From contig ONNS01000007.1 of the NCBI GenBank assembly GCA_900319275.1, positions 24,753 to 88,752 on the forward strand: a DNA stretch of 64,000 nucleotides, read 5' to 3'. Both the position numbers and the translations under genes were made by a program. Of the stretch, positions 1 to 64,000 are shown one piece after another (the first letter of the stretch is position 1; every line of letters begins with the position of its first letter). The DNA is from an uncultured Eubacteriales bacterium (GTDB taxonomy: Bacteria > Bacillota > Clostridia > Oscillospirales > Oscillospiraceae). The notes below the pieces were generated by a model. The model was given only the letters and a program-made list of their open reading frames with translations, had not been told where the DNA came from and did not search any database.

Positions 1-18
1 CGCGGCCTTTTAATGGCT

Positions 19-1149
19 TTATCGGTGAGCAAGGGTTTTGTGCGCTTCAATGAGACCGTCGCAGAGGGCGTCGGCGTCCTCCTGGGTCGTATACCGGCTC
101 AATCCGATGCGCAGCGCGCCGTCGATGACGCGCGAGGGCAGCCCCATGGCCTCGAGCACATGGCTGCGCGCGCCTTTCTTGCAGGCAGAGCTGCGTGAAA
201 CGTAGACCTCGCGCGCCTCGAGGAAGTTCATCAGCACCTCGCTGCGCCAGCCGGGCAGCGCCACAGACAGAATATGCGGCGCGCCGCCGCCGATGTGCTG
301 CAGCTCGGGGATCGCTTCGGTCAGACGGTCGAGGATGCGCTGCCGCAGCGCCGCCATGTGGGCCGTGGCGGTCTCGAACTGCGCCGCGCCCAGCGCGCTC
401 GCAGCGCCGAAGGCAGCGATCTGCGGCAGGGCCTCGGTCCCGGCGCGGCGGCCGTTCTCCTGCGCACCGCCGACGAGGAAAGGATGGAGCCGCAGTCCGC
501 TGCGGATGTACAGCGCGCCGACGCCCTTGGGCGCGTGAATCTTGTGGCCGCTGATGCTGATGAGGTCGGCCCCGAGCGCCGATGCGCGGAAGGGGACCTT
601 CAGGAAGCCCTGCACGGCGTCAGTATGCAACAGAATGTGAGTGGATTGTGCCTTTAAAAGCTTGGAAATTGCACAAATATCGTTGATCGCGCCGGTTTCG
701 TTATTGACCAGCATCAAAGAAACGAGTATAGTATCCTCATTGAGCGCCTCGCGGACAGCCTCGGGGGGGATGGCCCCGCTTTTGTCTGGCTTGAGGCGCG
801 TGACGCGATAGCCCCGCTGCTCCAGCTCGTCGAGACTGCGGCGCACGGCGTCGTGCTCGACGGCCGAGGAGATGATGTGCTTCCCGTGCCGGCGGTTTGC
901 CTCCGCGCCGCCGAGAATGGCCCAGTTGTCGCTCTCGGAGCCGCAGGAGGTAAACACAAGCTCGTCACTTTTGCAGCCCAGTGCCCCGGCCACCTGGCCG
1001 CGCGCCATATCGAGCAGCTTCTTTGCCTCGCGGCCCTTGGTGTGGGTGGAGCTGGGATTGCCATAGACCTCGGTCATGGCCCGCAGCGCGGCCTCAGCCG
1101 CCTCGGAGCAGACGCGGGTGGTGGCGGCGTTGTCCAGATAATGTTCCAT
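19..1149 (-). CDS. Cysteine desulfurase (NifS/IscS family)
   Basis: PLP-dependent aminotransferase class V enzyme of 376 aa that removes sulfur from L-cysteine as an enzyme-bound persulfide, for Fe-S clusters or thiolated tRNA. Visible residues: His99 in VEHD that stacks on PLP, Asp177 in TDAVQ, the PLP lysine K203 in SGHKIHAPKG, and the catalytic cysteine C323 in SRSSACKKGARSH. Length is normal for the family. It is divergent from mtaB, with only 40 bases between the two starts. No IscU or thiI partner is visible in the window, so the sulfur acceptor cannot be assigned; a tRNA thiolation or general Fe-S role is equally possible. The stop codon lies 19 bases from the window edge. Confidence 0.93.
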   Translation of the reverse strand: MEHYLDNAATTRVCSEAAEAALRAMTEVYGNPSSTHTKGREAKKLLDMARGQVAGALGCKSDELVFTSCGSESDNWAILGGAEANRRHGKHIISSAVEHDAVRRSLDELEQRGYRVTRLKPDKSGAIPPEAVREALNEDTILVSLMLVNNETGAINDICAISKLLKAQSTHILLHTDAVQGFLKVPFRASALGADLISISGHKIHAPKGVGALYIRSGLRLHPFLVGGAQENGRRAGTEALPQIAAFGAASALGAAQFETATAHMAALRQRILDRLTEAIPELQHIGGGAPHILSVALPGWRSEVLMNFLEAREVYVSRSSACKKGARSHVLEAMGLPSRVIDGALRIGLSRYTTQEDADALCDGLIEAHKTLAHR

Positions 1150-1189
1150 ATTGTTATTCCTTTACGCATCTTAAAAAATTGGAGAAAGC

Positions 1190-2473
1190 ATGAAATATAT
1201 TATAACGACTCTCGGCTGCAAGGTCAACCAGTATGAGACCCAGGCCATGGAGAGTATTTTGCGCGCCCACGGCCACAGCGCCGCCGGACGGGGAGAGACG
1301 GCGGACGCCGTGATCGTCAACACCTGCGCCGTCACGGCCGAGAGCGGGCGCAAATCGCGCCAGACGATCCGCCGGCTGCGCGAGCAGCACCCAGGGGCCG
1401 TGCTGGCCGTCTGCGGCTGTTATTCCCAGCTTGAGAGCGAGGAGACGGCGGCGCTCGGCGCCAGCGTGATCTTCGGCGCGAACGACCGCGCAAAGACCGT
1501 TGCGGCCATCGAGGCGGCGGTCGCCGAGGGGGCGGCATGCACCGATATCGACAAGCCCTTTGAGCGCCGTGAGTTTGAAAAGCTGCCCGCAGGCGCGGTC
1601 AGCGGCCGCACGCGCGCCATGCTGAAGATTCAGGACGGCTGTGTGAACTTCTGCAGCTACTGCATCATCCCGTATACCCGCGGGCGGCTGCGCAGCCTGC
1701 CGATCGCGGACGCCGCGGAGGAGACGCTTCGGCTGCGCGAGGAGGGCTATAAAGAGCTCGTTCTGACCGGCATCGAGATCGCCTCTTACGGCGTTGATCT
1801 GCCGGGTAAACCCGGTCTCGGCGATCTGGTTGCGGCCATCGCGTGCGAGAGCGGGGATATGCGCCTGCGTCTCGGCTCGCTCGAGCCGACGATCGTGACC
1901 GAGGATTTCTGCCGCAAGATCGCCCTCGGCAACGTCTGCCGCCACTTCCATCTGGCGCTGCAGTCCGGCTGCGATAAGACCCTCAAGGCGATGAACCGCA
2001 AGTATGACACGGCCCGCTATGCCGAGAGCGCGGCGCTGCTGCGCAAGTACTTCCCGGGCTGTGCCATCACGACCGACCTGATCACGGGCTTTCCCGGCGA
2101 GACTGACGACGACCAGGCCGAGACGCTCGCCTTTCTGCGGCAGATCGGTTTTTCGGCCATGCACATCTTCCCTTACTCCCGCCGCCCGGGTACCCCGGCC
2201 GACAAGCTGCCCGCGCAGTGCAAAAACGCCGTCAAGGCAGCGCGGGCGCACGAGGCTTCGCTCGTCGCCGCCGAGCTGCATGCCGACTTCCTGCGGCAGA
2301 GCGTCGGACAGACGCTGCCCGTGCTGTTTGAAACCGAGGAGGACGGATGCTGGCAGGGGCACAGCGACACCTATGTGCTTGTGAAAGCGCGGGGCGATCA
2401 ACTGCGCGGGAAGGTTTTGCCGGTAAAAATCACCGGGACAGACGGCGACGCGCTGACCGGAGAGATCGTATAA
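1190..2473 (+). CDS. mtaB: tRNA ms2t6A methylthiotransferase MtaB
   Basis: Radical-SAM methylthiotransferase of 427 aa that converts t6A37 to ms2t6A37 in tRNAs reading ANN codons. The N-terminal UPF0004 domain carries its three cluster cysteines C10 (TLGCKVNQYE), C46 (VNTCAVT) and C77 (CGCYSQ). The radical-SAM cysteines are C151, C155 and C158 in DGCVNFCSYCIIPYTRG. A TRAM-like RNA-binding tail follows from about residue 365. KVNQYET near the start favours MtaB over MiaB or RimO. A GGAGA ribosome site precedes the ATG. It needs two Fe-S clusters, and a cysteine desulfurase gene is its divergent neighbour. Confidence 0.9.
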   Translation: MKYIITTLGCKVNQYETQAMESILRAHGHSAAGRGETADAVIVNTCAVTAESGRKSRQTIRRLREQHPGAVLAVCGCYSQLESEETAALGASVIFGANDRAKTVAAIEAAVAEGAACTDIDKPFERREFEKLPAGAVSGRTRAMLKIQDGCVNFCSYCIIPYTRGRLRSLPIADAAEETLRLREEGYKELVLTGIEIASYGVDLPGKPGLGDLVAAIACESGDMRLRLGSLEPTIVTEDFCRKIALGNVCRHFHLALQSGCDKTLKAMNRKYDTARYAESAALLRKYFPGCAITTDLITGFPGETDDDQAETLAFLRQIGFSAMHIFPYSRRPGTPADKLPAQCKNAVKAARAHEASLVAAELHADFLRQSVGQTLPVLFETEEDGCWQGHSDTYVLVKARGDQLRGKVLPVKITGTDGDALTGEIV

Positions 2474-2508
2474 TTGTGTTTTGCATACCATGGATGGGAG
2501 CTGATTCG

Positions 2509-3594
2509 ATGTCAAGAGATAAGGTTTTTAATTATGCAGCCGGCCCTTCGGTGCTGCCGGAGAGCGTGCTGAGAAAGGCCCAGAGCGAGCTGCTCGACTA
2601 CCACGGCAGCGGCATGTCCGTCATGGAGATGAGCCACCGCTCCAAGCTGTTCCAGGGCATTTTTGACGAGGCCAAAGCCCGGCTCAAAGAACTGATAGCC
2701 GTACCCGACAGCCACGAGATCCTGCTGCTGCAGGGCGGCGCGACGACGCAGTTTGCCGCGATCCCGATCAATCTGCTCGAGGGCGGAGCCGCCGACTACG
2801 CGGTCACGGGCCACTTTTCCAACCGCGCCGCCGAAGAGGCGAAAAAGTACGGCACAGTCCGTTTGAGCTGCGATACAAGTGACACCAACCACGACCGTAT
2901 CCCGACCCAGTCTGAGCTGAAGCTGAGCGCCGACGCCAAATATTTTTATTACTGCGCCAACAACACCACGGCAGGCACCGAGTGGCACTATGTGCCCAAG
3001 ACCGCCGCGCCGCTCGTGTGCGATATGTCCTCGGATATTCTCTCGTGCCCGGTGGATGTGAGCCGCTACGGCCTGATTTACGCCGGCGCACAGAAGAACA
3101 TGGCTCCGGCCGGCCTGACCGTCGTGATCCTGGACAAGAGCCTGATCGGGCGCGAGCCCGAGTGGACGCCGACCATGCTGTCGTATCAAACAATGGTCAA
3201 GCATGACTCCATGCTCAACACGCCACCCTGCTGGAACATCTATCTGTTCTCGCTGGTGCTCGCATGGGTGCAGGAGCAGGGCGGCATCCCCGCCATGGAG
3301 CAGCTGAGAGCGGAGCGTGCCGGAATGGTCTACGAGGTGCTGGACAACAGCAGCTTCTATAAGCCGCACGCCCGCCGCGATTCGCGAAGCTTCATGAACG
3401 TGACCTTCCACACGCCCACGAAGGAGCTGGACGCGGCCTTTATCGCCGAAGCCGCCGCAAGAGGGATGCTGAACGTCAAGGGCTATAAGACCCAGGGCGG
3501 CCTGCGCGTGAGCCTGTACAACGCCATGCCCGTCGAAGGCGCCGTAGCCATCCGTGATTTTATGAAAGAATTCGAGGTTGCACACCATGTTTAA
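2509..3594 (+). CDS. serC: Phosphoserine aminotransferase
   Basis: 361-aa class V aminotransferase of the phosphorylated serine pathway, converting 3-phosphohydroxypyruvate and glutamate to O-phosphoserine and 2-oxoglutarate. The N-terminus NYAAGPSVLPESVL and the PLP lysine K196 in YAGAQKNMAPAGL match SerC. An open frame extends upstream into mtaB, but the ATG at 2509 has a GGGAG ribosome site and gives the usual family start (MSRDKVFNYAAGPS). The stop overlaps the serA start by 8 bases, so the two are translationally coupled. Together they make two of the three steps to serine; a SerB phosphatase is not in the window. Confidence 0.96.
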   Translation: MSRDKVFNYAAGPSVLPESVLRKAQSELLDYHGSGMSVMEMSHRSKLFQGIFDEAKARLKELIAVPDSHEILLLQGGATTQFAAIPINLLEGGAADYAVTGHFSNRAAEEAKKYGTVRLSCDTSDTNHDRIPTQSELKLSADAKYFYYCANNTTAGTEWHYVPKTAAPLVCDMSSDILSCPVDVSRYGLIYAGAQKNMAPAGLTVVILDKSLIGREPEWTPTMLSYQTMVKHDSMLNTPPCWNIYLFSLVLAWVQEQGGIPAMEQLRAERAGMVYEVLDNSSFYKPHARRDSRSFMNVTFHTPTKELDAAFIAEAAARGMLNVKGYKTQGGLRVSLYNAMPVEGAVAIRDFMKEFEVAHHV

Positions 3595-4750
3595 AATTCA
3601 GACCATGAACAATATTGCCGAGGCCGGCCTTGAAGTCCTCGAAAAGCGCGGCTGCGAGGTCGGCCCCGAGACGGCCGAGCCGAACGGCATCCTGCTGCGC
3701 AGCGCCGATCTGCACGGCATGGCCTTTGGCGATGCGCTGCTGGCCATCGCCCGCGCCGGCGCCGGCACGAACAACATCCCGGTCGCGGACTGCACCGAGC
3801 GCGGCATCGTCGTCTTCAACGCCCCCGGCGCCAATGCCGAAGGCGTCAAGGAACTCGAGCTCTGCTCGCTCGTGATGTCCTCGCGCGACGTGCTCGGCAG
3901 CATCGCCTATGTGCGCTCGATCGCCGGGGAGGGTGAGGAGATCCCGAAGCTCGTCGAGAAGAACAAGAAGAACTTCGCCGGACCCGAGCTGCTCGGCAAG
4001 ACGCTCGGCGTCCTGGGTCTCGGCGCCACCGGCGCGCTGATCGCCAACGCCGCCGTCGAAATCGGCATGCAGGTCTACGGCTATGACCCCTTCATGTCGG
4101 TGGACGCCGCGTGGCGGCTGTCCCGCGACGTCATCCACTCCGACACGGTCGAGGAGATCTTCGCCCACGCCGACTATATCAGCCTGAACGTGCCCTATAC
4201 CGAGTCCACCCACCACATGCTCAACGCCGAGGCCTTTGCCCACATGAAGCAGGGTGTGCGCATCATCAACGAGAGCCGCGCCGAGGTCGTGGACGATGAG
4301 GCGATGACCGAGGCACTGCTCTCGGGCAAGGTCGCCAAGTATGTCACCGATTTCCCGAACGAGCGGATTTTGAAGGCCCCGAACGTGATCGCCATGCCGC
4401 ATCTCGGCGCCTGCACGCCCGAGAGCGAGGACCGCTGCGCGGTCATGGCCGCGCACGAGCTCTATGACTATCTGCTCAACGGCAACATCAAGAACGCGGT
4501 CAACTTGCCCGACCTCGTGCTCAACCGCATGGGCGTGTGCCGTCTCTGCGTCATCCACCGCAACGTCCCGCGCATGCTGACGCGCATCCTCGATTTCGTG
4601 GCCGACCGCAACATCAACGTCGAGCACATGTCCAACAAGCCCCGCGGGGAGTACGCCTATACGGTCGTCGACCTCGGCGAGCCGATCGGTGAGGACGTGG
4701 CCGAGAGTATCCGCCGTATGGACAATGTCCTGCGCGTGCGCGTGATCTGA
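3587..4750 (+). CDS. serA: D-3-phosphoglycerate dehydrogenase with C-terminal ACT domain
   Basis: 387-aa NAD-dependent dehydrogenase that oxidises 3-phosphoglycerate to 3-phosphohydroxypyruvate, the first step of serine synthesis. The nucleotide-binding loop is GVLGLGATGALIAN, the substrate arginine lies in INESRAEVVDD, and the catalytic His is in MPHLGACTPESE. An ACT-type regulatory domain occupies about residues 318-387, beginning near VCRLCVIHRNVPRM, so feedback by serine is plausible. The ATG at 3587 has GAGG upstream. It is the middle gene of serC-serA-alaX-like. Confidence 0.95.
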   Translation: MFKIQTMNNIAEAGLEVLEKRGCEVGPETAEPNGILLRSADLHGMAFGDALLAIARAGAGTNNIPVADCTERGIVVFNAPGANAEGVKELELCSLVMSSRDVLGSIAYVRSIAGEGEEIPKLVEKNKKNFAGPELLGKTLGVLGLGATGALIANAAVEIGMQVYGYDPFMSVDAAWRLSRDVIHSDTVEEIFAHADYISLNVPYTESTHHMLNAEAFAHMKQGVRIINESRAEVVDDEAMTEALLSGKVAKYVTDFPNERILKAPNVIAMPHLGACTPESEDRCAVMAAHELYDYLLNGNIKNAVNLPDLVLNRMGVCRLCVIHRNVPRMLTRILDFVADRNINVEHMSNKPRGEYAYTVVDLGEPIGEDVAESIRRMDNVLRVRVI

Positions 4751-4751
4751 G

Positions 4752-5903
4752 ATGACGGAGAGACTCTACTATCTCGACAGCCACTGCCTGCGCTTTTTGG
4801 CCGTCGTGACCGGCTGTGAGCCGGTCGGGGACGGCTGGGCGGTGACACTCGATCGCACGGCCTTCTTCCCCGAGGGCGGCGGCCAGCTCGCCGACACCGG
4901 CCGGATCGCTGAGGCCGCTGTGCGCGACGTGCAGGAGAAGGACGGGGAGATCTGGCATTATACGGACTGGCCGCTCGCCCCTGGTACGGCGGTCGAGGGC
5001 GTGCTGGACGGTGAACAGCGGCTGCGGCGCATGCAGAACCACTCGGGCGAGCATATCGTCTCGGGCTGGGCGCACCGCCTGTTCGGCGTGGACAATGTCG
5101 GCTTCCACATGGGCGTGGACGGCATGACCATAGACTTTAACCGCGAATTGACGGGCGAAGAGCTACAGCGGCTCGAGCGCGCGGCGAACGAGACCGTGCG
5201 CGCCGACGTGCCGATCCGCTGCTTTTTTCCGAGCGAAGACGAGCTCCACACACTCGACTACCGCAGCAAAAAGGAGCTCAGCGGCGCGGTGCGCCTCGTG
5301 GAGATCGAAGGCGTCGATCTCTGCGCCTGCTGCGCGCCGCATGTCAGCCGCACCGGCGAGGTCGGGCTCATCAAGCTGCTCGACGCCCAGCGGCACCGCG
5401 GCGGCGTGCGCCTCACGCTGATCTGCGGCATGGACGCCTATGACGCCGTCTGCCGGATGCAGCAGAGCGTCACCGAGGTTTCGCGCGCACTGAGCGTGCC
5501 GCGCGAGCGGATCGCCGAGGGCGTAGCCCGACAGCTTGGTGAGAACGCACGGCAGAAGGAGCGCATCGCCGCGCTGAGCCTGGAGCTGGTGCGGCTGCGC
5601 GCCGCGGCTGCCGAATATGTGGAAGGGAACCACATCGTCTTTGACGAAACGCTCGACGAGGTCGCGCTGCGCGAGCTGGTCAATCTGCTGATGGACAAGT
5701 GCGGCGGCCTGGCCGCGGCCTTCTCCGGCAGCGATAAGAGCGGCTATCGCTACATCATCGGCTCGAAGCACGTCGATCTGCGTGCAAACAGTAAGGCCAT
5801 CAACACGGCCATCTCCGGCCGCGGCGGCGGTAAACCGGAAATGATCCAGGGCAGCTGCACCGCCGACGCGGCGACGATCCGCGCGGCATTGGAAAGACTG
5901 TAA
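4752..5903 (+). CDS. AlaX-type alanyl-tRNA editing protein with DHHA1 domain
   Basis: 383-aa stand-alone homologue of the AlaRS editing domain. It is expected to hydrolyse Ser-tRNA(Ala) or Gly-tRNA(Ala). The zinc-binding HxxxH is H97/H101 in NHSGEHIVSG, and the second metal motif CxxxH is C193/H197 in CACCAPHVSR. A short linker helix leads to a C-terminal DHHA1 domain with GGRGGGKPEMIQGS-type glycine-rich motif around residues 360-372, as in the long AlaX form. The gene starts one base after the serA stop. Placement behind serine biosynthesis genes fits a need to clear serine mischarged on tRNA-Ala; this link is inference. Confidence 0.9.
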   Translation: MTERLYYLDSHCLRFLAVVTGCEPVGDGWAVTLDRTAFFPEGGGQLADTGRIAEAAVRDVQEKDGEIWHYTDWPLAPGTAVEGVLDGEQRLRRMQNHSGEHIVSGWAHRLFGVDNVGFHMGVDGMTIDFNRELTGEELQRLERAANETVRADVPIRCFFPSEDELHTLDYRSKKELSGAVRLVEIEGVDLCACCAPHVSRTGEVGLIKLLDAQRHRGGVRLTLICGMDAYDAVCRMQQSVTEVSRALSVPRERIAEGVARQLGENARQKERIAALSLELVRLRAAAAEYVEGNHIVFDETLDEVALRELVNLLMDKCGGLAAAFSGSDKSGYRYIIGSKHVDLRANSKAINTAISGRGGGKPEMIQGSCTADAATIRAALERL

Positions 5904-5907
5904 AAAA

Positions 5908-5948
5908 CCGGGAGACAACAGAGTCTCAATAGCTCTGCTGTCTCCCGG
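5908..5948. terminator. Bidirectional intrinsic terminator
   Basis: A 16-bp stem with one mismatch, CCGGGAGAC...GTCTCCCGG, with an A-run before and a T-run after it. It lies between two convergent genes, so it can end the serine operon on the plus strand and the histidine kinase on the minus strand. Confidence 0.85.
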
Positions 5949-5954
5949 CCGTTT

Positions 5955-7271
5955 TTATATTTTCAACGTAAACACGATCTCGTCGCCCTCGTAGGCGGCG
6001 GTGAGGCGGGCGCGGTGGCTTTCGGCGATCGCCATCGCCGCCGAAAGGCCGATGCCGAAGCCGCCGGTTTTGGTGCTGCGGCTCTCGTCGGCGCGGTAGA
6101 AGCGGTCGAAGAGGCGCTCGGCCGGGACGGACTGATCGGATACCGTGTTGCGCACACAAAGGAGGCCTTTGCCGCCCTCTTTTTTCAGCGCCACGCGGAT
6201 CGTCCCGCCGTCGGCGCAGTATTTGACCGCGTTGTCGAGCAGGATGCCGATCAGCTGTCCGAGCTGCTGTCGGCTGCCGTGAACCTCGACGCCGGGGGCG
6301 ATATCGGTCACAAGCGTCAGACCGCGCAGCTCGGCGCTCTCGCGGAAGGCGCGCGCGGTCTCGTCGGTCAGCGCGCCGAGGTCAAAGTCCTCGGCGCTCT
6401 CCTCCACACGCCACTCGTCGGCGCGCGCGAGCGCCAGCAGGTTTTGGGTCAGACCGCTCAGCCGCTCGACCTGGGCGCGGATGTTGCGGCTGTATTTGCT
6501 CTCGCCCTGGCGCAGCTCCATGGCCTCGGTATTGGCGAGGATGATCGCGAGCGGGGTTTTCAGCTCGTGTCCGGCGTCGGTCACAAAGCGCTTCTGCCGC
6601 TCCATGTTCGCGGCGATCGGCTGAATGGATTTGCGCGAGAGGAACAGCACGAGCAGCAGCATCAGCCCCCAGGCGATCGCACCGCCGAGCAGGCTCAGCA
6701 CGGCCATGCGCAGCATGGCGTTGCGCGCGCCGCCGGTGTGCAGAAAGACCAGGGTGCTGCCCCCGCCGCGATTGGGGCTGCGCTGCCACAGCCAGGCGCC
6801 GACGCTGCCGCTCTGTCGCGCAGGATCGACCCCGGCGGCGAGCGCCCTGGCCTCATCCTCGCCGATCGAGCTGAGATTGTTCAGATCGACGCTCTCTATG
6901 CTGCCCGCGCTGTCCGCAGCGGCGGTGAAGAACAGCGCCGCGCGGCGCTGGTCCTCGCCGATCTCCTGCTGCATAAAGCCGCGCAGGTGCCGTTCGCGGC
7001 CCGAAAACGCGCCCGCATCGGAAAGACCGTCCTTCGCAAATTCCGGCGGCGCAGGCAGTTCGGCGGAAGAAGCGCCGTCCGCCCCCGGGACAAGGCCGTC
7101 CGTCGTTGGGGCAAAGCGCAGCGACGCGCAGAGCTGTTCGAGCAGCACGCGGTTTTCCTGCCGGACCGAATAGGCGTTTATGAGATTGATGCCGCCAAGC
7201 AGCACCAGCAGCAGCACCGTGATCGCCGTCATGGCCGTCACCGTGAAGCTGCGCCGCAGTGTTTTGATCAT
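5955..7271 (-). CDS. Sensor histidine kinase
   Basis: 438-aa membrane histidine kinase. One transmembrane helix at about residues 12-33 and a second at about 190-211 flank an extracytoplasmic sensor region. A HisKA dimerisation domain follows with the phosphoacceptor H235 in TDAGHELKTPLAI, then an HATPase domain with N-box ILLDNAVKYC and G-box GFGIGLSAA. The ATG chosen here overlaps the stop of the response regulator gene by 4 bases (ATGA); an open frame continues upstream but would run into that regulator. The ligand is unknown. The sensor region has no recognisable domain. Confidence 0.92.
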   Translation of the reverse strand: MIKTLRRSFTVTAMTAITVLLLVLLGGINLINAYSVRQENRVLLEQLCASLRFAPTTDGLVPGADGASSAELPAPPEFAKDGLSDAGAFSGRERHLRGFMQQEIGEDQRRAALFFTAAADSAGSIESVDLNNLSSIGEDEARALAAGVDPARQSGSVGAWLWQRSPNRGGGSTLVFLHTGGARNAMLRMAVLSLLGGAIAWGLMLLLVLFLSRKSIQPIAANMERQKRFVTDAGHELKTPLAIILANTEAMELRQGESKYSRNIRAQVERLSGLTQNLLALARADEWRVEESAEDFDLGALTDETARAFRESAELRGLTLVTDIAPGVEVHGSRQQLGQLIGILLDNAVKYCADGGTIRVALKKEGGKGLLCVRNTVSDQSVPAERLFDRFYRADESRSTKTGGFGIGLSAAMAIAESHRARLTAAYEGDEIVFTLKI

Positions 7272-7942
7272 GGGGCTGCCTCCAGCGTATAGCCGATGCC
7301 GCGCTTGGCCTGAATGCGGACGGTTGAGCCCAGCGCCGCGAGGCGCTTGCGCAGATAGGACAGATACACCCACACGATGCCCGCGTCCGACTCGGTCTCA
7401 TAGCCCCAGATCTTCGTCAGGATGTCCTCGGTCGAGAGATAGATACCGTGGTTGCGCATCAGCAGCTCCATCAGCTGGTATTCGAGCTTTGGCAGCAGCA
7501 CGCGCGTGCTGCCGCAGGAGAGCTCGTAGCTCTGCATATTCAGCTGCAGATCACCGAAGGAGAGAATGTCGGGCTTGAAGTCCTCGCGGCGGCGCAGCAT
7601 CGCGCGCACGCGGGCCAGCAGCTCGCCCATGGCGAAGGGCTTGGTCAGATAGTCGTCCGCACCGAGATCGAGCCCGGCAATGCGGTCGTCGACCTCGCCC
7701 CTGGCCGTCAGCAGCAGAACGGGCGTGCCGATGCCCGACTGCCGCAGCTCCTTTAACACCTCGGTGCCGCTGCGCTTTGGCATCATGATATCCAGAATGA
7801 TGCCGTCATAGTCCCCGTGCAGGGCGTAGTAGAGCGCGTCGTCCCCGTCGTAGACGGCGTCCACCGTGTACTTGTGGTACTCGAGCACGTCCACCACGGC
7901 CTCCGACATGGCGATTTCATCCTCGGCGTACAGAAGCTTCAT
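7268..7942 (-). CDS. OmpR/PhoB-family response regulator
   Basis: 224-aa two-component regulator. Receiver domain at about residues 1-115 with acidic pocket E7/D8, phosphoacceptor D51 in IILDIMMPKRSG, and the conserved lysine in LTKPFAMGEL. The winged-helix DNA-binding domain covers about 125-220 and ends with KRGIGYTLEAAP. It is the first gene of a two-gene operon with the histidine kinase, with translational coupling. An AGGTGA ribosome site precedes the ATG. Targets cannot be read from the sequence. Confidence 0.94.
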   Translation of the reverse strand: MKLLYAEDEIAMSEAVVDVLEYHKYTVDAVYDGDDALYYALHGDYDGIILDIMMPKRSGTEVLKELRQSGIGTPVLLLTARGEVDDRIAGLDLGADDYLTKPFAMGELLARVRAMLRRREDFKPDILSFGDLQLNMQSYELSCGSTRVLLPKLEYQLMELLMRNHGIYLSTEDILTKIWGYETESDAGIVWVYLSYLRKRLAALGSTVRIQAKRGIGYTLEAAP

Positions 7943-8001
7943 AGTATCACCTCACCGTAGAGCATAGCATAGAAAGCTTAAAGCAACCTTAGCTGCAGAT
8001 C

Positions 8002-8131
8002 AATGAATACTGAAGAATGAATACTGAAAAATGAATAATTGCGGTATCGCTTCGCGATGATTATATTGAATCGTCCGCGAAGCGGATACATTTATTGTTC
8101 ATTCTTCATTCTTAAGTTTTCAGTATTCATT
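8002..8131. repeat. 130-bp MITE-like palindromic repeat
   Basis: Perfect 13-bp terminal inverted repeat AATGAATACTGAA...TTCAGTATTCATT, with further AATGAA-type direct repeats inside each end and two short inner hairpins (ATCGCTTCGCGAT, CCGCGAAGCGG). It fills most of the gap between two minus-strand genes. Similar AATGAA/TTCATT-rich elements occur at about 32862-32972 and 37771-38090. No coding potential was seen. Confidence 0.75.
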
Positions 8132-8136
8132 ACATT

Positions 8137-9741
8137 TTATCTTGTGTTTTCCTCAAGATCCGTCAGATGCACATACTCGTCATAGCTGCAGCGGCGGTCG
8201 ATGATGCCGTCGTCGGTGATCTCGATGATGCGGTTAGCGACGGTCTGGGTCAGCTGGTGGTCATGGCAGGAGAAAATCAGATTGTACTTGAAGGCCTCGA
8301 GCCCGTTGTTGAGCGCGGCGATGGATTCGAGGTCGAGATGGTTCGTCGGCTGGTCGAGCAGCAGGAAGTTCGCGCCCGAGAGCATGAGCTTGCTGAGCAT
8401 GCAGCGCACCTTCTCGCCGCCGGAGAGCACCTTGACGGGCTTGTACACATCGTCGCCCGAGAACAGCATCCGCCCGAGGAAGCCGCGCAGATAGCTCTCG
8501 CGCTTGTCCTCGGAGAACTGGCGCATCCAGTCGATCAGATCGAGATCGCAGCCCTCAAAGAAGCTGTTGTGGTCCTTGGGGAAGTAGCTCGGCGTGATCG
8601 AGGCGCCGAATTTGACGCTGCCGCTGTCTGGCTCCTCCTCACCCATGAGGATCTTGTAGAGCATCGTGACGGCCAGTTCGTTGCGGCCGATCAGCGCGAT
8701 CTTGTCGTCCTTCGAGACGATGAAGCTGATGTTGTTCAAAAGCTTTACGCCATCGACAGTTTTGCTGATCTCGGTGACAAACAGGCGATCCTTGCCGGGC
8801 TCGCGCTCCGGCTGGAAGCCGACCCAGGGATAGCGGCGGCTCGAGGCCGGCATCTCTTCGATCGTGATCTTGTCGAGCAGCTTGCGGCGGGAGGTGGCCT
8901 GGCGGGACTTCGACTTGTTGGCCGAGAAGCGGGCAATGAAGGTCTGCAGCTCCTGGATCTTCTGCTCGGCCTTCTTGTTCTGGTCGCGCGTCAGCTTCTG
9001 GATCAGCTGGCTCGACTCGTACCAGAAGTCATAGTTGCCGACGTACATCTTGATCTTGCCGTAGTCGATATCGACGATGTGGGTGCAGATGTTGTTGAGG
9101 AAGTAGCGGTCGTGGCTGACGACCAGCACTGTGCCTTCGTAGTCCATCAGAAAGTCCTCGAGCCAGACGACGCTCGCCAGGTCGAGGTTGTTGGTCGGCT
9201 CGTCGAGCAGCAGCACGTCCGGGTGACCGAAGAGCGCCTGGGCCAGCAGCACCTTGACCTTCAGGCGCGGGTCGACGTCGGCCATCAGATTTCCGTGCAG
9301 CTCGACCGGCACGCCGAGCCCCTGCAGGATGCGCCCGGCGTCGCTCTCACTCTCCCAGCCACCGAGCTCGGCGTATTCCTCCTCAAGCTCGGCCGCGCGG
9401 ATGCCGTCGTCGTCGTTGAAATCGGGCTTTTCGTAGATCGCGTCCTTCTCAATGCCGCACTCGTATAGGCGCGCATGCCCCATGATGACGGTCTCGAGCA
9501 CGGTGTGCTCGTCATAGAGGCCCTGGTTTTGCTTGAGCACCGACATGCGGCGCTTCGGATCGAGCACGATGGAGCCGGAGGTCGGCTCCAGCTCGCCGGA
9601 GAGGATCTTGATGAAGGTGGATTTCCCGGCGCCGTTGGCGCCGATGATGCCGTAGCAGTTGCCGGCGGTGAACTGCAGATCCACTTTGCTAAACAGCACG
9701 GACGGCCCGAACTGCATGGAGAGGTCGTTGACAGTAAGCAT
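8137..9741 (-). CDS. ABC-F family ATPase (YbiT/YkpA-like) with a degenerate second nucleotide site
   Basis: 534-aa soluble protein with two ABC domains and no membrane segment, as in ABC-F translation factors that act at the ribosomal E site. Domain 1: Walker A GANGAGKST (residues 34-42), Walker B LLLDEPTNNLD, H-loop VVSHDRYF; its signature motif is replaced by ADVDPRLKVKVL, which also occurs in YbiT-type proteins. The interdomain linker lies at about 240-320. Domain 2: normal LSGGEK (439-444), but the Walker A reads GRNELAVT (352-359) without the lysine, and the Walker B glutamate is Gln464 (LLLDQPTNHLD). Site composition is therefore uneven. Either housekeeping ribosome rescue or antibiotic protection is possible; nothing nearby decides it. 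Confidence 0.88.
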   Translation of the reverse strand: MLTVNDLSMQFGPSVLFSKVDLQFTAGNCYGIIGANGAGKSTFIKILSGELEPTSGSIVLDPKRRMSVLKQNQGLYDEHTVLETVIMGHARLYECGIEKDAIYEKPDFNDDDGIRAAELEEEYAELGGWESESDAGRILQGLGVPVELHGNLMADVDPRLKVKVLLAQALFGHPDVLLLDEPTNNLDLASVVWLEDFLMDYEGTVLVVSHDRYFLNNICTHIVDIDYGKIKMYVGNYDFWYESSQLIQKLTRDQNKKAEQKIQELQTFIARFSANKSKSRQATSRRKLLDKITIEEMPASSRRYPWVGFQPEREPGKDRLFVTEISKTVDGVKLLNNISFIVSKDDKIALIGRNELAVTMLYKILMGEEEPDSGSVKFGASITPSYFPKDHNSFFEGCDLDLIDWMRQFSEDKRESYLRGFLGRMLFSGDDVYKPVKVLSGGEKVRCMLSKLMLSGANFLLLDQPTNHLDLESIAALNNGLEAFKYNLIFSCHDHQLTQTVANRIIEITDDGIIDRRCSYDEYVHLTDLEENTR

Positions 9742-9772
9742 AGGAGATTCCTTTCTCAGTATAGAATTTAAT

Positions 9773-10024
9773 CCTTGCCTCGCCCCAGCCGCGAAGCGGC
9801 GTCTCGGGGGAGAGGTGTCACGATAGTGACGGAGAGGGGTTTCCGACGTTGCCCGCCTTGCCTCAAAAGCGTTTCCCGGGCCTGCTTACACAACGGCCCG
9901 TCAAAGGCGCGGCTGCGGTGCTGCCTGCCCTCTTCACCCGCTACCGGCGGCGTGGACCAAGCAGCCCCTCTCAGTCGCTGCGCGCCAGCTCTCCCCTCGC
10001 CTTGCGGCGGGGGCGAGCCAAGGG
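9773..10024. repeat. 252-bp intergenic element with terminal inverted repeats
   Basis: A 14-bp terminal inverted repeat with one mismatch: CCTTGCCTCGCCCC at 9773-9786 and GGGGCGAGCCAAGG at 10011-10024. Inside is the phrase GTGTCACGATAGTGACGGAGAGG, interrupted here as two arms of a hairpin (GTCACGATAGTGAC). It fills the gap between the ABC-F and pseudouridine synthase genes. Looks like a non-autonomous mobile or REP-type element; no ORF is supported. Confidence 0.7.
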
Positions 10025-10030
10025 GGCGGG

Positions 10031-10999
10031 TCAGACTTCCTCCAGCCCGAAATATTTTTCAGCGAAATCCACTTTTTTCACCTTGAACTCGCGGCCGCGC
10101 AGGTAGTTGAGCAGTCCGGCGTCGGTCGGAAAATCGAAGCGCAGACGGTAGGAGTAGAGCGCCTGGCCCTTTTCTTCAAAGCCGCGGTTGAAGCGCTCGC
10201 TGCCGTACTTGCCGTCGCCCAGCAGCGGCCAGCCCGCGTGGGCCATCTGCGCGCGGATCTGGTGCGTGCGTCCGGTCAGCAATCGGCATTCGACAAGACT
10301 CAGCGGCCCCTTTGAGCAGAGCGTTTTATACTCGGTGATTGCGGTTTTCGCACCGGGCTCGCTCTTTGACTTGACATACACCTGGTTTTTCGCCGCGTCC
10401 TTGAACAGAAAATCCTCCAGCCGTCCCTCACTGGGCTTCGGGCGGCCGTGCACCGCGCAGAGATAGTATTTTTCGATCTCGCGGTCGCGGATCTTTTCGT
10501 TCATGATGCGCAGCGTCTCGGCGTTTTTCGCGGCGATCACGATGCCGCCGGTGTTGCGGTCGATACGGTTGCACAAGGCCGGGGTGAAGGCGTTCTCCTC
10601 GCGAGGCCGCCACTCGCCCTTCTGGGCGAGATAGGCCTGGATGTTCGCAATTAAGGTGTTGTAATCCCATACGCCGGCGCTGTGGCAGAGCACACCGGGC
10701 TTCTTGTCGGCCAGCAGGATATTCTCATCCTCGTACACCACGGTGAGCCGCGGCGTGCCGACCTTGAGATAGGAATTTTCTTCCCGAGGCCTTTCAAAAA
10801 ACTCGTCGTTGATGTATAATTGTATTGTATCCCCGAGCGCAAGACGCGTATCGCGCTTAGCGCCCTTGTTGTTCACCTTGATGCGCTTGAGACGGATATA
10901 CTTTTGTAAAAGGCTCTCCGGCAGCAGGGGGACGGCCTTGCCCACAAAGCGGTCCAGCCGCTGCCCGGCGTCGTTTTGCCTGATCGTCAGTTCTTTCAT
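10031..10999 (-). CDS. RluD/RluC-type pseudouridine synthase
   Basis: 322-aa RNA modification enzyme. N-terminal S4-like RNA-binding domain at about residues 1-75 (QRLDRFVGKAVP, LLQKYIRLKRIKVN), then the PseudoU_synth_2 catalytic domain. The catalytic aspartate is D147 in CNRIDRNTGG, where family members usually have HRLDxxTSG; the Asn for His and Ile for Leu are tolerated variants. A second conserved stretch is LTGRTHQIRAQMAHAGWPLLGD. Target uridine (23S rRNA, tRNA or other) cannot be assigned. It stands alone on the minus strand. Confidence 0.9.
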   Translation of the reverse strand: MKELTIRQNDAGQRLDRFVGKAVPLLPESLLQKYIRLKRIKVNNKGAKRDTRLALGDTIQLYINDEFFERPREENSYLKVGTPRLTVVYEDENILLADKKPGVLCHSAGVWDYNTLIANIQAYLAQKGEWRPREENAFTPALCNRIDRNTGGIVIAAKNAETLRIMNEKIRDREIEKYYLCAVHGRPKPSEGRLEDFLFKDAAKNQVYVKSKSEPGAKTAITEYKTLCSKGPLSLVECRLLTGRTHQIRAQMAHAGWPLLGDGKYGSERFNRGFEEKGQALYSYRLRFDFPTDAGLLNYLRGREFKVKKVDFAEKYFGLEEV

Positions 11000-11061
11000 C
11001 GGCGTGCTCCAAAATCACTGGTGTTTTCTTCTTTTTTGGATTATACACGATAAATTTTCTG

Positions 11062-11090
11062 TTGACAAGTCCTGACAAAGCAACTATAAT
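11062..11090 (+). promoter_or_regulatory. Perfect consensus sigma-A promoter for yceD-rpmF
   Basis: TTGACA at 11062-11067, 17-bp spacer, TATAAT at 11085-11090. Both hexamers are the exact consensus. The next plus-strand gene starts about 300 bases downstream, so a long leader is implied that contains the element at 11158-11388. Confidence 0.8.
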
Positions 11091-11157
11091 ACTAAGGCGA
11101 CTGTGCGAGGTATGATACTATACACCGATAAAAAGCTTTAGAGTTTTACCGAGACAG

Positions 11158-11388
11158 AATTGTGTCAGGCGAGGCGGCGGTCGCAGGTCATAATGGAGAT
11201 ATATGGCCTAGCGAAGGGCGCCCAGCGAAGCGCCTACGCTTTGCTGGGAAGAGGAGGCACAGCGGAGGGAGCGAGCTTTCGCCGCGTCTGGCGGAAGCGA
11301 GACGATCCGGAGCTTGTGCCGACGAAACGAAGCATGGCGCAATTGTGGCCGGTAAAAAATGAAGGGTTTTATTGGTGGATAGTATACT
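11158..11388 (+). repeat. Upstream element copy 1 (shared with spoIIE), with an inserted hairpin module
   Basis: Begins TTGTGTCAGGCGAGGC, then CATAATGGAGATATATGG, and ends with GCAATTGTGGCCGG followed after 36 bases by TATACT right at the yceD start. The same order is found in reverse complement at 50884-51006 upstream of spoIIE, where the core is about 122 bp. The extra length here is an insert with hairpin CCCAGCGAAGCG/CGCTTTGCTGGG (from 11221) and a module GAGCGAGCTTTCGCCGC...GGCGGAAGCGAGACGAT (11269-11306) that also occurs at 12385-12421. It probably lies in the 5' leader of yceD-rpmF. Confidence 0.65.
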
Positions 11389-11880
11389 ATGCGTCTGAAT
11401 CTGAGTAAGATCATCGAGATCCCCGGCGGCTCCGTCCCTTTCGACTGTGAGCTGGATACCGAAGGGCTGGATTTTCCTTCGATCCGGGCGTATTTGAATC
11501 CGCCCCATGCGGTCGGCCGCATCGTGAACGAGGCCGGTGTGCTCCGTCTCGAAGGGACGCTGACGGCAGAGCTGCTCTGCGTCTGCGATCGCTGCGCTGC
11601 GGAGTTTGAAAGCACCAAGGTGACCGCTCTTCACGCCACGATCGTGGAAGAGGACGACGGAGAAAACCCCGAGCTGTTCCTGCTGGAGGGAACCGAGGTC
11701 GACCTCGACGAGATCCTGGTGACGAACTTCGTACTGGACATGGAGACCAAGTTCCTCTGCCGCGAGGACTGCAAAGGTCTCTGCCCGCGCTGCGGCAAAA
11801 ATCTGAATCTCGGCCCCTGCGGGTGCGGGAAGGAACATGATCCAAGATTTGCTGTGCTTGAGCAGCTTTTGGATAAATAA
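11389..11880 (+). CDS. yceD: DUF177 (YceD) protein
   Basis: 163-aa cytosolic protein of the DUF177/YceD family. The family is nearly always encoded just before rpmF, as here, and is linked in other bacteria to 23S rRNA accumulation. Two cysteine groups are visible: CVCDRC (about residues 63-68) and CREDCKGLCPRCGKN ending in GPCGCG, which could bind metal. An acidic stretch lies between them. A weak GGTGG ribosome site precedes the ATG. It is the first gene of a two-gene operon behind the 11062 promoter. Confidence 0.88.
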   Translation: MRLNLSKIIEIPGGSVPFDCELDTEGLDFPSIRAYLNPPHAVGRIVNEAGVLRLEGTLTAELLCVCDRCAAEFESTKVTALHATIVEEDDGENPELFLLEGTEVDLDEILVTNFVLDMETKFLCREDCKGLCPRCGKNLNLGPCGCGKEHDPRFAVLEQLLDK

Positions 11881-11933
11881 GAACAACAAATAAGAACTGC
11901 TCAAGTAAGCAGCGATTATCAGGAGGTGTCAAC

Positions 11934-12122
11934 ATGGCAGTCCCAAAAGGAAAAGTATCTCGGCAGAGACGTGACAAGAGACGTTCTTCCACCTGGAAGC
12001 TCACTGCTCCCAATCTGGTCAAGTGCCCCAACTGCGGCGAGCTGGTCAAGCCCCACCACGCCTGCAAAAACTGTGGTCTGTACAATGGCCGCACTGTTCT
12101 CAAAGTTGAGGAGAGCAAGTAA
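11934..12122 (+). CDS. rpmF: 50S ribosomal protein L32
   Basis: 62-aa basic ribosomal protein of the large subunit. The typical start MAVPKGKVSRQRRDKRRS is followed by two CxxC pairs, CPNC and CKNC, of the zinc-binding form. A strong AGGAGGTG ribosome site lies 8 bases before the ATG. It follows yceD, the usual partner, and is ended by the hairpin at 12132. Confidence 0.98.
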   Translation: MAVPKGKVSRQRRDKRRSSTWKLTAPNLVKCPNCGELVKPHHACKNCGLYNGRTVLKVEESK

Positions 12123-12131
12123 AAAAGCTTG

Positions 12132-12163
12132 AGGAAGAAAGGGTCCGCCTTTCTTCCTTTTGC
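12132..12163 (+). terminator. rpmF terminator
   Basis: AGGAAGAAAGG, loop GTCCG, CCTTTCTTCCT followed by TTTGCTTTT, a few bases after the rpmF stop. Confidence 0.85.
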
Positions 12164-12169
12164 TTTTAT

Positions 12170-12606
12170 AACTGTTGAGCCCTTTAGGGGCTCAACAGTT
12201 AGGGGGATGCACGGCGCTGCGCGCACTCGGCTTGCGGGGGACGCCTCGCATCGTCAAACGAAACTCGCTCCAGTCCGCTTCCCCGGTTTCCGTAATTGCC
12301 GGGAAAGCTCCCCATCCGCTCCTTCCGTTTTCCTCTCAAATGCAAAGCACCTGCTTTGCATTTGCTAAGGACGAGCAGTGGAGTGAGCGAGCTTTCGCCG
12401 CCTCGGCGGAAGCGAGACGATATGGAACTTGCGAGGACGCGCACCGTGAGAAGAGTTTTTTCCGAGGCGCATGTCCTCGGAAAAAACAGATTTAAATTGT
12501 TTTTCGCCTTGCGAGGCGAAAAAACAGAGGAAGATTCCCCCGGCGGGGGAAATGTCTGCGCAGCAGACAAAAGGGGGGTGGAGAGGTGCCCCTCTGAACA
12601 CCCCCC
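12170..12606 (+). repeat. Mosaic hairpin element, copy 1
   Basis: About 437 bp without a credible gene, made of a row of near-perfect hairpins: AACTGTTGAGCCC/GGGCTCAACAGTT (12170-12200), CAAATGCAAAGC/GCTTTGCATTTG (12337-12364), the CTTTCGCCG/CGGCGGAAG module, TTTTTTCCGAGG/CCTCGGAAAAAA, TTTTTCGCCT/AGGCGAAAAA, TTCCCCC/GGGGGAA, TGTCTGC/GCAGACA and GGGGGGTG/CACCCCCC. It shares one block of about 43 bp with the copy at 16072 and another of about 48 bp with the copy at 63307. It separates rpmF from the DUF512 gene. Confidence 0.75.
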
Positions 12607-12661
12607 GATGATGGGAGAGTTGAATTGGTATTTGCTTTTGTCAAAGGCGGAAGAGGCGCGT

Positions 12662-14029
12662 ATGGAAAACAAGATCAAATCGGTCGATCCGACGAGCCCG
12701 CTGCTGCACAAGGTGCACGCGGGGGATACGGTGGTCGCCATCAACGACCATCCGATCGTCGACGTGCTGGATTATAAATTTTTCTCCTACGAAAAAAAGC
12801 TGCTGCTGCGCCTGCAGCGGCCGGACGGCAGTGAGTATACCGTGGCGGTGCGCCATTTTGAGGGGCAGGATCTCGGATTGGACTTCGAGAGCTACCTGAT
12901 GGATACGCCGCGATCCTGCTCGAACGGCTGCGTGTTCTGCTTTATCGACCAGCTGCCGAAGGGCATGCGCCCGACGATGTATTTCAAGGACGACGACGCG
13001 CGGCTGAGCTTTCTTCTCGGCAACTATATCACCCTGACGAACCTATCGCCGCGCGAAATCGAGCGCATCATTGCCCTGCGCGTAAGCCCCATCAATGTCT
13101 CGGTGCACACGACGAATCCGGAGCTGCGCTGCAGGATGCTGCGCAACCGCTTCGCCGGCGAGAGCATCGAGGTCATGCGCCGCTTTGCCGCGGCCGGCAT
13201 CGTCATGAACTGCCAGATCGTCTGCTGCCCCGGATTGAACGACGGCGACGAGCTGCAGCGCACGATGGAGGATCTCGCGGTCATGTATCCGGGCGTACAC
13301 AGTGTGTCGATCGTGCCGCTCGGCGTGACGAAATACCGCGAGGGGCTCTATCCACTGACGCCCTTCACCCGCGAGCACGCGGGAGAGACCATCGACCAGG
13401 TGACGGCCTTCGGCGATCAGTGCGTGGAGAAATACGGCACGCGCATCTTCTTCTGCGGCGACGAGCTCTATCTCACCGCCGGGTACGAGCTGCCGCCCGA
13501 TGAATTTTATGAGGAGCACACACAGCTCGAAAACGGCGTGGGCATGCTCCGCCTGATGGAGAGCGAGTTTCGCTCTGCCCTGCGCCTCAGCGACGGGGTG
13601 GACGGTGTGCCCTTCTCGATCGCGACGGGCACCGCGGCGGCACCCTTCTTTGAAAAGTTGCTCGCGCTCGCCAAGGAGCAATACCCCAGCCTCAACGGCC
13701 GGGTGTATGCCATAGAAAACGACTTTTTCGGCCACACGATCACGGTCTCCGGCCTGATCACCGGACAGGACCTTGTCGCCCAGCTCAAGGGGAAGGCGCT
13801 CGGCGAGCGGCTGTTCATTTCCCAGAATATGCTGCGGCGCCAGGAGATGGACTTTCTGGACGATATGACGCTCTCCCAGGCTGTCGAGGCGCTCGGCGTG
13901 CCGATCTATCCGAACGAGTCCGACGGCTTCGTGCTCTGGGACGCGATCTCCGGCGACGCTCTGCCCGAGGTCCGGCTGCCCGAACAGGGCGAGGCCACGG
14001 CGTACTACCGCTACAATCAGAATCCGTAG
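12662..14029 (+). CDS. DUF512 radical-SAM protein with N-terminal PDZ-like domain
   Basis: 455-aa protein of the DUF512 family common in anaerobic Firmicutes. An N-terminal PDZ-like segment (SPLLHKVHAGDTVVAINDHP) is followed by a radical-SAM centre with cysteines in SCSNGCVFCFIDQLPKGM, then the DUF512 domain ending in a region with QNMLRRQEMDFLDD. The function is unknown; Fe-S enzyme chemistry is implied. An open frame runs 366 bases upstream through the hairpin repeat, but the ATG at 12662 has a GGAAGAGG ribosome site and matches the start of the PDZ domain. In many genomes this gene sits next to der, as here. Confidence 0.9.
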   Translation: MENKIKSVDPTSPLLHKVHAGDTVVAINDHPIVDVLDYKFFSYEKKLLLRLQRPDGSEYTVAVRHFEGQDLGLDFESYLMDTPRSCSNGCVFCFIDQLPKGMRPTMYFKDDDARLSFLLGNYITLTNLSPREIERIIALRVSPINVSVHTTNPELRCRMLRNRFAGESIEVMRRFAAAGIVMNCQIVCCPGLNDGDELQRTMEDLAVMYPGVHSVSIVPLGVTKYREGLYPLTPFTREHAGETIDQVTAFGDQCVEKYGTRIFFCGDELYLTAGYELPPDEFYEEHTQLENGVGMLRLMESEFRSALRLSDGVDGVPFSIATGTAAAPFFEKLLALAKEQYPSLNGRVYAIENDFFGHTITVSGLITGQDLVAQLKGKALGERLFISQNMLRRQEMDFLDDMTLSQAVEALGVPIYPNESDGFVLWDAISGDALPEVRLPEQGEATAYYRYNQNP

Positions 14030-14087
14030 TATAGTTTCACTGACCACTATCCACTAACCACTAATCACTATTCAGGAGGCACAAGGC

Positions 14088-15413
14088 ATGTCCAAACCCC
14101 TGGTCGCCATTGTCGGCCGCCCCAATGTGGGAAAATCCATGCTGTTCAACCGTCTGGTGGGACAGCGTCTCTCCATCGTGGAGGATACCCCCGGCGTCAC
14201 CCGCGACCGGCTGTATGCCGAGTGCGAGTGGAGAGGCCGGACCTTTGATCTGGTCGATACCGGCGGCATCGAGCCGAGCACCGACAGCGAGATCCTGCTC
14301 TTTATGCGCGAGCAGGCGCAGATCGCGATCGATGCGGCGACGGTCATCATACTCGTCACCGATATCCGCACCGGCGTCACGGCCGCGGACAAGGAAGTGG
14401 CGAATATGCTGCTGCGCTCGGGCAAGCCCGTGGTGCTGGCCGTCAATAAGGACGACTCCACCGGCGTGCAGAACCCGGCCATCTATGAATTTTACGAGCT
14501 CGGACTCGGCGATCCGATCGGCGTCTCGGCAGTCCACGGCCACGGCACCGGCGAGATCCTCGACGCCTGCTTTGCCTATTTCCCCGATGAAGAGGAGGAA
14601 AGCAGCGAGGACGAGAGCATCAAGGTCGCCCTGATCGGAAAGCCCAATGTCGGCAAGTCCTCGCTGATCAACTTCATCCTCGGCGAGAAGCGCGTCATTG
14701 TCAGCGACGTGGCCGGTACGACCCGCGACGCGGTAGACACCTCTTTCACCAATAGCCACGGCAGCTATACCTTTATCGACACGGCCGGTATCCGCCGCCA
14801 GTCCCGCGTGGACGAGCGGGTCGAGAAATTCTCGGTCATGCGCGCGCAGCTCGCGATCGAGCGCGCCGACGTCTGTCTCATCATGATCGACGCGCGCGAC
14901 GGCGTCACGGAGCAGGACACCAAGATCGCCGGACTCGCGCATGAATCCGGCAAAGCCAGCATCGTCGTCGTCAACAAGTGGGATCTGGTGGAAAAAGAGA
15001 CCGGCACCATGGAGAAGATGCGCAAGGACATCATGCGCGATCTCAGCTTTATGAGCTATGCCCCGATCGTCTTTATCTCGGCCCTGACCGGGCAGCGCAC
15101 CGAACGGCTCTTCGAGCTGATCAACTATGTCAACGACCAAAGCCATATGCGCATCACGACCGGCATGCTCAACAACGTGCTGGCTGACGCGCAGGAGCGT
15201 ATGCAGCCGCCCACCGACAAGGGCCGCCGTCTGAAGATCTACTACATGACGCAGACCGGCATCTGCCCACCGAACTTCGTCATCTTCTGCAATTCCCGCG
15301 AGCTGTTCCATTTTTCCTACCAGCGGTATCTTGAAAATCAGATCCGTTCGGTCTTCGGGCTGGAGGGCACGCCTGTGCGTATCGTCATCCGGCAGAAGGG
15401 AGAGAATGAGTAA
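14088..15413 (+). CDS. der: Ribosome-assembly GTPase Der (EngA)
   Basis: 441-aa GTPase with two tandem G domains and a C-terminal KH-like domain, needed for 50S subunit maturation. First P-loop GRPNVGKS at residues 10-17, first G4 motif NKDD; second P-loop GKPNVGKSS near residue 184 and second G4 motif NKWD. Switch motifs TPGVTRD and AGTTRDAVDT are intact. An AGGAGG site precedes the ATG. The stop codon TAA overlaps the following ATG by one base, so the next gene is coupled to it. Confidence 0.97.
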   Translation: MSKPLVAIVGRPNVGKSMLFNRLVGQRLSIVEDTPGVTRDRLYAECEWRGRTFDLVDTGGIEPSTDSEILLFMREQAQIAIDAATVIILVTDIRTGVTAADKEVANMLLRSGKPVVLAVNKDDSTGVQNPAIYEFYELGLGDPIGVSAVHGHGTGEILDACFAYFPDEEEESSEDESIKVALIGKPNVGKSSLINFILGEKRVIVSDVAGTTRDAVDTSFTNSHGSYTFIDTAGIRRQSRVDERVEKFSVMRAQLAIERADVCLIMIDARDGVTEQDTKIAGLAHESGKASIVVVNKWDLVEKETGTMEKMRKDIMRDLSFMSYAPIVFISALTGQRTERLFELINYVNDQSHMRITTGMLNNVLADAQERMQPPTDKGRRLKIYYMTQTGICPPNFVIFCNSRELFHFSYQRYLENQIRSVFGLEGTPVRIVIRQKGENE

Positions 15414-16069
15414 TGGTCTGGGTATTATCTGTGCTTGTGGCGGCCCTGGCCTACTTCTGCGGCTGTCTGGATGCCGGGGTCATCGCCGGAAACTTCGTGT
15501 TTCACCGCAATTTAAGCCGTCTCGGCAAGGGCAATGTCGGCTTTTCAAACTTCCGGCGCATCTACGGCTGGAAGGGTTTTGCCGTCCTCTTTGGGATCGA
15601 GGCCGTGATCGACCTGCTGCCGATCCTGATCGGCTCGATCTTCTTCTCCACGCTCAAAGTGAAGAACGTCGATACGGCGCTCATTGGCCGCGCGCTGGCC
15701 GGTTACTGCCTGACGGTGGGCCGCCTCTGGCCATATACCAGGGACTTTCACGGCCGCAGCGGCGCCTTTGCGCTGCTCTTCACCGCCTTCGGTATCTCGA
15801 TGCCCGTGGGCTTCACGGTGGTGGTCGGCGTCGCTGCAGGCTTTGCTGCCAGCCGGATGTTCTCGGTGGCCGCGCTGGCGGGGGCCGTGGTCTTCGTTGG
15901 CACGACGCTGCTGGCCGTGGACGAGCGCCTGGCCGTGAATATTGTACTGATTCTGGCCGTTCTTGTCCTTTTGCGCCACATCCCCTCGCTTGTCCGCATC
16001 CGCAAAAAGACCGAACCGAAGCTGAGCTTCCAGGAGGATATCAGCTACAAGTTCGACGAAAAATTTTAG
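15413..16069 (+). CDS. Divergent PlsY-like membrane protein
   Basis: 218-aa integral membrane protein with about five hydrophobic segments, directly coupled to der, where plsY (acyl-phosphate:glycerol-3-phosphate acyltransferase) sits in many Firmicutes. Motif 2 of PlsY (GSGNIGATNxxR) is recognisable as GKGNVGFSNFRRIYG. The first motif (GSIPxGYLxGK) is reduced to GCLDAGVIAGN, and the third (HxFPVFxxFKGGKG) is WPYTRDFHGRSG, without its histidine and with a changed glycine-lysine loop. It may be a true but divergent acyltransferase or a PlsY-derived protein with another role. The C-terminus is cytosolic and charged. Confidence 0.6.
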   Translation: MVWVLSVLVAALAYFCGCLDAGVIAGNFVFHRNLSRLGKGNVGFSNFRRIYGWKGFAVLFGIEAVIDLLPILIGSIFFSTLKVKNVDTALIGRALAGYCLTVGRLWPYTRDFHGRSGAFALLFTAFGISMPVGFTVVVGVAAGFAASRMFSVAALAGAVVFVGTTLLAVDERLAVNIVLILAVLVLLRHIPSLVRIRKKTEPKLSFQEDISYKFDEKF

Positions 16070-16071
16070 TG

Positions 16072-16293
16072 GTAACTGTTCAGTCCCTGACGGGACTAAA
16101 CAGTTAGAGGGGAAGCGCCCTGCTGCATGCACTCGCTTGCGTGAGACGCTCGCACACTGGCAGGGCGAGAAGAGTTTTTTCCGAGGCGCATGTCCCCGGA
16201 AAAAACAGATTGATCTCTTTTTCCGTTGCGACGGGAAAATCAGAGGCGTTCCCCCTCTGAACTCCCCCTAATCAGAGTGGACTGAATAGTTAC
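16072..16293 (+). repeat. Mosaic hairpin element, copy 2, with 15-bp terminal inverted repeat
   Basis: 222 bp. Ends are GTAACTGTTCAGTCC (16072-16086) and GGACTGAATAGTTAC (16279-16293), inverted with one mismatch. The left end also forms a local hairpin AACTGTTCAGTCCC/GGGACTAAACAGTT. Inside are TTTTTTCCGAGG.../CCCCGGAAAAAA, nearly identical to copy 1, and TTTTTCCGT/ACGGGAAAA. It lies between two convergent genes; no ORF is supported. Confidence 0.75.
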
Positions 16294-16310
16294 AATCTAT
16301 GAATAAAAAT

Positions 16311-16342
16311 GGTCCCCGAACGAAAGAATTCGTCCGGGGATC
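16311..16342 (-). terminator. Terminator of the PPOX-fold gene
   Basis: Hairpin GGTCCCCGAACGAA/TTCGTCCGGGGATC just after the minus-strand stop, with a T-rich tract (complement of AATAAAAA) on the distal side. Confidence 0.75.
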
Positions 16343-16354
16343 AATTGCTATCAC

Positions 16355-16747
16355 TTAGAATCGTACGGTTTTCGGCGGCTCGGTGAAGGAGCTGAAGGTC
16401 GCCGCGGCATTGCGGAGATACCAGATCTCCATGTTGCCGTCGTCGGGGGAGTAGCTGCTCTTCAACTCGGGATAGGCCTCCAGCATGCTGAGCTTGGCCT
16501 CGCGCCGGTCGTCCACGGCGGCGCTGGCCTCGACGCGCAGCCATACGCCGTCGGAAAAGGCGCACAGCTCAAGCCGCGGATTCGCGTGCAGCTGGCGGGA
16601 GACGGATTTGCTGCGGCCGGTCAGAAAATACAGCTTGCCGTCAAAGAGATGGATGGTACCGAAGGGGCGCACACGGGGCTGCCCGTTATCAACGGTGGCC
16701 AGATAGTAGACGCCGACCTTTTTGAGAAAATCGAGAACTTCCTGCAT
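16355..16747 (-). CDS. Pyridoxamine 5'-phosphate oxidase-fold protein
   Basis: 130-aa protein of the small flavin-binding split-barrel family (PNPOx-like). The pattern YYLATVDNGQPRVRPFGTI, then FDGKLYFLTGRSKSVSRQL, then NPRLELCAFSDG is characteristic of FMN or F420-type split-barrel reductases. It is too short for a true PdxH. The substrate is unknown. It is a single gene with its own terminator; a GGAG-type ribosome site lies before the ATG. Confidence 0.85.
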   Translation of the reverse strand: MQEVLDFLKKVGVYYLATVDNGQPRVRPFGTIHLFDGKLYFLTGRSKSVSRQLHANPRLELCAFSDGVWLRVEASAAVDDRREAKLSMLEAYPELKSSYSPDDGNMEIWYLRNAAATFSSFTEPPKTVRF

Positions 16748-16936
16748 CTGAAAAACTCCTTTCGGGTTAGTTGGATTTGTCCTGTCTATGTTTTTGGTTG
16801 CCGCGCGAGCGGCGAGAAAAACGGCCTAAATGAAATACAATAAGCGCTTCTGCGCTTATTGTACCCTTTTCAGAAGAAAAATACAAGAGCTGCGAGAAAG
16901 AAAGGCTATTTGGCAACAATCCGAAACAAAAAACGT

Positions 16937-16964
16937 ACGGCGCCGACCAAAGAGCCGGCGCCGT
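16937..16964 (-). terminator. Terminator of the CarD-like gene
   Basis: Stem ACGGCGCCG/CGGCGCCGT; on the minus strand it is followed by the T-run complementary to CAAAAAACG. Confidence 0.85.
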
Positions 16965-16972
16965 TCAGGTAT

Positions 16973-17467
16973 TCAATTCAGCTCGGCAATACGGCTGGCA
17001 ATATAGTCTTCCACATCCTTCACGTCGATGTCCAGCGCGACCGACAACTCGCCGTGGAGCATGTCCTTGGCGCGCTTCATGGTCGCCTCGGCCCGGCTGC
17101 TGCGGGATTTCCTGTCGGTCATGCGGCTGTGCAGCCCCTTGACGATCGAGACCAATACCGTGCAGCTGTGCTGACGAAACAGCTCTTTATAATAGGCGTC
17201 GACATGGTTGAAGCGGCTGTCGTTGCAGATCGCAGGCTCGATATCGGGGATGGCGTCGATCAGAGCCTCGGCCTCGTCCCGGCTCATGACCGGGCGCATA
17301 TAAACCCCGCCGTCCACCGGGGCAAAGTAATTGCCCGTACCGATCAGCGGAACCAACTGATAGTAATCCTTGTCCTTGGGCATACCGGCCATCGGCAGGG
17401 GGCCGATGGATTCAACGGTACAGACGCCGTTCTCCCCATAGACAATTTTTTCACCAACTGCATACAT
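16973..17467 (-). CDS. CarD/CdnL-family transcription regulator
   Basis: 164-aa protein. The N-terminal RNA polymerase interaction domain (MYAVGEKIVYGENGVCTVES, YYQLVPL, YFAPVD) is the CarD/CdnL/TRCF Tudor-like fold; the helical C-terminal half carries a basic stretch (MTDRKSRSSRAEATMKRAKD). CarD proteins bind the RNA polymerase beta subunit and modulate open-complex stability at promoters, including rRNA promoters. Single gene, oppositely oriented to hemZ. Confidence 0.9.
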   Translation of the reverse strand: MYAVGEKIVYGENGVCTVESIGPLPMAGMPKDKDYYQLVPLIGTGNYFAPVDGGVYMRPVMSRDEAEALIDAIPDIEPAICNDSRFNHVDAYYKELFRQHSCTVLVSIVKGLHSRMTDRKSRSSRAEATMKRAKDMLHGELSVALDIDVKDVEDYIASRIAELN

Positions 17468-17577
17468 TGTATTATACCCCTACTTTATTACTATGGCTAT
17501 TATACCGTAATTGCAGAGCAAATTCCAGCGTTTTTTTGAAGCAACTCCGTTTTTTCTGCATTTTTGCGCATTGTCCA

Positions 17578-17606
17578 TTGGCAAAAGACAAGGAATTTGG
17601 TATAAT
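17578..17606 (+). promoter_or_regulatory. hemZ promoter
   Basis: TTGGCA, 17-bp spacer, TATAAT (17601-17606), about 118 bases before the hemZ start codon. Confidence 0.65.
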
Positions 17607-17723
17607 CTAAAAAAAGAGCATATGGAGAGTTGCGGCCCTGCGCTGTGAAACCGGGATGGCTTTCCAGAAGTGGGGAATTGGCTGCGCTATTTGACCTGTA
17701 TTCTGATACAGGTGGGGAATACA

Positions 17724-19208
17724 ATGAAGCTATATCTATTTGGACATGACTATAAATATGCGGTGGAGCAGATGCTTCTGACGCTCTACCCGCAGGAGCG
17801 CCCGGAGTACGGCGCGGGAAAGCCGGAAGGAGACCGCATGGAACTGCGGCTCAGCCGCGGCGAGCGGCGCGTCACCGGCAGCTGTACGCTGGTGCGGGGA
17901 GAGCGGCGCTGGTACGGCCGCGCCTCAGCCGACAACGGTGAACTCACCGATACGCTGACGGCGGACCGCATCTGCCAGCGGCTGGTGAAGAACGCCATGT
18001 ACCGCGCCGCGCTGCATGCGGGGCACAGCCGCCCTGCCTGGGGTGCGCTGACAGGCGTGCGTCCGGGCAAGCTGCTGTGCGCCCTGCTCGAGCAGGGGAT
18101 GGCAGAGGACGAGGCACTTCGCAGCTTCATTGCCGAATATGACGTCAGCACGGAACGTGCGGCGCTGTGTCTCGACACCAGCCGCCACACGCTGCGTGCG
18201 ATTCGATCACTGCAGAGCGGGGATGTCTGTTTGTATGTCGGCATTCCGTTCTGCCCGACGCGCTGCGCCTACTGCAGCTTTGTCAGCCAGAGTGTCGAGA
18301 AGTCCATGCAGCTGATCGAACCCTTTATGGACGCCCTGATGCGCGAGATCGATGCGGTCGCGGCCCAGGTGCGCGCGCGCGGTCTGCGCGTGGTGTCGAT
18401 CTATATGGGCGGCGGTACGCCGACCACGCTCTCACCGCAGCAACTCGAGCGGCTGTGCACGAAGCTCGAAGAGGCGTACGATCTTTCGGCTCTGCGCGAA
18501 TACACCGTCGAAGCCGGGCGGCCCGACACGGTCACGGCCGAGAAGCTGCGGGTGCTGCGGCGCCACGGCGTGGACCGCGTCAGCGTCAACCCCCAGACCA
18601 TGAGCGATAAGGTGCTTGAGACGATCGGGCGCCGGCACACGGCCGCGGATATCGTCTCGGCCCTCGCCCTGGTGCGCGAGATCGGGGGTTTCGCCGTGAA
18701 CATGGACCTGATCGCCGGACTGCCGGGCGACACGGTCGAGGGCTTTGCCGACACGCTCGAGCGGGTCCTGGCGCTCGAGCCGGAGAACATCACAGTCCAC
18801 ACGCTGAGTCTCAAAAAAGGCTCGCGCCTGACACTCGAGGGCACAAGCATCCCCACCGCGGCCGAGGTATCGCACATGCTCGACCTCGCGGGGGAGCGGC
18901 TCCGCGGCGCAGGCTATGGGCCCTACTACCTCTATCGGCAGAAGTTTATGTCCGGCGGCTTTGAAAACGTCGGCTGGGCGCGGCCGGGGCGGGAAAACCT
19001 GTACAATATCTGCATCATGGAAGAACTCTGCAGCATCCTGGCGATGGGCGCGGGCGGCTCGACCAAACTCATTGTGCGCGACGGCGGGCGCAATATCCGC
19101 CTGATGGCGCCGAAGTACCCGCTGGAATACATCGAGAGCATCGAGCGCTGCTGTGCCGAAAAACAGAAAATCAGCGAATTTTTCCTGTCAAAAAGTGGGA
19201 GGGAATGA
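17724..19208 (+). CDS. hemZ: Oxygen-independent coproporphyrinogen III oxidase-like HemZ
   Basis: 494-aa radical-SAM protein of the HemZ subfamily of HemN-like enzymes. The SAM cluster cysteines are in PFCPTRCAYCSFVS, followed by YMGGGTPTTLS and a C-terminal HemN-like region. The N-terminal 160 residues (MKLYLFGHDYKYAVEQ) are the HemZ-specific extension. Activity in porphyrin synthesis is not proven for many HemZ members. The ATG at 17724 has GGTGGGG upstream and gives the family start; an upstream in-frame ATG at 17670 is less likely. The kinase-like gene follows after one base. Confidence 0.88.
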   Translation: MKLYLFGHDYKYAVEQMLLTLYPQERPEYGAGKPEGDRMELRLSRGERRVTGSCTLVRGERRWYGRASADNGELTDTLTADRICQRLVKNAMYRAALHAGHSRPAWGALTGVRPGKLLCALLEQGMAEDEALRSFIAEYDVSTERAALCLDTSRHTLRAIRSLQSGDVCLYVGIPFCPTRCAYCSFVSQSVEKSMQLIEPFMDALMREIDAVAAQVRARGLRVVSIYMGGGTPTTLSPQQLERLCTKLEEAYDLSALREYTVEAGRPDTVTAEKLRVLRRHGVDRVSVNPQTMSDKVLETIGRRHTAADIVSALALVREIGGFAVNMDLIAGLPGDTVEGFADTLERVLALEPENITVHTLSLKKGSRLTLEGTSIPTAAEVSHMLDLAGERLRGAGYGPYYLYRQKFMSGGFENVGWARPGRENLYNICIMEELCSILAMGAGGSTKLIVRDGGRNIRLMAPKYPLEYIESIERCCAEKQKISEFFLSKSGRE

Positions 19209-19209
19209 A

Positions 19210-20142
19210 ATGTCATATCAAATTACAGATATCAATTACCGCCTGGTGACAGACCCTGTTGGGATGATCGAGGAGGGCGACGCGAACTATCACGCCCTGG
19301 TCGATCAGGCTGCTGAGCATATTATCGGCAACCTGCAGAACAGCCCTATCGTGCTGCTGTCCGGGCCGTCCGGCTCGGGAAAGACCACCACGGCCATGAA
19401 GATCGCCGACGCGCTCAGCCGCCGGGGCATCGGCACGCACTACGTCAGCATGGACGACTATTTCCGCACGATCGGGCCGGATACACCCCGTACGAGCGAG
19501 GGGGCGCTGGACCTCGAATCGCCGCTGTGTCTTGATATGGAACTGCTCAACGAGCATTTCACGCGCCTCAGCCGCGGCGAGCAGGTCGACCTGCCGCACT
19601 ATGATTTCACCGCCCGCGCCCGCGCGCCGGAGTCATCGCGCTCGATCCGGCTTGCCCGCGACGAGGTCGTGATCTTCGAGGGGATCCACGCCCTGAACGA
19701 CAGCATTACCCAGCGCCACCGCGAGGCCTTCAAGCTGTATATCTCGGCCCGCAGCGACGTGTTTTACGGCGAAAGCATGGTTTTCAAGCGCAGCTGGTTC
19801 CGTCTGGTGCGCCGTATGGTGCGCGACTACAACTTCCGCGGCTCTTCGCCTGATGATACGCTGGCCATGTGGGCCAACGTCCGTCGCGGCGAGAAGCTGT
19901 ATATCTCGCCCTTTAAGAATAAGGCCGATTTCCAGTTCGACACGAGTCTCCCCTATGAACTGCCGGTGTTCAACACCACGGCCACGATGCTCTTTCGCTC
20001 GATACCCGAGGGGATCGAACGCTATGACGAGCTGCGCTCGGTGCTGCCGGCCATCCAGATGTTCGGCCACATTGACGAGAAGCTTGTGCCGGAGACCTCG
20101 CTGCTGCGCGAGTTCATCGGCGGTGGCGTGTATCAGTATTAA
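19210..20142 (+). CDS. Uridine kinase-like P-loop kinase
   Basis: 310-aa member of the phosphoribulokinase/uridine kinase family. The P-loop is GPSGSGKTTT near residues 52-61, with the acceptor-side motif HYVSMDDYFRT and the base-binding-like stretch LPHYDFTARARAPES. The N-terminal threonyl-tRNA-synthetase-like (TGS) region found in longer clostridial homologues is missing. The substrate is probably a nucleoside, unproven. The start codon follows the hemZ stop by one base, and the GGGAGGG at the end of hemZ serves as ribosome site, so the two are one operon. Confidence 0.85.
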   Translation: MSYQITDINYRLVTDPVGMIEEGDANYHALVDQAAEHIIGNLQNSPIVLLSGPSGSGKTTTAMKIADALSRRGIGTHYVSMDDYFRTIGPDTPRTSEGALDLESPLCLDMELLNEHFTRLSRGEQVDLPHYDFTARARAPESSRSIRLARDEVVIFEGIHALNDSITQRHREAFKLYISARSDVFYGESMVFKRSWFRLVRRMVRDYNFRGSSPDDTLAMWANVRRGEKLYISPFKNKADFQFDTSLPYELPVFNTTATMLFRSIPEGIERYDELRSVLPAIQMFGHIDEKLVPETSLLREFIGGGVYQY

Positions 20143-20155
20143 GCGTTAATAGCGC

Positions 20156-20184
20156 TTGACGAAGTGTCGAATCGGCGCTAAAAT
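20156..20184 (+). promoter_or_regulatory. Promoter of the GGDEF gene
   Basis: TTGACG, 17-bp spacer, TAAAAT, the same hexamers as the rpsL promoter at 32242. Confidence 0.65.
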
Positions 20185-20241
20185 ATAATTGACAGTATAC
20201 CCCTTGATTAGTCCGACCGCGCCGGAGAAGGGAGATGTGAG

Positions 20242-21303
20242 ATGGAAAAGCTAAAGAAAATATTGTTGTACGCGGGGCTTGAACGGGAGCAGTTTCATAC
20301 TCTGGCTCCCGATGTACTGCAGGCCAACCGCAAGAGTCTGAGCACCTATGCGCTGCTTGCCGTTATTGTGTTTGCCGGGCTGTTTGCCGTTTCCGGGCTT
20401 ACGCAGAGTTTTGCCGATGTCAATCACCGGCTCTACGGCGGTATGCTGCTGCTGAACATTTTTCTCTATCTGTGCGTCTGGCTGCTTCTGCCAAGGGTGC
20501 CTGTACTGATACTGCCGGCAGGCTACCTGTTTATGGGCGGACTGTATACCTTTTCCCTGGTCGTGACAGCGTTGCATCCTAAGTACCCGGCTGTCAGCAC
20601 CGTGGTTTTTCTGTTTGCCGTCCCGTATTTGCTGACGGATCGACCGATCCGCATGATCGCCATGACGGCGCTGGTTGTGATCGCGCAGAGTCTGATATCC
20701 CTGCGATTCAAGACTGCCGAGCTTGCTTCCACGGACAACTGGAACGCCATTTCCTTCGGAGCGATCGCCATTGTGGTGGAAACGGTACAGCAGTGCAATA
20801 AATACAGAATGCTGCTGCAGGAAGAAAAGCTTGCCTATCTCAGCAATACCGACATATTGACCGGGGCGAAGAACCGCAACCGCTTTGAAGCCAGGAAAGA
20901 GGAATATGCGCAGTTTTGCGACAAGTGCCTGAGTTGCATCTACGTCGACGTCAACGGCCTGCATGCGCTCAACGATAAGGAAGGCCATCTGGCCGGCGAC
21001 CGGCTTCTGATCGCGGCCTCCCACGCACTGATCGACGCATTCGGAAAAGACGACACCTACCGCATCGGCGGCGACGAATTTGTCTGCTTCAGTCAGGACA
21101 CGGAGAAGGAAACAGTCCGGCAGCAGATGCAGAAGATCGATCAGAATCTTGCCAAAATGGGATATTCCGTCTCCTGGGGCGCGTCAACGCAGGAGAAGGC
21201 GGCGATCGATATGCGCAGCTTGACCACCGAAGCGGAAGAGGAGATGTATGCCGCGAAGAGACGCTATTATCAGCAATCCGGCCATGACCGTCGGAGCCGC
21301 TGA
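20242..21303 (+). CDS. Membrane-bound diguanylate cyclase (GGDEF protein)
   Basis: 353-aa protein. Residues about 35-180 form about six hydrophobic segments with no named sensor domain. A short linker (QEEKLAYLSNTDILTGAKNRN) leads to a C-terminal GGDEF domain with the active motif RIGGDEFVCF and the metal/substrate motif YVDVNGLHALND. The signature is intact, so synthesis of cyclic di-GMP is expected. No RxxD inhibitory site is obvious. Single gene behind its own promoter. No EAL or other c-di-GMP gene is in the window. Confidence 0.9.
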   Translation: MEKLKKILLYAGLEREQFHTLAPDVLQANRKSLSTYALLAVIVFAGLFAVSGLTQSFADVNHRLYGGMLLLNIFLYLCVWLLLPRVPVLILPAGYLFMGGLYTFSLVVTALHPKYPAVSTVVFLFAVPYLLTDRPIRMIAMTALVVIAQSLISLRFKTAELASTDNWNAISFGAIAIVVETVQQCNKYRMLLQEEKLAYLSNTDILTGAKNRNRFEARKEEYAQFCDKCLSCIYVDVNGLHALNDKEGHLAGDRLLIAASHALIDAFGKDDTYRIGGDEFVCFSQDTEKETVRQQMQKIDQNLAKMGYSVSWGASTQEKAAIDMRSLTTEAEEEMYAAKRRYYQQSGHDRRSR

Positions 21304-21469
21304 TGCGCACTCTTTCGCAAAAACACGGCCGACTGGAAGCAGCCGGCCGTATTTTCACCTTGAAATGTCTGAATAAGAGATTTTTACTTGAATTATTATC
21401 TGCAATGTGCTACACTAAGGGCATAAAAGAATCTATGTCGGACGGTAAAGAAAAAGGGGGCCGAAAAGA

Positions 21470-22171
21470 ATGACAACGATCGGGGAGATCCTTGCCGCGC
21501 GGCGCAGGGAACTCGGGCTGAGCCAGAACGAACTCGCCGTCAGGCTGACGATGCTGGGGACAGAGGTATCCAACCAGGCTGTCAGCAAATGGGAAAAGGG
21601 CAGCACGCTGCCCAACGCCAAACAGTTTTTAGCGCTCTGCCGTGTGCTGAATATCCAGGATGTCCGCGCCGCATTCTCCGGCGGCCGTGAGGGCGTGTTT
21701 GCCGGGCTGGACAGCCGCGGCCGCCGTCTCGCGCTGGACTATGTGGAACTGCTGAAAAAGAGCGGATTGTACTCTAACCGCGAGACACCGGAGCGGCGTC
21801 TGCGCTCGCTGCCGCTCTATTCGCTGGCGGTCTCGGCCGGCACAGGACAGTTCCTCGACGGCGAGGATTATGAGATGGTCGACGTCGGGGACGAGGTACC
21901 GGACGGCGCCAACTTCGGCGTGCGCGTGGCCGGCGATTCGATGGAGCCGGAGTTTCACGACGGGCAGACCGTCTGGGTGCGTCAGCAGCGCAGCCTGATG
22001 ACCGGTGAGATCGGCATTTTTCTCTATGACGGCAACGCCTACCTGAAAAAGCTTGTCGCCGCCGGGGACAGGATGGCGCTGCACTCGCTCAACCCCAAGT
22101 ATCCGGATATCCTCGTCTCACCGGAGTTGCCGCTGCGTGTGCTTGGCAAGGTGCTTCCGCAAATCGCATAA
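21470..22171 (+). CDS. XRE-type repressor with S24 (LexA-like) self-cleavage domain
   Basis: 233-aa regulator. An N-terminal lambda-repressor-like helix-turn-helix (IGEILAARRRELGLSQNELA, VSKWEKG) at residues 4-65 is joined to a C-terminal peptidase S24 domain. Catalytic Ser157 is in VAGDSMEPEF and the lysine is in NAYLKKLV (193/194). An Ala-Gly bond in LAVSAGTGQF (123-124) is a plausible autocleavage site. It resembles phage CI or HdiR-type regulators rather than LexA, whose DNA-binding domain is different. A damage-inducible switch is likely. It stands alone; no phage genes are near. A possible promoter TTGAAT-N17-TACACT lies about 75 bases upstream. Confidence 0.9.
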   Translation: MTTIGEILAARRRELGLSQNELAVRLTMLGTEVSNQAVSKWEKGSTLPNAKQFLALCRVLNIQDVRAAFSGGREGVFAGLDSRGRRLALDYVELLKKSGLYSNRETPERRLRSLPLYSLAVSAGTGQFLDGEDYEMVDVGDEVPDGANFGVRVAGDSMEPEFHDGQTVWVRQQRSLMTGEIGIFLYDGNAYLKKLVAAGDRMALHSLNPKYPDILVSPELPLRVLGKVLPQIA

Positions 22172-22197
22172 GCGCTTGTTTAAAAGCTGAACAAATC

Positions 22198-22227
22198 GCC
22201 GATACTTCTGGTACTCCATAGTATCGG
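22198..22227 (+). promoter_or_regulatory. Hairpin overlapping the spoIIR ribosome site
   Basis: CGCCGATACT and AGTATCGGCG form a 10-bp perfect stem whose 3' arm contains the GGCGG that lies 9-10 bases before the spoIIR ATG. It could act as a terminator for the repressor gene (T-rich GTGTTTGT follows) or reduce spoIIR translation on read-through transcripts. Confidence 0.5.
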
Positions 22228-22237
22228 CGGTGTTTGT

Positions 22238-22849
22238 ATGTTCCAATCCAACAAGCGTTTGAAAATCTGGGAAACGGCGCTGCTCTGCGCCTTCGCGCTC
22301 GCGCTGCTGGCGTCCTGCTGGGCGCAGGGGCGGCAGCGCGCGCTGGCGGACGGCCTGATCCGGCTGCATGTGATCGCCGCGGACGACAGCGAGCAAGAGC
22401 AGGCATTGAAGCTGCGCGTGCGCGACGCGGTGCTGGCCTGTCTTGAGCCGAAGCTTGAGGGCTTGTCCGATGCCGACGAAGCTGCGGAGACCGTCCGTGC
22501 CTCACTCGGGGAGATTCGTCTTGCCGCAGAGAGCGCCAGCGAGGGCCGCTCTGTGGCGGTCGCGCTCGGGCAGGAGCGCTATCCGCTGCGCCAGTATGAA
22601 GGTTTTGCTCTCCCGGCGGGGGAGTACCGCTCGCTGCGCGTCACGCTCGGCGAAGGGCAGGGACACAACTGGTGGTGCGTCGTTTTCCCGCCGCTATGCC
22701 TGCGCAGCGCGACAGACCCCGCCGTTCAAAGCGTTATGAATGTGGACGATCTGCATTTGATCCAGCAGGACGAGGGCTATGAGATCCGCTTTCGCGTGCT
22801 GGAGCTCTGGGGCGAACTGAAAGAATGGCTTTCCGATGGATGCGGATAA
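22238..22849 (+). CDS. spoIIR: Stage II sporulation protein R
   Basis: 203-aa secreted signalling protein made in the forespore. It triggers SpoIIGA in the mother cell to process pro-sigma-E. An N-terminal signal/anchor segment (residues about 10-28) precedes the conserved SpoIIR motifs LIRLHVIAADDSEQEQALKL, LPAGEYRSLRV and GHNWWCVVFPPLC. Length is normal for the family. It shows that the organism can form endospores. No SpoIIGA or sigma-E gene is in the window. Confidence 0.95.
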   Translation: MFQSNKRLKIWETALLCAFALALLASCWAQGRQRALADGLIRLHVIAADDSEQEQALKLRVRDAVLACLEPKLEGLSDADEAAETVRASLGEIRLAAESASEGRSVAVALGQERYPLRQYEGFALPAGEYRSLRVTLGEGQGHNWWCVVFPPLCLRSATDPAVQSVMNVDDLHLIQQDEGYEIRFRVLELWGELKEWLSDGCG

Positions 22850-22852
22850 TAC

Positions 22853-22881
22853 TGTCGGGGCGGCAATTTGCCGCCCCGACA
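22853..22881. terminator. spoIIR terminator hairpin
   Basis: 14-bp perfect stem TGTCGGGGCGGCAA/TTGCCGCCCCGACA just after the stop, between convergent genes. Confidence 0.75.
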
Positions 22882-22911
22882 TTGTCTGCTTATGATGGTG
22901 TGTTCGCCTGC

Positions 22912-23835
22912 TTATTTTATATATTTCCGGATAAATTCGTCCACCTTGTTCCCGTAGGTCTCAGCGTCGCGATAGAACGACTGAATATGCCTGACGTCCG
23001 GGAGGAAGAGCGCGTCGCAGGGGCCGCGGTAGCTGCTCATCAGGCTCGGACCGTTGCGGAAGGGGACGGCCGTGTCCTTCTGACCGTGCACAAACAGAAT
23101 CGGCTTGCTGCTGCGTTCCAGATTGGGACGGACGTCGGTCGCACTCAGGTCATAGGCCTTGAACAGATTGATCAGCCGTACGCTCGTATACAGCGGCCCA
23201 AGCCGGTATTTCATCTGCTCACGAGCGTCGCGGTAGGCCGAATCGGAGATGATGAATTTTACGTTGTCGCCGCAGCGGTCGCTCATTTTCAGCACCGTCG
23301 AGGCGCCGAGTGAAAAGCCGTGCAGGATCAGGGCGATGTCAGCGCCGAAGGTCTCGCGCAGAAAAGCGATCCACCGCAGCGCGTCCTCGCTCTCGTAGGT
23401 GTCATAGCCGTAGTGCTGCCCGAAGCTCGCCCCGCAGGCGGTGTTATCCACGGCGAACAGATCGAAGCCGCGAGCGGCATAGAAATCGTACAGCACCCCC
23501 GCCGTGCTCGCATGCTCCGAGCGGAAGCCATGCACGATAAAGGCGATCCGTTTGCCCTCGCCGGTCGTGGGGTAGTAATAGCCCTGCAGCAGCTCGCCGC
23601 GTGCGGACGTGATATTGTAAAGCTGGTGCTTCTGCTTCCGGAGATAGTCGGCCCCCTGCTCGCGCCAGGCGTGAAAGCTGTCGTCGCGGCTCCTGTTCAC
23701 AAACGGAGAGAGGATCGGCGAGGGATTGCGCTCGAAAACGGCGCGGTAGGCCTCCATCGACACAGCGGACAGCACCGCCAGCGACGCCGTGGCCGCCCCG
23801 GCCGCGCCGAGTGTCAGCTTCGTTTTCATCTTCAT
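22912..23835 (-). CDS. Membrane-anchored alpha/beta hydrolase
   Basis: 307-aa protein with an N-terminal hydrophobic anchor (residues about 5-27) and an alpha/beta-hydrolase fold. The oxyanion region is FIVHGFRSEH, the nucleophile Ser175 is in HGFSLGAS, the acid is in VHGQKDTAVP and the histidine in DVRHIQSF. This matches the YqkD-like group of extracytoplasmic hydrolases. The ATG at 23835 has a perfect GGAGG site and produces the anchor; an upstream in-frame start is less likely. Substrate unknown. Confidence 0.85.
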   Translation of the reverse strand: MKMKTKLTLGAAGAATASLAVLSAVSMEAYRAVFERNPSPILSPFVNRSRDDSFHAWREQGADYLRKQKHQLYNITSARGELLQGYYYPTTGEGKRIAFIVHGFRSEHASTAGVLYDFYAARGFDLFAVDNTACGASFGQHYGYDTYESEDALRWIAFLRETFGADIALILHGFSLGASTVLKMSDRCGDNVKFIISDSAYRDAREQMKYRLGPLYTSVRLINLFKAYDLSATDVRPNLERSSKPILFVHGQKDTAVPFRNGPSLMSSYRGPCDALFLPDVRHIQSFYRDAETYGNKVDEFIRKYIK

Positions 23836-23870
23836 ATCCCGGCCTCCTTCAACAGGTATCCGATACATTC

Positions 23871-23899
23871 AGTATAATTTTCCTGTGCGGTGTTGTCAA
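23871..23899 (-). promoter_or_regulatory. Promoter of the minus-strand hydrolase
   Basis: Read on the minus strand: TTGACA, 17-bp spacer, TATACT. Confidence 0.7.
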
Positions 23900-23955
23900 G
23901 AAAACGTTCCAAAGAGCACAGGGGATTGGACGCAAAAAACGTTGGATTTGCCGTC

Positions 23956-23984
23956 TTGTCATTTCGTGCCATCGGCTGTATAGT
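23956..23984 (+). promoter_or_regulatory. Promoter of the MATE gene
   Basis: TTGTCA, 17-bp spacer, TATAGT, about 40 bases before the MATE start. Confidence 0.6.
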
Positions 23985-24024
23985 ATACAGCGATTTGACC
24001 AAACAGATAGAAGGCACACACGGT

Positions 24025-25374
24025 ATGGACAATCCGAACGATCTCACTCACGGCAGCATACTGCCGAAGCTCCTGCGCTTTTTCTTCCCGGTGCTGCTGG
24101 GGATGCTGTTCCAGCAGCTGTACAACACGGTCGACGCGGTCATCGTCGGCAACTTCGTCGGGCCGACGGCACTGGCCGCGGTCGGCGGGAGTCCGGCAAG
24201 GATCATTGACTTGGTGATCGGCTTTTTCACGGGCCTCGGCTCGGGAGCCACGGTCATCATCTCGCAGTATTACGGCTCGCACGACGAGGAAAAACTATCC
24301 GAGGCTGAGCACACGATCATCCTCTTCTGCCTGATTGCCGGGGCGGCGCTGGCCGTGCTGGGGCTGCTGATGGCAAGCAGCGCGATGCGCCTGCTGCAGA
24401 CCCCCGCGGACGTATTCGACGAGGCGCTGTCCTATCTGCGCATCTATTTTGCGGGCACGGCGGCCGTGCTGCTCTTCAATGTCGGCAGCGGCATCCTGCG
24501 CGCCGTCGGCGATTCGCGTACGCCGCTGATCGCACTCGGCATCTGCGCGGGTCTCAACATCATCCTCGACCTGTTCTTTGTGGCTGTGCTCGGCTGGGGC
24601 GTGGCCGGGGCCGCGTGGGCAACGGTGATCTCGCTGGCGCTCAGCGCGGCGCTGATCCTCGCCCATCTCCACCGCGCCGGCGAGCTGCCGCCGCTGCGGC
24701 TGCGGCAGCTGCGCATCTACCCCAAGGCACTGCGGCGCATCCTGTATATCGGCGTGCCCGCGGGCCTGCAGGGCTCGATGTATTCGATCTCCAACATCAT
24801 CATTCAGGCGTCTGTCAACGGTCTCGGCACCGCGGTTGCGGCGGCCTGGACAGTCACCGGCAAGTTCGACGGTATCTATTGGGTCACCTCAAACTCCTTC
24901 GGCATGGCGCTGTGCACCTATGTGGGCCAGTGCTACGGCGCGGGGGATATCGAGCGCATGAAAAAAGGCGCGCGGCTCTGGCTGCTGTTTGACCTCGGCG
25001 TCTCGGCAGTCGTCTCGGCACTGCTGCTGTCGCTGGCGCGCTGGGGCTTCCGGCTCTTTACGCCGGATGCCGACGTGATCGCCTATTCGATCGAGATGGT
25101 CTGGTGCTTTGCCCCGTACTATGTGGTCTGGACCTTTATCGAGATCATCTCCAACATCCTGCGCGGCGTCGGCGACTCGGTGCGGCCAATGCTGATCGTG
25201 ACGGTCGGCGTCTGCGTGCTGCGCATAGCGTGGATATTCCTCGTCGTGCCGCACTGGCACACGGTCGTCGGCATCAGCATGTCCTATCCTGTCACCTGGG
25301 CGCTGACGGCGCTCGCCCTGACGGTCTACTATTTCAAAGGAAACTGGCTGCCGAAGCCTGCGGCGGCAGATTGA
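24025..25374 (+). CDS. MATE-family efflux transporter
   Basis: 449-aa polytopic membrane protein with about 12 transmembrane helices in two homologous halves, as in the MATE family of Na+ or H+ coupled multidrug exporters. The first half begins LPKLLRFFFPVLLGMLFQQLYNTVDAV in character, and the loop GNFVGPTALAAVGGS is typical. The ATG at 24025 is the family start (MDNPNDLTHGS); a longer open frame upstream overlaps the promoter and is not used. It is divergent from the hydrolase. Substrate cannot be predicted. Confidence 0.92.
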   Translation: MDNPNDLTHGSILPKLLRFFFPVLLGMLFQQLYNTVDAVIVGNFVGPTALAAVGGSPARIIDLVIGFFTGLGSGATVIISQYYGSHDEEKLSEAEHTIILFCLIAGAALAVLGLLMASSAMRLLQTPADVFDEALSYLRIYFAGTAAVLLFNVGSGILRAVGDSRTPLIALGICAGLNIILDLFFVAVLGWGVAGAAWATVISLALSAALILAHLHRAGELPPLRLRQLRIYPKALRRILYIGVPAGLQGSMYSISNIIIQASVNGLGTAVAAAWTVTGKFDGIYWVTSNSFGMALCTYVGQCYGAGDIERMKKGARLWLLFDLGVSAVVSALLLSLARWGFRLFTPDADVIAYSIEMVWCFAPYYVVWTFIEIISNILRGVGDSVRPMLIVTVGVCVLRIAWIFLVVPHWHTVVGISMSYPVTWALTALALTVYYFKGNWLPKPAAAD

Positions 25375-25382
25375 GAAAGCAC

Positions 25383-25411
25383 TTGAATTTTCTGTTAAAA
25401 CTCGGTATGAT
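25383..25411 (+). promoter_or_regulatory. Promoter of the CstA-like gene
   Basis: TTGAAT, 17-bp spacer, TATGAT, about 33 bases before the start codon. Confidence 0.6.
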
Positions 25412-25443
25412 GAATTCAAGAAAACCAATAGAAGGAGATAAGT

Positions 25444-27138
25444 ATGCTATCTGCCATGATTCTACTCGGCACCCTGCTGGTGCTGATCCTGGGCTATGCC
25501 CTGCTCGGAGGACGGCTGGAAAAGGCCTGGGGACTCGATCCCAAGGCCGAGACGCCTGCCTATGACAAATTTGACCGCAAGGACTATGTGTCCGCCGCGC
25601 CCGGTATCCTGTTGGGACACCACGTCGCGTCGATCGCGGGCGTGAGCGTCATTTTCGCGCCGGTGCTGGCTGCGAAAACCGGCTGGCTGCCCGCGCTTTT
25701 GTGGTGCGTGCTGGGCGGCGTGCTGTTCGGCGCCGTGCTGGACTTCGGCGCGCTCACTGCTTCGCTGCGCGAGGACGGCAAGTCCCTTGGCGAGGTGCTG
25801 CGCCGCTTTGTCGGTCTCCGGGCGCAGCGGCTGTATATCGTACACGCGCTGCTCGTGCTGGTGCTGTCCGTCGCGTTCCTGACTGCCGTGGCGGCCGACG
25901 GCTTTGCTTCCGCCGGGGCCATCGTCACGCTCGGTGAGGCGCAGGTCAGCGCCGCCGCGGCTTCAGGCACCACGGCGATCCTGTTCGTGCTGCTCTCGCT
26001 GCTGTTCTCGTTCCTCGTGTACCGAAAGAACCTGCCAATGGGTGCGATGATTGTCCTCGGCGTCGTCGGCATCGCGCTGTGCGTGTTCGGCGGCATGAAC
26101 CTCGGACTGAATCTGCCCGCCTTTGTTTGGGTGGCGCTGATCGCCGTCTATGCGATCGTCGCCTCGCAGCTGCCTGTGTGGACGCTGCTGCAGAGCCGCG
26201 ATTTCCTCAGCGCGATCCTGCTCGGCGTCATGCTCTTGCTGGGCATGGTGTCGGTTGTCGGCGCGGCCTTCGCGGGCAAGGCGGCGATCCAGGTGCCCGC
26301 CCTGGGCGCGGACTGGACCGACGGTAAGTGGAGCGCTGCGCTCGCGCTCGTGCTGGCCGGAACAGGCGTCTCGGGATTTCACGCGCTGGTCGCCTCCGGC
26401 ACAAGCGCCAAACAGCTCGGCAGCGAGAAGCACGCCAAACTCATCGGCGTCGGCGGCGCGCTGCTGACGGTATTTGTCTCTGTGCTCGCGCTGCTCGCGG
26501 CCGCAACGCTGCCCGGCGGCGTCGACACGGCAAACCCCGCGCAGAACTTTGCCTTGGGCCTGGCTACGGCCTTTGCCGCATTGCTCGGCGGCGACGGCGC
26601 TGCGGTGGCCTCGGGCGTCGTGTATGAGCTGTGGCTGCTGGCGGTCACGGTCTTTGCCATGACCTCGCTCGACACCGCGGTGCGCCTCGGGCGCTATCTG
26701 TTCGTCGAACTCTTCAACCCCGAGGGGCTGCGCAAAAAAGAAATGACACCGCTGCAGAAGACCATGACCCGTCCGCTGACCGGCGCGCTGGCCGTGGCGC
26801 TGCCGGGCTGTGCGCTCGGCCTCATCCCTCAGATGCGCGAGCTGCTGCCCTCGGTGGCGGCGGCCGATCTGCTGCTGGCCGCCGTGTGCCTGATGGCAGT
26901 CGGCATCTGGCTCGGCGGCACAAGGCGCAAGGCCGGTGCGGTCCGGGCGCTTGCGCTCGTGCTGCTGGTGCTCGCGATCGCCGATCAGGTGCTGACCGGT
27001 GTTTCGCTAGGCGGTAACGTGCTCGCGCTCGTCGGCGAACTGCTCCCCGGCGGCTTCGGTCTTGTCACGGCCGGGGCGATCCTCCCGGCCCTGCTGCGCA
27101 GGAAAAAGCCGGAAGAAGAGACGGATACAGAAGAATAA
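25444..27138 (+). CDS. CstA-family carrier (carbon starvation protein-like)
   Basis: 564-aa integral membrane protein with about 16 hydrophobic segments. The N-terminal region YDKFDRKDYVSA...GHHVASIAGVSVIFAPV matches the CstA/BtsT family, which imports peptides or pyruvate in other bacteria. A later segment SGFHALVASGTSAKQL is also typical. It is shorter than E. coli CstA (about 700 aa) but usual for the clostridial form. The C-terminus is acidic and cytosolic. Good AAGGAG site. Whether the substrate is peptides or pyruvate is open. Confidence 0.88.
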   Translation: MLSAMILLGTLLVLILGYALLGGRLEKAWGLDPKAETPAYDKFDRKDYVSAAPGILLGHHVASIAGVSVIFAPVLAAKTGWLPALLWCVLGGVLFGAVLDFGALTASLREDGKSLGEVLRRFVGLRAQRLYIVHALLVLVLSVAFLTAVAADGFASAGAIVTLGEAQVSAAAASGTTAILFVLLSLLFSFLVYRKNLPMGAMIVLGVVGIALCVFGGMNLGLNLPAFVWVALIAVYAIVASQLPVWTLLQSRDFLSAILLGVMLLLGMVSVVGAAFAGKAAIQVPALGADWTDGKWSAALALVLAGTGVSGFHALVASGTSAKQLGSEKHAKLIGVGGALLTVFVSVLALLAAATLPGGVDTANPAQNFALGLATAFAALLGGDGAAVASGVVYELWLLAVTVFAMTSLDTAVRLGRYLFVELFNPEGLRKKEMTPLQKTMTRPLTGALAVALPGCALGLIPQMRELLPSVAAADLLLAAVCLMAVGIWLGGTRRKAGAVRALALVLLVLAIADQVLTGVSLGGNVLALVGELLPGGFGLVTAGAILPALLRRKKPEEETDTEE

Positions 27139-27145
27139 AACGGTT

Positions 27146-27181
27146 GGGGCTGTAGCAAATGATGTTACAGCCCCTTATTTT
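27146..27181 (+). terminator. Terminator of the CstA-like gene
   Basis: Stem GGGGCTGTA/TACAGCCCC followed by TTATTTTGT. Confidence 0.8.
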
Positions 27182-27200
27182 GTGATAATATCCAGATTAC

Positions 27201-27350
27201 CGTAGGGGCCGACGCCCTCGGCGGCCCGTTGCGGAACAATCTGCTTTTGTACGGAAATCTCCGAAAAACATGTATGTTTGTACGTGCTTTCCATGAATTA
27301 GTGCGGCAAGTATGTTTTTCTGACGGGCCGCCGAGGGCGTTGGCCCCTAC
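27201..27350. repeat. 150-bp MITE-like element with 27-bp inverted ends
   Basis: Left end GTAGGGGCCGACGCCCTCGG and on to CGGCCCG (27202-27228); right end CGGGCCGCCGAGGGCGTTGG and on to CCCCTAC (27324-27350). The ends are inverted with one mismatch (a G-T pair as RNA). The interior has no ORF. A relative with the same end sequence is at 43969-44108. Confidence 0.8.
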
Positions 27351-27404
27351 ACTTAACTCGGATTTAACAAATGAAAAATGTATTTTGCTACAGCTTATTG
27401 CCTC

Positions 27405-28163
27405 TTACAGCCCGAAAAACGCCGCGATCTGCTTGATGGCCTCTTTCATCAGCAGTGGGTCGATGAAGCGGTGGTCGGCGTTCGCAATCGGGACAAACTC
27501 GATCACGTTGTTATCGGCAAAGGCACGCACCGCGTCGATCGGCACGATCTCGTCCTTCGTGCCGTGCAGGATCAGAATATCGTCCGCCCAGTCGAGAAAG
27601 CTGAGAGCGGTGATGTCCGATGTCTGCAGTTCGTCCAAAAAGGCACGGCTGAGCCTGATTTTCCGGTCAAAGCCGACCATGGCGTCCTTCCCTTTGTCAA
27701 GGAGCGCGCGGTTTTCCTCGGTCATGATATTGGCCGTGAAGACCTCGTACATATTCACGGCCGGGCAGCGCAGCGCGAGCTTATCAAAGGGGCTGCCGTG
27801 CTCAGAGACATATTTGAGCGTCAGATAAGCGCCGAAGCTCGTGGCATAGAGATCGAACGTCTTTGCACCGAGCGTGTCCCGGGCGTAGGCGGTCACCAGT
27901 CGGAGATAGGCGTCGCAGTCCGCAAGCGCCAGCTTTCTCCGCACGTCCGCGCCGTGACAGGGCCAGTCGAAGCACAGCACGGCCAGATCCTTATGTTTCG
28001 AGAGAACGTATTCGGCAAAGTGCCTGGCCGCGGCGTTCTCCTTGTGCCCGCCAAAGCCGTGGCAGTACACGATCACATGGTCAATGGAGGATCCGCCGTT
28101 AGAATACAGGAGGCAGCTGACGTTATAGTCTGCCTCGTGAATTGCGAATGCTTTTTCTAACAT
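27405..28163 (-). CDS. Alpha/beta hydrolase, carboxylesterase-like
   Basis: 252-aa soluble alpha/beta hydrolase. Oxyanion segment VYCHGFGGHKEN; nucleophile Ser109 in YATSFGAY, where the first Gly of GxSxG is Ala; acid in LHGTKDEIVP; histidine in NADHRFID near the C-terminus. This fits the small serine aminopeptidase / esterase group. Four bases separate its start from the end of alr upstream, so it is probably co-transcribed with lipoprotein-alr. Substrate unknown. Confidence 0.85.
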   Translation of the reverse strand: MLEKAFAIHEADYNVSCLLYSNGGSSIDHVIVYCHGFGGHKENAAARHFAEYVLSKHKDLAVLCFDWPCHGADVRRKLALADCDAYLRLVTAYARDTLGAKTFDLYATSFGAYLTLKYVSEHGSPFDKLALRCPAVNMYEVFTANIMTEENRALLDKGKDAMVGFDRKIRLSRAFLDELQTSDITALSFLDWADDILILHGTKDEIVPIDAVRAFADNNVIEFVPIANADHRFIDPLLMKEAIKQIAAFFGL

Positions 28164-28166
28164 TTT

Positions 28167-29294
28167 TTATCCTTCCGTATAGATGCGCGGTACGCGCTTC
28201 GAAACCGCGCACAGCAGTTCATAGGGGATGGTCTGCGCGGCGGCGGAGAGCGTGTTGATGTCGTTGTGCGGCCCAAAGATCTCGATCTCGTCTCCGACGG
28301 AGACCTGCGGCAGATCGGTCAGATCGACCATGCACATATCCATGCAGATGCTGCCGCGCTGCGGCGCCGAGCCGCCCGCCCAGAAGGAGCACTTATTTGA
28401 AATCAGACGCGGCAGCCCGTCGGCATAACCGATCGCGAGCACGCCCATGCGCGTGTGACGCTCGGTGACAAAGCGCCGCCCGTAGCTGACGGACGTACCG
28501 GCCTCGTAGTGCTTGATGGTCGAGACCGTCGTCACCAGGCGCATACAGGGCTTGAGACCGAGCCGGCCGCTCGGGTCGCCGTAGCCGTAGAGCAGCAGGC
28601 CAGGCCGCACCATGTCGAGCGCCATCTCCGGGTACGAGACCACAGCGCCGGAATTGGCGCAGTGGCGGATCGCAAAGCGCACGCCGCGTTTTCCCAAGGC
28701 CTCGACCACGTCGGTGAAGAGCCGAAACTGCGCGCGGGTGTAGCCCTCGCAGTCCTCGCCCGGCTCATCCGAGACGGCGAAGTGCGTATAGATGCCCTCG
28801 GCCTCAAGCCCTGGCAGCGCGCAGCTCTCGGCCACATTGGCCACGCCCTGCTCAAAATGACTCCCGGCGCACAGAAAGCCCAGGCGGCTCATGCCGGTGT
28901 CGAGTTTGATGTGCACCTTCAGCGTCTTGCCGAGACGCACGGCCTCGCTCGAATACTCCCGCGCCTTGGCGAGCGCCGAGACCGTCTGTGTGATGTGATA
29001 GTCGATCAGCGTCTCGGTGTACTGATACGGCGTGTGGCCGAGGATCAGGATCGGCATTGTCACGCCGCCCTGCCGCAGCTCCAGCGCCTCGTCGAGACAG
29101 GAGACCGCGAGATAGTCCGCGCCGACCGTCTGCAGCCGGTGGGCCACGGCCAGCGCGCCGTGGCCGTAGGCGTCGGCCTTCACGACGCCGAGAAAGCGGC
29201 AGCCCTCGGGCAGAGCCGCGCGGATGGCGCGGTAGTTGTGTTCGATGCTGTTCAGGTCGATCTCGGCCCAGGATCTCTTCTGTAATTCGTTCAT
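28167..29294 (-). CDS. alr: Alanine racemase
   Basis: 375-aa PLP enzyme that interconverts L- and D-alanine for peptidoglycan. The PLP lysine is K39 in VVKADAYGHG; the second catalytic residue is the tyrosine in TSVSYGRRF; and the C-terminal motif RGSICMDMCMVDLT is typical. The frame is open upstream to 29450, but the ATG at 29294 gives the normal start MNELQKRSWAEIDL. It follows the lipoprotein gene by two bases. Confidence 0.95.
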   Translation of the reverse strand: MNELQKRSWAEIDLNSIEHNYRAIRAALPEGCRFLGVVKADAYGHGALAVAHRLQTVGADYLAVSCLDEALELRQGGVTMPILILGHTPYQYTETLIDYHITQTVSALAKAREYSSEAVRLGKTLKVHIKLDTGMSRLGFLCAGSHFEQGVANVAESCALPGLEAEGIYTHFAVSDEPGEDCEGYTRAQFRLFTDVVEALGKRGVRFAIRHCANSGAVVSYPEMALDMVRPGLLLYGYGDPSGRLGLKPCMRLVTTVSTIKHYEAGTSVSYGRRFVTERHTRMGVLAIGYADGLPRLISNKCSFWAGGSAPQRGSICMDMCMVDLTDLPQVSVGDEIEIFGPHNDINTLSAAAQTIPYELLCAVSKRVPRIYTEG

Positions 29295-29296
29295 TT

Positions 29297-29830
29297 TTAG
29301 CTCCAGTTTGTCAGGTTTATAAATACCCGCACGCGCCCGTCCGAGCGCAGTTCGGCGGACAGCGGGGAGAGTGTCTCGCTGAGCGTGACCTCGGCGGACA
29401 CATGGTCGTCGAACGTCAGATCGCAGAGCGTATGGTCGCCCTCGGTCCAATAGCTCTCGGCATGCCCCTCGCGCAGGGCGCGCAGCAGCGTCGGCAGAGC
29501 GGTGACGGGACTGAGCCCGAAATCGTTGAGATCACCGCAGTCGAGCGTGACGCCGTCCAGGCTCAGTTGGCTCATCTCCGCGCCGAGCTTCACGCTGACG
29601 CCCGCGATCTCCTGCGGGGCCAGGACGCTCACAGTATAGCCATCGTCCGTCTCGTCGCAGTGAAGCGTGAAGGACACGCTGCGATCGTCATACTCGCACC
29701 GGAGCTCCGCCGTAACGTGCACGGCGTCGGGCAGCAGCGCGCGAAAACGCTCAAAACCGGTCTTGGCGCCGTTTGAGCAGCCCGAGAGCAGCAATGTCGG
29801 CAGCAACAATATCCACAAGGCTCGTCTCAT
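29297..29830 (-). CDS. Lipoprotein of unknown function
   Basis: 177-aa predicted lipoprotein: MRRALWILLLPTLLLSGCSN has a signal sequence and lipobox LSGC. The body is mostly beta-type sequence without a recognised domain. The arrangement with alr in Firmicutes suggests a germination or outer-leaflet protein such as an LPXTG-less DUF4367-like relative, but no family is claimed. The ATG at 29830 has a GGAGG site; upstream in-frame methionines precede the signal peptide and are rejected. First gene of lipoprotein-alr-hydrolase. Confidence 0.75.
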   Translation of the reverse strand: MRRALWILLLPTLLLSGCSNGAKTGFERFRALLPDAVHVTAELRCEYDDRSVSFTLHCDETDDGYTVSVLAPQEIAGVSVKLGAEMSQLSLDGVTLDCGDLNDFGLSPVTALPTLLRALREGHAESYWTEGDHTLCDLTFDDHVSAEVTLSETLSPLSAELRSDGRVRVFINLTNWS

Positions 29831-29916
29831 GCTATCCTCCAAAAGTTTGAGATAGCAGTAGCCTATGCGCCTATTTGGCATTATAGCACGATGACCAAAA
29901 TAGTCAATCTTACCGA

Positions 29917-29945
29917 TTGACGCGGCGACGGCAAATCCGTATAAT
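29917..29945 (+). promoter_or_regulatory. Promoter of the PfkB-fRMsr-TraX group
   Basis: TTGACG, 17-bp spacer, TATAAT, 44 bases before the PfkB start codon. Confidence 0.75.
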
Positions 29946-29988
29946 TGACAATATCTCAGCGACAAATTCCGACAGGGGGAGAAACGCT

Positions 29989-30921
29989 ATGGGTATTGTG
30001 GTGATCGGTTCGGTCTTCGTGGACATCAAGGGCTTTCCCGACGACGTATACAGCCCCACCGGGCGCAACGCCGGGCGCGTGGAGATCGTCCACGGCGGCG
30101 TGGGCCGCAACGTGGCGGAGGATATCGCCAATGTCGAGCTGCGCCCCACCTTTGTCAGCATGGTGGACGACACGGCCAACGGCGCCGAGGTTCTGCGCAA
30201 GCTGCGCAACCATAAGGTCAATACCGACTATGTGATCACGGTGCCCGACGGCATGGGCCTGTGGCTTGCGGTGTTTGATAACACCGGCGATCTCGCCGGA
30301 TCAATCTCCAAGCGGCCGAAGATGGAACCGATGGTCGAGCTGCTCGATCAAAAGGGGGACGAGATCTTCCGCGACTGCGACAGTATCGTGATCGAGATCG
30401 ACATGGACAAGGAGATCGTCAAGCGCGTCTTTGCCTATGCCGCGAAGTACCAAAAGAAGGTCTACGCGGTCGTGTCCAATATGGTCATTGCCTCGCAGCG
30501 GCGGGACTTCCTGCAGTCGATCGACTGCTTTGTCTGCAACCTGCTCGAGGCTGGCATCCTGTTTGTCGACGATTTCAGCGCGCTCGAGCCCGAGGACTTT
30601 GTCGAGGTGCTGTATCAGAAGATCTGTAAGGCCAACATCCCGTCTATGGTCGTCACAATGGGCAGCCGCGGCGCGGTCTACGCCTCACAGAGCGGCGAGC
30701 GCGGCTATTTCCCGCCCGAGACCGTCAAGGTCCGCGACACGAGCGGTGCGGGCGACGCCTTCTGCGCCGGCGTGGCCATTGCGCTGACCTACGGCAAGAC
30801 GATCCGCGAGTCGGTCGTCATCGGCACACATCTTGCGGCCTCGGTCATCACGATCTCCGAGAGTACCTGCCCGCGCTTCCTGCCGAGCGAACTCGGACTG
30901 AATATAGAGGTTGCGCCATGA
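29989..30921 (+). CDS. PfkB-family carbohydrate or nucleoside kinase
   Basis: 310-aa ribokinase-fold kinase. The N-terminal beta-strand GIVVIGSVFVDIKGFP and glycine pair GGVGRNVAED bind the substrate; the C-terminal signature DTSGAGDAFCAGVA holds the catalytic aspartate. The specificity region resembles a clostridial pseudouridine/ribokinase-like subgroup but cannot be assigned. Ribosome site AGGGGGA. The stop overlaps the start of the next gene as ATGA. Confidence 0.88.
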   Translation: MGIVVIGSVFVDIKGFPDDVYSPTGRNAGRVEIVHGGVGRNVAEDIANVELRPTFVSMVDDTANGAEVLRKLRNHKVNTDYVITVPDGMGLWLAVFDNTGDLAGSISKRPKMEPMVELLDQKGDEIFRDCDSIVIEIDMDKEIVKRVFAYAAKYQKKVYAVVSNMVIASQRRDFLQSIDCFVCNLLEAGILFVDDFSALEPEDFVEVLYQKICKANIPSMVVTMGSRGAVYASQSGERGYFPPETVKVRDTSGAGDAFCAGVAIALTYGKTIRESVVIGTHLAASVITISESTCPRFLPSELGLNIEVAP

Positions 30922-31379
30922 CAGACTATGCCCTTCTAACTGCGCAGCTTTCTGCGCTCGCCGCGGACGAGCCGCACTGGCTGCCGGTGCTGTCGAATGC
31001 TGCGGCGCTGCTTTGGGAGAGTCTCGAGAATATCAACTGGGCGGGCTTCTATCTGACGCGCCGCGAGAGCCTGCTGCTCGGCCCCTTCCAGGGGAAGGTC
31101 GCCTGCATCCGCATCCCCTATGGCCGCGGCGTATGCGGCACGGCCGCGGCCGAGGACAAAACCCAGCTTGTACCCGATGTGCACGCTTTCCCCGGCCATA
31201 TCGCCTGTGACAGCGCTTCGCGCTCCGAGATCGTCGTGCCGCTGCACTGCGGCGGCACGGTCGTCGGCGTGCTGGACATCGACAGCCCGACCGAGGGCCG
31301 CTTTACCGAACAGGACCGGCAGGGACTGGAGACCTTTGCGCGCACGCTCGAGGAGGTCACGCACTGGCAGGCCCTGTGA
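30918..31379 (+). CDS. Free methionine-(R)-sulfoxide reductase (GAF domain)
   Basis: 153-aa single-GAF enzyme that reduces free L-methionine-(R)-S-oxide with thioredoxin. The family motifs NWAGFYL, LGPFQGKVACIRIPYGRGVCGTA and FPGHIACDSASRSEI are all present. The three cysteines are C63, C73 and C97; the spacing (10 and 24) is the same as C84, C94 and C118 of the E. coli enzyme. It belongs to the operon with the PfkB kinase by a 4-base overlap. An oxidative-damage repair role in an otherwise anaerobic gene set. Confidence 0.92.
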   Translation: MTDYALLTAQLSALAADEPHWLPVLSNAAALLWESLENINWAGFYLTRRESLLLGPFQGKVACIRIPYGRGVCGTAAAEDKTQLVPDVHAFPGHIACDSASRSEIVVPLHCGGTVVGVLDIDSPTEGRFTEQDRQGLETFARTLEEVTHWQAL

Positions 31380-31419
31380 AGTGCTTGCCCGGTTAAAATT
31401 GGCGAACGGAGGGAAAGCT

Positions 31420-32175
31420 ATGGAAGAGAAAAAGCTGCGCGGACTGTCGGGCAGCACGCTCAAGTGGATCGCCGTGATCACGATGGCTATCGACCATTTC
31501 GCCGCTGTGGTCCTCCTGGGGCGACTGTACAGCGAAAGAGCCTGGGGCGCCGGGATCTGGAGCCGACAGTGCTATTGGGATCTGCGCATCATCGGCCGCC
31601 TTGCCTTCCCGATCTACTGCTTTCTGATCTGCGAGGGTTACCGCCACACACGCAGTTTGCGCGGTTATCTGCTGCGTCTGCTGGGCTTTGCCCTGCTCTC
31701 GGAGCTGCCCTTCGACCTGGCCTTCCAGAGAGCCTGGTTTGATCTGAGCGCGCAGAATGTGTTCTTTACGCTCGCGCTCGGCCTTTCGGCGATCGCCCTG
31801 TGGGAGACACTGCGCCGGGACAGGGAGGGCGAGGCGCTTGTCCGGTCAAGCATTGCTGCTGCTCTTGCCTGTGCTGTGCTTTGCGCAGCGGGGGAGTTGC
31901 TGCACACCGACTACGGCAGCATGGGCGTTCTGCTGATTCTTGTCATGTGGCTGCTGCGCGACCAACCGCTCTGGCGCATTCCGGCTGCCGCGGCGATCTT
32001 TGCGTCCATGGCGCTGTTCTTCCGCTCAAGCTGGGTCGAACTCTTCGCACTTGCGGCCTTTATTCCGATCGGCCTGTATAACGGCACGCGCGGCAGGCAG
32101 ATGAAATACCTGTTCTATGTGTTCTATCCCGTTCACCTTTTGCTGCTCTGCGGCGTCCGGTATTTTCTGTTTTAA
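31420..32175 (+). CDS. TraX-family membrane protein
   Basis: 251-aa integral membrane protein with about eight hydrophobic segments. The start LSGSTLKWIAVITMAIDHFAAV and the motif GRLAFPIYCFLICEGYRHTRS mark the TraX family, which is named after the F-pilin acetylase but is widespread in Firmicutes as a putative membrane acyltransferase. Substrate unknown. A GGAGGG site precedes the ATG at 31420; a long upstream open frame lies over the GAF gene and is a shadow. Probably the third gene of the PfkB operon. Confidence 0.85.
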   Translation: MEEKKLRGLSGSTLKWIAVITMAIDHFAAVVLLGRLYSERAWGAGIWSRQCYWDLRIIGRLAFPIYCFLICEGYRHTRSLRGYLLRLLGFALLSELPFDLAFQRAWFDLSAQNVFFTLALGLSAIALWETLRRDREGEALVRSSIAAALACAVLCAAGELLHTDYGSMGVLLILVMWLLRDQPLWRIPAAAAIFASMALFFRSSWVELFALAAFIPIGLYNGTRGRQMKYLFYVFYPVHLLLLCGVRYFLF

Positions 32176-32241
32176 AGCGTCAATCAGCACTTTGTACAGC
32201 ACCGACGCCCGATTTTCGGGAAAATTCTTTCACAAAAATGA

Positions 32242-32270
32242 TTGACGAAGTTTGTATAATGTGCTAAAAT
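32242..32270 (+). promoter_or_regulatory. str operon promoter
   Basis: TTGACG, 17-bp spacer, TAAAAT. The start site would lie near 32277, giving a leader of about 118 bases before rpsL. Confidence 0.75.
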
Positions 32271-32325
32271 TCATATTTGCATGGCCCGGATTCCGCCTTG
32301 CGCGGCGCGGGACATGAAATGCGGT

Positions 32326-32354
32326 AAAAAAGCAGCCAATATGCGGCTTTTTTA
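32326..32354 (+). promoter_or_regulatory. Attenuator-like hairpin in the rpsL leader
   Basis: AAAAAAGCAGC and GCGGCTTTTTT form a stem of about 11 positions with one mismatch that ends in a six-T run, between the promoter and rpsL. A second GC-rich fold (CCCG...CGGG, 32286-32310) lies before it. Terminator-like shape inside a leader suggests attenuation. Confidence 0.5.
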
Positions 32355-32394
32355 TCAAAATTTTGAATTGATTATCGAAGAAAGGAGGAAAACA

Positions 32395-32820
32395 ATGCCC
32401 ACTTTTAACCAGCTGGTAAGGAAAGGCAGAGAGCAGAGCACCTACAAATCCGCTTCTCCTGCACTGCAGAAGGGTATGAACACTCTGAAGGATCGCGAGA
32501 CCGACCTGTCCGCTCCCCAGAAGAGAGGTGTCTGCACCGCCGTTCGTACTTCCACCCCGAAGAAGCCGAACTCGGCTCTGCGTAAAATCGCCCGTGTCCG
32601 CCTGACCAATGGCTACGAAGTCACCGCCTATATCCCCGGTATCGGCCACAATCTGCAGGAGCACTCTGTGGTTATGATCCGTGGCGGCCGTGTCAAGGAC
32701 CTTCCCGGTGTCCGCTACCACATCATCCGCGGTACGCTCGACGCGCAGGGTGTGTCCGGCCGTATGCAGGCTCGTTCCAAGTACGGCGCGAAGAAGCCCA
32801 AAGCTGCGAAGAAGAAGTAA
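32395..32820 (+). CDS. rpsL: 30S ribosomal protein S12
   Basis: 141-aa decoding-centre protein of the small subunit. Start [14 protein letters not shown] and the streptomycin-region motifs [11 protein letters not shown] and [10 protein letters not shown] are intact, with the wild-type lysine at the classic resistance position (TPKKPNS). A strong AAAGGAGG site precedes the ATG at 32395; an upstream in-frame ATG at 32281 is inside the leader. First gene of rpsL-rpsG-fusA-tuf. Confidence 0.98.
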
Positions 32821-32861
32821 TTTCCCGACGCGGCAAATTGCCCTGTCGCTTATATAATAGA

Positions 32862-32972
32862 TAATCAGAATTGAGCATGGAGAATTTGTCTGTTCGCCGC
32901 GGGCGAACGGATTCCGATTGCCGCGCAGCGGCATCGCAATTCTTCATTCTTCATTTTTCATTATTCATTTGT
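32862..32972. repeat. Degenerate AATGAAG-type palindromic repeat between rpsL and rpsG
   Basis: Ends of the type AATTGAGCATGGAGAATT and CAATTCTTCATTCTTCATTT form an imperfect inverted repeat around hairpins TTCGCCGCGGGCGAA and GCCGCGCAGCGGC. It resembles the element at 8002. It lies inside the str operon without an obvious terminator. Confidence 0.6.
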
Positions 32973-33050
32973 ATATAGCCTCGGGGCGCAACGGACGGTA
33001 ATCCGTTCGAGTACCGATGATCCCATTTTTTAATGAAGGAGGGAAGTAAC

Positions 33051-33521
33051 GTGCCCAGAAGAGGTAATGTTCCCAAAAGAGAAATCTTGCCGGATCCTGT
33101 TTACAACTCCGTTCTTGTCACCAAGCTTGTCAACGGTGTTATGCTCGACGGCAAGAAGGGTGTTGCTCAGAAGGTCGTTTACGATGCTTTCGATATCGTG
33201 AAAGAGAAGACCGGCAAGGAACCCCTTGATGCGTTCAACGAAGCCATGAACAACATCATGCCCGCCCTGGAGGTCAAGGCCCGCCGTGTCGGCGGCGCGA
33301 CCTATCAGGTCCCCATTGAAGTTCGTCCCGCCCGCCGCCAGACGCTGGCCCTGCGCTGGCTGGTCGATTATTCCCGTAAGCGCAGCGAGAAGACCATGAA
33401 AGAGCGTCTCGCTGGAGAAATCATGGATGCCTGCAATAACCTCGGCAACGCCGTCAAAAAGCGCGAGGATATGCACAAGAATGCCGAGGCCAACAAGGCT
33501 TTCGCGCATTTCCGCTGGTAA
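33051..33521 (+). CDS. rpsG: 30S ribosomal protein S7
   Basis: 156-aa small-subunit head protein that nucleates assembly on 16S rRNA and is the usual translational repressor of str operons. The start is a GTG at 33051 (read as [11 protein letters not shown]); GGAGGG lies 7 bases upstream, and the result has the normal 156-aa length. An in-frame ATG at 33033 overlaps this ribosome site and is rejected. Conserved motifs [12 protein letters not shown] and [19 protein letters not shown] are present. Confidence 0.97.
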
Positions 33522-33542
33522 TCATCCCATCAGGAGAGACAA

Positions 33543-35621
33543 ATGCCCAGAAAAGTATCGCTTGAAAGAACCAGAAACATTGGTATCATGGCTCACATCG
33601 ACGCCGGAAAGACCACCACGACAGAACGTATCCTGTTCTACACGGGTGTCAATTACAAGATCGGTGAGACCCATGAGGGTACGGCGACCATGGACTGGAT
33701 GGAGCAGGAGCAGGAGCGTGGCATTACGATCACCTCGGCTGCAACCACCTGCTATTGGCGCGATCATCGCATCAATATCATCGACACCCCGGGTCACGTG
33801 GACTTCACGGTCGAGGTCGAGCGCTCGCTGCGAGTGCTGGACGGCAGTGTGACGGTCCTGTGTGCCAAGGGCGGCGTCGAGCCCCAGTCGGAAACCGTGT
33901 GGAGACAGGCTGACCACTTCCACGTGCCCAGAATGATCTACGTCAACAAGATGGATATCATGGGTGCGGACTTCTATCATGTGCTGGATATGGTTCGTGA
34001 CAGACTCAAGTGCAACGCAGTTCCCATCCAATTGCCCATCGGCTCTGAGGATACCTTCCGGGGTATTGTCGACCTGGTGGAAATGAACGCCCGCATCTTC
34101 TACGACGATCTTGGCAAGGATATGCGCACCGAGGAGATCCCCGGGGATATGCGCGATCTGGCCGAGGAGTACCGCGAAAAGCTGATGGATGCCGTCTCCG
34201 ATTTCGATGACGAGATCATGGAGATGTATCTCGAAGGCGAAGAGGTGCCCGTCGAGAAGATCAAGGCAGCCATTCGCAAAGCCACAGTCGAGGTCAAAAT
34301 GGTCCCGGTCACCTGTGGCACATCCTATAAAAACAAAGGCGTACAGAAGCTGCTGGATGCCATCGTGGATTATATGCCCTCTCCGCTGGACATTCCGCCC
34401 GCGGAAGGCACCGATCCCAAGACGGACGAGCCTGTGACGCGTCCGGCGGACGACAACGCGCCGTTCTCGGCCTTGGCCTTCAAGATCATGACCGACCCCT
34501 ATGTGGGACGCTTGAGCTTCTTCCGTGTCTATTCCGGCTCGCTCGAGACCGGCAAGACCGTGCTCAACTCCACCAAGGGACAGCGCGAGCGCATCGGCCG
34601 CATCCTGCAGATGCACGCCAACCACAGAGAGGACCTGACGATGGTGTACTCCGGCGATATCGCCGCGGCCGTCGGCCTGAAGAACACCACCACCGGCGAT
34701 ACTCTGTGCGACGACAAAAACCCCATTGTCCTTGAATCCATGGAATTCCCCGAACCGGTTATCCGCGTGGCCATCGAACCGAAGACCCGCGCCGGTCAGG
34801 AGAAGATGACTGTGGCTCTGGCCAAGCTGGCGGAGGAGGACCCGACCTTCAAGACCTATACGGACGAGGAGACGGGTCAGACCATCATCGCCGGCATGGG
34901 CGAGCTGCATCTGGAGATCATCGTGGACCGCCTGCTGCGCGAGTTCAAGGTCGAGGCCAACGTCGGCAAGCCGCAGGTTTCCTATAAGGAGACCATCCGG
35001 AAGGCCGCCACGGTCGACACCCGCTACGCGCGCCAGACCGGCGGCAAGGGTCAGTTTGCCCACGTGAAGCTGACGATCGAACCCAACGAACCCGGCAAGG
35101 GCTACGAGTTCATCAACAAGATCACGGGCGGCGCGATCCCGAAGGAATTCATCCCCTGTGTCGATCAGGGTATCCAGGGAGCCATGCAGTCCGGCGTTCT
35201 GGCCGGCTACGAGGTCGTCGACGTCAAGGTGACGCTGATCGACGGCTCCTTCCACGAGGTCGACTCTTCGGAGATGGCGTTCAAGATCTGCGGCAGCATG
35301 GCCTTCAAGGAAGCCTGCCAGAAGGCCGAACCCGTTCTGCTTGAACCGATCATGAAGGTCGTTGTCACCGCGCCCGAAGAATATATGGGCGACGTGATGG
35401 GCGATATCAACGCCCGCCGCGGCCAGATCAACGGCAGCAACGTCCACAACGGCAGCGCCGTGATCGAGTGCAGCGTCCCGCTGTCCACGATGTTCGGCTA
35501 CGCCACCGATCTGCGCAGCAAAACGCAGGGCCGCGCCACCTATTCGATGGAGCCCAGCCACTTTGTTGAGCTGCCCAAATCTCTGCAGGAAGCCCTTGTG
35601 AAAACTCGCAACGGGCAATAA
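33543..35621 (+). CDS. fusA: Elongation factor G
   Basis: 692-aa translocase GTPase. P-loop [15 protein letters not shown] near residue 17, G3 motif [10 protein letters not shown]4 motif NKMD, then domains II to V with the C-terminal RRGQINGS segment. Ribosome site AGGAGAG. Third gene of the str operon. A large open frame of similar length on the opposite strand is a codon-usage shadow. Confidence 0.98.
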
Positions 35622-35666
35622 GGATAAGAAGTAAACCATAGGAAATTTTATTAGGAGGAAATTCTA

Positions 35667-36869
35667 ATGGCTAAACAGAAGTACAACCGCAACAAGCCCC
35701 ACGTGAACATTGGCACCATTGGACACATTGACCACGGCAAGACCACCCTGACCGCCGCCATCACCAAGTACCTCGCCATGTTCGGTGAGGCCGAGTACAC
35801 CGACTACTCCTCCATCGACAAGGCTCCCGAGGAGCGCGAGCGCGGCATCACCATCAACACCGCTCACGTCGAGTACGAGACCGAGAAGCGTCACTACGCT
35901 CACGTCGACTGCCCGGGCCACGCCGACTATATCAAGAACATGATCACCGGCGCTGCTCAGATGGACGGCGCGATCCTCGTCATTGCCGCTTCCGACGGCC
36001 CCATGGCCCAGACCCGCGAGCACCTGCTGCTGGCCCGTCAGGTTAACGTGCCCTCCGTTCTGGTCTTCCTGAACAAGTGCGACCAAGTCGACGACCCCGA
36101 GCTGCTCGAGCTCGTCGAGATGGAAGTCCGCGAGCTGCTTGACTTCTACGGCTTCCCTGGCGACGACACCCCGATCATCCGCGGCTCCGCTCTGAACGCC
36201 CTGACCTGCGAGTCCAACGACCCCAACGCTCCCGAATATGCCTGCATCAAGGAGCTCATGGACGCTGTTGACGAGTGGATCCCCACTCCTCCGCGCGCCG
36301 ACGACAAGCCCTTCCTGATGCCCATCGAGGACGTCTTCACCATCTCCGGCCGCGGCACCGTCGTTACCGGCCGTGTCGAGCGCGGCGTTGTCAAGATCGG
36401 CGACAAGGTCGAGATCGTTGGCCTGTCCGATGAGAAGAAGCAGACTGTCGTTACCGGCACCGAGATGTTCCACAAGACCCTCGACTACGCTGCTGCCGGC
36501 GACAACGTGGGCTGCCTGCTCCGCGGCATCGACAAGAAGGACGTCGAGCGCGGCCAGGTTCTGTCCGCTCCCGGCTCCATCCACCCCTACACCAAGTTCA
36601 AGGGACAGGTTTACGTCCTGAGCAAGGAAGAGGGCGGCCGTCACACCCCGTTCTTCAACAACTATCGTCCCCAGTTCTATTTCCGTACCACCGACGTGAC
36701 CGGCGTCATCACTCTGCCCGAAGGCACTGAGATGTGCATGCCCGGCGACAACGTCGACATGGACGTCGAGCTGATCACCCCGATCGCCATCGAGAACGGC
36801 CTTCGCTTCGCTATCCGCGAGGGCGGCCGTACCGTCGGCTCCGGTGTTGTCATCGGCATCAACGAGTAA
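35667..36869 (+). CDS. tuf: Elongation factor Tu
   Basis: 400-aa aminoacyl-tRNA carrier GTPase. P-loop [15 protein letters not shown]3 DCPGHADY, G4 NKCDQVDD, domains II and III to the C-terminal [14 protein letters not shown]. Its codon choice differs visibly from neighbours, favouring C-ending preferred codons, as expected of a highly expressed gene. AGGAGG site. Last gene of the str operon, ended by the hairpin at 36889. Confidence 0.99.
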
Positions 36870-36885
36870 TTTATACTAAAAAGAG

Positions 36886-36918
36886 AAGGCCGCTGCCTTG
36901 GCAGCGGCTTTCTTTTTT
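36886..36918 (+). terminator. str operon terminator
   Basis: GCCGCTGCC/GGCAGCGGC stem followed by TTTCTTTTTT. Confidence 0.9.
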
Positions 36919-37012
36919 GCCCGGAGCTGTGCGTGGCGGACAATTCCTGTTGCAATCAGTCGGAAAAGCGAGTACAATACAGCGGTAATACTGATTGGAG
37001 AGATAAATCATC

Positions 37013-37708
37013 ATGCACCTGTTCCGTGATTCGGATAATTCCACATCTATGCATATTTTGCGCCATGCGCTGATGGCGGCGCTGAGCCTGTTTGTCAACG
37101 GCTTCGGCATCTATCTGACGATCCGCGCAAATATCGGCGTCAGTCCCTGGGACGTACTGAACATCGGCGTATCGAAGACCTTCGGTATCCTGTACGGCAC
37201 GGCCTCGATCGCAATCTCGGTCCTCATTCTGGGCATCGACCTGATGTTGCGCGAGCCGATCGGGCTGGCCATGCTGATCGACGCGATCGTGGTCGGCAAA
37301 GCGGTCGATTTCTTCAACTGGCTCGACGCGGTACCTATGGCAGACACACTGCCAATGAGTATCGCCATGCAGGTGCTTGGGCTATTTATTATGGGTTACA
37401 CGCAGTATTTTTACATGGCCGCCGCGCTCGGCTGTGGGCCGCGTGATACGCTGCTGGTAGGGCTCAAGCGCCGTACAAGCCGTGTTCCGATTGGCGCTGT
37501 CAGCATCGCGCTGCTCTCTGTCGCCACGCTGACGGGCTGGCTGCTGGGCGGCCCTGTTGGTCTCGGTACGCTCGTTTGCGCCTTCTTATCCGGACCGATC
37601 ATGCAGCTGGCCTTCCGCACAGTCGACTTCGACGCCACCTGCATCCGCCACCAGAGTTTGCCGGAGAGCCTGCGCGTGCTGTTGCATACACGGAGAAAAA
37701 CCGCATAA
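37013..37708 (+). CDS. YczE/YitT-like membrane protein
   Basis: 231-aa membrane protein with about five hydrophobic segments. GIYLTIRANIGVSPWDVLNI and GCGPRDTLLVGLKRRT are hallmarks of the YczE-type subfamily, whose B. subtilis member affects surfactin synthesis by an unknown mechanism. The ATG at 37013 follows a GGAG site. Single gene between two terminators. Function unknown here. Confidence 0.8.
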   Translation: MHLFRDSDNSTSMHILRHALMAALSLFVNGFGIYLTIRANIGVSPWDVLNIGVSKTFGILYGTASIAISVLILGIDLMLREPIGLAMLIDAIVVGKAVDFFNWLDAVPMADTLPMSIAMQVLGLFIMGYTQYFYMAAALGCGPRDTLLVGLKRRTSRVPIGAVSIALLSVATLTGWLLGGPVGLGTLVCAFLSGPIMQLAFRTVDFDATCIRHQSLPESLRVLLHTRRKTA

Positions 37709-37736
37709 AAAAACACCGCCCGAAGGCGGTGTTTTT
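37709..37736 (+). terminator. Terminator of the YczE-like gene
   Basis: AAAAACACCGCC, loop CGAA, GGCGGTGTTTTT; symmetric and able to act on both strands. Confidence 0.9.
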
Positions 37737-37770
37737 ATAAAAGCGGCATAAATAGGAAAACGAAAGCTTA

Positions 37771-38084
37771 AATGAAGAAATGAAATAATGAAGTCACTCG
37801 CTGCGCTCGCTGATGAAGCGAAGTCGCCCTTTGCTTCGTTCCCTTGTTTCTTCATTTCTTCATTAGCGAAGCGACTTCATTCTTCATCAGCCCGCAGGGG
37901 CGACTTCATTGAAAAAACCTCGTCGGGATAAATGAAGAAATGAAAAAATGAAGTCACTCGCTTCGCTCGCTGATGAAGCGAAGTCGCCCTTTGCTTCGTT
38001 CCCTTGTTTCTTCATTTCTTCATTAGCGAGGCGTCTTCATTCTTCATCAGCCCGCAGGGGCGACTTCATTGAAAAAACCTCGTC
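37771..38084. repeat. Tandem duplication of a 160-bp palindromic repeat
   Basis: Two nearly identical units begin at 37771 and 37931. Each starts AATGAAGAAATGAAA, contains AATGAAGTC/GACTTCATT inverted repeats and CGCTTCGC-like hairpins, and ends GAAAAAACCTCGTC. The second unit runs into the complete tRNA terminator at 38072; the first has only its 5' arm, so the unit was copied together with half of the terminator. Confidence 0.8.
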
Positions 38085-38101
38085 TTTCGACGAGGTTTTT
38101 T
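38072..38101 (-). terminator. tRNA operon terminator
   Basis: AAAAAACCTCGTC/GACGAGGTTTTTT, immediately after the tRNA-Tyr gene on the minus strand. Confidence 0.9.
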
Positions 38102-38102
38102 C

Positions 38103-38187
38103 TGGTGGGGGAAGGTGGATTCGAACCACCGAAGGCATCGCCAGCAGATTTACAGTCTGTCCCCTTTGGCCACTCGGGAATTCCCCC
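38103..38187 (-). tRNA. tRNA-Tyr (anticodon GTA)
   Basis: 85-nt class II tRNA with a long variable arm. Acceptor GGGGGAA pairs with TTCCCCC before A and the encoded CCA. The anticodon loop contains GTA in CTGTAAA, and the T-arm is GGTTCGAATCC. Second gene of a Thr-Tyr operon. Confidence 0.95.
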
Positions 38188-38216
38188 ATATTCACTTACC
38201 GAAGCAAACCGGACGC

Positions 38217-38292
38217 TGGAGCTGGTAGACGGACTCGAACCCCCGACCTGCTGATTACAAATCAGCTGCTCTACCAACTGAGCTATACCAGC
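38217..38292 (-). tRNA. tRNA-Thr (anticodon TGT)
   Basis: 76-nt tRNA with encoded CCA. Acceptor GCTGGTA/TACCAGC, D-arm AGCTCAGTTGGTAGAGC, anticodon stem GCTGA/TCAGC with loop TTTGTAA (anticodon TGT), T-arm GGGGGTTCGAGTCC. First gene of the operon. Confidence 0.95.
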
Positions 38293-38309
38293 ACGCAACC
38301 GGCTTGCAT

Positions 38310-38338
38310 ATAATAGCAAATCCGGCTCGAAATGTCAA
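38310..38338 (-). promoter_or_regulatory. tRNA operon promoter
   Basis: On the minus strand TTGACA, 17-bp spacer, TATTAT, about 18 bases before tRNA-Thr. Confidence 0.8.
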
Positions 38339-38438
38339 CACTTATTTTCACATTTTTTTCGTTTCGGACGGATTTCCGAACAGAGAATTGCTGCATAAGC
38401 CCCGCATATAATTATTTTCCGAAAAGCGAGCGCGGGAT

Positions 38439-38467
38439 TTGCTTTTCCGGGCAAACTATGATAAAAT
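38439..38467 (+). promoter_or_regulatory. Possible promoter of the structured region and lysozyme gene
   Basis: TTGCTT, 17-bp spacer, TAAAAT. A start near 38474 would make the hairpin array at 38485-38827 a transcribed leader or an independent RNA. Confidence 0.5.
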
Positions 38468-38484
38468 GCCGCAGGTAGGACTAT

Positions 38485-38827
38485 GTTTAGCCCTTTCCTG
38501 TGAAAGCTGCGCTTCCACAGGTATAACTAAATCCCCGCGCGCATGAAATGCGCGCATGCGAAACGCTGTTTCGCATGAAAAACACAGAATACTCTGTGTT
38601 TTTGGGGATACCGTTGCAACGTCGTCTCCAACTGGCGCACGTTGTGCGTCAGTTGCGGGCTTTCGCCCGCTTACGTCCGCCGCTGGCGGACGTGGAGACA
38701 AAGTTATTATTTGATGCAAACGCGCCATTCTCGCCCCTTGCGGGGCAACCGAATGGCATGCGTAAAAATCCCCATGCGCCAGACGCTTTCGTTTGTTGTG
38801 GTGCAAATGAAATGCGCATGGGAATTT
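38485..38827 (+). ncRNA. Candidate structured RNA with two four-way junctions
   Basis: Non-coding stretch between a promoter and the GH25 gene. Hairpin 1: TTTAG/CTAAA enclosing CCTGTG/CACAGG. Junction A (38531-38609): closing stem ATCCCC/GGGGAT around three hairpins, GCGCGCAT/ATGCGCGC (loop GAA), ATGCGAAAC/GTTTCGCAT (loop GCT) and AAAAACACAGA/TCTGTGTTTTT (loop ATAC). Junction B (38624-38699): GTCTCC/GGAGAC around ACTGGCGCAC/GTGCGTCAGT, GCGGGC/GCCCGC and ACGTCCGCC/GGCGGACGT. Region C: ACGC-GCCATTC/GAATGGC-GCGT, then CCCATGCGC/GCGCATGGG enclosing CAGACG/CGTTTG. Almost every base is paired. No known RNA family is recognised; it may instead be a mobile hairpin element. Confidence 0.55.
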
Positions 38828-38851
38828 ATTATGTATTTACAGGAGAAGCGC

Positions 38852-39715
38852 ATGAAGAGAGCTTCAAAAGCCCGCAATGGTTTTATCCTCGCCGTGATCG
38901 TGGCCTTGCTCGGCGCGATGGTTGTACTCAGCGCCATGGTGCGCCCGCGGCTGACGGATCCGCATGCGGGTCAGGTATATGTATATGACGGCTACGACTG
39001 GGTATGGATGACGCCGATGGAGGGCGTGCCGGTCAATGCCATGGCGGAGGAGGATTTCGACTGGAGCGCGGCGGTGCCCAGTTATCTCCGCGACGGCTAT
39101 GATGTGCTGTGCGGCGTGGACGTTTCCGAGCACCAGGCGGAGATCGACTGGCAGCGCGTGGCCGCCGCAGGCGTCGATTTTGCCTATATCCGCGTCGGCC
39201 GCCGCGGCTACAGCGAGGGCGGCCTGTTTGAGGACGCCTATTTCCGCCGCAATATCGAGGGGGCGAAGGCCGCCGGACTGAAGGTGGGCGTCTATTTCTT
39301 CTCCCAGGCTGTCACAACGGCCGAAGCGATCGAGGAGGCCAATATGGTGCTGCGCCTCGTGCAGCCCTATGCGCAGGACCTGCCGATCATGTTCGACTGG
39401 GAAAAGATCTACAACGACCTGACGGCCCGCACGACCGGACTGGACACCAAGACGCTGTCCGACTGTGCCGTGGCCTTCTGCGAGACCGTGAAGTCCGCCG
39501 GCTACCGCGCCGGGATCTACTTCAACCGCAACACCGGCTATTACGGCTTTGACCTGACGCGCATGGGGGACTATACCTATTGGTTTGCCCTGCCGGAGAG
39601 CAAGTTCCCGAATTTCTATTACCGCGTCGATCTCTGGCAGTACAGCTTCAGCGCGACAGTTCCCGGTATCAATACCCCGACGGATATGAATCTGATGTTT
39701 GTGCCAAAGGCATGA
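38852..39715 (+). CDS. GH25 lysozyme, membrane-anchored
   Basis: 287-aa peptidoglycan hydrolase. N-terminal single transmembrane anchor at about residues 10-31, then a short extracytoplasmic linker and a GH25 muramidase domain: GVDVSEHQAEIDW with the catalytic Asp, FAYIRVGRRGYSEGG, and IMFDWEKIYND with the second acidic pair. LWQYSFSATVPGI is typical of the C-terminal strand. The ATG at 38852 has AGGAG six bases upstream; in-frame starts further up lie inside the structured region. A role in cell-wall remodelling or spore release is plausible. Confidence 0.9.
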   Translation: MKRASKARNGFILAVIVALLGAMVVLSAMVRPRLTDPHAGQVYVYDGYDWVWMTPMEGVPVNAMAEEDFDWSAAVPSYLRDGYDVLCGVDVSEHQAEIDWQRVAAAGVDFAYIRVGRRGYSEGGLFEDAYFRRNIEGAKAAGLKVGVYFFSQAVTTAEAIEEANMVLRLVQPYAQDLPIMFDWEKIYNDLTARTTGLDTKTLSDCAVAFCETVKSAGYRAGIYFNRNTGYYGFDLTRMGDYTYWFALPESKFPNFYYRVDLWQYSFSATVPGINTPTDMNLMFVPKA

Positions 39716-39737
39716 TCTGATAAGAAGAGAGACTTCA

Positions 39738-40298
39738 ATGCATCCCATCAAACACTTCAAAACCATCACTGAGCATCGGCACCTGGTGTGCCGCTACTGC
39801 ATGCGCCTCGGCCTCTGGCGGCAGGGGCTGACGCACGATCTAAGCAAATATTCACCCATCGAGTTCTGGCGCGGTGCGCACTACTACCAGGGCACGCGCA
39901 GCCCGAACGACGCCGAGCGGCGCGAGACCGGCGTTTCGCTGGCCTGGCTGCACCACAAGGGCCGCAACCGCCACCATCTGGAATACTGGGTGGACTATGT
40001 CATCGAGCCGGACGGCCAGGTGGTCTTCGGCCCAAATCCGATGCCGCTGCGCTATGTGGCCGAGATGTTCTGCGACCGCATCGCCGCCAGTCGGGTCTAT
40101 CTCAAGGACAAATACACCGACGCCTCCCCCTATGAGTATTTTTCCCGGTCGAAAACCCGTATTCCGATCCATCCGCAGACTGCCGAGGAGCTCGAGCGGA
40201 TGCTGCGTATCCTGAAGGACGAAGGGGAGGAGCGCGCCTTTGCCTATGTACGCCGCCGTCTGAGCGAAAATCGCGGCAAATCATCGAATCGGTATTGA
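39738..40298 (+). CDS. DUF5662 family protein
   Basis: 186-aa soluble protein of the DUF5662 family, common in Firmicutes and phages and of unknown function. Histidine-rich motifs stand out: MHPIKHFKTITEHRHLV, GLTHDLSKYSPIEFW, LAWLHHKGRNRHHLEYW. The conserved His/Asp residues suggest a metal-dependent helical (HD-like) enzyme, but this is inference. The start has a weak AGAAGAGAG site. It follows the lysozyme gene by 22 bases and may share its transcript. Confidence 0.8.
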   Translation: MHPIKHFKTITEHRHLVCRYCMRLGLWRQGLTHDLSKYSPIEFWRGAHYYQGTRSPNDAERRETGVSLAWLHHKGRNRHHLEYWVDYVIEPDGQVVFGPNPMPLRYVAEMFCDRIAASRVYLKDKYTDASPYEYFSRSKTRIPIHPQTAEELERMLRILKDEGEERAFAYVRRRLSENRGKSSNRY

Positions 40299-40323
40299 TT
40301 TCAGTATTACAAGCATCTATAAT
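40295..40323 (+). promoter_or_regulatory. Amylosucrase promoter
   Basis: TTGATT, 17-bp spacer, TATAAT, at the very end of the preceding gene and about 49 bases before the amylosucrase ATG. Confidence 0.7.
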
Positions 40324-40371
40324 ATATACAGTGTTCTTGCACAAAAAACGGAACGGCTGGAGGAATTCAAT

Positions 40372-42234
40372 ATGGATAAATCGACATGGTCCCCCGAATT
40401 TTCTCAGCGCTTTGCCGACCGCGAGGACGAGCTGAAATGGCTGTACATGGAGCTCTATGACGACGCGTCGGCCTATTCCCGTTTCAAAGAGATGCTGTAT
40501 CAGTGCTACTGCCGGCGCAGCGAGGCGCTGCGCGCCATGGATGCCGAGCGCGAGGCACGGCCCGACTGGTATAAAGACCGCCATATGCTTGGCATGCAGA
40601 TGTATGTCAACGCCTTTGCCGGGAATCTGCAGGGTGTGCGCAAAAAGCTCGGCTATATCGAGGAGTGCGGCGTCAATTATCTCCACCTGATGCCCCTGCT
40701 TGAAAGCCCCGCCGGCCGCAGCGACGGCGGCTATGCCGTGGCAGATTTCCGCAAGGTGCAGCCGGAGCTTGGCACCATGGAGGATCTCGCGGCCCTGACG
40801 GCCGACTGCCACAAGCGCGGCATTGCCGTGTGTCTCGACTTCGTGATGAACCACACGAGCGAGGATCACGCCTGGGCCAAAGCTGCCCGCGCCGGCGACA
40901 GCGAAGCACAGAGCCGTTATTTCTTCTTTGACAACTGGGAAGTCCCCAACGAGTATGAGCGCACCTGCCCGCAGGTGTTCCCGACCACGGCCCCCGGCAA
41001 CTTCACCTGGTGCGAGGAGGCCAAAAAGGTTGTCATGACGACCTTCTACCCCTATCAGTGGGATCTGAATTACCGGAATCCCGCCGTGTTCAACGACATG
41101 TGCGAGAATATGCTCTTCCTCTGCAATCAGGGCATCGACGTCATTCGTCTCGACGCGGTGCCGTACATCTGGAAGGAGCTTGGCACCACCTGCCGCAACC
41201 TTCCCCAGGTACACAGCCTGGTGCGCATGATGCGTCTGGCCGGCGAGATCGTCTGCCCCGGCATGCTGATGCTGGGCGAGGTCGTGATGGAGCCGTCCAA
41301 GGTCGCGCCCTACTTCGGCACGGTGGAAAAGCCCGAGTGCCAGATGCTCTACAACGTGACGACCATGGCCAGTATCTGGCACACGGTCGCTACAAAGGAC
41401 GTGCGGCTGCTGCAGCACCAGCTCGACCAGGTATTCGCTCTGCCGCACGAGTACGGCTTTTTAAACTACCTGCGCTGCCATGACGATATCGGCTGGGGGC
41501 TGGATTATGCCTTCCTGCGGCAGTTCGGTTTTGAAGAGGTTTCCCACAAGAAATTCTTAAACGACTATTTCACCGGCAAGTGGCCCGGCAGCCCGAGCCG
41601 CGGCGAGCTATACAACGACGATCCGCGTCTGGGCGACGCCAGACTGTGCGGTACGACGGCTTCGCTCTGCGGCATCGAGACGGCCCGCAGCGAGGATGAC
41701 GGCGTAAAGCTCAGCTGGGCGATGAACCTGCATCTGACGCTGCACGCCTTTGTGCTGACGCTCAGCGGTCTGCCGATCCTCTACTCGGGCGATGAGATCG
41801 CGCAGCAGAACGACAACGGCTATCATAACGACCCCTTGAAGGCCGACGACAGCCGTTATCTGCACCGCGGAAATCTCGACTGGTCGGCTGTTGCCAAACG
41901 CGGCACGCCCGGCACGGTCGAGCAGCAGATTTTCCAGGAGCTGCGGCGACTCGAGGGGCTGCGCGCCGACCACCGCGTCTTTGACAACGACGCCGATACC
42001 TGGCTGCTGGATACCGCTGACATCGGGGTGCTCGGCATCGGGCGCTATTGCCGGGGCGAAAAGCTGCTGGCGCTGTTCAATTTCTCCGACGGCGATCGCT
42101 GGATCGATATGAGCCGTGAGCTCGGCGAGTACAGCGACCTCGTGACCGGCGAGGCACAGGATAAGCAGAGTATTCTGCTGCCGTCCGGCTGCTTTGCCTG
42201 GCTGCTGTGCGACTTTGATAAAGGTGAGATCTGA
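40372..42234 (+). CDS. Amylosucrase (GH13 subfamily 4)
   Basis: 620-aa glucansucrase-type enzyme that transfers glucose from sucrose to an alpha-1,4-glucan and releases fructose. A helical N-terminal domain (about 1-80) is followed by the GH13 barrel: DFVMNHTSEDH, the nucleophile in VIRLDAVPYIWKELGTTC, acid/base Glu in MLMLGEVVMEP and the third acid in LRCHDDIGWGL. The phrases APGNFTW and YQWDLNYRNPAVFN are strongly characteristic of amylosucrase rather than sucrose phosphorylase or trehalose synthase. No signal peptide, so it acts in the cytosol. The adjacent fructokinase supports the assignment. Confidence 0.9.
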   Translation: MDKSTWSPEFSQRFADREDELKWLYMELYDDASAYSRFKEMLYQCYCRRSEALRAMDAEREARPDWYKDRHMLGMQMYVNAFAGNLQGVRKKLGYIEECGVNYLHLMPLLESPAGRSDGGYAVADFRKVQPELGTMEDLAALTADCHKRGIAVCLDFVMNHTSEDHAWAKAARAGDSEAQSRYFFFDNWEVPNEYERTCPQVFPTTAPGNFTWCEEAKKVVMTTFYPYQWDLNYRNPAVFNDMCENMLFLCNQGIDVIRLDAVPYIWKELGTTCRNLPQVHSLVRMMRLAGEIVCPGMLMLGEVVMEPSKVAPYFGTVEKPECQMLYNVTTMASIWHTVATKDVRLLQHQLDQVFALPHEYGFLNYLRCHDDIGWGLDYAFLRQFGFEEVSHKKFLNDYFTGKWPGSPSRGELYNDDPRLGDARLCGTTASLCGIETARSEDDGVKLSWAMNLHLTLHAFVLTLSGLPILYSGDEIAQQNDNGYHNDPLKADDSRYLHRGNLDWSAVAKRGTPGTVEQQIFQELRRLEGLRADHRVFDNDADTWLLDTADIGVLGIGRYCRGEKLLALFNFSDGDRWIDMSRELGEYSDLVTGEAQDKQSILLPSGCFAWLLCDFDKGEI

Positions 42235-42376
42235 AAAAACTATATGAGTATCGGGCTAAGCCGGAAAAGCCTTCCCCTCAAGGGGAAGCCATATTTCGCA
42301 TATCCGAGATTGCTGTATTGAACCGATACGCACAATTTATTATGAATACATACGAATAATATAAGGGGACAGAAAC

Positions 42377-43348
42377 ATGGAGCACAAACAATTTGATGTC
42401 GCCGCACTCGGCGAGCTGCTGATCGACTTTACACAAAACGGGCTGAGCGAGCAGGGCAACCTTCTCTTTGAGGCCAACCCCGGCGGCGCGCCGGCCAACG
42501 TCCTCGCGATGCTGCAGAAGCTTGGCAAGCACACGGCCTTCCTCGGCAAGGTCGGTGTGGATGCCTTCGGTGACACGCTGTGCAAAACCGTCGCCGACGC
42601 CGGCGTCGACATCGGCGGTCTGCGCCGCGACAGCGAGGTACACACCACGCTGGCCGTCGTACACACCTTCCCCGGCGGCGACCGCGATTTCAGCTTCTAC
42701 CGCAAGCCCGGCGCCGACATGATGCTGCGCGCCGACGAGCTGGAAGAGGATGTTCTGAAAAACGCGAAAATCTTCCACTTCGGTACGCTGTCGCTGACCG
42801 ACGAGCCGGTCCGCTCCGCCACGGTGCGCGCCTATGAGCTTGCCAAGGCGGCTGGCGCGCTGATCTCCTTTGACCCCAACCTGCGCGAGCCGCTGTGGAA
42901 CACGCTGGACGACGCGCGCAAGGCCATTGTCTGGGGCCTGCAGCGCAGCGACATTGTGAAGATTTCCGACAACGAGATCGAATTCATGACCGGCGAGACC
43001 GACTTTGACAAGGGCGCGGCCAAGCTGCTCGCTGAATATCCGAACATCCGGCTGCTCGACGTCACGGCCGGAGCGGGCGGCAGCTACAGCTATTACAAGG
43101 GCCTGCGCGCCTTCGAGCCCGCCTGCAAGCGCGGCGGCGTCATCGAGACCACTGGCGCCGGCGATACCTTCTGCGCGAGCGTGCTGAACTTCGTGCTGGA
43201 GCACGGGCTGGACGCGCTCGACGAGCAGAAGCTCCACGAGATGCTGCGCTTTGCCAACACGGCGGCCTACATCGTCACCACCAAGAAGGGCGCGATCCGC
43301 GCCATGCCTTCGCGCGAGCAGGTCGAGGCACTGCTGGCCGAGGAATAA
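42377..43348 (+). CDS. PfkB-family fructokinase
   Basis: 323-aa ribokinase-fold sugar kinase expected to make fructose 6-phosphate. N-terminal ALGELLIDFTQNG, substrate-binding NPGGAPANVLAML, and C-terminal ATP motif TTGAGDTFCAS are those of bacterial fructokinases. It lies 142 bases after the amylosucrase gene; the gap holds a half-repeat CCTTCCCCTCAAGGGGAAGC and AT-rich sequence, but no strong terminator, so co-expression is likely. Ribosome site AAGGGGA. Confidence 0.92.
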   Translation: MEHKQFDVAALGELLIDFTQNGLSEQGNLLFEANPGGAPANVLAMLQKLGKHTAFLGKVGVDAFGDTLCKTVADAGVDIGGLRRDSEVHTTLAVVHTFPGGDRDFSFYRKPGADMMLRADELEEDVLKNAKIFHFGTLSLTDEPVRSATVRAYELAKAAGALISFDPNLREPLWNTLDDARKAIVWGLQRSDIVKISDNEIEFMTGETDFDKGAAKLLAEYPNIRLLDVTAGAGGSYSYYKGLRAFEPACKRGGVIETTGAGDTFCASVLNFVLEHGLDALDEQKLHEMLRFANTAAYIVTTKKGAIRAMPSREQVEALLAEE

Positions 43349-43368
43349 TCACGCACATTTTCAGAAAA

Positions 43369-43420
43369 AGGAAAGCAGAGCCTGTCGCTCCGTGCATGGA
43401 GCGGCAGGCTCTGCTTTCCT
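43369..43420 (+). terminator. Long terminator-like hairpin after fructokinase
   Basis: 23 paired positions (one G-T) starting AGGAAAGCAGAGCC and ending GGCTCTGCTTTCCT, with a six-base loop GTGCAT. An A-run precedes it but no T-run follows, so it may block the opposite strand or protect the 3' end rather than terminate. Confidence 0.6.
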
Positions 43421-43459
43421 GTCAGAGAAAGAGCAGCTCTGCGCTGCAATTGCCTCTTT

Positions 43460-43475
43460 AATTCCTATCGGAATT
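43460..43475 (+). promoter_or_regulatory. Palindromic operator in the Rrf2 gene promoter
   Basis: AATTCC, TATC, GGAATT: a 6-4-6 palindrome just upstream of a TATATT -10 box (43480-43485) for the Rrf2 gene. Rrf2 proteins of the IscR/CymR type bind sites of this kind, so autoregulation is likely. Confidence 0.6.
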
Positions 43476-43522
43476 GTGGTATATTGTTAAGAAGAGAGAA
43501 ATAATTCGCAGGAGGCCGCGAG

Positions 43523-43942
43523 ATGAATGTGACGAGCAAGGGGCGCTACGCGCTGCAGGTGATGGTCGATCTGGCGCAGCAGCCGCCGGAGAATTATGTG
43601 TCGCTGAAAACGATCTCCGAGCGGCAGGGGATTTCGATGAAATACCTCGAGTGCATTGTCGGGCAACTCAAAAAAGCGCAGCTGCTGGACGCTGCGCGCG
43701 GCAAGGAGGGCGGCTACCGGCTCAACCGCAGCCCCGAGGGCTATACCGTATGGGAGATCCTCGCGTGCCTGGAGGATAACCTGGCTCCGGTCTCGTGCAT
43801 CCGCGAGGACGGAGAGGTGCTCTGCGAGCGGGCGAAGGTCTGCATCACACTGCCGATGTGGCGCGAACTCGACGAACTCACGAACCGCTATCTCTCCGCG
43901 GTGACGCTGCAGGATCTGCTGACAGGGGAGCGCTGGCACTGA
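43523..43942 (+). CDS. IscR-like Rrf2-family transcription regulator
   Basis: 139-aa winged-helix regulator of the Rrf2 family. Start MNVTSKGRYALQVMVDLAQ and the wing motif ARGKEGGYRL are characteristic. Three cysteines C92, C101 and C107 in SCIREDGEVLCERAKVC correspond to the Fe-S ligands of IscR; CymR-type members lack them. It is therefore expected to sense Fe-S status. A cysteine desulfurase exists far away at the left of the window, but no isc gene follows this regulator. A palindrome upstream is a candidate operator. Confidence 0.9.
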   Translation: MNVTSKGRYALQVMVDLAQQPPENYVSLKTISERQGISMKYLECIVGQLKKAQLLDAARGKEGGYRLNRSPEGYTVWEILACLEDNLAPVSCIREDGEVLCERAKVCITLPMWRELDELTNRYLSAVTLQDLLTGERWH

Positions 43943-43968
43943 ATAAAGGGGCTGTAAAATGCTGGCGT

Positions 43969-44108
43969 GTAGGGGCTGACGCCCTCGGCAGCCCGGCAGG
44001 ATAATTCTCAGAAAACAGCGATGTTGGGCAAATTCGGCAGTGCGAATTTGCCCAACATTTTACGTATCATGTGCATTTCTGCGCCCGGGCGGCTAATAGC
44101 CGCCCTAC
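43969..44108. repeat. 140-bp MITE-like element related to 27201-27350
   Basis: Left end GTAGGGGCTGACGCCCTCGG, right end GCCGCCCTAC with CCCGGGCGGC before it. Inside is a perfect hairpin ATGTTGGGCAAATTCG/CGAATTTGCCCAACAT (44021-44058). Located between the Rrf2 gene and the converging degV. Confidence 0.75.
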
Positions 44109-44150
44109 GTTGTGAGGGGAGAAAACCGATTTCTTCCAGGCCCGATTGTG

Positions 44151-45023
44151 CTACTTCCGCCGTGTCGCAAAGTGGATGATCGCCATCATATCCGGCCCCG
44201 TGTGCGAGCCAATGACCGGGCACAGACCGGTGACGCGGATCGTCAGTTCCGGGTGCTTTTCCTGTATCTGGGCTCTGAGCTCCTCGGCCTGTTCCGGAAC
44301 GTCAGCGTGGCAGATGTAGGCGAGCTTCGGCTCGCTGGGATCGTAGGTCTCCTCAAAGCGGCGCGGCAGCTCGGCGGCGGCCTGCTTGTTGCCGCGGGCC
44401 TTGGCGATCGTATCAAGCCCGCCCTCGGCGTTGATGCAGAGAATCGGCTTGATCTGCAATGCCGAGCCGAACACGGCCGCCGCGGCAGACACACGTCCCC
44501 CGCGCAGCAGATAGAAGAGATCCTGCACCTTGAACCAATAGCTGATATGTCCGGCGTGCTCGCACAGCCAGGCGGCGTTTTCGCTCAGAGACATACCCTG
44601 CCTGCGATTTTCGGCCGCGCATTCGGCCAGAATGCCCACGCCGCCGGTAGCGCCGAGCGTGTCCACCACTTCGATCTGCACGTTATCGTACTGCTCTTTC
44701 AGATCCTGTACGGCGCTGAGTGCCGACTGATAGGTCGTGCTCAGACCGCTTGAGAGGCACAGCACCAGCAGCGGTGTGCCGGCCTTGACGTATTCACGGA
44801 AGATGCCGAAATACTCAAACGGCGTCACCTGGCTGGTCTGGGTTTTCACCTTGTTGCGCAGCGCCTCGTAAAAGTTGTGGCATTCCGCGTCGTTCTGCGG
44901 CTTTTCGCATTTGATATGCTGCTCGCCCAGGTCGTAGGGCATCGGGATAAACTCAATCCCGTCCTGCTCCGCCGCGGCGAGATCGATGTCGATCGACATA
45001 TCCGAGAGAATTTTATAGTCCAT
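44151..45023 (-). CDS. DegV family fatty acid-binding protein
   Basis: 290-aa DegV protein. The start MDYKILSDMSIDIDL and the pattern PLLVLCLSSGLSTTYQSA (with the SSGLS fatty-acid head-group loop) are typical, as is the C-terminal GPVIGSHTGPDM-like segment, read here as LCPVIGSHTGPDMMAI. Family members bind fatty acids and hand them to FakA kinase; no FakA gene is in the window. Single gene on the minus strand. Confidence 0.92.
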   Translation of the reverse strand: MDYKILSDMSIDIDLAAAEQDGIEFIPMPYDLGEQHIKCEKPQNDAECHNFYEALRNKVKTQTSQVTPFEYFGIFREYVKAGTPLLVLCLSSGLSTTYQSALSAVQDLKEQYDNVQIEVVDTLGATGGVGILAECAAENRRQGMSLSENAAWLCEHAGHISYWFKVQDLFYLLRGGRVSAAAAVFGSALQIKPILCINAEGGLDTIAKARGNKQAAAELPRRFEETYDPSEPKLAYICHADVPEQAEELRAQIQEKHPELTIRVTGLCPVIGSHTGPDMMAIIHFATRRK

Positions 45024-45116
45024 GACAGTCCTCGTCTTTTTAATAGTATGTATTACTACATTCTGGAATTATACTGGATAATAGCGGAAACTGCAAGTAT
45101 GAAATAGCGGAAATAC

Positions 45117-45150
45117 AAAATGCGTAAAGGTTTTGTCCTTTACGCATTTT
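45117..45150. terminator. Terminator after the rhodanese-chagasin gene
   Basis: AAAATGCGTAAAGG/CCTTTACGCATTTT, 14-bp stem with runs of A/T on both sides; on the minus strand it follows the stop at 45166. Confidence 0.85.
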
Positions 45151-45165
45151 TCGTTGAATCCAGTA

Positions 45166-45897
45166 TCAGTAGAGCTTCACCGCGGCGCCATAGCCACTCT
45201 CCGGATCATCGGCGCCGCCGTCTGCAGAGAGCGTGATGTGATAGTCCTCAGAGACCGTAAAGGTGTAGCTGAGCACGCGGGCGGCCTCGCCGTCCTCCCA
45301 GGGGCGGGCATAGCGGAAGCTCACCTGCGCCGTGCCGGCGTGCGTCGGCGTCAGAACAAAGGTCTGCCAGCCGCCGGAGCCGCTCACAGGCGCGGTCTGC
45401 GGCCGGGACACATAGCAGTCCCGGACGGCAAAAAGCTCGCTGTCCTGGGCCGCCTCCCAGCGAAAGCCGGTCGTCGGGTTGGATGCCAGCGTCACCGCAA
45501 CAGCCTGGCCGGGCACGACCTCGCCGGTCCAGGCGTTGATCCCGCCGAACTCATAGATGTTCGAATACCCCATCGCTGCAAGCTTTTCCGCAGCCTGCTT
45601 CGAGCGGTTTCCGCTGCGGCAGTAGACGAGAACGGTCTGGCTGAGGTTCGGCAGCTCCTCCGGCTGCTCGGTGGTGATGCTTTCATTGGGAATGCAGATC
45701 GCGCCGGGGATGTGTCCGCTCTCATATTCGTCGATGCGGCGCACGTCCACGATCAGTGGGCTGTCGTCTCCGGCCATCATCGCGCTGGCCGTCTTCTGGT
45801 CGATCTGCTGATAGCTGTTCCTCGCCGTCGGCTGCTCACTCGCCGTGCAGCCGGACAGGAGCAGGGCAAACGCAAGCAGCATGCCAGTCATCCTCAT
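45166..45897 (-). CDS. Lipoprotein with rhodanese domain fused to a chagasin-like (I42) inhibitor domain
   Basis: 243-aa predicted lipoprotein. Signal sequence with lipobox LLSGC (Cys17). Rhodanese domain at about residues 28-128: LIVDVRRIDEYESGHIPGA and active-site loop with Cys93 in VYCRSGNRSK. Directly after it, at about 130-225, all three chagasin loops are present: NPTTGF (140-145), GSGGW (173-177) and RPWE (198-201). Chagasin-family (I42) proteins inhibit papain-like cysteine proteases. The combination on one exported lipoprotein is unusual. It is followed by a terminator and preceded by tex on the same strand. Confidence 0.85.
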   Translation of the reverse strand: MRMTGMLLAFALLLSGCTASEQPTARNSYQQIDQKTASAMMAGDDSPLIVDVRRIDEYESGHIPGAICIPNESITTEQPEELPNLSQTVLVYCRSGNRSKQAAEKLAAMGYSNIYEFGGINAWTGEVVPGQAVAVTLASNPTTGFRWEAAQDSELFAVRDCYVSRPQTAPVSGSGGWQTFVLTPTHAGTAQVSFRYARPWEDGEAARVLSYTFTVSEDYHITLSADGGADDPESGYGAAVKLY

Positions 45898-45912
45898 GGG
45901 GCGGACCTCCTG

Positions 45913-48201
45913 TCAGTTGGCTTTGAATTTCGCCTGCAGCTTTGCCAGTGCGTCGTCCATGTTGAACTTGGGCTTGGGCGGCTGCGCGCTGCGCTGCGGG
46001 CGGCTTAGGGCATTCTTATCGCCGCGGTTGGATTTTCCGCCGCTGTGGCGTTTCTTATTGCGCTCCTTAAGCTGCTCGGGCGGCAGCAGGGACAGGGAGA
46101 TGCGGCCGCGCTCAGCGTCGATCTCATGTACCCAGACGTCCACAATATCGCCGACAGAGACAATATCCATCGGCGTGACGTTGCGGCGCTCGGACATGCG
46201 CGAGACGTGCACCAGCCCGTCGTCGTGCAGACCGATATCGACAAAGGCACCGAAATCGACCACGTTGCGCACCGTGCCGGAGAGCTTGTCGCCGACATGC
46301 AGATCGCTGATATCCAGAATGTCGCTGCGCAGCAGCGCACCGTCGAACTGCTCGCGGTAGTCGCGCAGCGGCTGGCGGATCGCGTCCTCAATGTCGCTGA
46401 GCGTATAGGCGTCGATGCCGAGATTCTTTGTCTTATCCGCAGGGAAGGAGATGTCGGCCTCGCCGAGTGCGGAGATGCCGCAGGCGGCCATCAGCGTGCG
46501 TGCGGCCTCGTAGCTCTCGGGGTGGATCGAGGTCTGGTCGAGCGGCTCGTCGCCGTCGGTGATACGCAGGAAGCCCGCGCACTGCTTGAAGGCCTTGGGG
46601 CCGAGCCGCTTGACCTTCAGCAGCTGCTGGCGGTTCGAAAAGCGGCCGTTTTCGTTGCGGTAATTGACGATCTCGCCGGCAATGGCCGCGTTCAGGCCGG
46701 AGATGTGAGTCAGCAGCTCACTCGAAGCGGTGTTCAGATCGGCGCCGGTACGGTTGACACACTTCATCACGGCCTCATCAAGACGCTCGGAGAGCGCCTT
46801 CTGCGGCAGGTCGTGCTGGTACTGGCCGACACCGATGGACTTCGGGTCGATTTTGATGAGCTCGGCCAGCGGGTCTAACAGGCGGCGCGCGATCGAAACG
46901 GCAGAGCGCTCCTCAACGGGCATGTCGGGAAACTCCTTGCGGGCGGCCTCCTGGGCCGACCAGACCGAGGCGCCGGCCTCGCTGACGATGGCGTAGCTGA
47001 CGTCCAGGGAGTTCTCACGGATCAGCTCGGCGATCAGCTGTTCGCTCTCACGGCTGGCCGTGCCGTTGCCGATGGCAATGATCTTGACGCCGTAGCGGCG
47101 GATCAGACTCAGCAGCTTCTGTTTGGCGGGGTCGATGGCGGGCGCTTTCCCGCGGAAGGGGAAGATCTTGTCCACGGTCAGCATTCTTCCGGTGGCGTCG
47201 ATAACGGCAAGCTTGCAGCCGTTGAGGAAACCTGGATCGAAGCCCAGAATCACGCGGCCTGTGAGGGGCGGCTGCAGCAGCAGCTTTTCCAGGTTTTTCG
47301 AGAAGATTTCGATCGAAGCGGCCTGGGCGCGGTCGCTGAGCTCGTTGCGGATCTCGCGCTCGATCGAGGGGAAGAGCAGACGGTCGCAGCCGTCGGCGGC
47401 CGCGGTGCGCAGCTGCGGTTCGGCGATCGTGGCCTTGCCCTGCAGCAGGGCCTGTACGGCCTGCTCCTTCAGCCCCTCCTCGTCAAAGGCGAAGCTGACC
47501 GTGACGACCTTTTCCTTCTCGGCGCGGTCGAGCGCCATGACGCGGTGGTCGGCGATCGTGGAGAGACGCTCGGTGTAGTCGTAGTAGTTGCGGTAGACCT
47601 CTTTTTCGTCCACGGCGTCCTTCTTCTTTTTCGAGACGAGCGAGCCCTGCTTCACGATCGCGTCCTTGAAGGCCCAGCGCTGCTTGGCGTTGTCGCTGAC
47701 GACCTCGGCGATGATGTCGCGCGCGCCCTGCAGCGCGGCGGCCGTATCGGCGACGGATTCATTGATAAACTTCGCAGCCTCGGATTCAATGTCGCCCTCC
47801 TTGGGCAGAGTGAGCAGCCAGTCGGCCAGCGGCTGGAGCCCGGCCTTGACGGCGGCGGTGGCGCGGGTCTTTTTCTTCTGCATGTAGGGGCGGTAGATGT
47901 CCTCGACCTGGGAGAGCTTGGTGCAGCTATCGACGCTCTCGCGGATCTCGTCGGTCAGCTTGCCCTGCTCTTCGATCAGACGCAGCACGTCCTCCTTGCG
48001 CTCGGCAAGGCGTATCTCATAGTCGTACTGCTTCTGGATCGCAAGGATCTGTTCCTCGTCGAGTCCCTTGGTCTGCTCCTTGCGGTAGCGGGCGATAAAG
48101 GGGACCGTGTCCCCCTGGGCGAGCATGTCCAGCGTGTTGCGGACCTGCTGCTCGCCGATGTTCAGCTCTTTGGCAAGAGCCAGAATAATGTCATCGTTCA
48201 T
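45913..48201 (-). CDS. tex: Tex-family RNA-binding protein
   Basis: 762-aa Tex/YdcI protein. N-terminal helical Tex domain (ELNIGEQQVRNTLDMLAQGDTVPFIARYRKE), YqgF/RNase H-like domain starting VILGFDPGFLNGCKLAVID near residue 318, helix-hairpin-helix repeats around 500-560, and a C-terminal S1 domain (GDKLSGTVRNVVDFGAFVDIG) ending in a basic, Gly/Lys-rich tail. Thought to act on transcription and RNA in other bacteria. Good AAAGG site. Upstream of the rhodanese-chagasin gene with a 15-base gap, so the two may form one transcript. Confidence 0.92.
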   Translation of the reverse strand: MNDDIILALAKELNIGEQQVRNTLDMLAQGDTVPFIARYRKEQTKGLDEEQILAIQKQYDYEIRLAERKEDVLRLIEEQGKLTDEIRESVDSCTKLSQVEDIYRPYMQKKKTRATAAVKAGLQPLADWLLTLPKEGDIESEAAKFINESVADTAAALQGARDIIAEVVSDNAKQRWAFKDAIVKQGSLVSKKKKDAVDEKEVYRNYYDYTERLSTIADHRVMALDRAEKEKVVTVSFAFDEEGLKEQAVQALLQGKATIAEPQLRTAAADGCDRLLFPSIEREIRNELSDRAQAASIEIFSKNLEKLLLQPPLTGRVILGFDPGFLNGCKLAVIDATGRMLTVDKIFPFRGKAPAIDPAKQKLLSLIRRYGVKIIAIGNGTASRESEQLIAELIRENSLDVSYAIVSEAGASVWSAQEAARKEFPDMPVEERSAVSIARRLLDPLAELIKIDPKSIGVGQYQHDLPQKALSERLDEAVMKCVNRTGADLNTASSELLTHISGLNAAIAGEIVNYRNENGRFSNRQQLLKVKRLGPKAFKQCAGFLRITDGDEPLDQTSIHPESYEAARTLMAACGISALGEADISFPADKTKNLGIDAYTLSDIEDAIRQPLRDYREQFDGALLRSDILDISDLHVGDKLSGTVRNVVDFGAFVDIGLHDDGLVHVSRMSERRNVTPMDIVSVGDIVDVWVHEIDAERGRISLSLLPPEQLKERNKKRHSGGKSNRGDKNALSRPQRSAQPPKPKFNMDDALAKLQAKFKAN

Positions 48202-48282
48202 ATCTCAAATGCCTTTCTTTCACATCGTTTGTAAATTCTGTTGGGCATATCGGTTTTACGCAGCAAGGCCGAACGAAAGGAA

Positions 48283-48441
48283 TTGGCTTCCCCTGGAGGG
48301 GAAGCTGTCGCGGCGCGTGTCCGAGCGCGCCGTGACTGATGAGGTGTCAGCGTGTGTTTTTCTGCTTTGCCTGATCAGAGAGACCACCTCATCCGCCCCA
48401 GTGTGAGCACTGGGGCACCTTCCCCTCGAGGGGAAGGCATC
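48283..48441. repeat. REP-like intergenic repeat (CTTCCCC-GGGGAAG type)
   Basis: Left hairpin GGCTTCCCC/GGGGAAGC at 48286-48305; right hairpin CCTTCCCCTCGAGGGGAAGG at 48419-48438; between them a GCGCGTGTCCGAGCGCGC hairpin, the phrase ACTGATGAGGTGTCAG and CCCCAGTGTGAGCACTGGGG. Related halves are at 42271-42292 and 54018-54050. Rest of the tex-spoIIE gap (48442-48528) shows no gene. Confidence 0.7.
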
Positions 48442-48528
48442 TTGCCGTGCAAATCCAATATCTATAAAATTTATTTTACCATATTTCGGCCGGAAAGGCT
48501 ATACGGCATTGTGCACATATTCTCATCG

Positions 48529-50865
48529 TTATGCGCGCTGCTCGACGCGCACCGTCACGACGGTCATATCGTCCGAGGCACCGTAGTGCGCCTCGGCCTC
48601 GCGCAGTGTGCTGCGGGCGAGGGATTTCATATCGCCGTCGCTGCGCAGCAGCAGCTCCCGCAGCCAACTGTCCTCACTGTCAGAGACCACGCCGTCCGAA
48701 GCGATGACCGCCGTGCAGCCGGGCTTGAGACGCATCCGCACCACGTCGGGCGACACGCCGTCGCCGGTGTTCAGGCCCACGGCCAGCGTCTCGCCCTGAA
48801 TGCGGCGGATCTGCTGGCCCGAGCGGACAAAGCTCGGCGCGGCGCCGTATTTATAAAAGCAGGTCTCGCCCGTAAAGAGATTGACGCACATCAGATCGGC
48901 CGTCGCACAGCCCCAGTTGTCGCCGCCGCGCAGCAGCATGACGGAGTTTAGCAGCTTCATGGCTACAGCCGGCTCGAGACCCGAGCGCAGAAAGCGTTCA
49001 AGCAGTTGGACGACCTGGGCGCTGTCCTTCGCGGCCTCGTCGCCGGTCCCCATGCCGTCGGAGAGGATCACGCACAGCACGCCGTCCTCGGTTTTGAAAT
49101 AGCTGCCCTTGTCGCCGCTTGTGTGCTCGCCGTGCTTTTTCATCGCCGCAATCCCCACCGAGACCGCCAGCGGCTCGGCCTCGAGCAGCGAGAGCCGGAC
49201 GCAGCCTTCCTGCGGCTCGAGCGTCTGGCACAGCCGCACGCCCACGATCTCCGAGAGCTTCTCGAGATAGTCCGGCTCGTCCAGCAGCGGCGTCAGACGG
49301 CCGCTCTCGATCGTCATATGCAGCCGTCCGCTGCCGTCGCGGTAGACGGCCACCTCCGCGTCGATGTCGAGGCTGCGCAGGTAGCGATCGAGCCGCTGCT
49401 CGGCCAGGGCGTCGGCGCCGCTGAGACTGCCGAGCTCCTTTGACAGACGGCCGAGCAGCTCGGCCATGTCGCGGTACTGCCCCCAGGCGAGACTGCGGTT
49501 TTCGCGCAGACGGTTTTTCAGTTGGCGGCGGTAGGAGAGGCGGCGCAGCTCGTCGTTCACGGCATCGATGAAGGGCGGCAGATCGCTGCACTGGCGGCGG
49601 AAATAGCCCGGAAGATCCTCCAGCGTCAGACGGCCGTTTTTCACCATAGCCTGGCTTGCGTCGTTCATGGCCGAGAGTGTGTCTATATACTCACTGTTCC
49701 AGCAGCGGTTGCGCCCGACGCAGCGGATGCAGACCCGGTCGGCCGCGCGGTCGAAGACCTTGGCCAGATTTTCGTCGTTGGTCGGGGAATCAAGATTTTC
49801 CTGCACGGTCTCGTACAGAGCCTGATAGGCTTCGCTGAGAGAGCGCAGCCGGAGCGCGGCAAAGCGGCGAAGTCCCGTTTCACCGCTGCCGGTCTCACCG
49901 TTCGGCCGCAGCTGCGAGAGCATACTGACCCAACTGCCGGGCAGCACCAGAAAGCAAACCGAGGCGACAAAGCTTTCGATCATGGCCGGAAGAAAGAGCG
50001 AGCGATTCCAGGCACAGACGACGGCGAGCGCATGGCCGAGCACAAAGCTCAGTGTGAAGAAGAAGCGCCCGCATTTGCCGAAGAAGCCGGAGACGAGGCC
50101 GGAGAAGGCGTAGAGCATCGTAAAGTATACAAGATACGCACTTGGCGCGGCCAGATCCATCCCCATCCCGAGGATCGTCCCGACAGCGGCCCCGGCCGAC
50201 ATCCCACCCTTGCAGGCCGAGGCCATCAGCAGCAGCAAGGCCGCGATACGCCCGATCGACACCGTCTGAAACAGCACAAGGCGTGAGAGCGCCATCAGCA
50301 CAGCGCCGAGCAGCAGCGTCACGGCGAGCGAGCGGCGCTGTTCGTCAAAGGCGGTGCTGCGCGTACGCGGCGTGACGGCACAGCGGAAGAAATAGGCGCT
50401 GCCGAAGGCCAGTGCGACCTCCAGCGCCAGCTCCAGCACGAGCGGGGCTGTCTCCGCATAGACGGCGTAACCCGTCAGAAAGCCTGTCAGTGCCATCACG
50501 AGCGCAGCGGATGTGGGCATGAAGAGGGCGCTGTGCGCAAATTTCAGCTCCTGGAACACATAGCCCACCGTGAATACCAGCACCGAGGCCGCCACATAGC
50601 GGATGCCCCAGTCGATCCCGCCGCTGATGAGGTAGCCGAGCGCCGCGCCGATCAGCGCGCTCATGCCGCCAAGCCCCGCGCCCGAACAGGCTACCCATCC
50701 GAGTGCAAAGGGCGAGCCGCGCTCAAGCACTCTCGCCCAGGCCAGCGTGAAGCCCATCAGCAGCGAAAAACCGCAGCGCAGCGTCAGCTGCAGCTGCTTT
50801 TTTCCGTCATTTTCGAACAAGATCGCTTTCCAATCGCCAAGCCGCCCCGCATTCTCCTGATTCAT
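48529..50865 (-). CDS. spoIIE: Stage II sporulation protein E (PP2C phosphatase)
   Basis: 778-aa sporulation phosphatase that dephosphorylates SpoIIAA to release sigma-F in the forespore. The N-terminal third has about ten hydrophobic segments; a central region precedes a C-terminal PP2C domain with metal motifs VILSDGMGTGDEAAKDS and VIASDGVVSD and ending DDMTVVTVRVE. Central cysteines in CIRCVGRNRCW are typical of SpoIIE. The ATG at 50865 has GGGAGGGG 8 bases upstream. The open frame continues upstream through the element at 50884, but that part does not look like protein. Confidence 0.93.
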   Translation of the reverse strand: MNQENAGRLGDWKAILFENDGKKQLQLTLRCGFSLLMGFTLAWARVLERGSPFALGWVACSGAGLGGMSALIGAALGYLISGGIDWGIRYVAASVLVFTVGYVFQELKFAHSALFMPTSAALVMALTGFLTGYAVYAETAPLVLELALEVALAFGSAYFFRCAVTPRTRSTAFDEQRRSLAVTLLLGAVLMALSRLVLFQTVSIGRIAALLLLMASACKGGMSAGAAVGTILGMGMDLAAPSAYLVYFTMLYAFSGLVSGFFGKCGRFFFTLSFVLGHALAVVCAWNRSLFLPAMIESFVASVCFLVLPGSWVSMLSQLRPNGETGSGETGLRRFAALRLRSLSEAYQALYETVQENLDSPTNDENLAKVFDRAADRVCIRCVGRNRCWNSEYIDTLSAMNDASQAMVKNGRLTLEDLPGYFRRQCSDLPPFIDAVNDELRRLSYRRQLKNRLRENRSLAWGQYRDMAELLGRLSKELGSLSGADALAEQRLDRYLRSLDIDAEVAVYRDGSGRLHMTIESGRLTPLLDEPDYLEKLSEIVGVRLCQTLEPQEGCVRLSLLEAEPLAVSVGIAAMKKHGEHTSGDKGSYFKTEDGVLCVILSDGMGTGDEAAKDSAQVVQLLERFLRSGLEPAVAMKLLNSVMLLRGGDNWGCATADLMCVNLFTGETCFYKYGAAPSFVRSGQQIRRIQGETLAVGLNTGDGVSPDVVRMRLKPGCTAVIASDGVVSDSEDSWLRELLLRSDGDMKSLARSTLREAEAHYGASDDMTVVTVRVEQRA

Positions 50866-50883
50866 CAGAACCCCTCCCAGCGT

Positions 50884-51006
50884 AATTATACTGATACCTG
50901 ACAGAAAGCTCGGATTCTTTCCGGTCAGAATTGCGTCATGCGTCGTTGAAGCCCTTGACCATATATGTCCATTATGCTCTGCGGGCTTCGCCTCGCCTGA
51001 CACAAC
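50884..51006 (-). repeat. Upstream element copy 2 (before spoIIE)
   Basis: On the minus strand it starts TTGTGTCAGGCGAGGC, has CATAATGGACATATATGG, then GCAATTCTGACCGG, and ends 36 bases later with TATAAT, about 20 bases before spoIIE. Order and spacing match the element before yceD (11158-11388), without that copy's insert. The remaining gap to the ahcY promoter (51007-51235) has a GCCGCGCAGCGGC hairpin and no gene. Confidence 0.65.
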
Positions 51007-51235
51007 AAGGTGAATTGCCGCGCAGCGGCAAGAGAAGGCGGCCTGGGCCGTTCTGCCTCGGAAATCATTCTCGACCTTTCTATCAGATATCAGTATCAAA
51101 AGATAGGCCCAGTATACGGGCGGTGCGGAAAGAAGACAGTCATTTCACCGCTGTTGAAACCTGATTTTTACTGAGCGGAAATGATGGGTGAGGGGACTTG
51201 TGATTATGTCTCCGGGAATTATCCAAAAGCACGGA

Positions 51236-51264
51236 TTGCACTCGAAGAGAGGCTGTGGTAAAAT
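51236..51264 (+). promoter_or_regulatory. ahcY promoter
   Basis: TTGCAC, 17-bp spacer, TAAAAT, 33 bases before the start codon. Confidence 0.65.
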
Positions 51265-51296
51265 GGCAGGGAAAATAGATAACGGAGGCAGCCACC

Positions 51297-52532
51297 ATGA
51301 GCCAGATCAAAGACATTGCCCTCGCCCCTTCGGGCGAACTGAAAATCCGCTGGGTCGAGCGGAATATGCCCGTGCTGCGCGCTCTCGGCGCGGATTTTGC
51401 AAAGACGAAACCCTTTGCGGGTCTGAAAGTAGCCCTCTCGGTGCACCTGGAGGCGAAGACGGCCTATCTCTGCCGCGTGATGGAGATGGGCGGGGCGGAG
51501 ATGTATGTCACGGGTTCAAACCCGCTCTCCACCCAGGACGATGTGGCCGCGGCGCTCGCCGCAGGCGGAATGCAGGTCTTTGCCAGACATGGCTGCACGA
51601 TGGAGGAGTATGAGCAGTGCCTCTGCGAGGTGCTGAAGGTCGGGCCGCAGATCATCATTGACGACGGGGGAGACCTTGTGCACCTGATGCACACGAAGTA
51701 TCCCGAGCACATTGCGGGCGTGATCGGCGGCTGTGAGGAGACCACCACCGGTATCCACCGCCTGCGCGCGATGGCGAAGGCCGGCGAGCTGCGCTTCCCG
51801 ATGGTCATGGTGAACGAGGCCGACTGCAAACATCTCTTTGACAACCGCTACGGCACCGGCCAGTCCGTGTGGGACGGCATCAACCGCACCACCAACCTGA
51901 TCGTGGCCGGCAAGACCGTGGTCGTCTCGGGCTACGGCTGGTGCGGCAAGGGCGTGTCGCTGCGGGCCAAGGGCCTGGGTGCCAAGGTCGTTGTGACCGA
52001 GACCGACCCGGTCCGCGCGCTCGAGGCCGTCATGGACGGCTATGAGGTGATGCCGATGGCCGATGCCGCAAAAATCGGCGATCTCTTTATCACGGTCACG
52101 GGCTGCAGCGGCGTCATCACACGCGAGCATTTTGAGACCATGAAGGACGGCGCGATCCTGACGAATGCCGGTCACTTCGACGTTGAGGTCGACATGGCCG
52201 GACTGCGCGCTATGGCCTGCCGGGAGTATGAGGCCCGCCACAACATCCAGGCCTTCGAGCTGCCAAACGGCAAAACGATTTTCACGATCGCCGAGGGCAG
52301 GCTTGTGAATCTGGCCGCCGGCGACGGCCACCCGGCCGAGATCATGGATATGAGCTTTGCGATCCAGGCGCTCAGCGCTGAATATCTTGCAGCGCACCGC
52401 GGCGAACTGCAGCCTGGCCTGATCGCTGTGCCGCGCGAGCTGGACGAGGCCGTCGCCCGGCGCAAGCTTCGCGCGATGAACGTCAGCATCGATACGCTCA
52501 GCGAGGAGCAGGCCGCGTATCTGGGCGTGTAA
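51297..52532 (+). CDS. ahcY: Adenosylhomocysteinase
   Basis: 411-aa NAD-dependent enzyme that splits S-adenosylhomocysteine into adenosine and homocysteine. Substrate-binding VHLEAKTAYLCRVMEMGGAE, EETTTGIHRL, the NAD segment VVSGYGWCGKGVSLRAKGLG, and NAGHFDVEVDM are all conserved. It is shorter than eukaryotic forms by one insertion, as usual for many anaerobes. GGAGG site. With the riboswitch-controlled metK 2 kb downstream it outlines the SAM cycle. Confidence 0.95.
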   Translation: MSQIKDIALAPSGELKIRWVERNMPVLRALGADFAKTKPFAGLKVALSVHLEAKTAYLCRVMEMGGAEMYVTGSNPLSTQDDVAAALAAGGMQVFARHGCTMEEYEQCLCEVLKVGPQIIIDDGGDLVHLMHTKYPEHIAGVIGGCEETTTGIHRLRAMAKAGELRFPMVMVNEADCKHLFDNRYGTGQSVWDGINRTTNLIVAGKTVVVSGYGWCGKGVSLRAKGLGAKVVVTETDPVRALEAVMDGYEVMPMADAAKIGDLFITVTGCSGVITREHFETMKDGAILTNAGHFDVEVDMAGLRAMACREYEARHNIQAFELPNGKTIFTIAEGRLVNLAAGDGHPAEIMDMSFAIQALSAEYLAAHRGELQPGLIAVPRELDEAVARRKLRAMNVSIDTLSEEQAAYLGV

Positions 52533-52565
52533 ACTCTTTTTCGACTTCGATAGGAGGTGACTCTC

Positions 52566-53990
52566 TTGGAGGATAAGAATGAGGAGCGCGAGGAGCTGGC
52601 GCTTGAGCCCGACTATGACGCAATCCAGGAGCAGCGCAGCGATGAACTGATGGAACTGCTCGATCGGCACGAGGCCAAGGCCCTGCGGGAACGTCTCGAG
52701 GAGATGAACGAGTTCGACGTGGCTGAATTCCTCACCGAGATCGACGACGCCCGCATGCCGCTGGTGTTCCGCCTGCTCTCAAAGGAGACGGCGGCCGAGG
52801 TCTTCGCCAATTTCGAAGCGCCCGAGCAGGAGAAGATCATCAACGCGATCACCGACTCGGAGTTGGCCGGCATTGTCGATGAGCTGTACGTCGACGACGC
52901 TGTCGACATGATGGAAGAGCTGCCCGCCAATGTGGTCAAGCGCGTGATGCGCGCCGCCACGCCCGAGACGAGAAACCTCATCAATCAGTACCTGCAGTAC
53001 CCTGAGGATTCCGCCGGCAGCATCATGACCTCCGAGTTTATCGATCTCAAGAAGTACATGAGCGTCAAGGAGGCCTTTGCGCGCATCCGCCGCATTGGCG
53101 AGGACAAGGAGACCATCTATATCTGCTTTGTCACCTCGGCCACACGCAAGCTTGAGGGTATCGTGACAGTCAAGGATCTGCTGCTGGCCGACTACGATAC
53201 CGAGATCAGCGAGATCATGGATACCAACGTGATCTTTGCCTCGACCACCGAGGACCAGGAGAGCGTCTCCGAGAAGTTCTCGGACTATGACCTGATGGTC
53301 ATGCCGGTCGTCGATAAGGAGATGCGACTGGTCGGCATCGTCACGGTCGACGACGTCATCGACGTCATGGAGCAGGAGACCACCGAGGACATCGAAAAGA
53401 TGGCCGGTATGCTGCCCTCCGATACGCCGTATTCCCGCACGAGCGTCACGGATATCTGGAAAAACCGCATCCCCTGGCTGCTGTTTCTGATGCTCTCCGC
53501 CACCTTCACGAGCATGATCCTGACAAATTTCGAGAGCATGCTCGCGGTCGTCCCGGCCCTGGTGGCCTTTATCCCGATGCTGATGGGCACCGGCGGCAAC
53601 TCGGGCGCCCAGTCCTCCACCGCCGTCATCCGCAGCCTGTCGCTCGGCGATATCGAACCGCGTGACGCCCTGAAGGTCATGTGGAAGGAGTGGCGCGTGG
53701 CGCTGCTGTGCGGCGCGACGCTCTCGCTGGTGAACTTCGGCAAAATGCTGCTGGTCGATGGACTGCTGCTGCACAACGACGGCGTGACCGTCCTGGTCGC
53801 GGCCACGGTCAGCCTCTCGATCCTGTTCATCGTCATGTTTGCCAAGGTTGTCGGCTCGCTGCTGCCGATCTTGGCCGAGAAGCTCGGCGTGGACCCGGCG
53901 GTCATGGCTAACCCCCTGATCTCGACCGTCACCGACGCCGTCAGCCTGCTGATCTATATCTATATCGCCAAGCTGATTCTGCACATATAA
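52566..53990 (+). CDS. mgtE: Magnesium transporter MgtE
   Basis: 474-aa Mg2+ channel. MgtE N domain at about residues 25-125 (acidic helices), a CBS pair at about 130-255 (PEDSAGSIMTSEFIDL, TTEDQESVSEKFSDYDLMVMPV), then five transmembrane helices from about 285 with GTGGNSGAQSSTAVIR, the typical pore region. The start is taken as TTG at 52566, which lies 8 bases after AGGAGG; the in-frame GTG at 52557 overlaps that site. No Mg-sensing riboswitch fits in the 33-base gap to ahcY; the CBS domain itself gates the channel by Mg2+. Confidence 0.93.
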   Translation: MEDKNEEREELALEPDYDAIQEQRSDELMELLDRHEAKALRERLEEMNEFDVAEFLTEIDDARMPLVFRLLSKETAAEVFANFEAPEQEKIINAITDSELAGIVDELYVDDAVDMMEELPANVVKRVMRAATPETRNLINQYLQYPEDSAGSIMTSEFIDLKKYMSVKEAFARIRRIGEDKETIYICFVTSATRKLEGIVTVKDLLLADYDTEISEIMDTNVIFASTTEDQESVSEKFSDYDLMVMPVVDKEMRLVGIVTVDDVIDVMEQETTEDIEKMAGMLPSDTPYSRTSVTDIWKNRIPWLLFLMLSATFTSMILTNFESMLAVVPALVAFIPMLMGTGGNSGAQSSTAVIRSLSLGDIEPRDALKVMWKEWRVALLCGATLSLVNFGKMLLVDGLLLHNDGVTVLVAATVSLSILFIVMFAKVVGSLLPILAEKLGVDPAVMANPLISTVTDAVSLLIYIYIAKLILHI

Positions 53991-54202
53991 ACGGCATTTG
54001 AAGAATGTGGGTCAGGGCATGCCTTCCCCTCGAGGGGCAAGACGGATGAGGTGGTCGCGGTATCAGAAAATACTTGCCATGGGGATTCGCCCGGGCAGAG
54101 TGCAGCGTACAAACCATTTGCTGCCGGGCGCTTCATGAAGCGCCCCTACGATTGTGAACTTCGAATCGATTCATTCGGATTGAGTCTTTAGTAAAAATTT
54201 GC
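53991..54202. repeat. Intergenic repeat fragments before the metK promoter
   Basis: Contains a half REP-like unit CCTTCCCCTCGAGGGGCAAG followed by GATGAGGTGGTCGCGG (54018-54053) and a hairpin GGGCGCTTCATGAAGCGCCC (54126-54145). No gene is seen. Confidence 0.5.
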
Positions 54203-54230
54203 TTGACAGCGTCGAATCCCGTGCTATAAT
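54203..54230 (+). promoter_or_regulatory. metK promoter
   Basis: TTGACA, 16-bp spacer, TATAAT, directly upstream of the riboswitch. Confidence 0.8.
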
Positions 54231-54246
54231 ACAGAATACAATTGAA

Positions 54247-54382
54247 CACCTTATCAAGAGCGGTGGAGGGAACGGCCCTGTGAAGCCCGGCAACCTGTGG
54301 GAGACCATAAGGTGCCAAATCCGGCGGGAAACGAAAGATAAGACGAACAAGTCCTTTTAGCGCCTGCCGGTCGGCAGGCGCT
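54247..54382 (+). promoter_or_regulatory. SAM-I (S-box) riboswitch with terminator
   Basis: The aptamer starts CTTATCAAGAGCGGTGGAGG and continues with GGCCCTGTGAAGCCCGGCAACC and closes with GATAAG at 54337-54342, forming P1 with CTTATC. These are the signature segments of the SAM-I family. The expression platform ends with the strong terminator AGCGCCTGCCG/CGGCAGGCGCT plus TTTCTTTT (54359-54392). It should stop metK transcription when SAM is abundant. Confidence 0.95.
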
Positions 54383-54432
54383 GTTTCTTTTCCGCGTCTG
54401 ATAATGGCGGAGAACAAAAAAGGAGATATCAA

Positions 54433-55614
54433 ATGGCACACACTTTCTTTACATCCGAATCCGTTACCGAAGGGCATCCCGATAAGATCTGCGATCAGAT
54501 CTCGGATGCGATCCTCGACGCGATCCTCGCGCAGGACCCGAACGGCCGCGTGGCCTGCGAGACCACGGTCTCGACCGGCCTTGTCCATATCATGGGTGAG
54601 ATCAGTACCCACTGCTATGTCGACATTCCGAAGATCACGCGCGAGGTCATCCGGGACATCGGCTATGACCGCGCCAAGTACGGCTTTGACTGCGACACCT
54701 GCGGCATCATCACGAACATCGACGAGCAGTCCGGTGATATCGCGATGGGCGTGGACAGAGCGCTCGAGAACAAAAACGGCGAGGATGCCGAGCTCCAGAA
54801 CGGCGCCGGGGACCAGGGCATGATGTTCGGCTACGCCTGCGACGAGACACCCGAGCTGATGCCGCTGGCCATCTCGATCTCCCACAAGCTTGCCAAGCGC
54901 CTCACCGAGGTGCGCAAGCAGGGCCTGGTCAGCTATCTGCGCCCCGACGGCAAGACCCAGGTGACGGTCGAGTACGACGAGCAGAAGCGCCCCGTGCGCA
55001 TCGATGCGATCGTCATCTCGACCCAGCACGCGCCCGAGGCGACACTCGAGCAGATCCGCCGCGACATGCTGGAGCTGGTCGTGAAGCCGACGGTCCCTGC
55101 CGAGCTCCTCGACGAGCGCACCCGCTACTTCATCAACCCGACCGGCCGCTTCGTCATCGGCGGCCCGCAGGGCGACTCCGGCCTGACCGGCCGTAAGATC
55201 ATTGTCGACACCTACGGCGGCTCCGCGCCGCACGGCGGTGGCGCCTTCTCCGGCAAGGACCCGACCAAGGTCGACCGCTCGGCGGCCTATGCCGCGCGCT
55301 GGGTTGCCAAGAACGTTGTGGCCGCGGGCCTTGCGAAGCGCTGCCAGGTGGAGCTCGCCTACGCCATCGGCGTGGCAAAGCCCATCTCCGTCCTGGTTGA
55401 GACCTTCGGCACCGGCACGGTCAGCGACGAAAAGATCTCCGAGGCCGTGCAGCAGGTCTTTGATTTGCGCCCGACAGCCATCATCCGCGAGCTCGACCTG
55501 CGCCGCCCGATCTATCGCCAGCTGGCCGCCTACGGCCACATGGGCCGCGAAGAGCTCGGCGTGCGCTGGGAGCAGACCGACCGCGTCGAGGCCCTGCGCG
55601 CCGCGCTGCACTGA
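54433..55614 (+). CDS. metK: S-adenosylmethionine synthetase
   Basis: 393-aa enzyme that makes SAM from methionine and ATP. Motifs [13 protein letters not shown], the hexapeptide-like [12 protein letters not shown], and [19 protein letters not shown] are complete. AAAGGAG site 9 bases upstream. It is under the SAM-I riboswitch. The stop TGA shares one base with the next ATG, so DUF1643 and probably the NUDIX gene are in the same transcript. Confidence 0.98.
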
Positions 55615-56234
55615 TGCATATTCCAAGCTGCGAAAGCCAGAGCGTCGAGCTGCTGGACTTTGACGAGGCCCTGCGTCTCTCCGGCCGGGGCGACAGTTAC
55701 GACCGCGACGTCTGGCTGTATGTGCCGGACTTTTACACCGAGTATCGATACATCCTCGGCACGAGAGGGGAAAATCCGCTGATCTGCATCGGCATCAACC
55801 CCTCGACAGCCGAGCCCGGAGCACTGGACAACACGCTCAAATCGGTCGCGCGCATCGCCGCGGGCAACGGCTTTGACAGCTGGATCATGTTCAACGTCTA
55901 TGCCCAGCGTGCCACGCGGCCCGACGATATGGACCGCAGCTGCAATGCGCGCCTCCACCGTGAGAATATGCGCGCCTTCGAGTACGTCCTCTCCCAGGTG
56001 GGGGAGGGCGTGCGTCCGGCCGTATGGGCCGCCTGGGGCGCCATCATCGAAAAGCGGCCGTATCTGCCCGACTGTGTGCGCGATATGGTGGAGATCGGGG
56101 AGCGCCACGGCGCCGACTGGCTCTGTGCCGGAGCCGTTTCAAAAAAAGGACACCCGCATCATCCGCTGTATCTGCGAAAGGACGAGCAGGTGCGGCCCTT
56201 TGACGTGACGGCCTATCTGAATACAATGAGTTGA
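55614..56234 (+). CDS. DUF1643 domain protein
   Basis: 206-aa protein. The segment PLICIGINPSTAEPGALDNT, followed by MFNVYAQRATRP and WAAWGAII, is the DUF1643 pattern. The family has no established activity; the conserved Asn-Pro-Ser and Trp-Gly residues suggest a nucleotide-related fold like uracil-DNA glycosylase, which is inference. It overlaps metK by one base and so may also be under SAM control. Confidence 0.85.
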   Translation: MHIPSCESQSVELLDFDEALRLSGRGDSYDRDVWLYVPDFYTEYRYILGTRGENPLICIGINPSTAEPGALDNTLKSVARIAAGNGFDSWIMFNVYAQRATRPDDMDRSCNARLHRENMRAFEYVLSQVGEGVRPAVWAAWGAIIEKRPYLPDCVRDMVEIGERHGADWLCAGAVSKKGHPHHPLYLRKDEQVRPFDVTAYLNTMS

Positions 56235-56240
56235 CATAAT

Positions 56241-56804
56241 ATGAGTTTACATAATGATATCCTGGCCTATGAGCCCTTTAACGAACAGGAGGCGCGCGAC
56301 AAATCGCTGATCCTGGACTTTCTGGAGAAAAACGAGGATGCCTTCCTGCGCACCAACCGTGTTGCGCATATGACGGCCTCGGCCTGGGTCGTGAATCCAA
56401 AGCGTGACCGCGTGCTGATGGTGTATCATAAGATCTACGATTCCTGGTCCTGGACCGGTGGCCATGCCGACGGCGAGGAGGATCTGCTCGCTGTAGCGCT
56501 GCGCGAGGTGCGTGAGGAGACCGGTGTGCGGCACGTGTGCGCTGTAAGTCCTGATATCTTTTCCCTCGAGGTGCTGACGGTCGACGGTCACGAAAAGCAT
56601 GGAGAATACGTTTCGAGCCACCTGCATCTGAATGTGACCTATCTGCTCGAGGCCGACGACAGCGACGAGCTGCACATCGCGGAGGAAGAGAATACCGGCG
56701 TGCGCTGGTTTACGCTCGATGGGGCCTTGAAGGCTTCCAGCGAGCCGTGGTTCATCAAGCGGATCTACGGCAAGCTGAATGAAAAACTAAGCTTGGCGCC
56801 TTGA
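56241..56804 (+). CDS. NUDIX hydrolase
   Basis: 187-aa NUDIX protein. The Nudix box runs from GHADGEEDLL to REVREETGV and fits G-x5-E-x7-REVREETG. An N-terminal extension of about 50 residues precedes the domain. Substrate unknown, probably a nucleoside diphosphate derivative. It starts 6 bases after the DUF1643 stop and is the last gene of the metK transcript, followed by a long hairpin. Confidence 0.92.
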   Translation: MSLHNDILAYEPFNEQEARDKSLILDFLEKNEDAFLRTNRVAHMTASAWVVNPKRDRVLMVYHKIYDSWSWTGGHADGEEDLLAVALREVREETGVRHVCAVSPDIFSLEVLTVDGHEKHGEYVSSHLHLNVTYLLEADDSDELHIAEEENTGVRWFTLDGALKASSEPWFIKRIYGKLNEKLSLAP

Positions 56805-56824
56805 CGGCGACTTTTCCACAGAAA

Positions 56825-56871
56825 AAAGTACACCCCCATGAGAAACTGTGCTTCTCATGGGGGTGTACTTT
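56825..56871. terminator. Bidirectional terminator
   Basis: 20-bp perfect stem starting AAAGTACACCCCCATGAGAA with loop ACTGTGC, between the NUDIX gene and the converging NlpC/P60 gene; A-run and T-run on either side. Confidence 0.9.
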
Positions 56872-56883
56872 CTATGTAGCAGA

Positions 56884-59307
56884 TTACGAGACGCCGACAA
56901 TGCGGCGGGCCGTAAAGCCGCGGTTCTCGTAGTAGCCGGACAGCTCGGAGACGATAACGCCGGTCGTGGACGAGGACGCATGGACAAACTGGTTGTTGCC
57001 GATATAGATGCCGATGTGGCCGACGTAGCTGCCGCCGCTGTAGAAGCCAAGCAGATCACCGGGCTGCAGCTCGGCGCGGCTGACGGCGATGCCGCAGGTC
57101 GCCTGGTCATTGGCGACGCGGGGGAGAGAGTAGTTGAAATGGCTGTATACGTACTGCACGAGACCCGAGCAGTCAAAGCCGGTGGCGGGCGACGTGCCGG
57201 CCCATACATAGCGGTAGCCGACAAACTGCAGGGCATACTGCGCGATCTGGTTGCCCAGTTCAGAACTGTTGCCCGAGACCGTGATCGTTCCGCTGCGCAC
57301 ATAGCTGGAGTAGACATAGCCGATTACGCCGTCGATGGAGCAGGCGGTCCACCCGTTGCTCTGTCCGAGAACAGACACGCTCTTGCCGCTGTTATAGGTG
57401 CCGAGGATCTGCGAATCCGTGGACGGACCGGAGCGGAAGTTGACGCTGGTGCCGGTGATGTAACCGGCGCTGCTGTCGGTGGCCGCGGGGGTAACTGTCG
57501 GCGTCGGTGTCGGCGTCGGCTGGGCCGATGTGGGCGTGGTCTCGGTCACATACTGCGAGAAGACATAGCCGCTTATTCCGTCGATGGTGCAGGCGGTCCA
57601 GTCGCCGCTGCGGCCGGTGATCGTCAGCGTCTTGCCGGTGCTGTAGGTGCCAAGGATCGTGTTGGAGGAAGACGGGCCGGAGCGATGATGCACGTAGTCG
57701 GCATTGATGATGCCGGTGCGTTCGACGGCGGTGGGAGCCTCGGTCGGCGTCGCGCTCTGCGCGGTGCTGCGCGTCACATAGCTCGAGTAGACATAGCCGG
57801 AGACGCCGTTGACCGTGCAGGCCGTCCAGCTGCCGCTGGTGCCGGTGACCGTCACGACGGTACCCTTGTCAAAGCAGCCGCGGATCGCAGAGTAGGTCGA
57901 GGCGCTCTCGCGGAAGTTGACGCCGTTGGCATTGATAATGCCGGAACTGCTGTCCAGCTGCGATCCGCCAGCCGGTGCGGCCGTGGCGGCCGGCGCCGCC
58001 GTCGGGGCGGGCGTGACCACAGGGGCGTTGTCCAGCGTGACGTATTCGCTGTGGACGTAGCCGGGATAGCCATTGATCAGTACATAGGTCCATCCGTCAG
58101 ATTCGGACTGGACGATGATGCGCGTCCCTTTGTCAAAAGAGCCGCGGACGTCAGAGCGATTGGTCGGACGGCTCCACAGATAGACGTAATCGTCGTTGAG
58201 CGTGGCGTTGGTGCCGTCGGGTGCAGGGGTGACGACCGGTGCGGGAGTGGGCTCCGGCGTGGGGACAGGGGTAGGAGCCGGGGTCGCTGCAGGGGCACCG
58301 GTGACGTAGGAACTGTAGACATAACCGGAGACACCATTGATAACAACCGGGGTCCAGCCGTTCACGGCTGCGCCGGCGGTGACGGGGGTGCCTCTGTTAA
58401 ACGAGCCTAGGATGCTGTAATTGCTGCCGGGGCCGGAGCGCAGGTTGACACCGTCGGCATTGATCGTAGCGCCGCTGCCGCCGGCAACGACTGTCGGGAC
58501 GGTGGGGGTGACGACAGGGGCCGCGGTGGCCGCCGGTACAACCGCCGCATTGCGGGTAATGTAGCGGCTGAACATATAACCCTCGTGTCCGTTGATGGAT
58601 ACACGGCTCCAGCCGTTGGCCTCGGATAAGACCGTAACAGAAGTGCCGCGGTCAAAGGCGCCAAGGATCTCATAGCCGCTCGACGGGCCGGAACGGAGGT
58701 TGACGCCGTCGGCATTGATCGTGGCTTCACCGCTGCCCGACACGGGCGCGGCCGTGACGACCGGGACGACGACCGGCGCCGCCGTGACGGCGGGGATGAC
58801 GGTGTTGCCGCTGCGGGAGACAAAATTGCTCGACACATAACCGGTTACGCCATTGACACTGATGTTGGTCCAGCCGTTGACCTCAGATAATACAGTGACA
58901 GCCGTCCCGTTGTTCAGTACGCCCTGGATGGCCGCACTGGCAGAGGGGCCGGTGCGGAAATTGACGTAGCTTCCGTTGATCGTACCTGTCTGCGAGGCGG
59001 ATGAGGGCACCGTGGAGACGGTGGATGCTGCCGGCGTGGAGGCGGATACATAACCCGCGCTGACAAAGCCGGCGCGGCCGTTGAAGGTGACAGCTGTCCA
59101 GGACGGGTTGGAGCGGTCGTTGATCGTAACGACTGCCCCGCGCGGCATACAGGCTATGATATCATAGGTGTAGCCGGGGCCGGAGCGCAGATTGACGTCG
59201 CTGCCGGTGATTGTCCCCTCGTCGGCATAGGCCGCAGCGGTGCACAGCGAGCAGACCAACAGCAGTATGCATGCTGTCAGCAGCACACGAAGAAGAGATT
59301 TGCGCAT
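56884..59307 (-). CDS. NlpC/P60 peptidoglycan hydrolase with eight SH3 repeats
   Basis: 807-aa secreted protein. Signal peptide of about 28 residues ending near AAAYA. Eight bacterial SH3 (SH3b) repeats follow from about residue 32 to 670, each of the form xxVNLRSGP...GYVxSxYV, separated by Pro/Thr/Ala-rich linkers. Repeat 5 is divergent (LWSRPTNRSD). The C-terminal NlpC/P60 domain has the catalytic Cys in FDCSGLVQYVY, His in VGHIGIYIG and the third polar residue in FVHASSS. It is expected to cut between D-Glu and the diamino acid in stem peptides. The many repeats should give tight wall binding. Confidence 0.93.
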   Translation of the reverse strand: MRKSLLRVLLTACILLLVCSLCTAAAYADEGTITGSDVNLRSGPGYTYDIIACMPRGAVVTINDRSNPSWTAVTFNGRAGFVSAGYVSASTPAASTVSTVPSSASQTGTINGSYVNFRTGPSASAAIQGVLNNGTAVTVLSEVNGWTNISVNGVTGYVSSNFVSRSGNTVIPAVTAAPVVVPVVTAAPVSGSGEATINADGVNLRSGPSSGYEILGAFDRGTSVTVLSEANGWSRVSINGHEGYMFSRYITRNAAVVPAATAAPVVTPTVPTVVAGGSGATINADGVNLRSGPGSNYSILGSFNRGTPVTAGAAVNGWTPVVINGVSGYVYSSYVTGAPAATPAPTPVPTPEPTPAPVVTPAPDGTNATLNDDYVYLWSRPTNRSDVRGSFDKGTRIIVQSESDGWTYVLINGYPGYVHSEYVTLDNAPVVTPAPTAAPAATAAPAGGSQLDSSSGIINANGVNFRESASTYSAIRGCFDKGTVVTVTGTSGSWTACTVNGVSGYVYSSYVTRSTAQSATPTEAPTAVERTGIINADYVHHRSGPSSSNTILGTYSTGKTLTITGRSGDWTACTIDGISGYVFSQYVTETTPTSAQPTPTPTPTVTPAATDSSAGYITGTSVNFRSGPSTDSQILGTYNSGKSVSVLGQSNGWTACSIDGVIGYVYSSYVRSGTITVSGNSSELGNQIAQYALQFVGYRYVWAGTSPATGFDCSGLVQYVYSHFNYSLPRVANDQATCGIAVSRAELQPGDLLGFYSGGSYVGHIGIYIGNNQFVHASSSTTGVIVSELSGYYENRGFTARRIVGVS

Positions 59308-59397
59308 AATGACTACAGATCCTTTGTTTCGATACTCTGCGGATGGAAAACCGGCAAGGTTTAAAACGCCTTGCCTTAAACAAAGAAAACCCGCAGG

Positions 59398-59679
59398 TTA
59401 TCTGGAGGCCAGTGCGCGTTCAAGCCACACTGCGGCAACATCCATCGCGCTGTAGAGACTGTTCTTCTCTATCTTCTTGACGATGCGGTCCCGGGTTTTG
59501 ATCTCCGAGTCTGTCAGCTGCAGCTGTACGGATACCTTGTTTGCCACGTCCAGATCCTTGACCTTCTCGGTCGAGAGGATCTGCATCATGATGATGTATT
59601 TGTCCGCAAAACTGCCGTAGTAGATGATGTTGTCCTTCCGTTGGAGAGGATGTCCCTTATACTCCAATGTTTTTGCCAA
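59398..59679 (-). CDS. Conserved small protein of unknown function
   Basis: 93-aa protein starting from a TTG at 59679 (MAKTLEYKGHPLQRKDNIIY); GGAGG lies 8 bases before it. An upstream in-frame ATG has no ribosome site and would add an implausible leader. The sequence YYGSFADKYIIMMQILSTEK and then a charged helical C-terminus ending AAVWLERALASR looks like a compact cytosolic protein. I recall similar short proteins in other Firmicutes but know no function. Between the NlpC/P60 and PBP genes on the same strand. Confidence 0.7.
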   Translation of the reverse strand: MAKTLEYKGHPLQRKDNIIYYGSFADKYIIMMQILSTEKVKDLDVANKVSVQLQLTDSEIKTRDRIVKKIEKNSLYSAMDVAAVWLERALASR

Positions 59680-59854
59680 TGGTAGCACCTCCAGTAATGT
59701 AATCAAAATGTAACACAATGAATTTGGTTTGTCAAGAGTTGTTTTCTGCCAAAGCCCACCGGGCCGGCTTTTTTCGGCCCGGTGGGTCGGATTTCCTCCA
59801 CTTGGGCGCCAATTTCAGCGCCTTGGGGCTGCGCAGCAGCACATGTTACAGCGT

Positions 59855-62047
59855 TTAACCGATAATGACGGTCCCGTCGTAGGTCTGTCCGCCACCGTTA
59901 TAATAGTAGGGGTTGTCATACACGGGCGGCTCGGTGGGCTGTACGACGCCGAAGATGCCGGTGTCGCCGCCGATATACGGCCAGGGGAAGTCTCTCCATT
60001 CGAGCCCCTCATGCAGCGGCTGCATGATCTTGCGGAAGATCTGCGCGGCCGGGTTGCCGCTGATGCGGATGCGCTCGGGCGTGTCGAAGCCGGTCCAGAC
60101 AGCCGCCACATAATAGGGCGTGCAGCCGACGAACCAGCGGTCCTTGTAGTCGCTCGTCGTGCCGGTCTTGCCCGCGACAGGCATGTTATAGATCCAGGCC
60201 TCGGTGCCGGTACCGTAGTGGCAGGCATTCTGCAGCATATAGGTCATGACGTGGGCGGTGTTCGGTGTGAAGGCCACGGTGGTCTTCGGGGTGTTGTCGA
60301 TGATGATGTTGCCGTCGGCGTCGGTGACCATCGAGTAGCTGCGGGCATAGGTGAAGATGCCGTCGTTGACGAAGGCGTCATAGGCCTGGGCCATCTCGCG
60401 CACCGTGATGCCGTTTGTCAGCTGTCCGAGTGCCATCGGCGCGTAGGAGGCGTCGTCCGGCACGAGACTGGTCACGCCCAGCCGCTCACGCAGGAAGTTG
60501 TAGCTTGTGACAGGGCCGTCGGGCAGCTTGTCGACGATTTGCGCGGCCACGGTGTTGAGCGACAGGGTGATCGCGCGCAGGATCGTGACGACACCGTAGT
60601 TGCCGCCGCCGTCGTTCTGCGGATACCAGCTGGTACCGTTGAGATAGAGATAGGGCGAATCGTTGACGAGCGTGTTCGGGGTAATCAGCCCGAGCTCGGT
60701 CGCAGGACCGTAGGAGGCGATCGGCTTGATCGAGGAGCCGGCCGGACGCTGCGTGCCGGTGGCGCGGTTTAAGAGGAAGTTGGCCCGCTTCTCGCCCACA
60801 CCGCCGCTGAGTCCCTTGATGGCCCCGGTATAGGGATCGAGGATCACGATCGAACTCTGCAGCTGCTGATCGGAGCCGTAGGGCTTCGGGATCTGGCTCG
60901 TGTCCTGATAGATGGCGTCGATACGAGACTGTACGTCCATGTCCATGCAGGAGTAGATGTGATAGCCGCCGTTGTACACCAGGTGCGTGGCGGTCTCCTC
61001 GCTGATGCCGCGCAGCGCCATCAGATCCTGGATCACGTCCTGGATCACGACTTCTTCGTAATAGCTGTAGATCTCCTGGGTGTAGACCTCGTTCTCCGAG
61101 TGCACCAGAGCGGCGGAGATGTCCTCATTCACGGCGTCGATATAGGTGTTATAGTCGATATAGCCCTGGTCGTACATCTCGCGCAGGATGGTCTCCTGCC
61201 GCTGCTTGTTCGCGGTTTCGTCGAAGAAGGGGTCATAAGCCGTGGGCTTGTTTGTGATGCCGATGATCGCCGCGCTCTCGGCCAGCGTCAGATCCCAGAC
61301 ATCCTTGTTGAAGTAGCGGTGGGCCGCTGTCTGCACGCCCCAAGCGCCCTCACCGAAATAGACGGCGTTGAGATACCACTCGATGATCTCTTCCTTATTG
61401 TAACTCTTTTCGAGTTCAAGCGCGCTGAAGATTTCGCCCAGCTTGCGCTGAACGGTGACCTCCTTCTTGCCGGTCAGGTTTTTGATGAGCTGCTGGGTGA
61501 TCGTCGAGCCGCCGTAGGAGTCGTTGTCGGCAAAGAGCTGAACAAAGGCGCCGCTCGTGCGGTACCAGTCCACGCCCTTGTGCTCATAAAAGCGCTTGTC
61601 CTCGATAGCGACAAGGGCTTTTTCCATGTACCAGGGGATATTGTCATAGTTGACCCACTCGCGGTCCTGGCTGGCGGGCAGGGTGGCCATTTCCTGCCAG
61701 TAGCCGTTGCTGTCCTGGTAGTAGATCGTCCCGGACTCAGCCAGCTGATAGTCATCAAGCGACAGCGTGATCGAAGGCGTCAGCTGGGTCTTGACGTAGT
61801 AGGCAAAAATCAGGGCGAACAGCAGCCCGGAAATCAGAAGAATCAGCAGCAGCGAGCCGAGAAACTTGAAAACGGCGCCAATTGTACCGGCGACGGTATC
61901 GACCGTGCCGCCCATCAGAAAACCGGCAATGCGAACGCCCTTCGGCGGACGTTTTTTCTTTTTCCGTCGGGCTTTGGGCTTGCCCTCGGGCTGCGGCTGC
62001 GGCGCGCTCGGCGCCGCTGTCTTTTTACCGGTATCGGAATCACTCAT
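59855..62047 (-). CDS. Class A penicillin-binding protein (PBP1A-like)
   Basis: 730-aa bifunctional peptidoglycan synthase. Basic cytosolic N-terminus (KARRKKKKRPPKG), one transmembrane helix at about residues 65-88, GT51 glycosyltransferase domain with EDKRFYEHKGVDW and GGSTITQQLIKNL, then a transpeptidase domain with SxxK in GSSIKPIAS, SxN in TLSLNTVA and KTG in VAGKTGTTSD. Ends in a Tyr/Pro/Gly-rich tail. The ATG at 62047 has GGAGG 12 bases upstream, slightly long spacing. Part of a minus-strand run of wall genes. Confidence 0.95.
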   Translation of the reverse strand: MSDSDTGKKTAAPSAPQPQPEGKPKARRKKKKRPPKGVRIAGFLMGGTVDTVAGTIGAVFKFLGSLLLILLISGLLFALIFAYYVKTQLTPSITLSLDDYQLAESGTIYYQDSNGYWQEMATLPASQDREWVNYDNIPWYMEKALVAIEDKRFYEHKGVDWYRTSGAFVQLFADNDSYGGSTITQQLIKNLTGKKEVTVQRKLGEIFSALELEKSYNKEEIIEWYLNAVYFGEGAWGVQTAAHRYFNKDVWDLTLAESAAIIGITNKPTAYDPFFDETANKQRQETILREMYDQGYIDYNTYIDAVNEDISAALVHSENEVYTQEIYSYYEEVVIQDVIQDLMALRGISEETATHLVYNGGYHIYSCMDMDVQSRIDAIYQDTSQIPKPYGSDQQLQSSIVILDPYTGAIKGLSGGVGEKRANFLLNRATGTQRPAGSSIKPIASYGPATELGLITPNTLVNDSPYLYLNGTSWYPQNDGGGNYGVVTILRAITLSLNTVAAQIVDKLPDGPVTSYNFLRERLGVTSLVPDDASYAPMALGQLTNGITVREMAQAYDAFVNDGIFTYARSYSMVTDADGNIIIDNTPKTTVAFTPNTAHVMTYMLQNACHYGTGTEAWIYNMPVAGKTGTTSDYKDRWFVGCTPYYVAAVWTGFDTPERIRISGNPAAQIFRKIMQPLHEGLEWRDFPWPYIGGDTGIFGVVQPTEPPVYDNPYYYNGGGQTYDGTVIIG

Positions 62048-62298
62048 GCTGGGGGAACACCTCCTTGCTGGAACAGAGGAAATCAGGGGTAGCATTTCAC
62101 AGAGCGCACGAAAGAGTATACTACTCTATGATACGGGTATTATAACACAGTCTGTCAAATACAGATAGACTATTTATAAATTTTTTCCTCCGGACGGAAA
62201 TTCAGCCTCAATACCGTGTATTTTCTCCCGGACAGGGAATACTTATACTATTCCTGCGCGATTACGCAAGGCGTATTGCCTGAAGGGTGGTGAGTGAA

Positions 62299-62637
62299 GT
62301 GAGACGATGGCAGACAATTTTGCTGATGCTGCTGGCTGCGGCGGCCGTGTATCTCGGTGGCGAGGCGGCCGCGACACTTGAGCAGCCGGCGGACCCGAGC
62401 TTTCCCGCGGAGATTTACGCGGCCTTTGCGGTACGCGCCGAGCCAGCGGCTTTTTATCTGCGCCCCTGCGACGGACGGATCGCCATTTATTCGAGCCGCC
62501 GCAGCCGCGAGCCCTCGGCGCTGACCGACATTGATCTCAATACACTGCGCAGCGCGGATCTAGCCATGCTGCAGCGCGGCATCCCGGTGTCGGGCCAGAC
62601 CGAGCTGCTGATGCTGCTCGAGGACCTGGGATCGTAA
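62299..62637 (+). CDS. BofC C-terminal-domain-like protein
   Basis: 112-aa exported or membrane-anchored protein. A hydrophobic N-terminus (WQTILLMLLAAAAVYLGG) precedes a domain with FYLRPCDGRIAIYSSRR, TDIDLNTLRSADLAML and GIPVSGQTELLMLLEDL, which matches the pattern of the BofC C-terminal domain family of Firmicutes (forespore regulator of pro-sigma-K processing in B. subtilis). The match is by pattern only. The start is taken as GTG at 62299, 8 bases after AAGGGTGG; GTG at 62287 or 62290 is possible. Single gene. Confidence 0.6.
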   Translation: MRRWQTILLMLLAAAAVYLGGEAAATLEQPADPSFPAEIYAAFAVRAEPAAFYLRPCDGRIAIYSSRRSREPSALTDIDLNTLRSADLAMLQRGIPVSGQTELLMLLEDLGS

Positions 62638-62678
62638 GCGTGAAAATGCCACTGAAATCATAACTGTAAAATTAACAG

Positions 62679-62707
62679 TTGATTTCTTCCAGACAGTGCT
62701 GTACAAT
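62679..62707 (+). promoter_or_regulatory. Promoter of the DUF1292 gene
   Basis: TTGATT, 17-bp spacer, TACAAT, 38 bases before the ATG. Confidence 0.65.
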
Positions 62708-62744
62708 AAAGCTGTAAGAAAAAGAGACTGGGGAGGGAACTGTG

Positions 62745-63038
62745 ATGAGCGACGATTTTGGCAGCGATTATATCACCATTGTGGACGACGACGGACAGGA
62801 GTCTGAACTGGAGGTCGTCGACACGATCGAGTATAAAGACCAGACCTTTACGCTCTTCTTGCCCGCAGACCTGAGCGAGGACGACCCGGATTACGGCTTT
62901 ATCATCCTGCGCGAGGTGGCGGACGAAAACGGCGATACGATATTTGAATCCATCGACGACGAGGACGAGCTCAATGACGTGTACGAGCATTTCATGACGC
63001 TGCTCTTCGACGATGAGGAGGAAAACGGGCAGGCATAA
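62745..63038 (+). CDS. DUF1292 protein (YrzB-like)
   Basis: 97-aa very acidic cytosolic protein of the DUF1292 family. Pattern YITIVDDDGQESELEVVDTI, then LFLPADL and ILREVADENGDTIFESIDDE. Common near ruvX and mltG in Firmicutes; function unknown. GGAGGG lies 7 bases before the ATG at 62745; a GTG three bases earlier is less well spaced. It may be co-transcribed with the structured RNA that follows. Confidence 0.9.
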   Translation: MSDDFGSDYITIVDDDGQESELEVVDTIEYKDQTFTLFLPADLSEDDPDYGFIILREVADENGDTIFESIDDEDELNDVYEHFMTLLFDDEEENGQA

Positions 63039-63067
63039 ATCATCGGCCCGATGCGTAAACTGAATAC

Positions 63068-63272
63068 AGTCCTGCTGTGTGCGTGATGTCTTTCATGACC
63101 TTTGCGGCTCAATAAACCCACATCTCTCATAAGGGATGCCGATTTGAATCTGCGGATTGCAGACCTCCCGGCGTTTTCTGCGCTGGATGTTGGGAGCAGT
63201 GAAACAGAACTTAGGCGACCCACCTGCCTTAACGTGCAGGTTATCATTGGGCCGGCACGGCACATGCGGGCA
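63068..63272 (+). ncRNA. 6S RNA candidate
   Basis: The start AGTCCTGCTGTGTGCGT is close to the 5' end of Bacillus 6S-1 RNA as I recall it. The ends pair: CTGC and TGTGC near the 5' end with GCACA and GCAG near the 3' end. Internal hairpins (CATC/GATG, CTCCC/GGGAG, CCACCTGC/GTGCAGGT) and an unpaired middle agree with a 6S-like long hairpin with central bubble. Length about 205 nt is right. It directly precedes a strong terminator. No ORF is supported. Confidence 0.5.
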
Positions 63273-63305
63273 GCTCCCCCGGCGAAAGCCGGGGGAGCTT
63301 TTTTC
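63272..63305 (+). terminator. Terminator of the 6S-like RNA
   Basis: AGCTCCCCCGGC, loop GAAA, GCCGGGGGAGCT followed by TTTTTTC. Confidence 0.92.
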
Positions 63306-63306
63306 T

Positions 63307-63666
63307 AACTGTTAAGGCCCCTAATGGGGCCTTAACAGTTAGAAGATACTCGCGCTCGCGTCAGAAGAAGCTCGTGGCGCTCCTTCTTCCTTTACAAAAT
63401 CAAAGCAGATACTTTGATTTTGAGAGGAAAACGGAAGGAACGGATATGAAGCTTTCGCCCTGAAGGCGGAAGCGGAATGGAGTGAGTTTCGTTTGACGAC
63501 GGCGCGAGGCCTCGCTTTGCTCGGCTTAGAGAGTTTTTGCCGGGGCAAAGCTCCGGCAAAAACGGATCTGACCTTGTTTTTTCGCCTTCCAAGCGAAAAA
63601 TCAGAGGAAGATTCCCCGGAGGGGGAAATGTCTGCGCAGCAGACAAAAGGGGGGCGGGGTTCCCCC
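63307..63666 (+). repeat. Mosaic hairpin element, copy 3
   Basis: 360 bp. Hairpin AACTGTTAAGGCCCC/GGGGCCTTAACAGTT (63307-63340), AAAATCAAAG/CTTTGATTTT, GCTTTCGCC/GGCGGAAGC, GTTTTTGCCGG/CCGGCAAAAAC, TTTTTCGC/GCGAAAAA, TTCCCC/GGGGAA, TGTCTGC/GCAGACA and a GGGGG/CCCCC end. The last part is almost identical to copy 1. It lies between the 6S-like RNA and the recombinase gene. No ORF is supported. Confidence 0.75.
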
Positions 63667-63698
63667 GTTTTCTTTAGTTAAGGATACTTTTTTACATT

Positions 63699-64000
63699 TC
63701 AATCGATCTTTCCAACAAAACGGAAGATGATTTCGATTTCCTGCTGCCGGAAGCCGAAGTCGTCTTCCGTTGCTTCATGGACAATGATCTTCTCGATCAA
63801 AGTGTTTAGCAGCTCCGCAGTCAATTCCTTGGGTACACCGATCTGCTTGATCAGCTCGACCCACTTCTGGGCGTCCTCAACCGTCTGCTGTCCTGCAGCC
63901 AGCTTCGTTTTGCAGTCCTGGATTTTCTGCTCCTGCTCTTCCTGCTCCTTCTGATATCTCTGAGAGAGCATGTTGAAGTTGCTTTCCGTGATGCGGCCCG
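63699..64000 (-). CDS. Large serine recombinase, C-terminal part (continues past the window)
   Basis: About 100 residues of the 3' end; reading continues off the right edge in the same frame (GRITESNFNMLSQRYQ). A coiled-coil-like stretch (QKEQEEQEQKIQDCKTKL) leads into LTAELLNTLIEKIIVHEA and RQQEIEIIFRFVGKID, the DUF4368-type C-terminus of Tn/ICE serine site-specific recombinases (TndX-like). It marks a mobile element to the right of the window. The catalytic domain is outside the view, so integrity cannot be judged. Confidence 0.85.
   Translation of the reverse strand, partial: GRITESNFNMLSQRYQKEQEEQEQKIQDCKTKLAAGQQTVEDAQKWVELIKQIGVPKELTAELLNTLIEKIIVHEATEDDFGFRQQEIEIIFRFVGKID

Follow-up and report, generated by a model that had tools for sequence, protein, structure and literature searches.

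According to the parts of the accounts cited here, small structured mobile repeats are already known as a kind in bacteria (PMC2229807, PMC2267715). The bacterial MITE-like mobile sequences include Correia/NEMIS, ERIC, RUP and YPAL; as they are characterised in a portion of the source (PMC2229807), they are non-coding, shorter than 200 bp, dispersed and highly paired, have inverted ends and a target duplication, are usually without a proven transposase, and pair either end to end or in two arms. The stem-loop repeat families compiled in a 2008 survey of 40 genomes are repeated, mostly intergenic, and have a fold in common (PMC2267715, in part). The REP sequences, palindromes of 20-40 bp carrying GTAG or CGTC tags, are short mobile DNAs that can form doublets (REPIN) and are moved by RAYT, in the excerpts describing them (PMC3116915, PMC3733652). 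The insertion sequence IS30, which encodes a transposase, forms circles and dimers in which the ends abut over a 2-bp spacing, and produces 2-bp target duplications (PMC9333248, in the section concerned).

The stretch of DNA analysed here (the window; 64,000 nucleotides) contains, ahead of the gene for a GH25 lysozyme, a dense array of hairpins which probably represents two nested non-autonomous mobile repeats, A and B, in the 5' untranslated region of that gene (Table 1). We infer that A and B are miniature transposable elements, and that it is folded DNA, rather than RNA, which is maintained. Like the MITE-like repeats described above, both are non-coding, shorter than 200 bp, dispersed and highly paired; A differs from their pairing plan in having two three-hairpin junctions in series around a fixed central GC. 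Among the features that typify MITEs, short length, non-coding sequence and dispersed copies were found (A at 28 places, B with 33 matches, and a third element, FE, in 51 of 102 genomes), as were terminal inverted repeats in A and FE and a target duplication for A. The plan of A is reminiscent of IS30 in its 2-bp spacing (the central GC) and its 2-bp duplication (the outer AT); in contrast to IS30, A and the related families FE, DC and G are non-coding and consist of two units of differing sequence. A and B resemble the stem-loop repeat families in being repeated, mostly intergenic sequences with a common fold. Compared with REP sequences, which are likewise short, palindromic and mobile, A and B are larger and have multiple hairpins, and, unlike REP/REPIN, whose partner Y1 transposase gene is flanked by the repeat itself, they are located at some distance from both RAYT-like genes in their own genome. 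These two genes (L187 and L188), recovered in a family search for Y1 transposases, are each near other palindromic repeats, of the GGGACAGGGGACGG and GTAGGGGCG types, and no A or B hairpin was seen at either, for which reason the REP/RAYT system was rejected as the source. Searches of the open-access literature yielded no description of the A, B, FE, DC or G elements.

Table 1. Positions, in the window, of the nested elements and of the gene signals on either side
Feature	Position	Strand	Basis or remark
Promoter-like TTGCTTTTCCGGGCAAACTATGATAAAAT, TTGCTT..TATGATAAAAT, of the GH25 gene	38439..38467	+	Host DNA outside the elements; putative activity
B, left part with hairpin P1 (38497-38521)	38494..38522	+	Contiguous with right part in relatives lacking A; left border approximate
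AT, left copy of the dinucleotide duplicated on insertion of A	38523..38524	+	Window against L282; L048 against L403
Element A, 181 bp, ends AACT..AGTT	38525..38705	+	Matches in own genome, alignment of copies
A, first four-way junction: outer stem ATCCCC/GGGGAT, three hairpins	38531..38609	+	Detector
A, centre CGTT-GC-AACG, units meeting over GC (38616-38617)	38612..38621	+	Exact in 15 of 18 full-length copies
A, second four-way junction: outer stem GTCTCC/GGAGAC, three hairpins	38624..38699	+	Detector
AT, right copy of the duplicated dinucleotide	38706..38707	+	Same comparisons as for the left AT
B, right part: linker, P2 (38720-38763), P3 (38765-38827)	38708..38827	+	Right border approximate
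Ribosome site with ATG	38839-38854		Directly outside the elements
GH25 lysozyme gene, 287 aa	38852..39715	+	Pfam PF01183, E = 4.7e-27; downstream of the elements

Folding of positions 38430-38880 gave a z-score of -9.61, and none of 100 dinucleotide shuffles was as stable. The fold comprises nine hairpins, namely P1, three within each of the two junctions, P2, and P3, in agreement with the earlier note, which had described at least nine hairpins and two compact four-way junctions. A junction detector requiring an outer stem of at least 5 bp around three hairpins, with at least 72% Watson-Crick pairing, returned exactly two junctions in the 64-kb window; these are the two that had been described, and their outer stems lie at the positions previously assigned to them. 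No three-hairpin junction was found by the same detector in 256 kb of first-order Markov sequence, nor in a second Markov control of 400 kb; 400 kb of the own genome together with the window contained eight, all belonging to the families A, FE, DC and G. Hits with only two hairpins were near chance, as judged from 11 in the real DNA versus 7 in the 400-kb control. No Rfam family reached its threshold at the hairpin region, in accordance with the earlier statement that no known RNA family could be recognised. The 421-bp region was without any match in the plasmid and phage collections, and the IMG/VR pattern searches returned a single contig for the B core (L186) and none for A or FE; a phage or plasmid origin was rejected on these grounds.

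The promoter and the ribosome site just beyond the last stem, both reported previously, were located in DNA outside the elements. Because the promoter is upstream of the elements, the GH25 mRNA is likely to include a folded leader about 370 nt long. This position between promoter and ribosome site, together with the great stability of the fold, would suit a cis-regulatory leader dedicated to the GH25 gene; such a role is very improbable, however, since the same sequences occur at unrelated sites and are missing from the corresponding locus of the related genome G035, in which promoter and gene start are kept. This locus is the best match to the GH25 region (82% identity over the gene part) and has the same promoter (with one base different), ribosome site, and start, with neither A nor B; the interval from the -10 region to ACAGGAG measures 43 bases in G035 versus 371 in the window. 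A conserved GH25 leader is thereby refuted. A recent co-option of the region as a GH25 leader in this species may have taken place. The tRNA-GH25 locus itself is widely common to the genus.

In the own genome, the segment 38522-38707 recurs at unrelated places, with 28 matches of at least 83 nt including that of the window, of which the full-length ones are mostly 89-97% identical. The figure of 28 is an upper bound because several matches are halves at contig ends; the 48 A end motifs (against 0 for the reversed pattern) suggest about 24 copies. The terminal inverted repeats of A, AACT/AGTT, are short. Among the distinct full-length copies, AT is present on the left in 18 of 18 and on the right in 16 of 18, and beyond it the bases are variable, leaning to T on the left (12/18) and to A on the right (12/18). 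Other matches in the own genome were confined to the outer two parts of the query, which correspond to B. As these two parts are contiguous in relatives, the window is read as A inserted in B. Nesting was also found elsewhere, with A within a B copy in L038 and FE within a B copy in L032. The earlier note had placed three modules in a row; its two junctions stand, and together make up element A, whereas the notion of a single unit does not, the first hairpin and the third module being the two halves of B.

Evidence for insertion comes from one A copy (L048) that lies in a repeat found free of A in the same genome (L403), the two differing by A plus one AT. This is the one near-exact empty site for A within the same genome, and the duplication there may be read as 2 to 5 bp, since A starts with AAC and the target continues with AAC. 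Comparison of the window with the uninterrupted, more diverged B copy of G035 (L282) fits a duplication of 2 bp. Thus, interpretation of the outer AT pairs as target duplications is supported by an empty site for A, and the same is presumed for FE, DC and G. Recurrence of one sequence at unrelated sites with target duplication, which the earlier note had named as counting against an RNA, is what was found for A. Empty sites of B (L407 for L269, and L272 for L102) are too diverged for an exact duplication to be read, and at the site of L102 another genome carries B in the opposite orientation (L120). At L039 the relative's stretch has 87 other bases in place of A and is not a clean empty site, the flanks of L040 and L047 have only partial matches in G035, and a pattern search for an empty FE site gave none in 102 genomes. 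The host repeat of A at L048, also present at L403, L398 and L408, is itself a hairpin repeat, ACGGCGCAATCGC..GCCGT, beside a GGGGAGGGGC palindrome.

Element B consists of three hairpins, i.e., P1, whose outer stem is variable yet mostly paired, P2, and P3. In P2 there is an internal loop, TC/AACC, which is conserved, as well as a bulged AT. A scan of named genomes for the P2 core gave at least 115 stretches, and among 80 titles of matches listed for the B core most were Oscillospiraceae, Ruminococcaceae, and other gut or rumen Clostridia; the matches listed include Anaerofilum, Pygmaiobacter, Pseudoflavonifractor, and, by title alone, one Domibacillus (L081). A covariance model, a kind of check that the earlier note had proposed for the whole array, was built for B without the window copy and used to search 60 genomes, the own genome included. 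Matches were present in 21 of the 60 with a patchy distribution; the own genome had the most, 33, while G035 had 21 and G022 had 19. In the same 60 genomes, the SAM riboswitch was found in 46 and was single in 43 of these. The window has one such riboswitch at 54248-54344 (RF00162, 74.5 bits), relatives of which served as the control for both wobble and copy number. Copies of B often occur in head-to-tail arrays with a period of about 111 or 143 bp; in the arrays of L257, L253, L115, L111 and L107 adjacent units have an AT-rich edge in common. On the minus strand of the window, at about 16726-16869, there is a further B-like copy with a weaker match (model E = 1.1e-4), whose P1-P2 hairpins lie just 3' of a promoter-like sequence and 5' of a short gene.

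Whether these stems are kept as RNA or as DNA bears directly on the nature of the region. Covariation was assessed in P2 of B, where the core letters are fixed by the search pattern and only positions n4-n7 are free on both sides. At these four positions Watson-Crick pairs occur in 109, 112, 109 and 105 of the 120 distinct copies, against shuffled means of 74, 56, 54 and 45. This covariation and the conserved internal loop, taken alone, would fit RNA. Template switching during replication can make and mend perfect stems, as reported in part of one source (PMC8794818). Covariation of the stems is not decisive for RNA, because it can be produced by this process.

The kind of mismatch was therefore compared with that in a known RNA. 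In RNA helices, one-sided changes lead to G-U far more often than to A-C. The SAM control, 30 riboswitches drawn from those genomes of the genus and order that were searched, had a G·T to A·C ratio of 90:3 (distinct types, 11 to 3), although some of the 90 G·T cells may represent G-U pairs that are themselves conserved. The corresponding ratio for B was 12:13 (22 copies), and P2 of B had 6 vs 11 at n4-n7 and a further 0 vs 9 at n2-n3. In A the counts were 30:16 by cell and 12 to 15 by distinct type. A shows little covariation because its copies are too alike, and only 4 of its 75 pairs occur in more than one Watson-Crick type. FE covaries strongly, both partners having changed in 22 of 79 pairs, and gave a ratio of 50:57 (distinct types, 27 to 33), its reference copy being free of G-U by construction since its structure was derived without G-U. 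In these counts the structures of SAM and B were from RNAalifold, that of A was from one sequence with G-U allowed, and that of FE was from one sequence. The FE alignment started from 64 loci, and removal of incomplete, edge and identical copies left 58 besides the reference. The stems of A, B and FE are kept, but not in the manner of one RNA strand. Moreover, the tested loci with A, B, FE or G gave no Rfam match to these elements at the gathering score, the sole hit among the tested loci being another RNA beside B in L025.

It is against this background that B, either alone or with A, might be viewed as a structured RNA that also spreads, and whose transcript binds a protein or ligand and controls downstream genes. 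RNA control of downstream genes has been proposed for some other bacterial repeats. Such a role would account for the strong covariation and the conserved internal loop of P2, and for the location of the window copy and, by eye, of several others between promoter and ribosome site. We consider it unlikely, as the G·T to A·C ratio of B is far from that of the SAM control, other copies are, by eye, antisense or 3' of genes, the orientation is reversed at one shared site, and B is missing at the GH25 gene of G035 and patchy in the genus. Thus, of the two possibilities raised in the earlier note, an undescribed structured RNA or leader is not upheld in view of the many unrelated sites, the insertion of A in B, the empty G035 locus and the lack of a G-U bias, while a hairpin-dense mobile element is supported by the multiple copies, the nesting, and the AT duplicated for A. 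There is a caution here for those who look for new RNAs, since the region stands up to a test of stability, and B and FE to one of covariation, but not to a G-U wobble test against a riboswitch. A wobble control against a riboswitch of related genomes could be used to screen other "ornate RNA" candidates.

The new point to emerge is that four families without significant overall similarity, A, FE, DC and G, follow one plan. Each has two three-hairpin junctions in series within 180-204 nt, with 76-80% of bases paired (for L046, the second FE copy to be folded, a 230-nt segment was cut arbitrarily), and T-GC-A separates the junctions in each of the four. A, FE and G show the plan AT-[three-hairpin unit]-GC-[three-hairpin unit]-AT, which in DC was pieced together from partial copies. 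The short inverted ends of the units are AACT..CGTT-GC-AACG..AGTT in A, AATGA..TCATT-GC-AATGA..TCATT in FE (terminal inverted repeats AATGA/TCATT), ATTTTC..TACAAT-GC-AATTTATT..AATAAATT in DC, again as assembled, and ACTATTC..GCCGT-GC-AATACC..GGTATT in G. In FE, whose matches were in genomes of the genus (loci including L032, L351, L352 and L046), the centre is exact in 49 of 63 copies and the outer AT is present on each side in 59 of 63. The DC loci are L067/L398 (one locus), L394, L408, L042, L041, L043 and L053, and the right end of the sole full-length copy, L067, is without a clean AT. G is represented by L355 and by a copy in the own genome (L381); these may be one inherited insertion because they have the same right flank. 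The results from blastn between families gave only hits with E values of 0.24 or higher. The best of these (A-DC, 10 nt, E 0.24) includes the outer stem GTCTCC/GGAGAC, and the two families may be distant kin since they have this stem in common, an exception to the general lack of similarity. The detector scan gave 62 three- or four-branch hits, some of them nested duplicates; L114, L135, L177, L301 and L311 are outside all four families.

We tentatively suggest, as one possibility and with less than even confidence, that these elements form a class held together by fold and dinucleotide plan rather than by sequence, and that a putative enzyme recognises the cruciform or single-stranded form and joins the ends with a two-base spacing. 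If the enzyme reads the branched form, individual sequences could be replaced over time and the architecture still be retained in at least four families. In the preferred reading, in which we have greater confidence, each unit has its own short inverted ends, and the two units meet end to end over the fixed GC, which by analogy with IS30-type circles and dimers looks like a fixed end-to-end junction. An enzyme acting in trans would attach the outer ends at an AT target, with the 2-bp duplications as a result. A, FE, DC and G are probably non-autonomous elements moved in trans by an enzyme of the IS30 type or of the serine-recombinase type. A serine recombinase that exchanges strands at a dinucleotide would likewise give identical dinucleotides at the two ends. 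The search for Y1 transposases gave no mobilising enzyme, and in the 161-contig draft of the own genome no two A ends were spaced at the distance of an insertion sequence. The stems may stay perfect through template switching during replication, selection for branched DNA, or both, and GH25 expression would be affected, if at all, only incidentally. Should the common plan be borne out, DNA shape would be what marks these small mobile elements for recognition, and a direct search could be made for an enzyme that reads branched DNA.

Template switching has also to be weighed as the sole origin. In such a scheme, A-type elements would arise and spread by template switching and recombination between hairpins with neither transposase nor recombinase, and the AT would be part of the repeat. 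The overwhelmingly Watson-Crick stems are in keeping with this, as are lone perfect hairpins in L067 and L068, which consist of the right end of A and its inverted copy, as if from fold-back copying. A further hairpin of at least 8 bp lies within 60 bp of A in 10 of 20 copies, or in 11 of 40 flanks versus 31 of 1060 background windows, a comparison in which the flanks are mostly intergenic and the background mostly coding DNA. The clean full-length insertion of L048 relative to L403, with only an extra AT, speaks against this origin, as do the ends, which are constant in 18 copies of A and 63 of FE although the flanking bases differ from copy to copy, tending to T on the left and to A on the right. 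We regard this origin as improbable. Insertion of A as a non-autonomous mobile repeat is the preferred reading. Two A copies adjoin coding sequence: at L039 (1001-1183) and L055 (1010-1171) an open reading frame reaches or enters A and terminates there.
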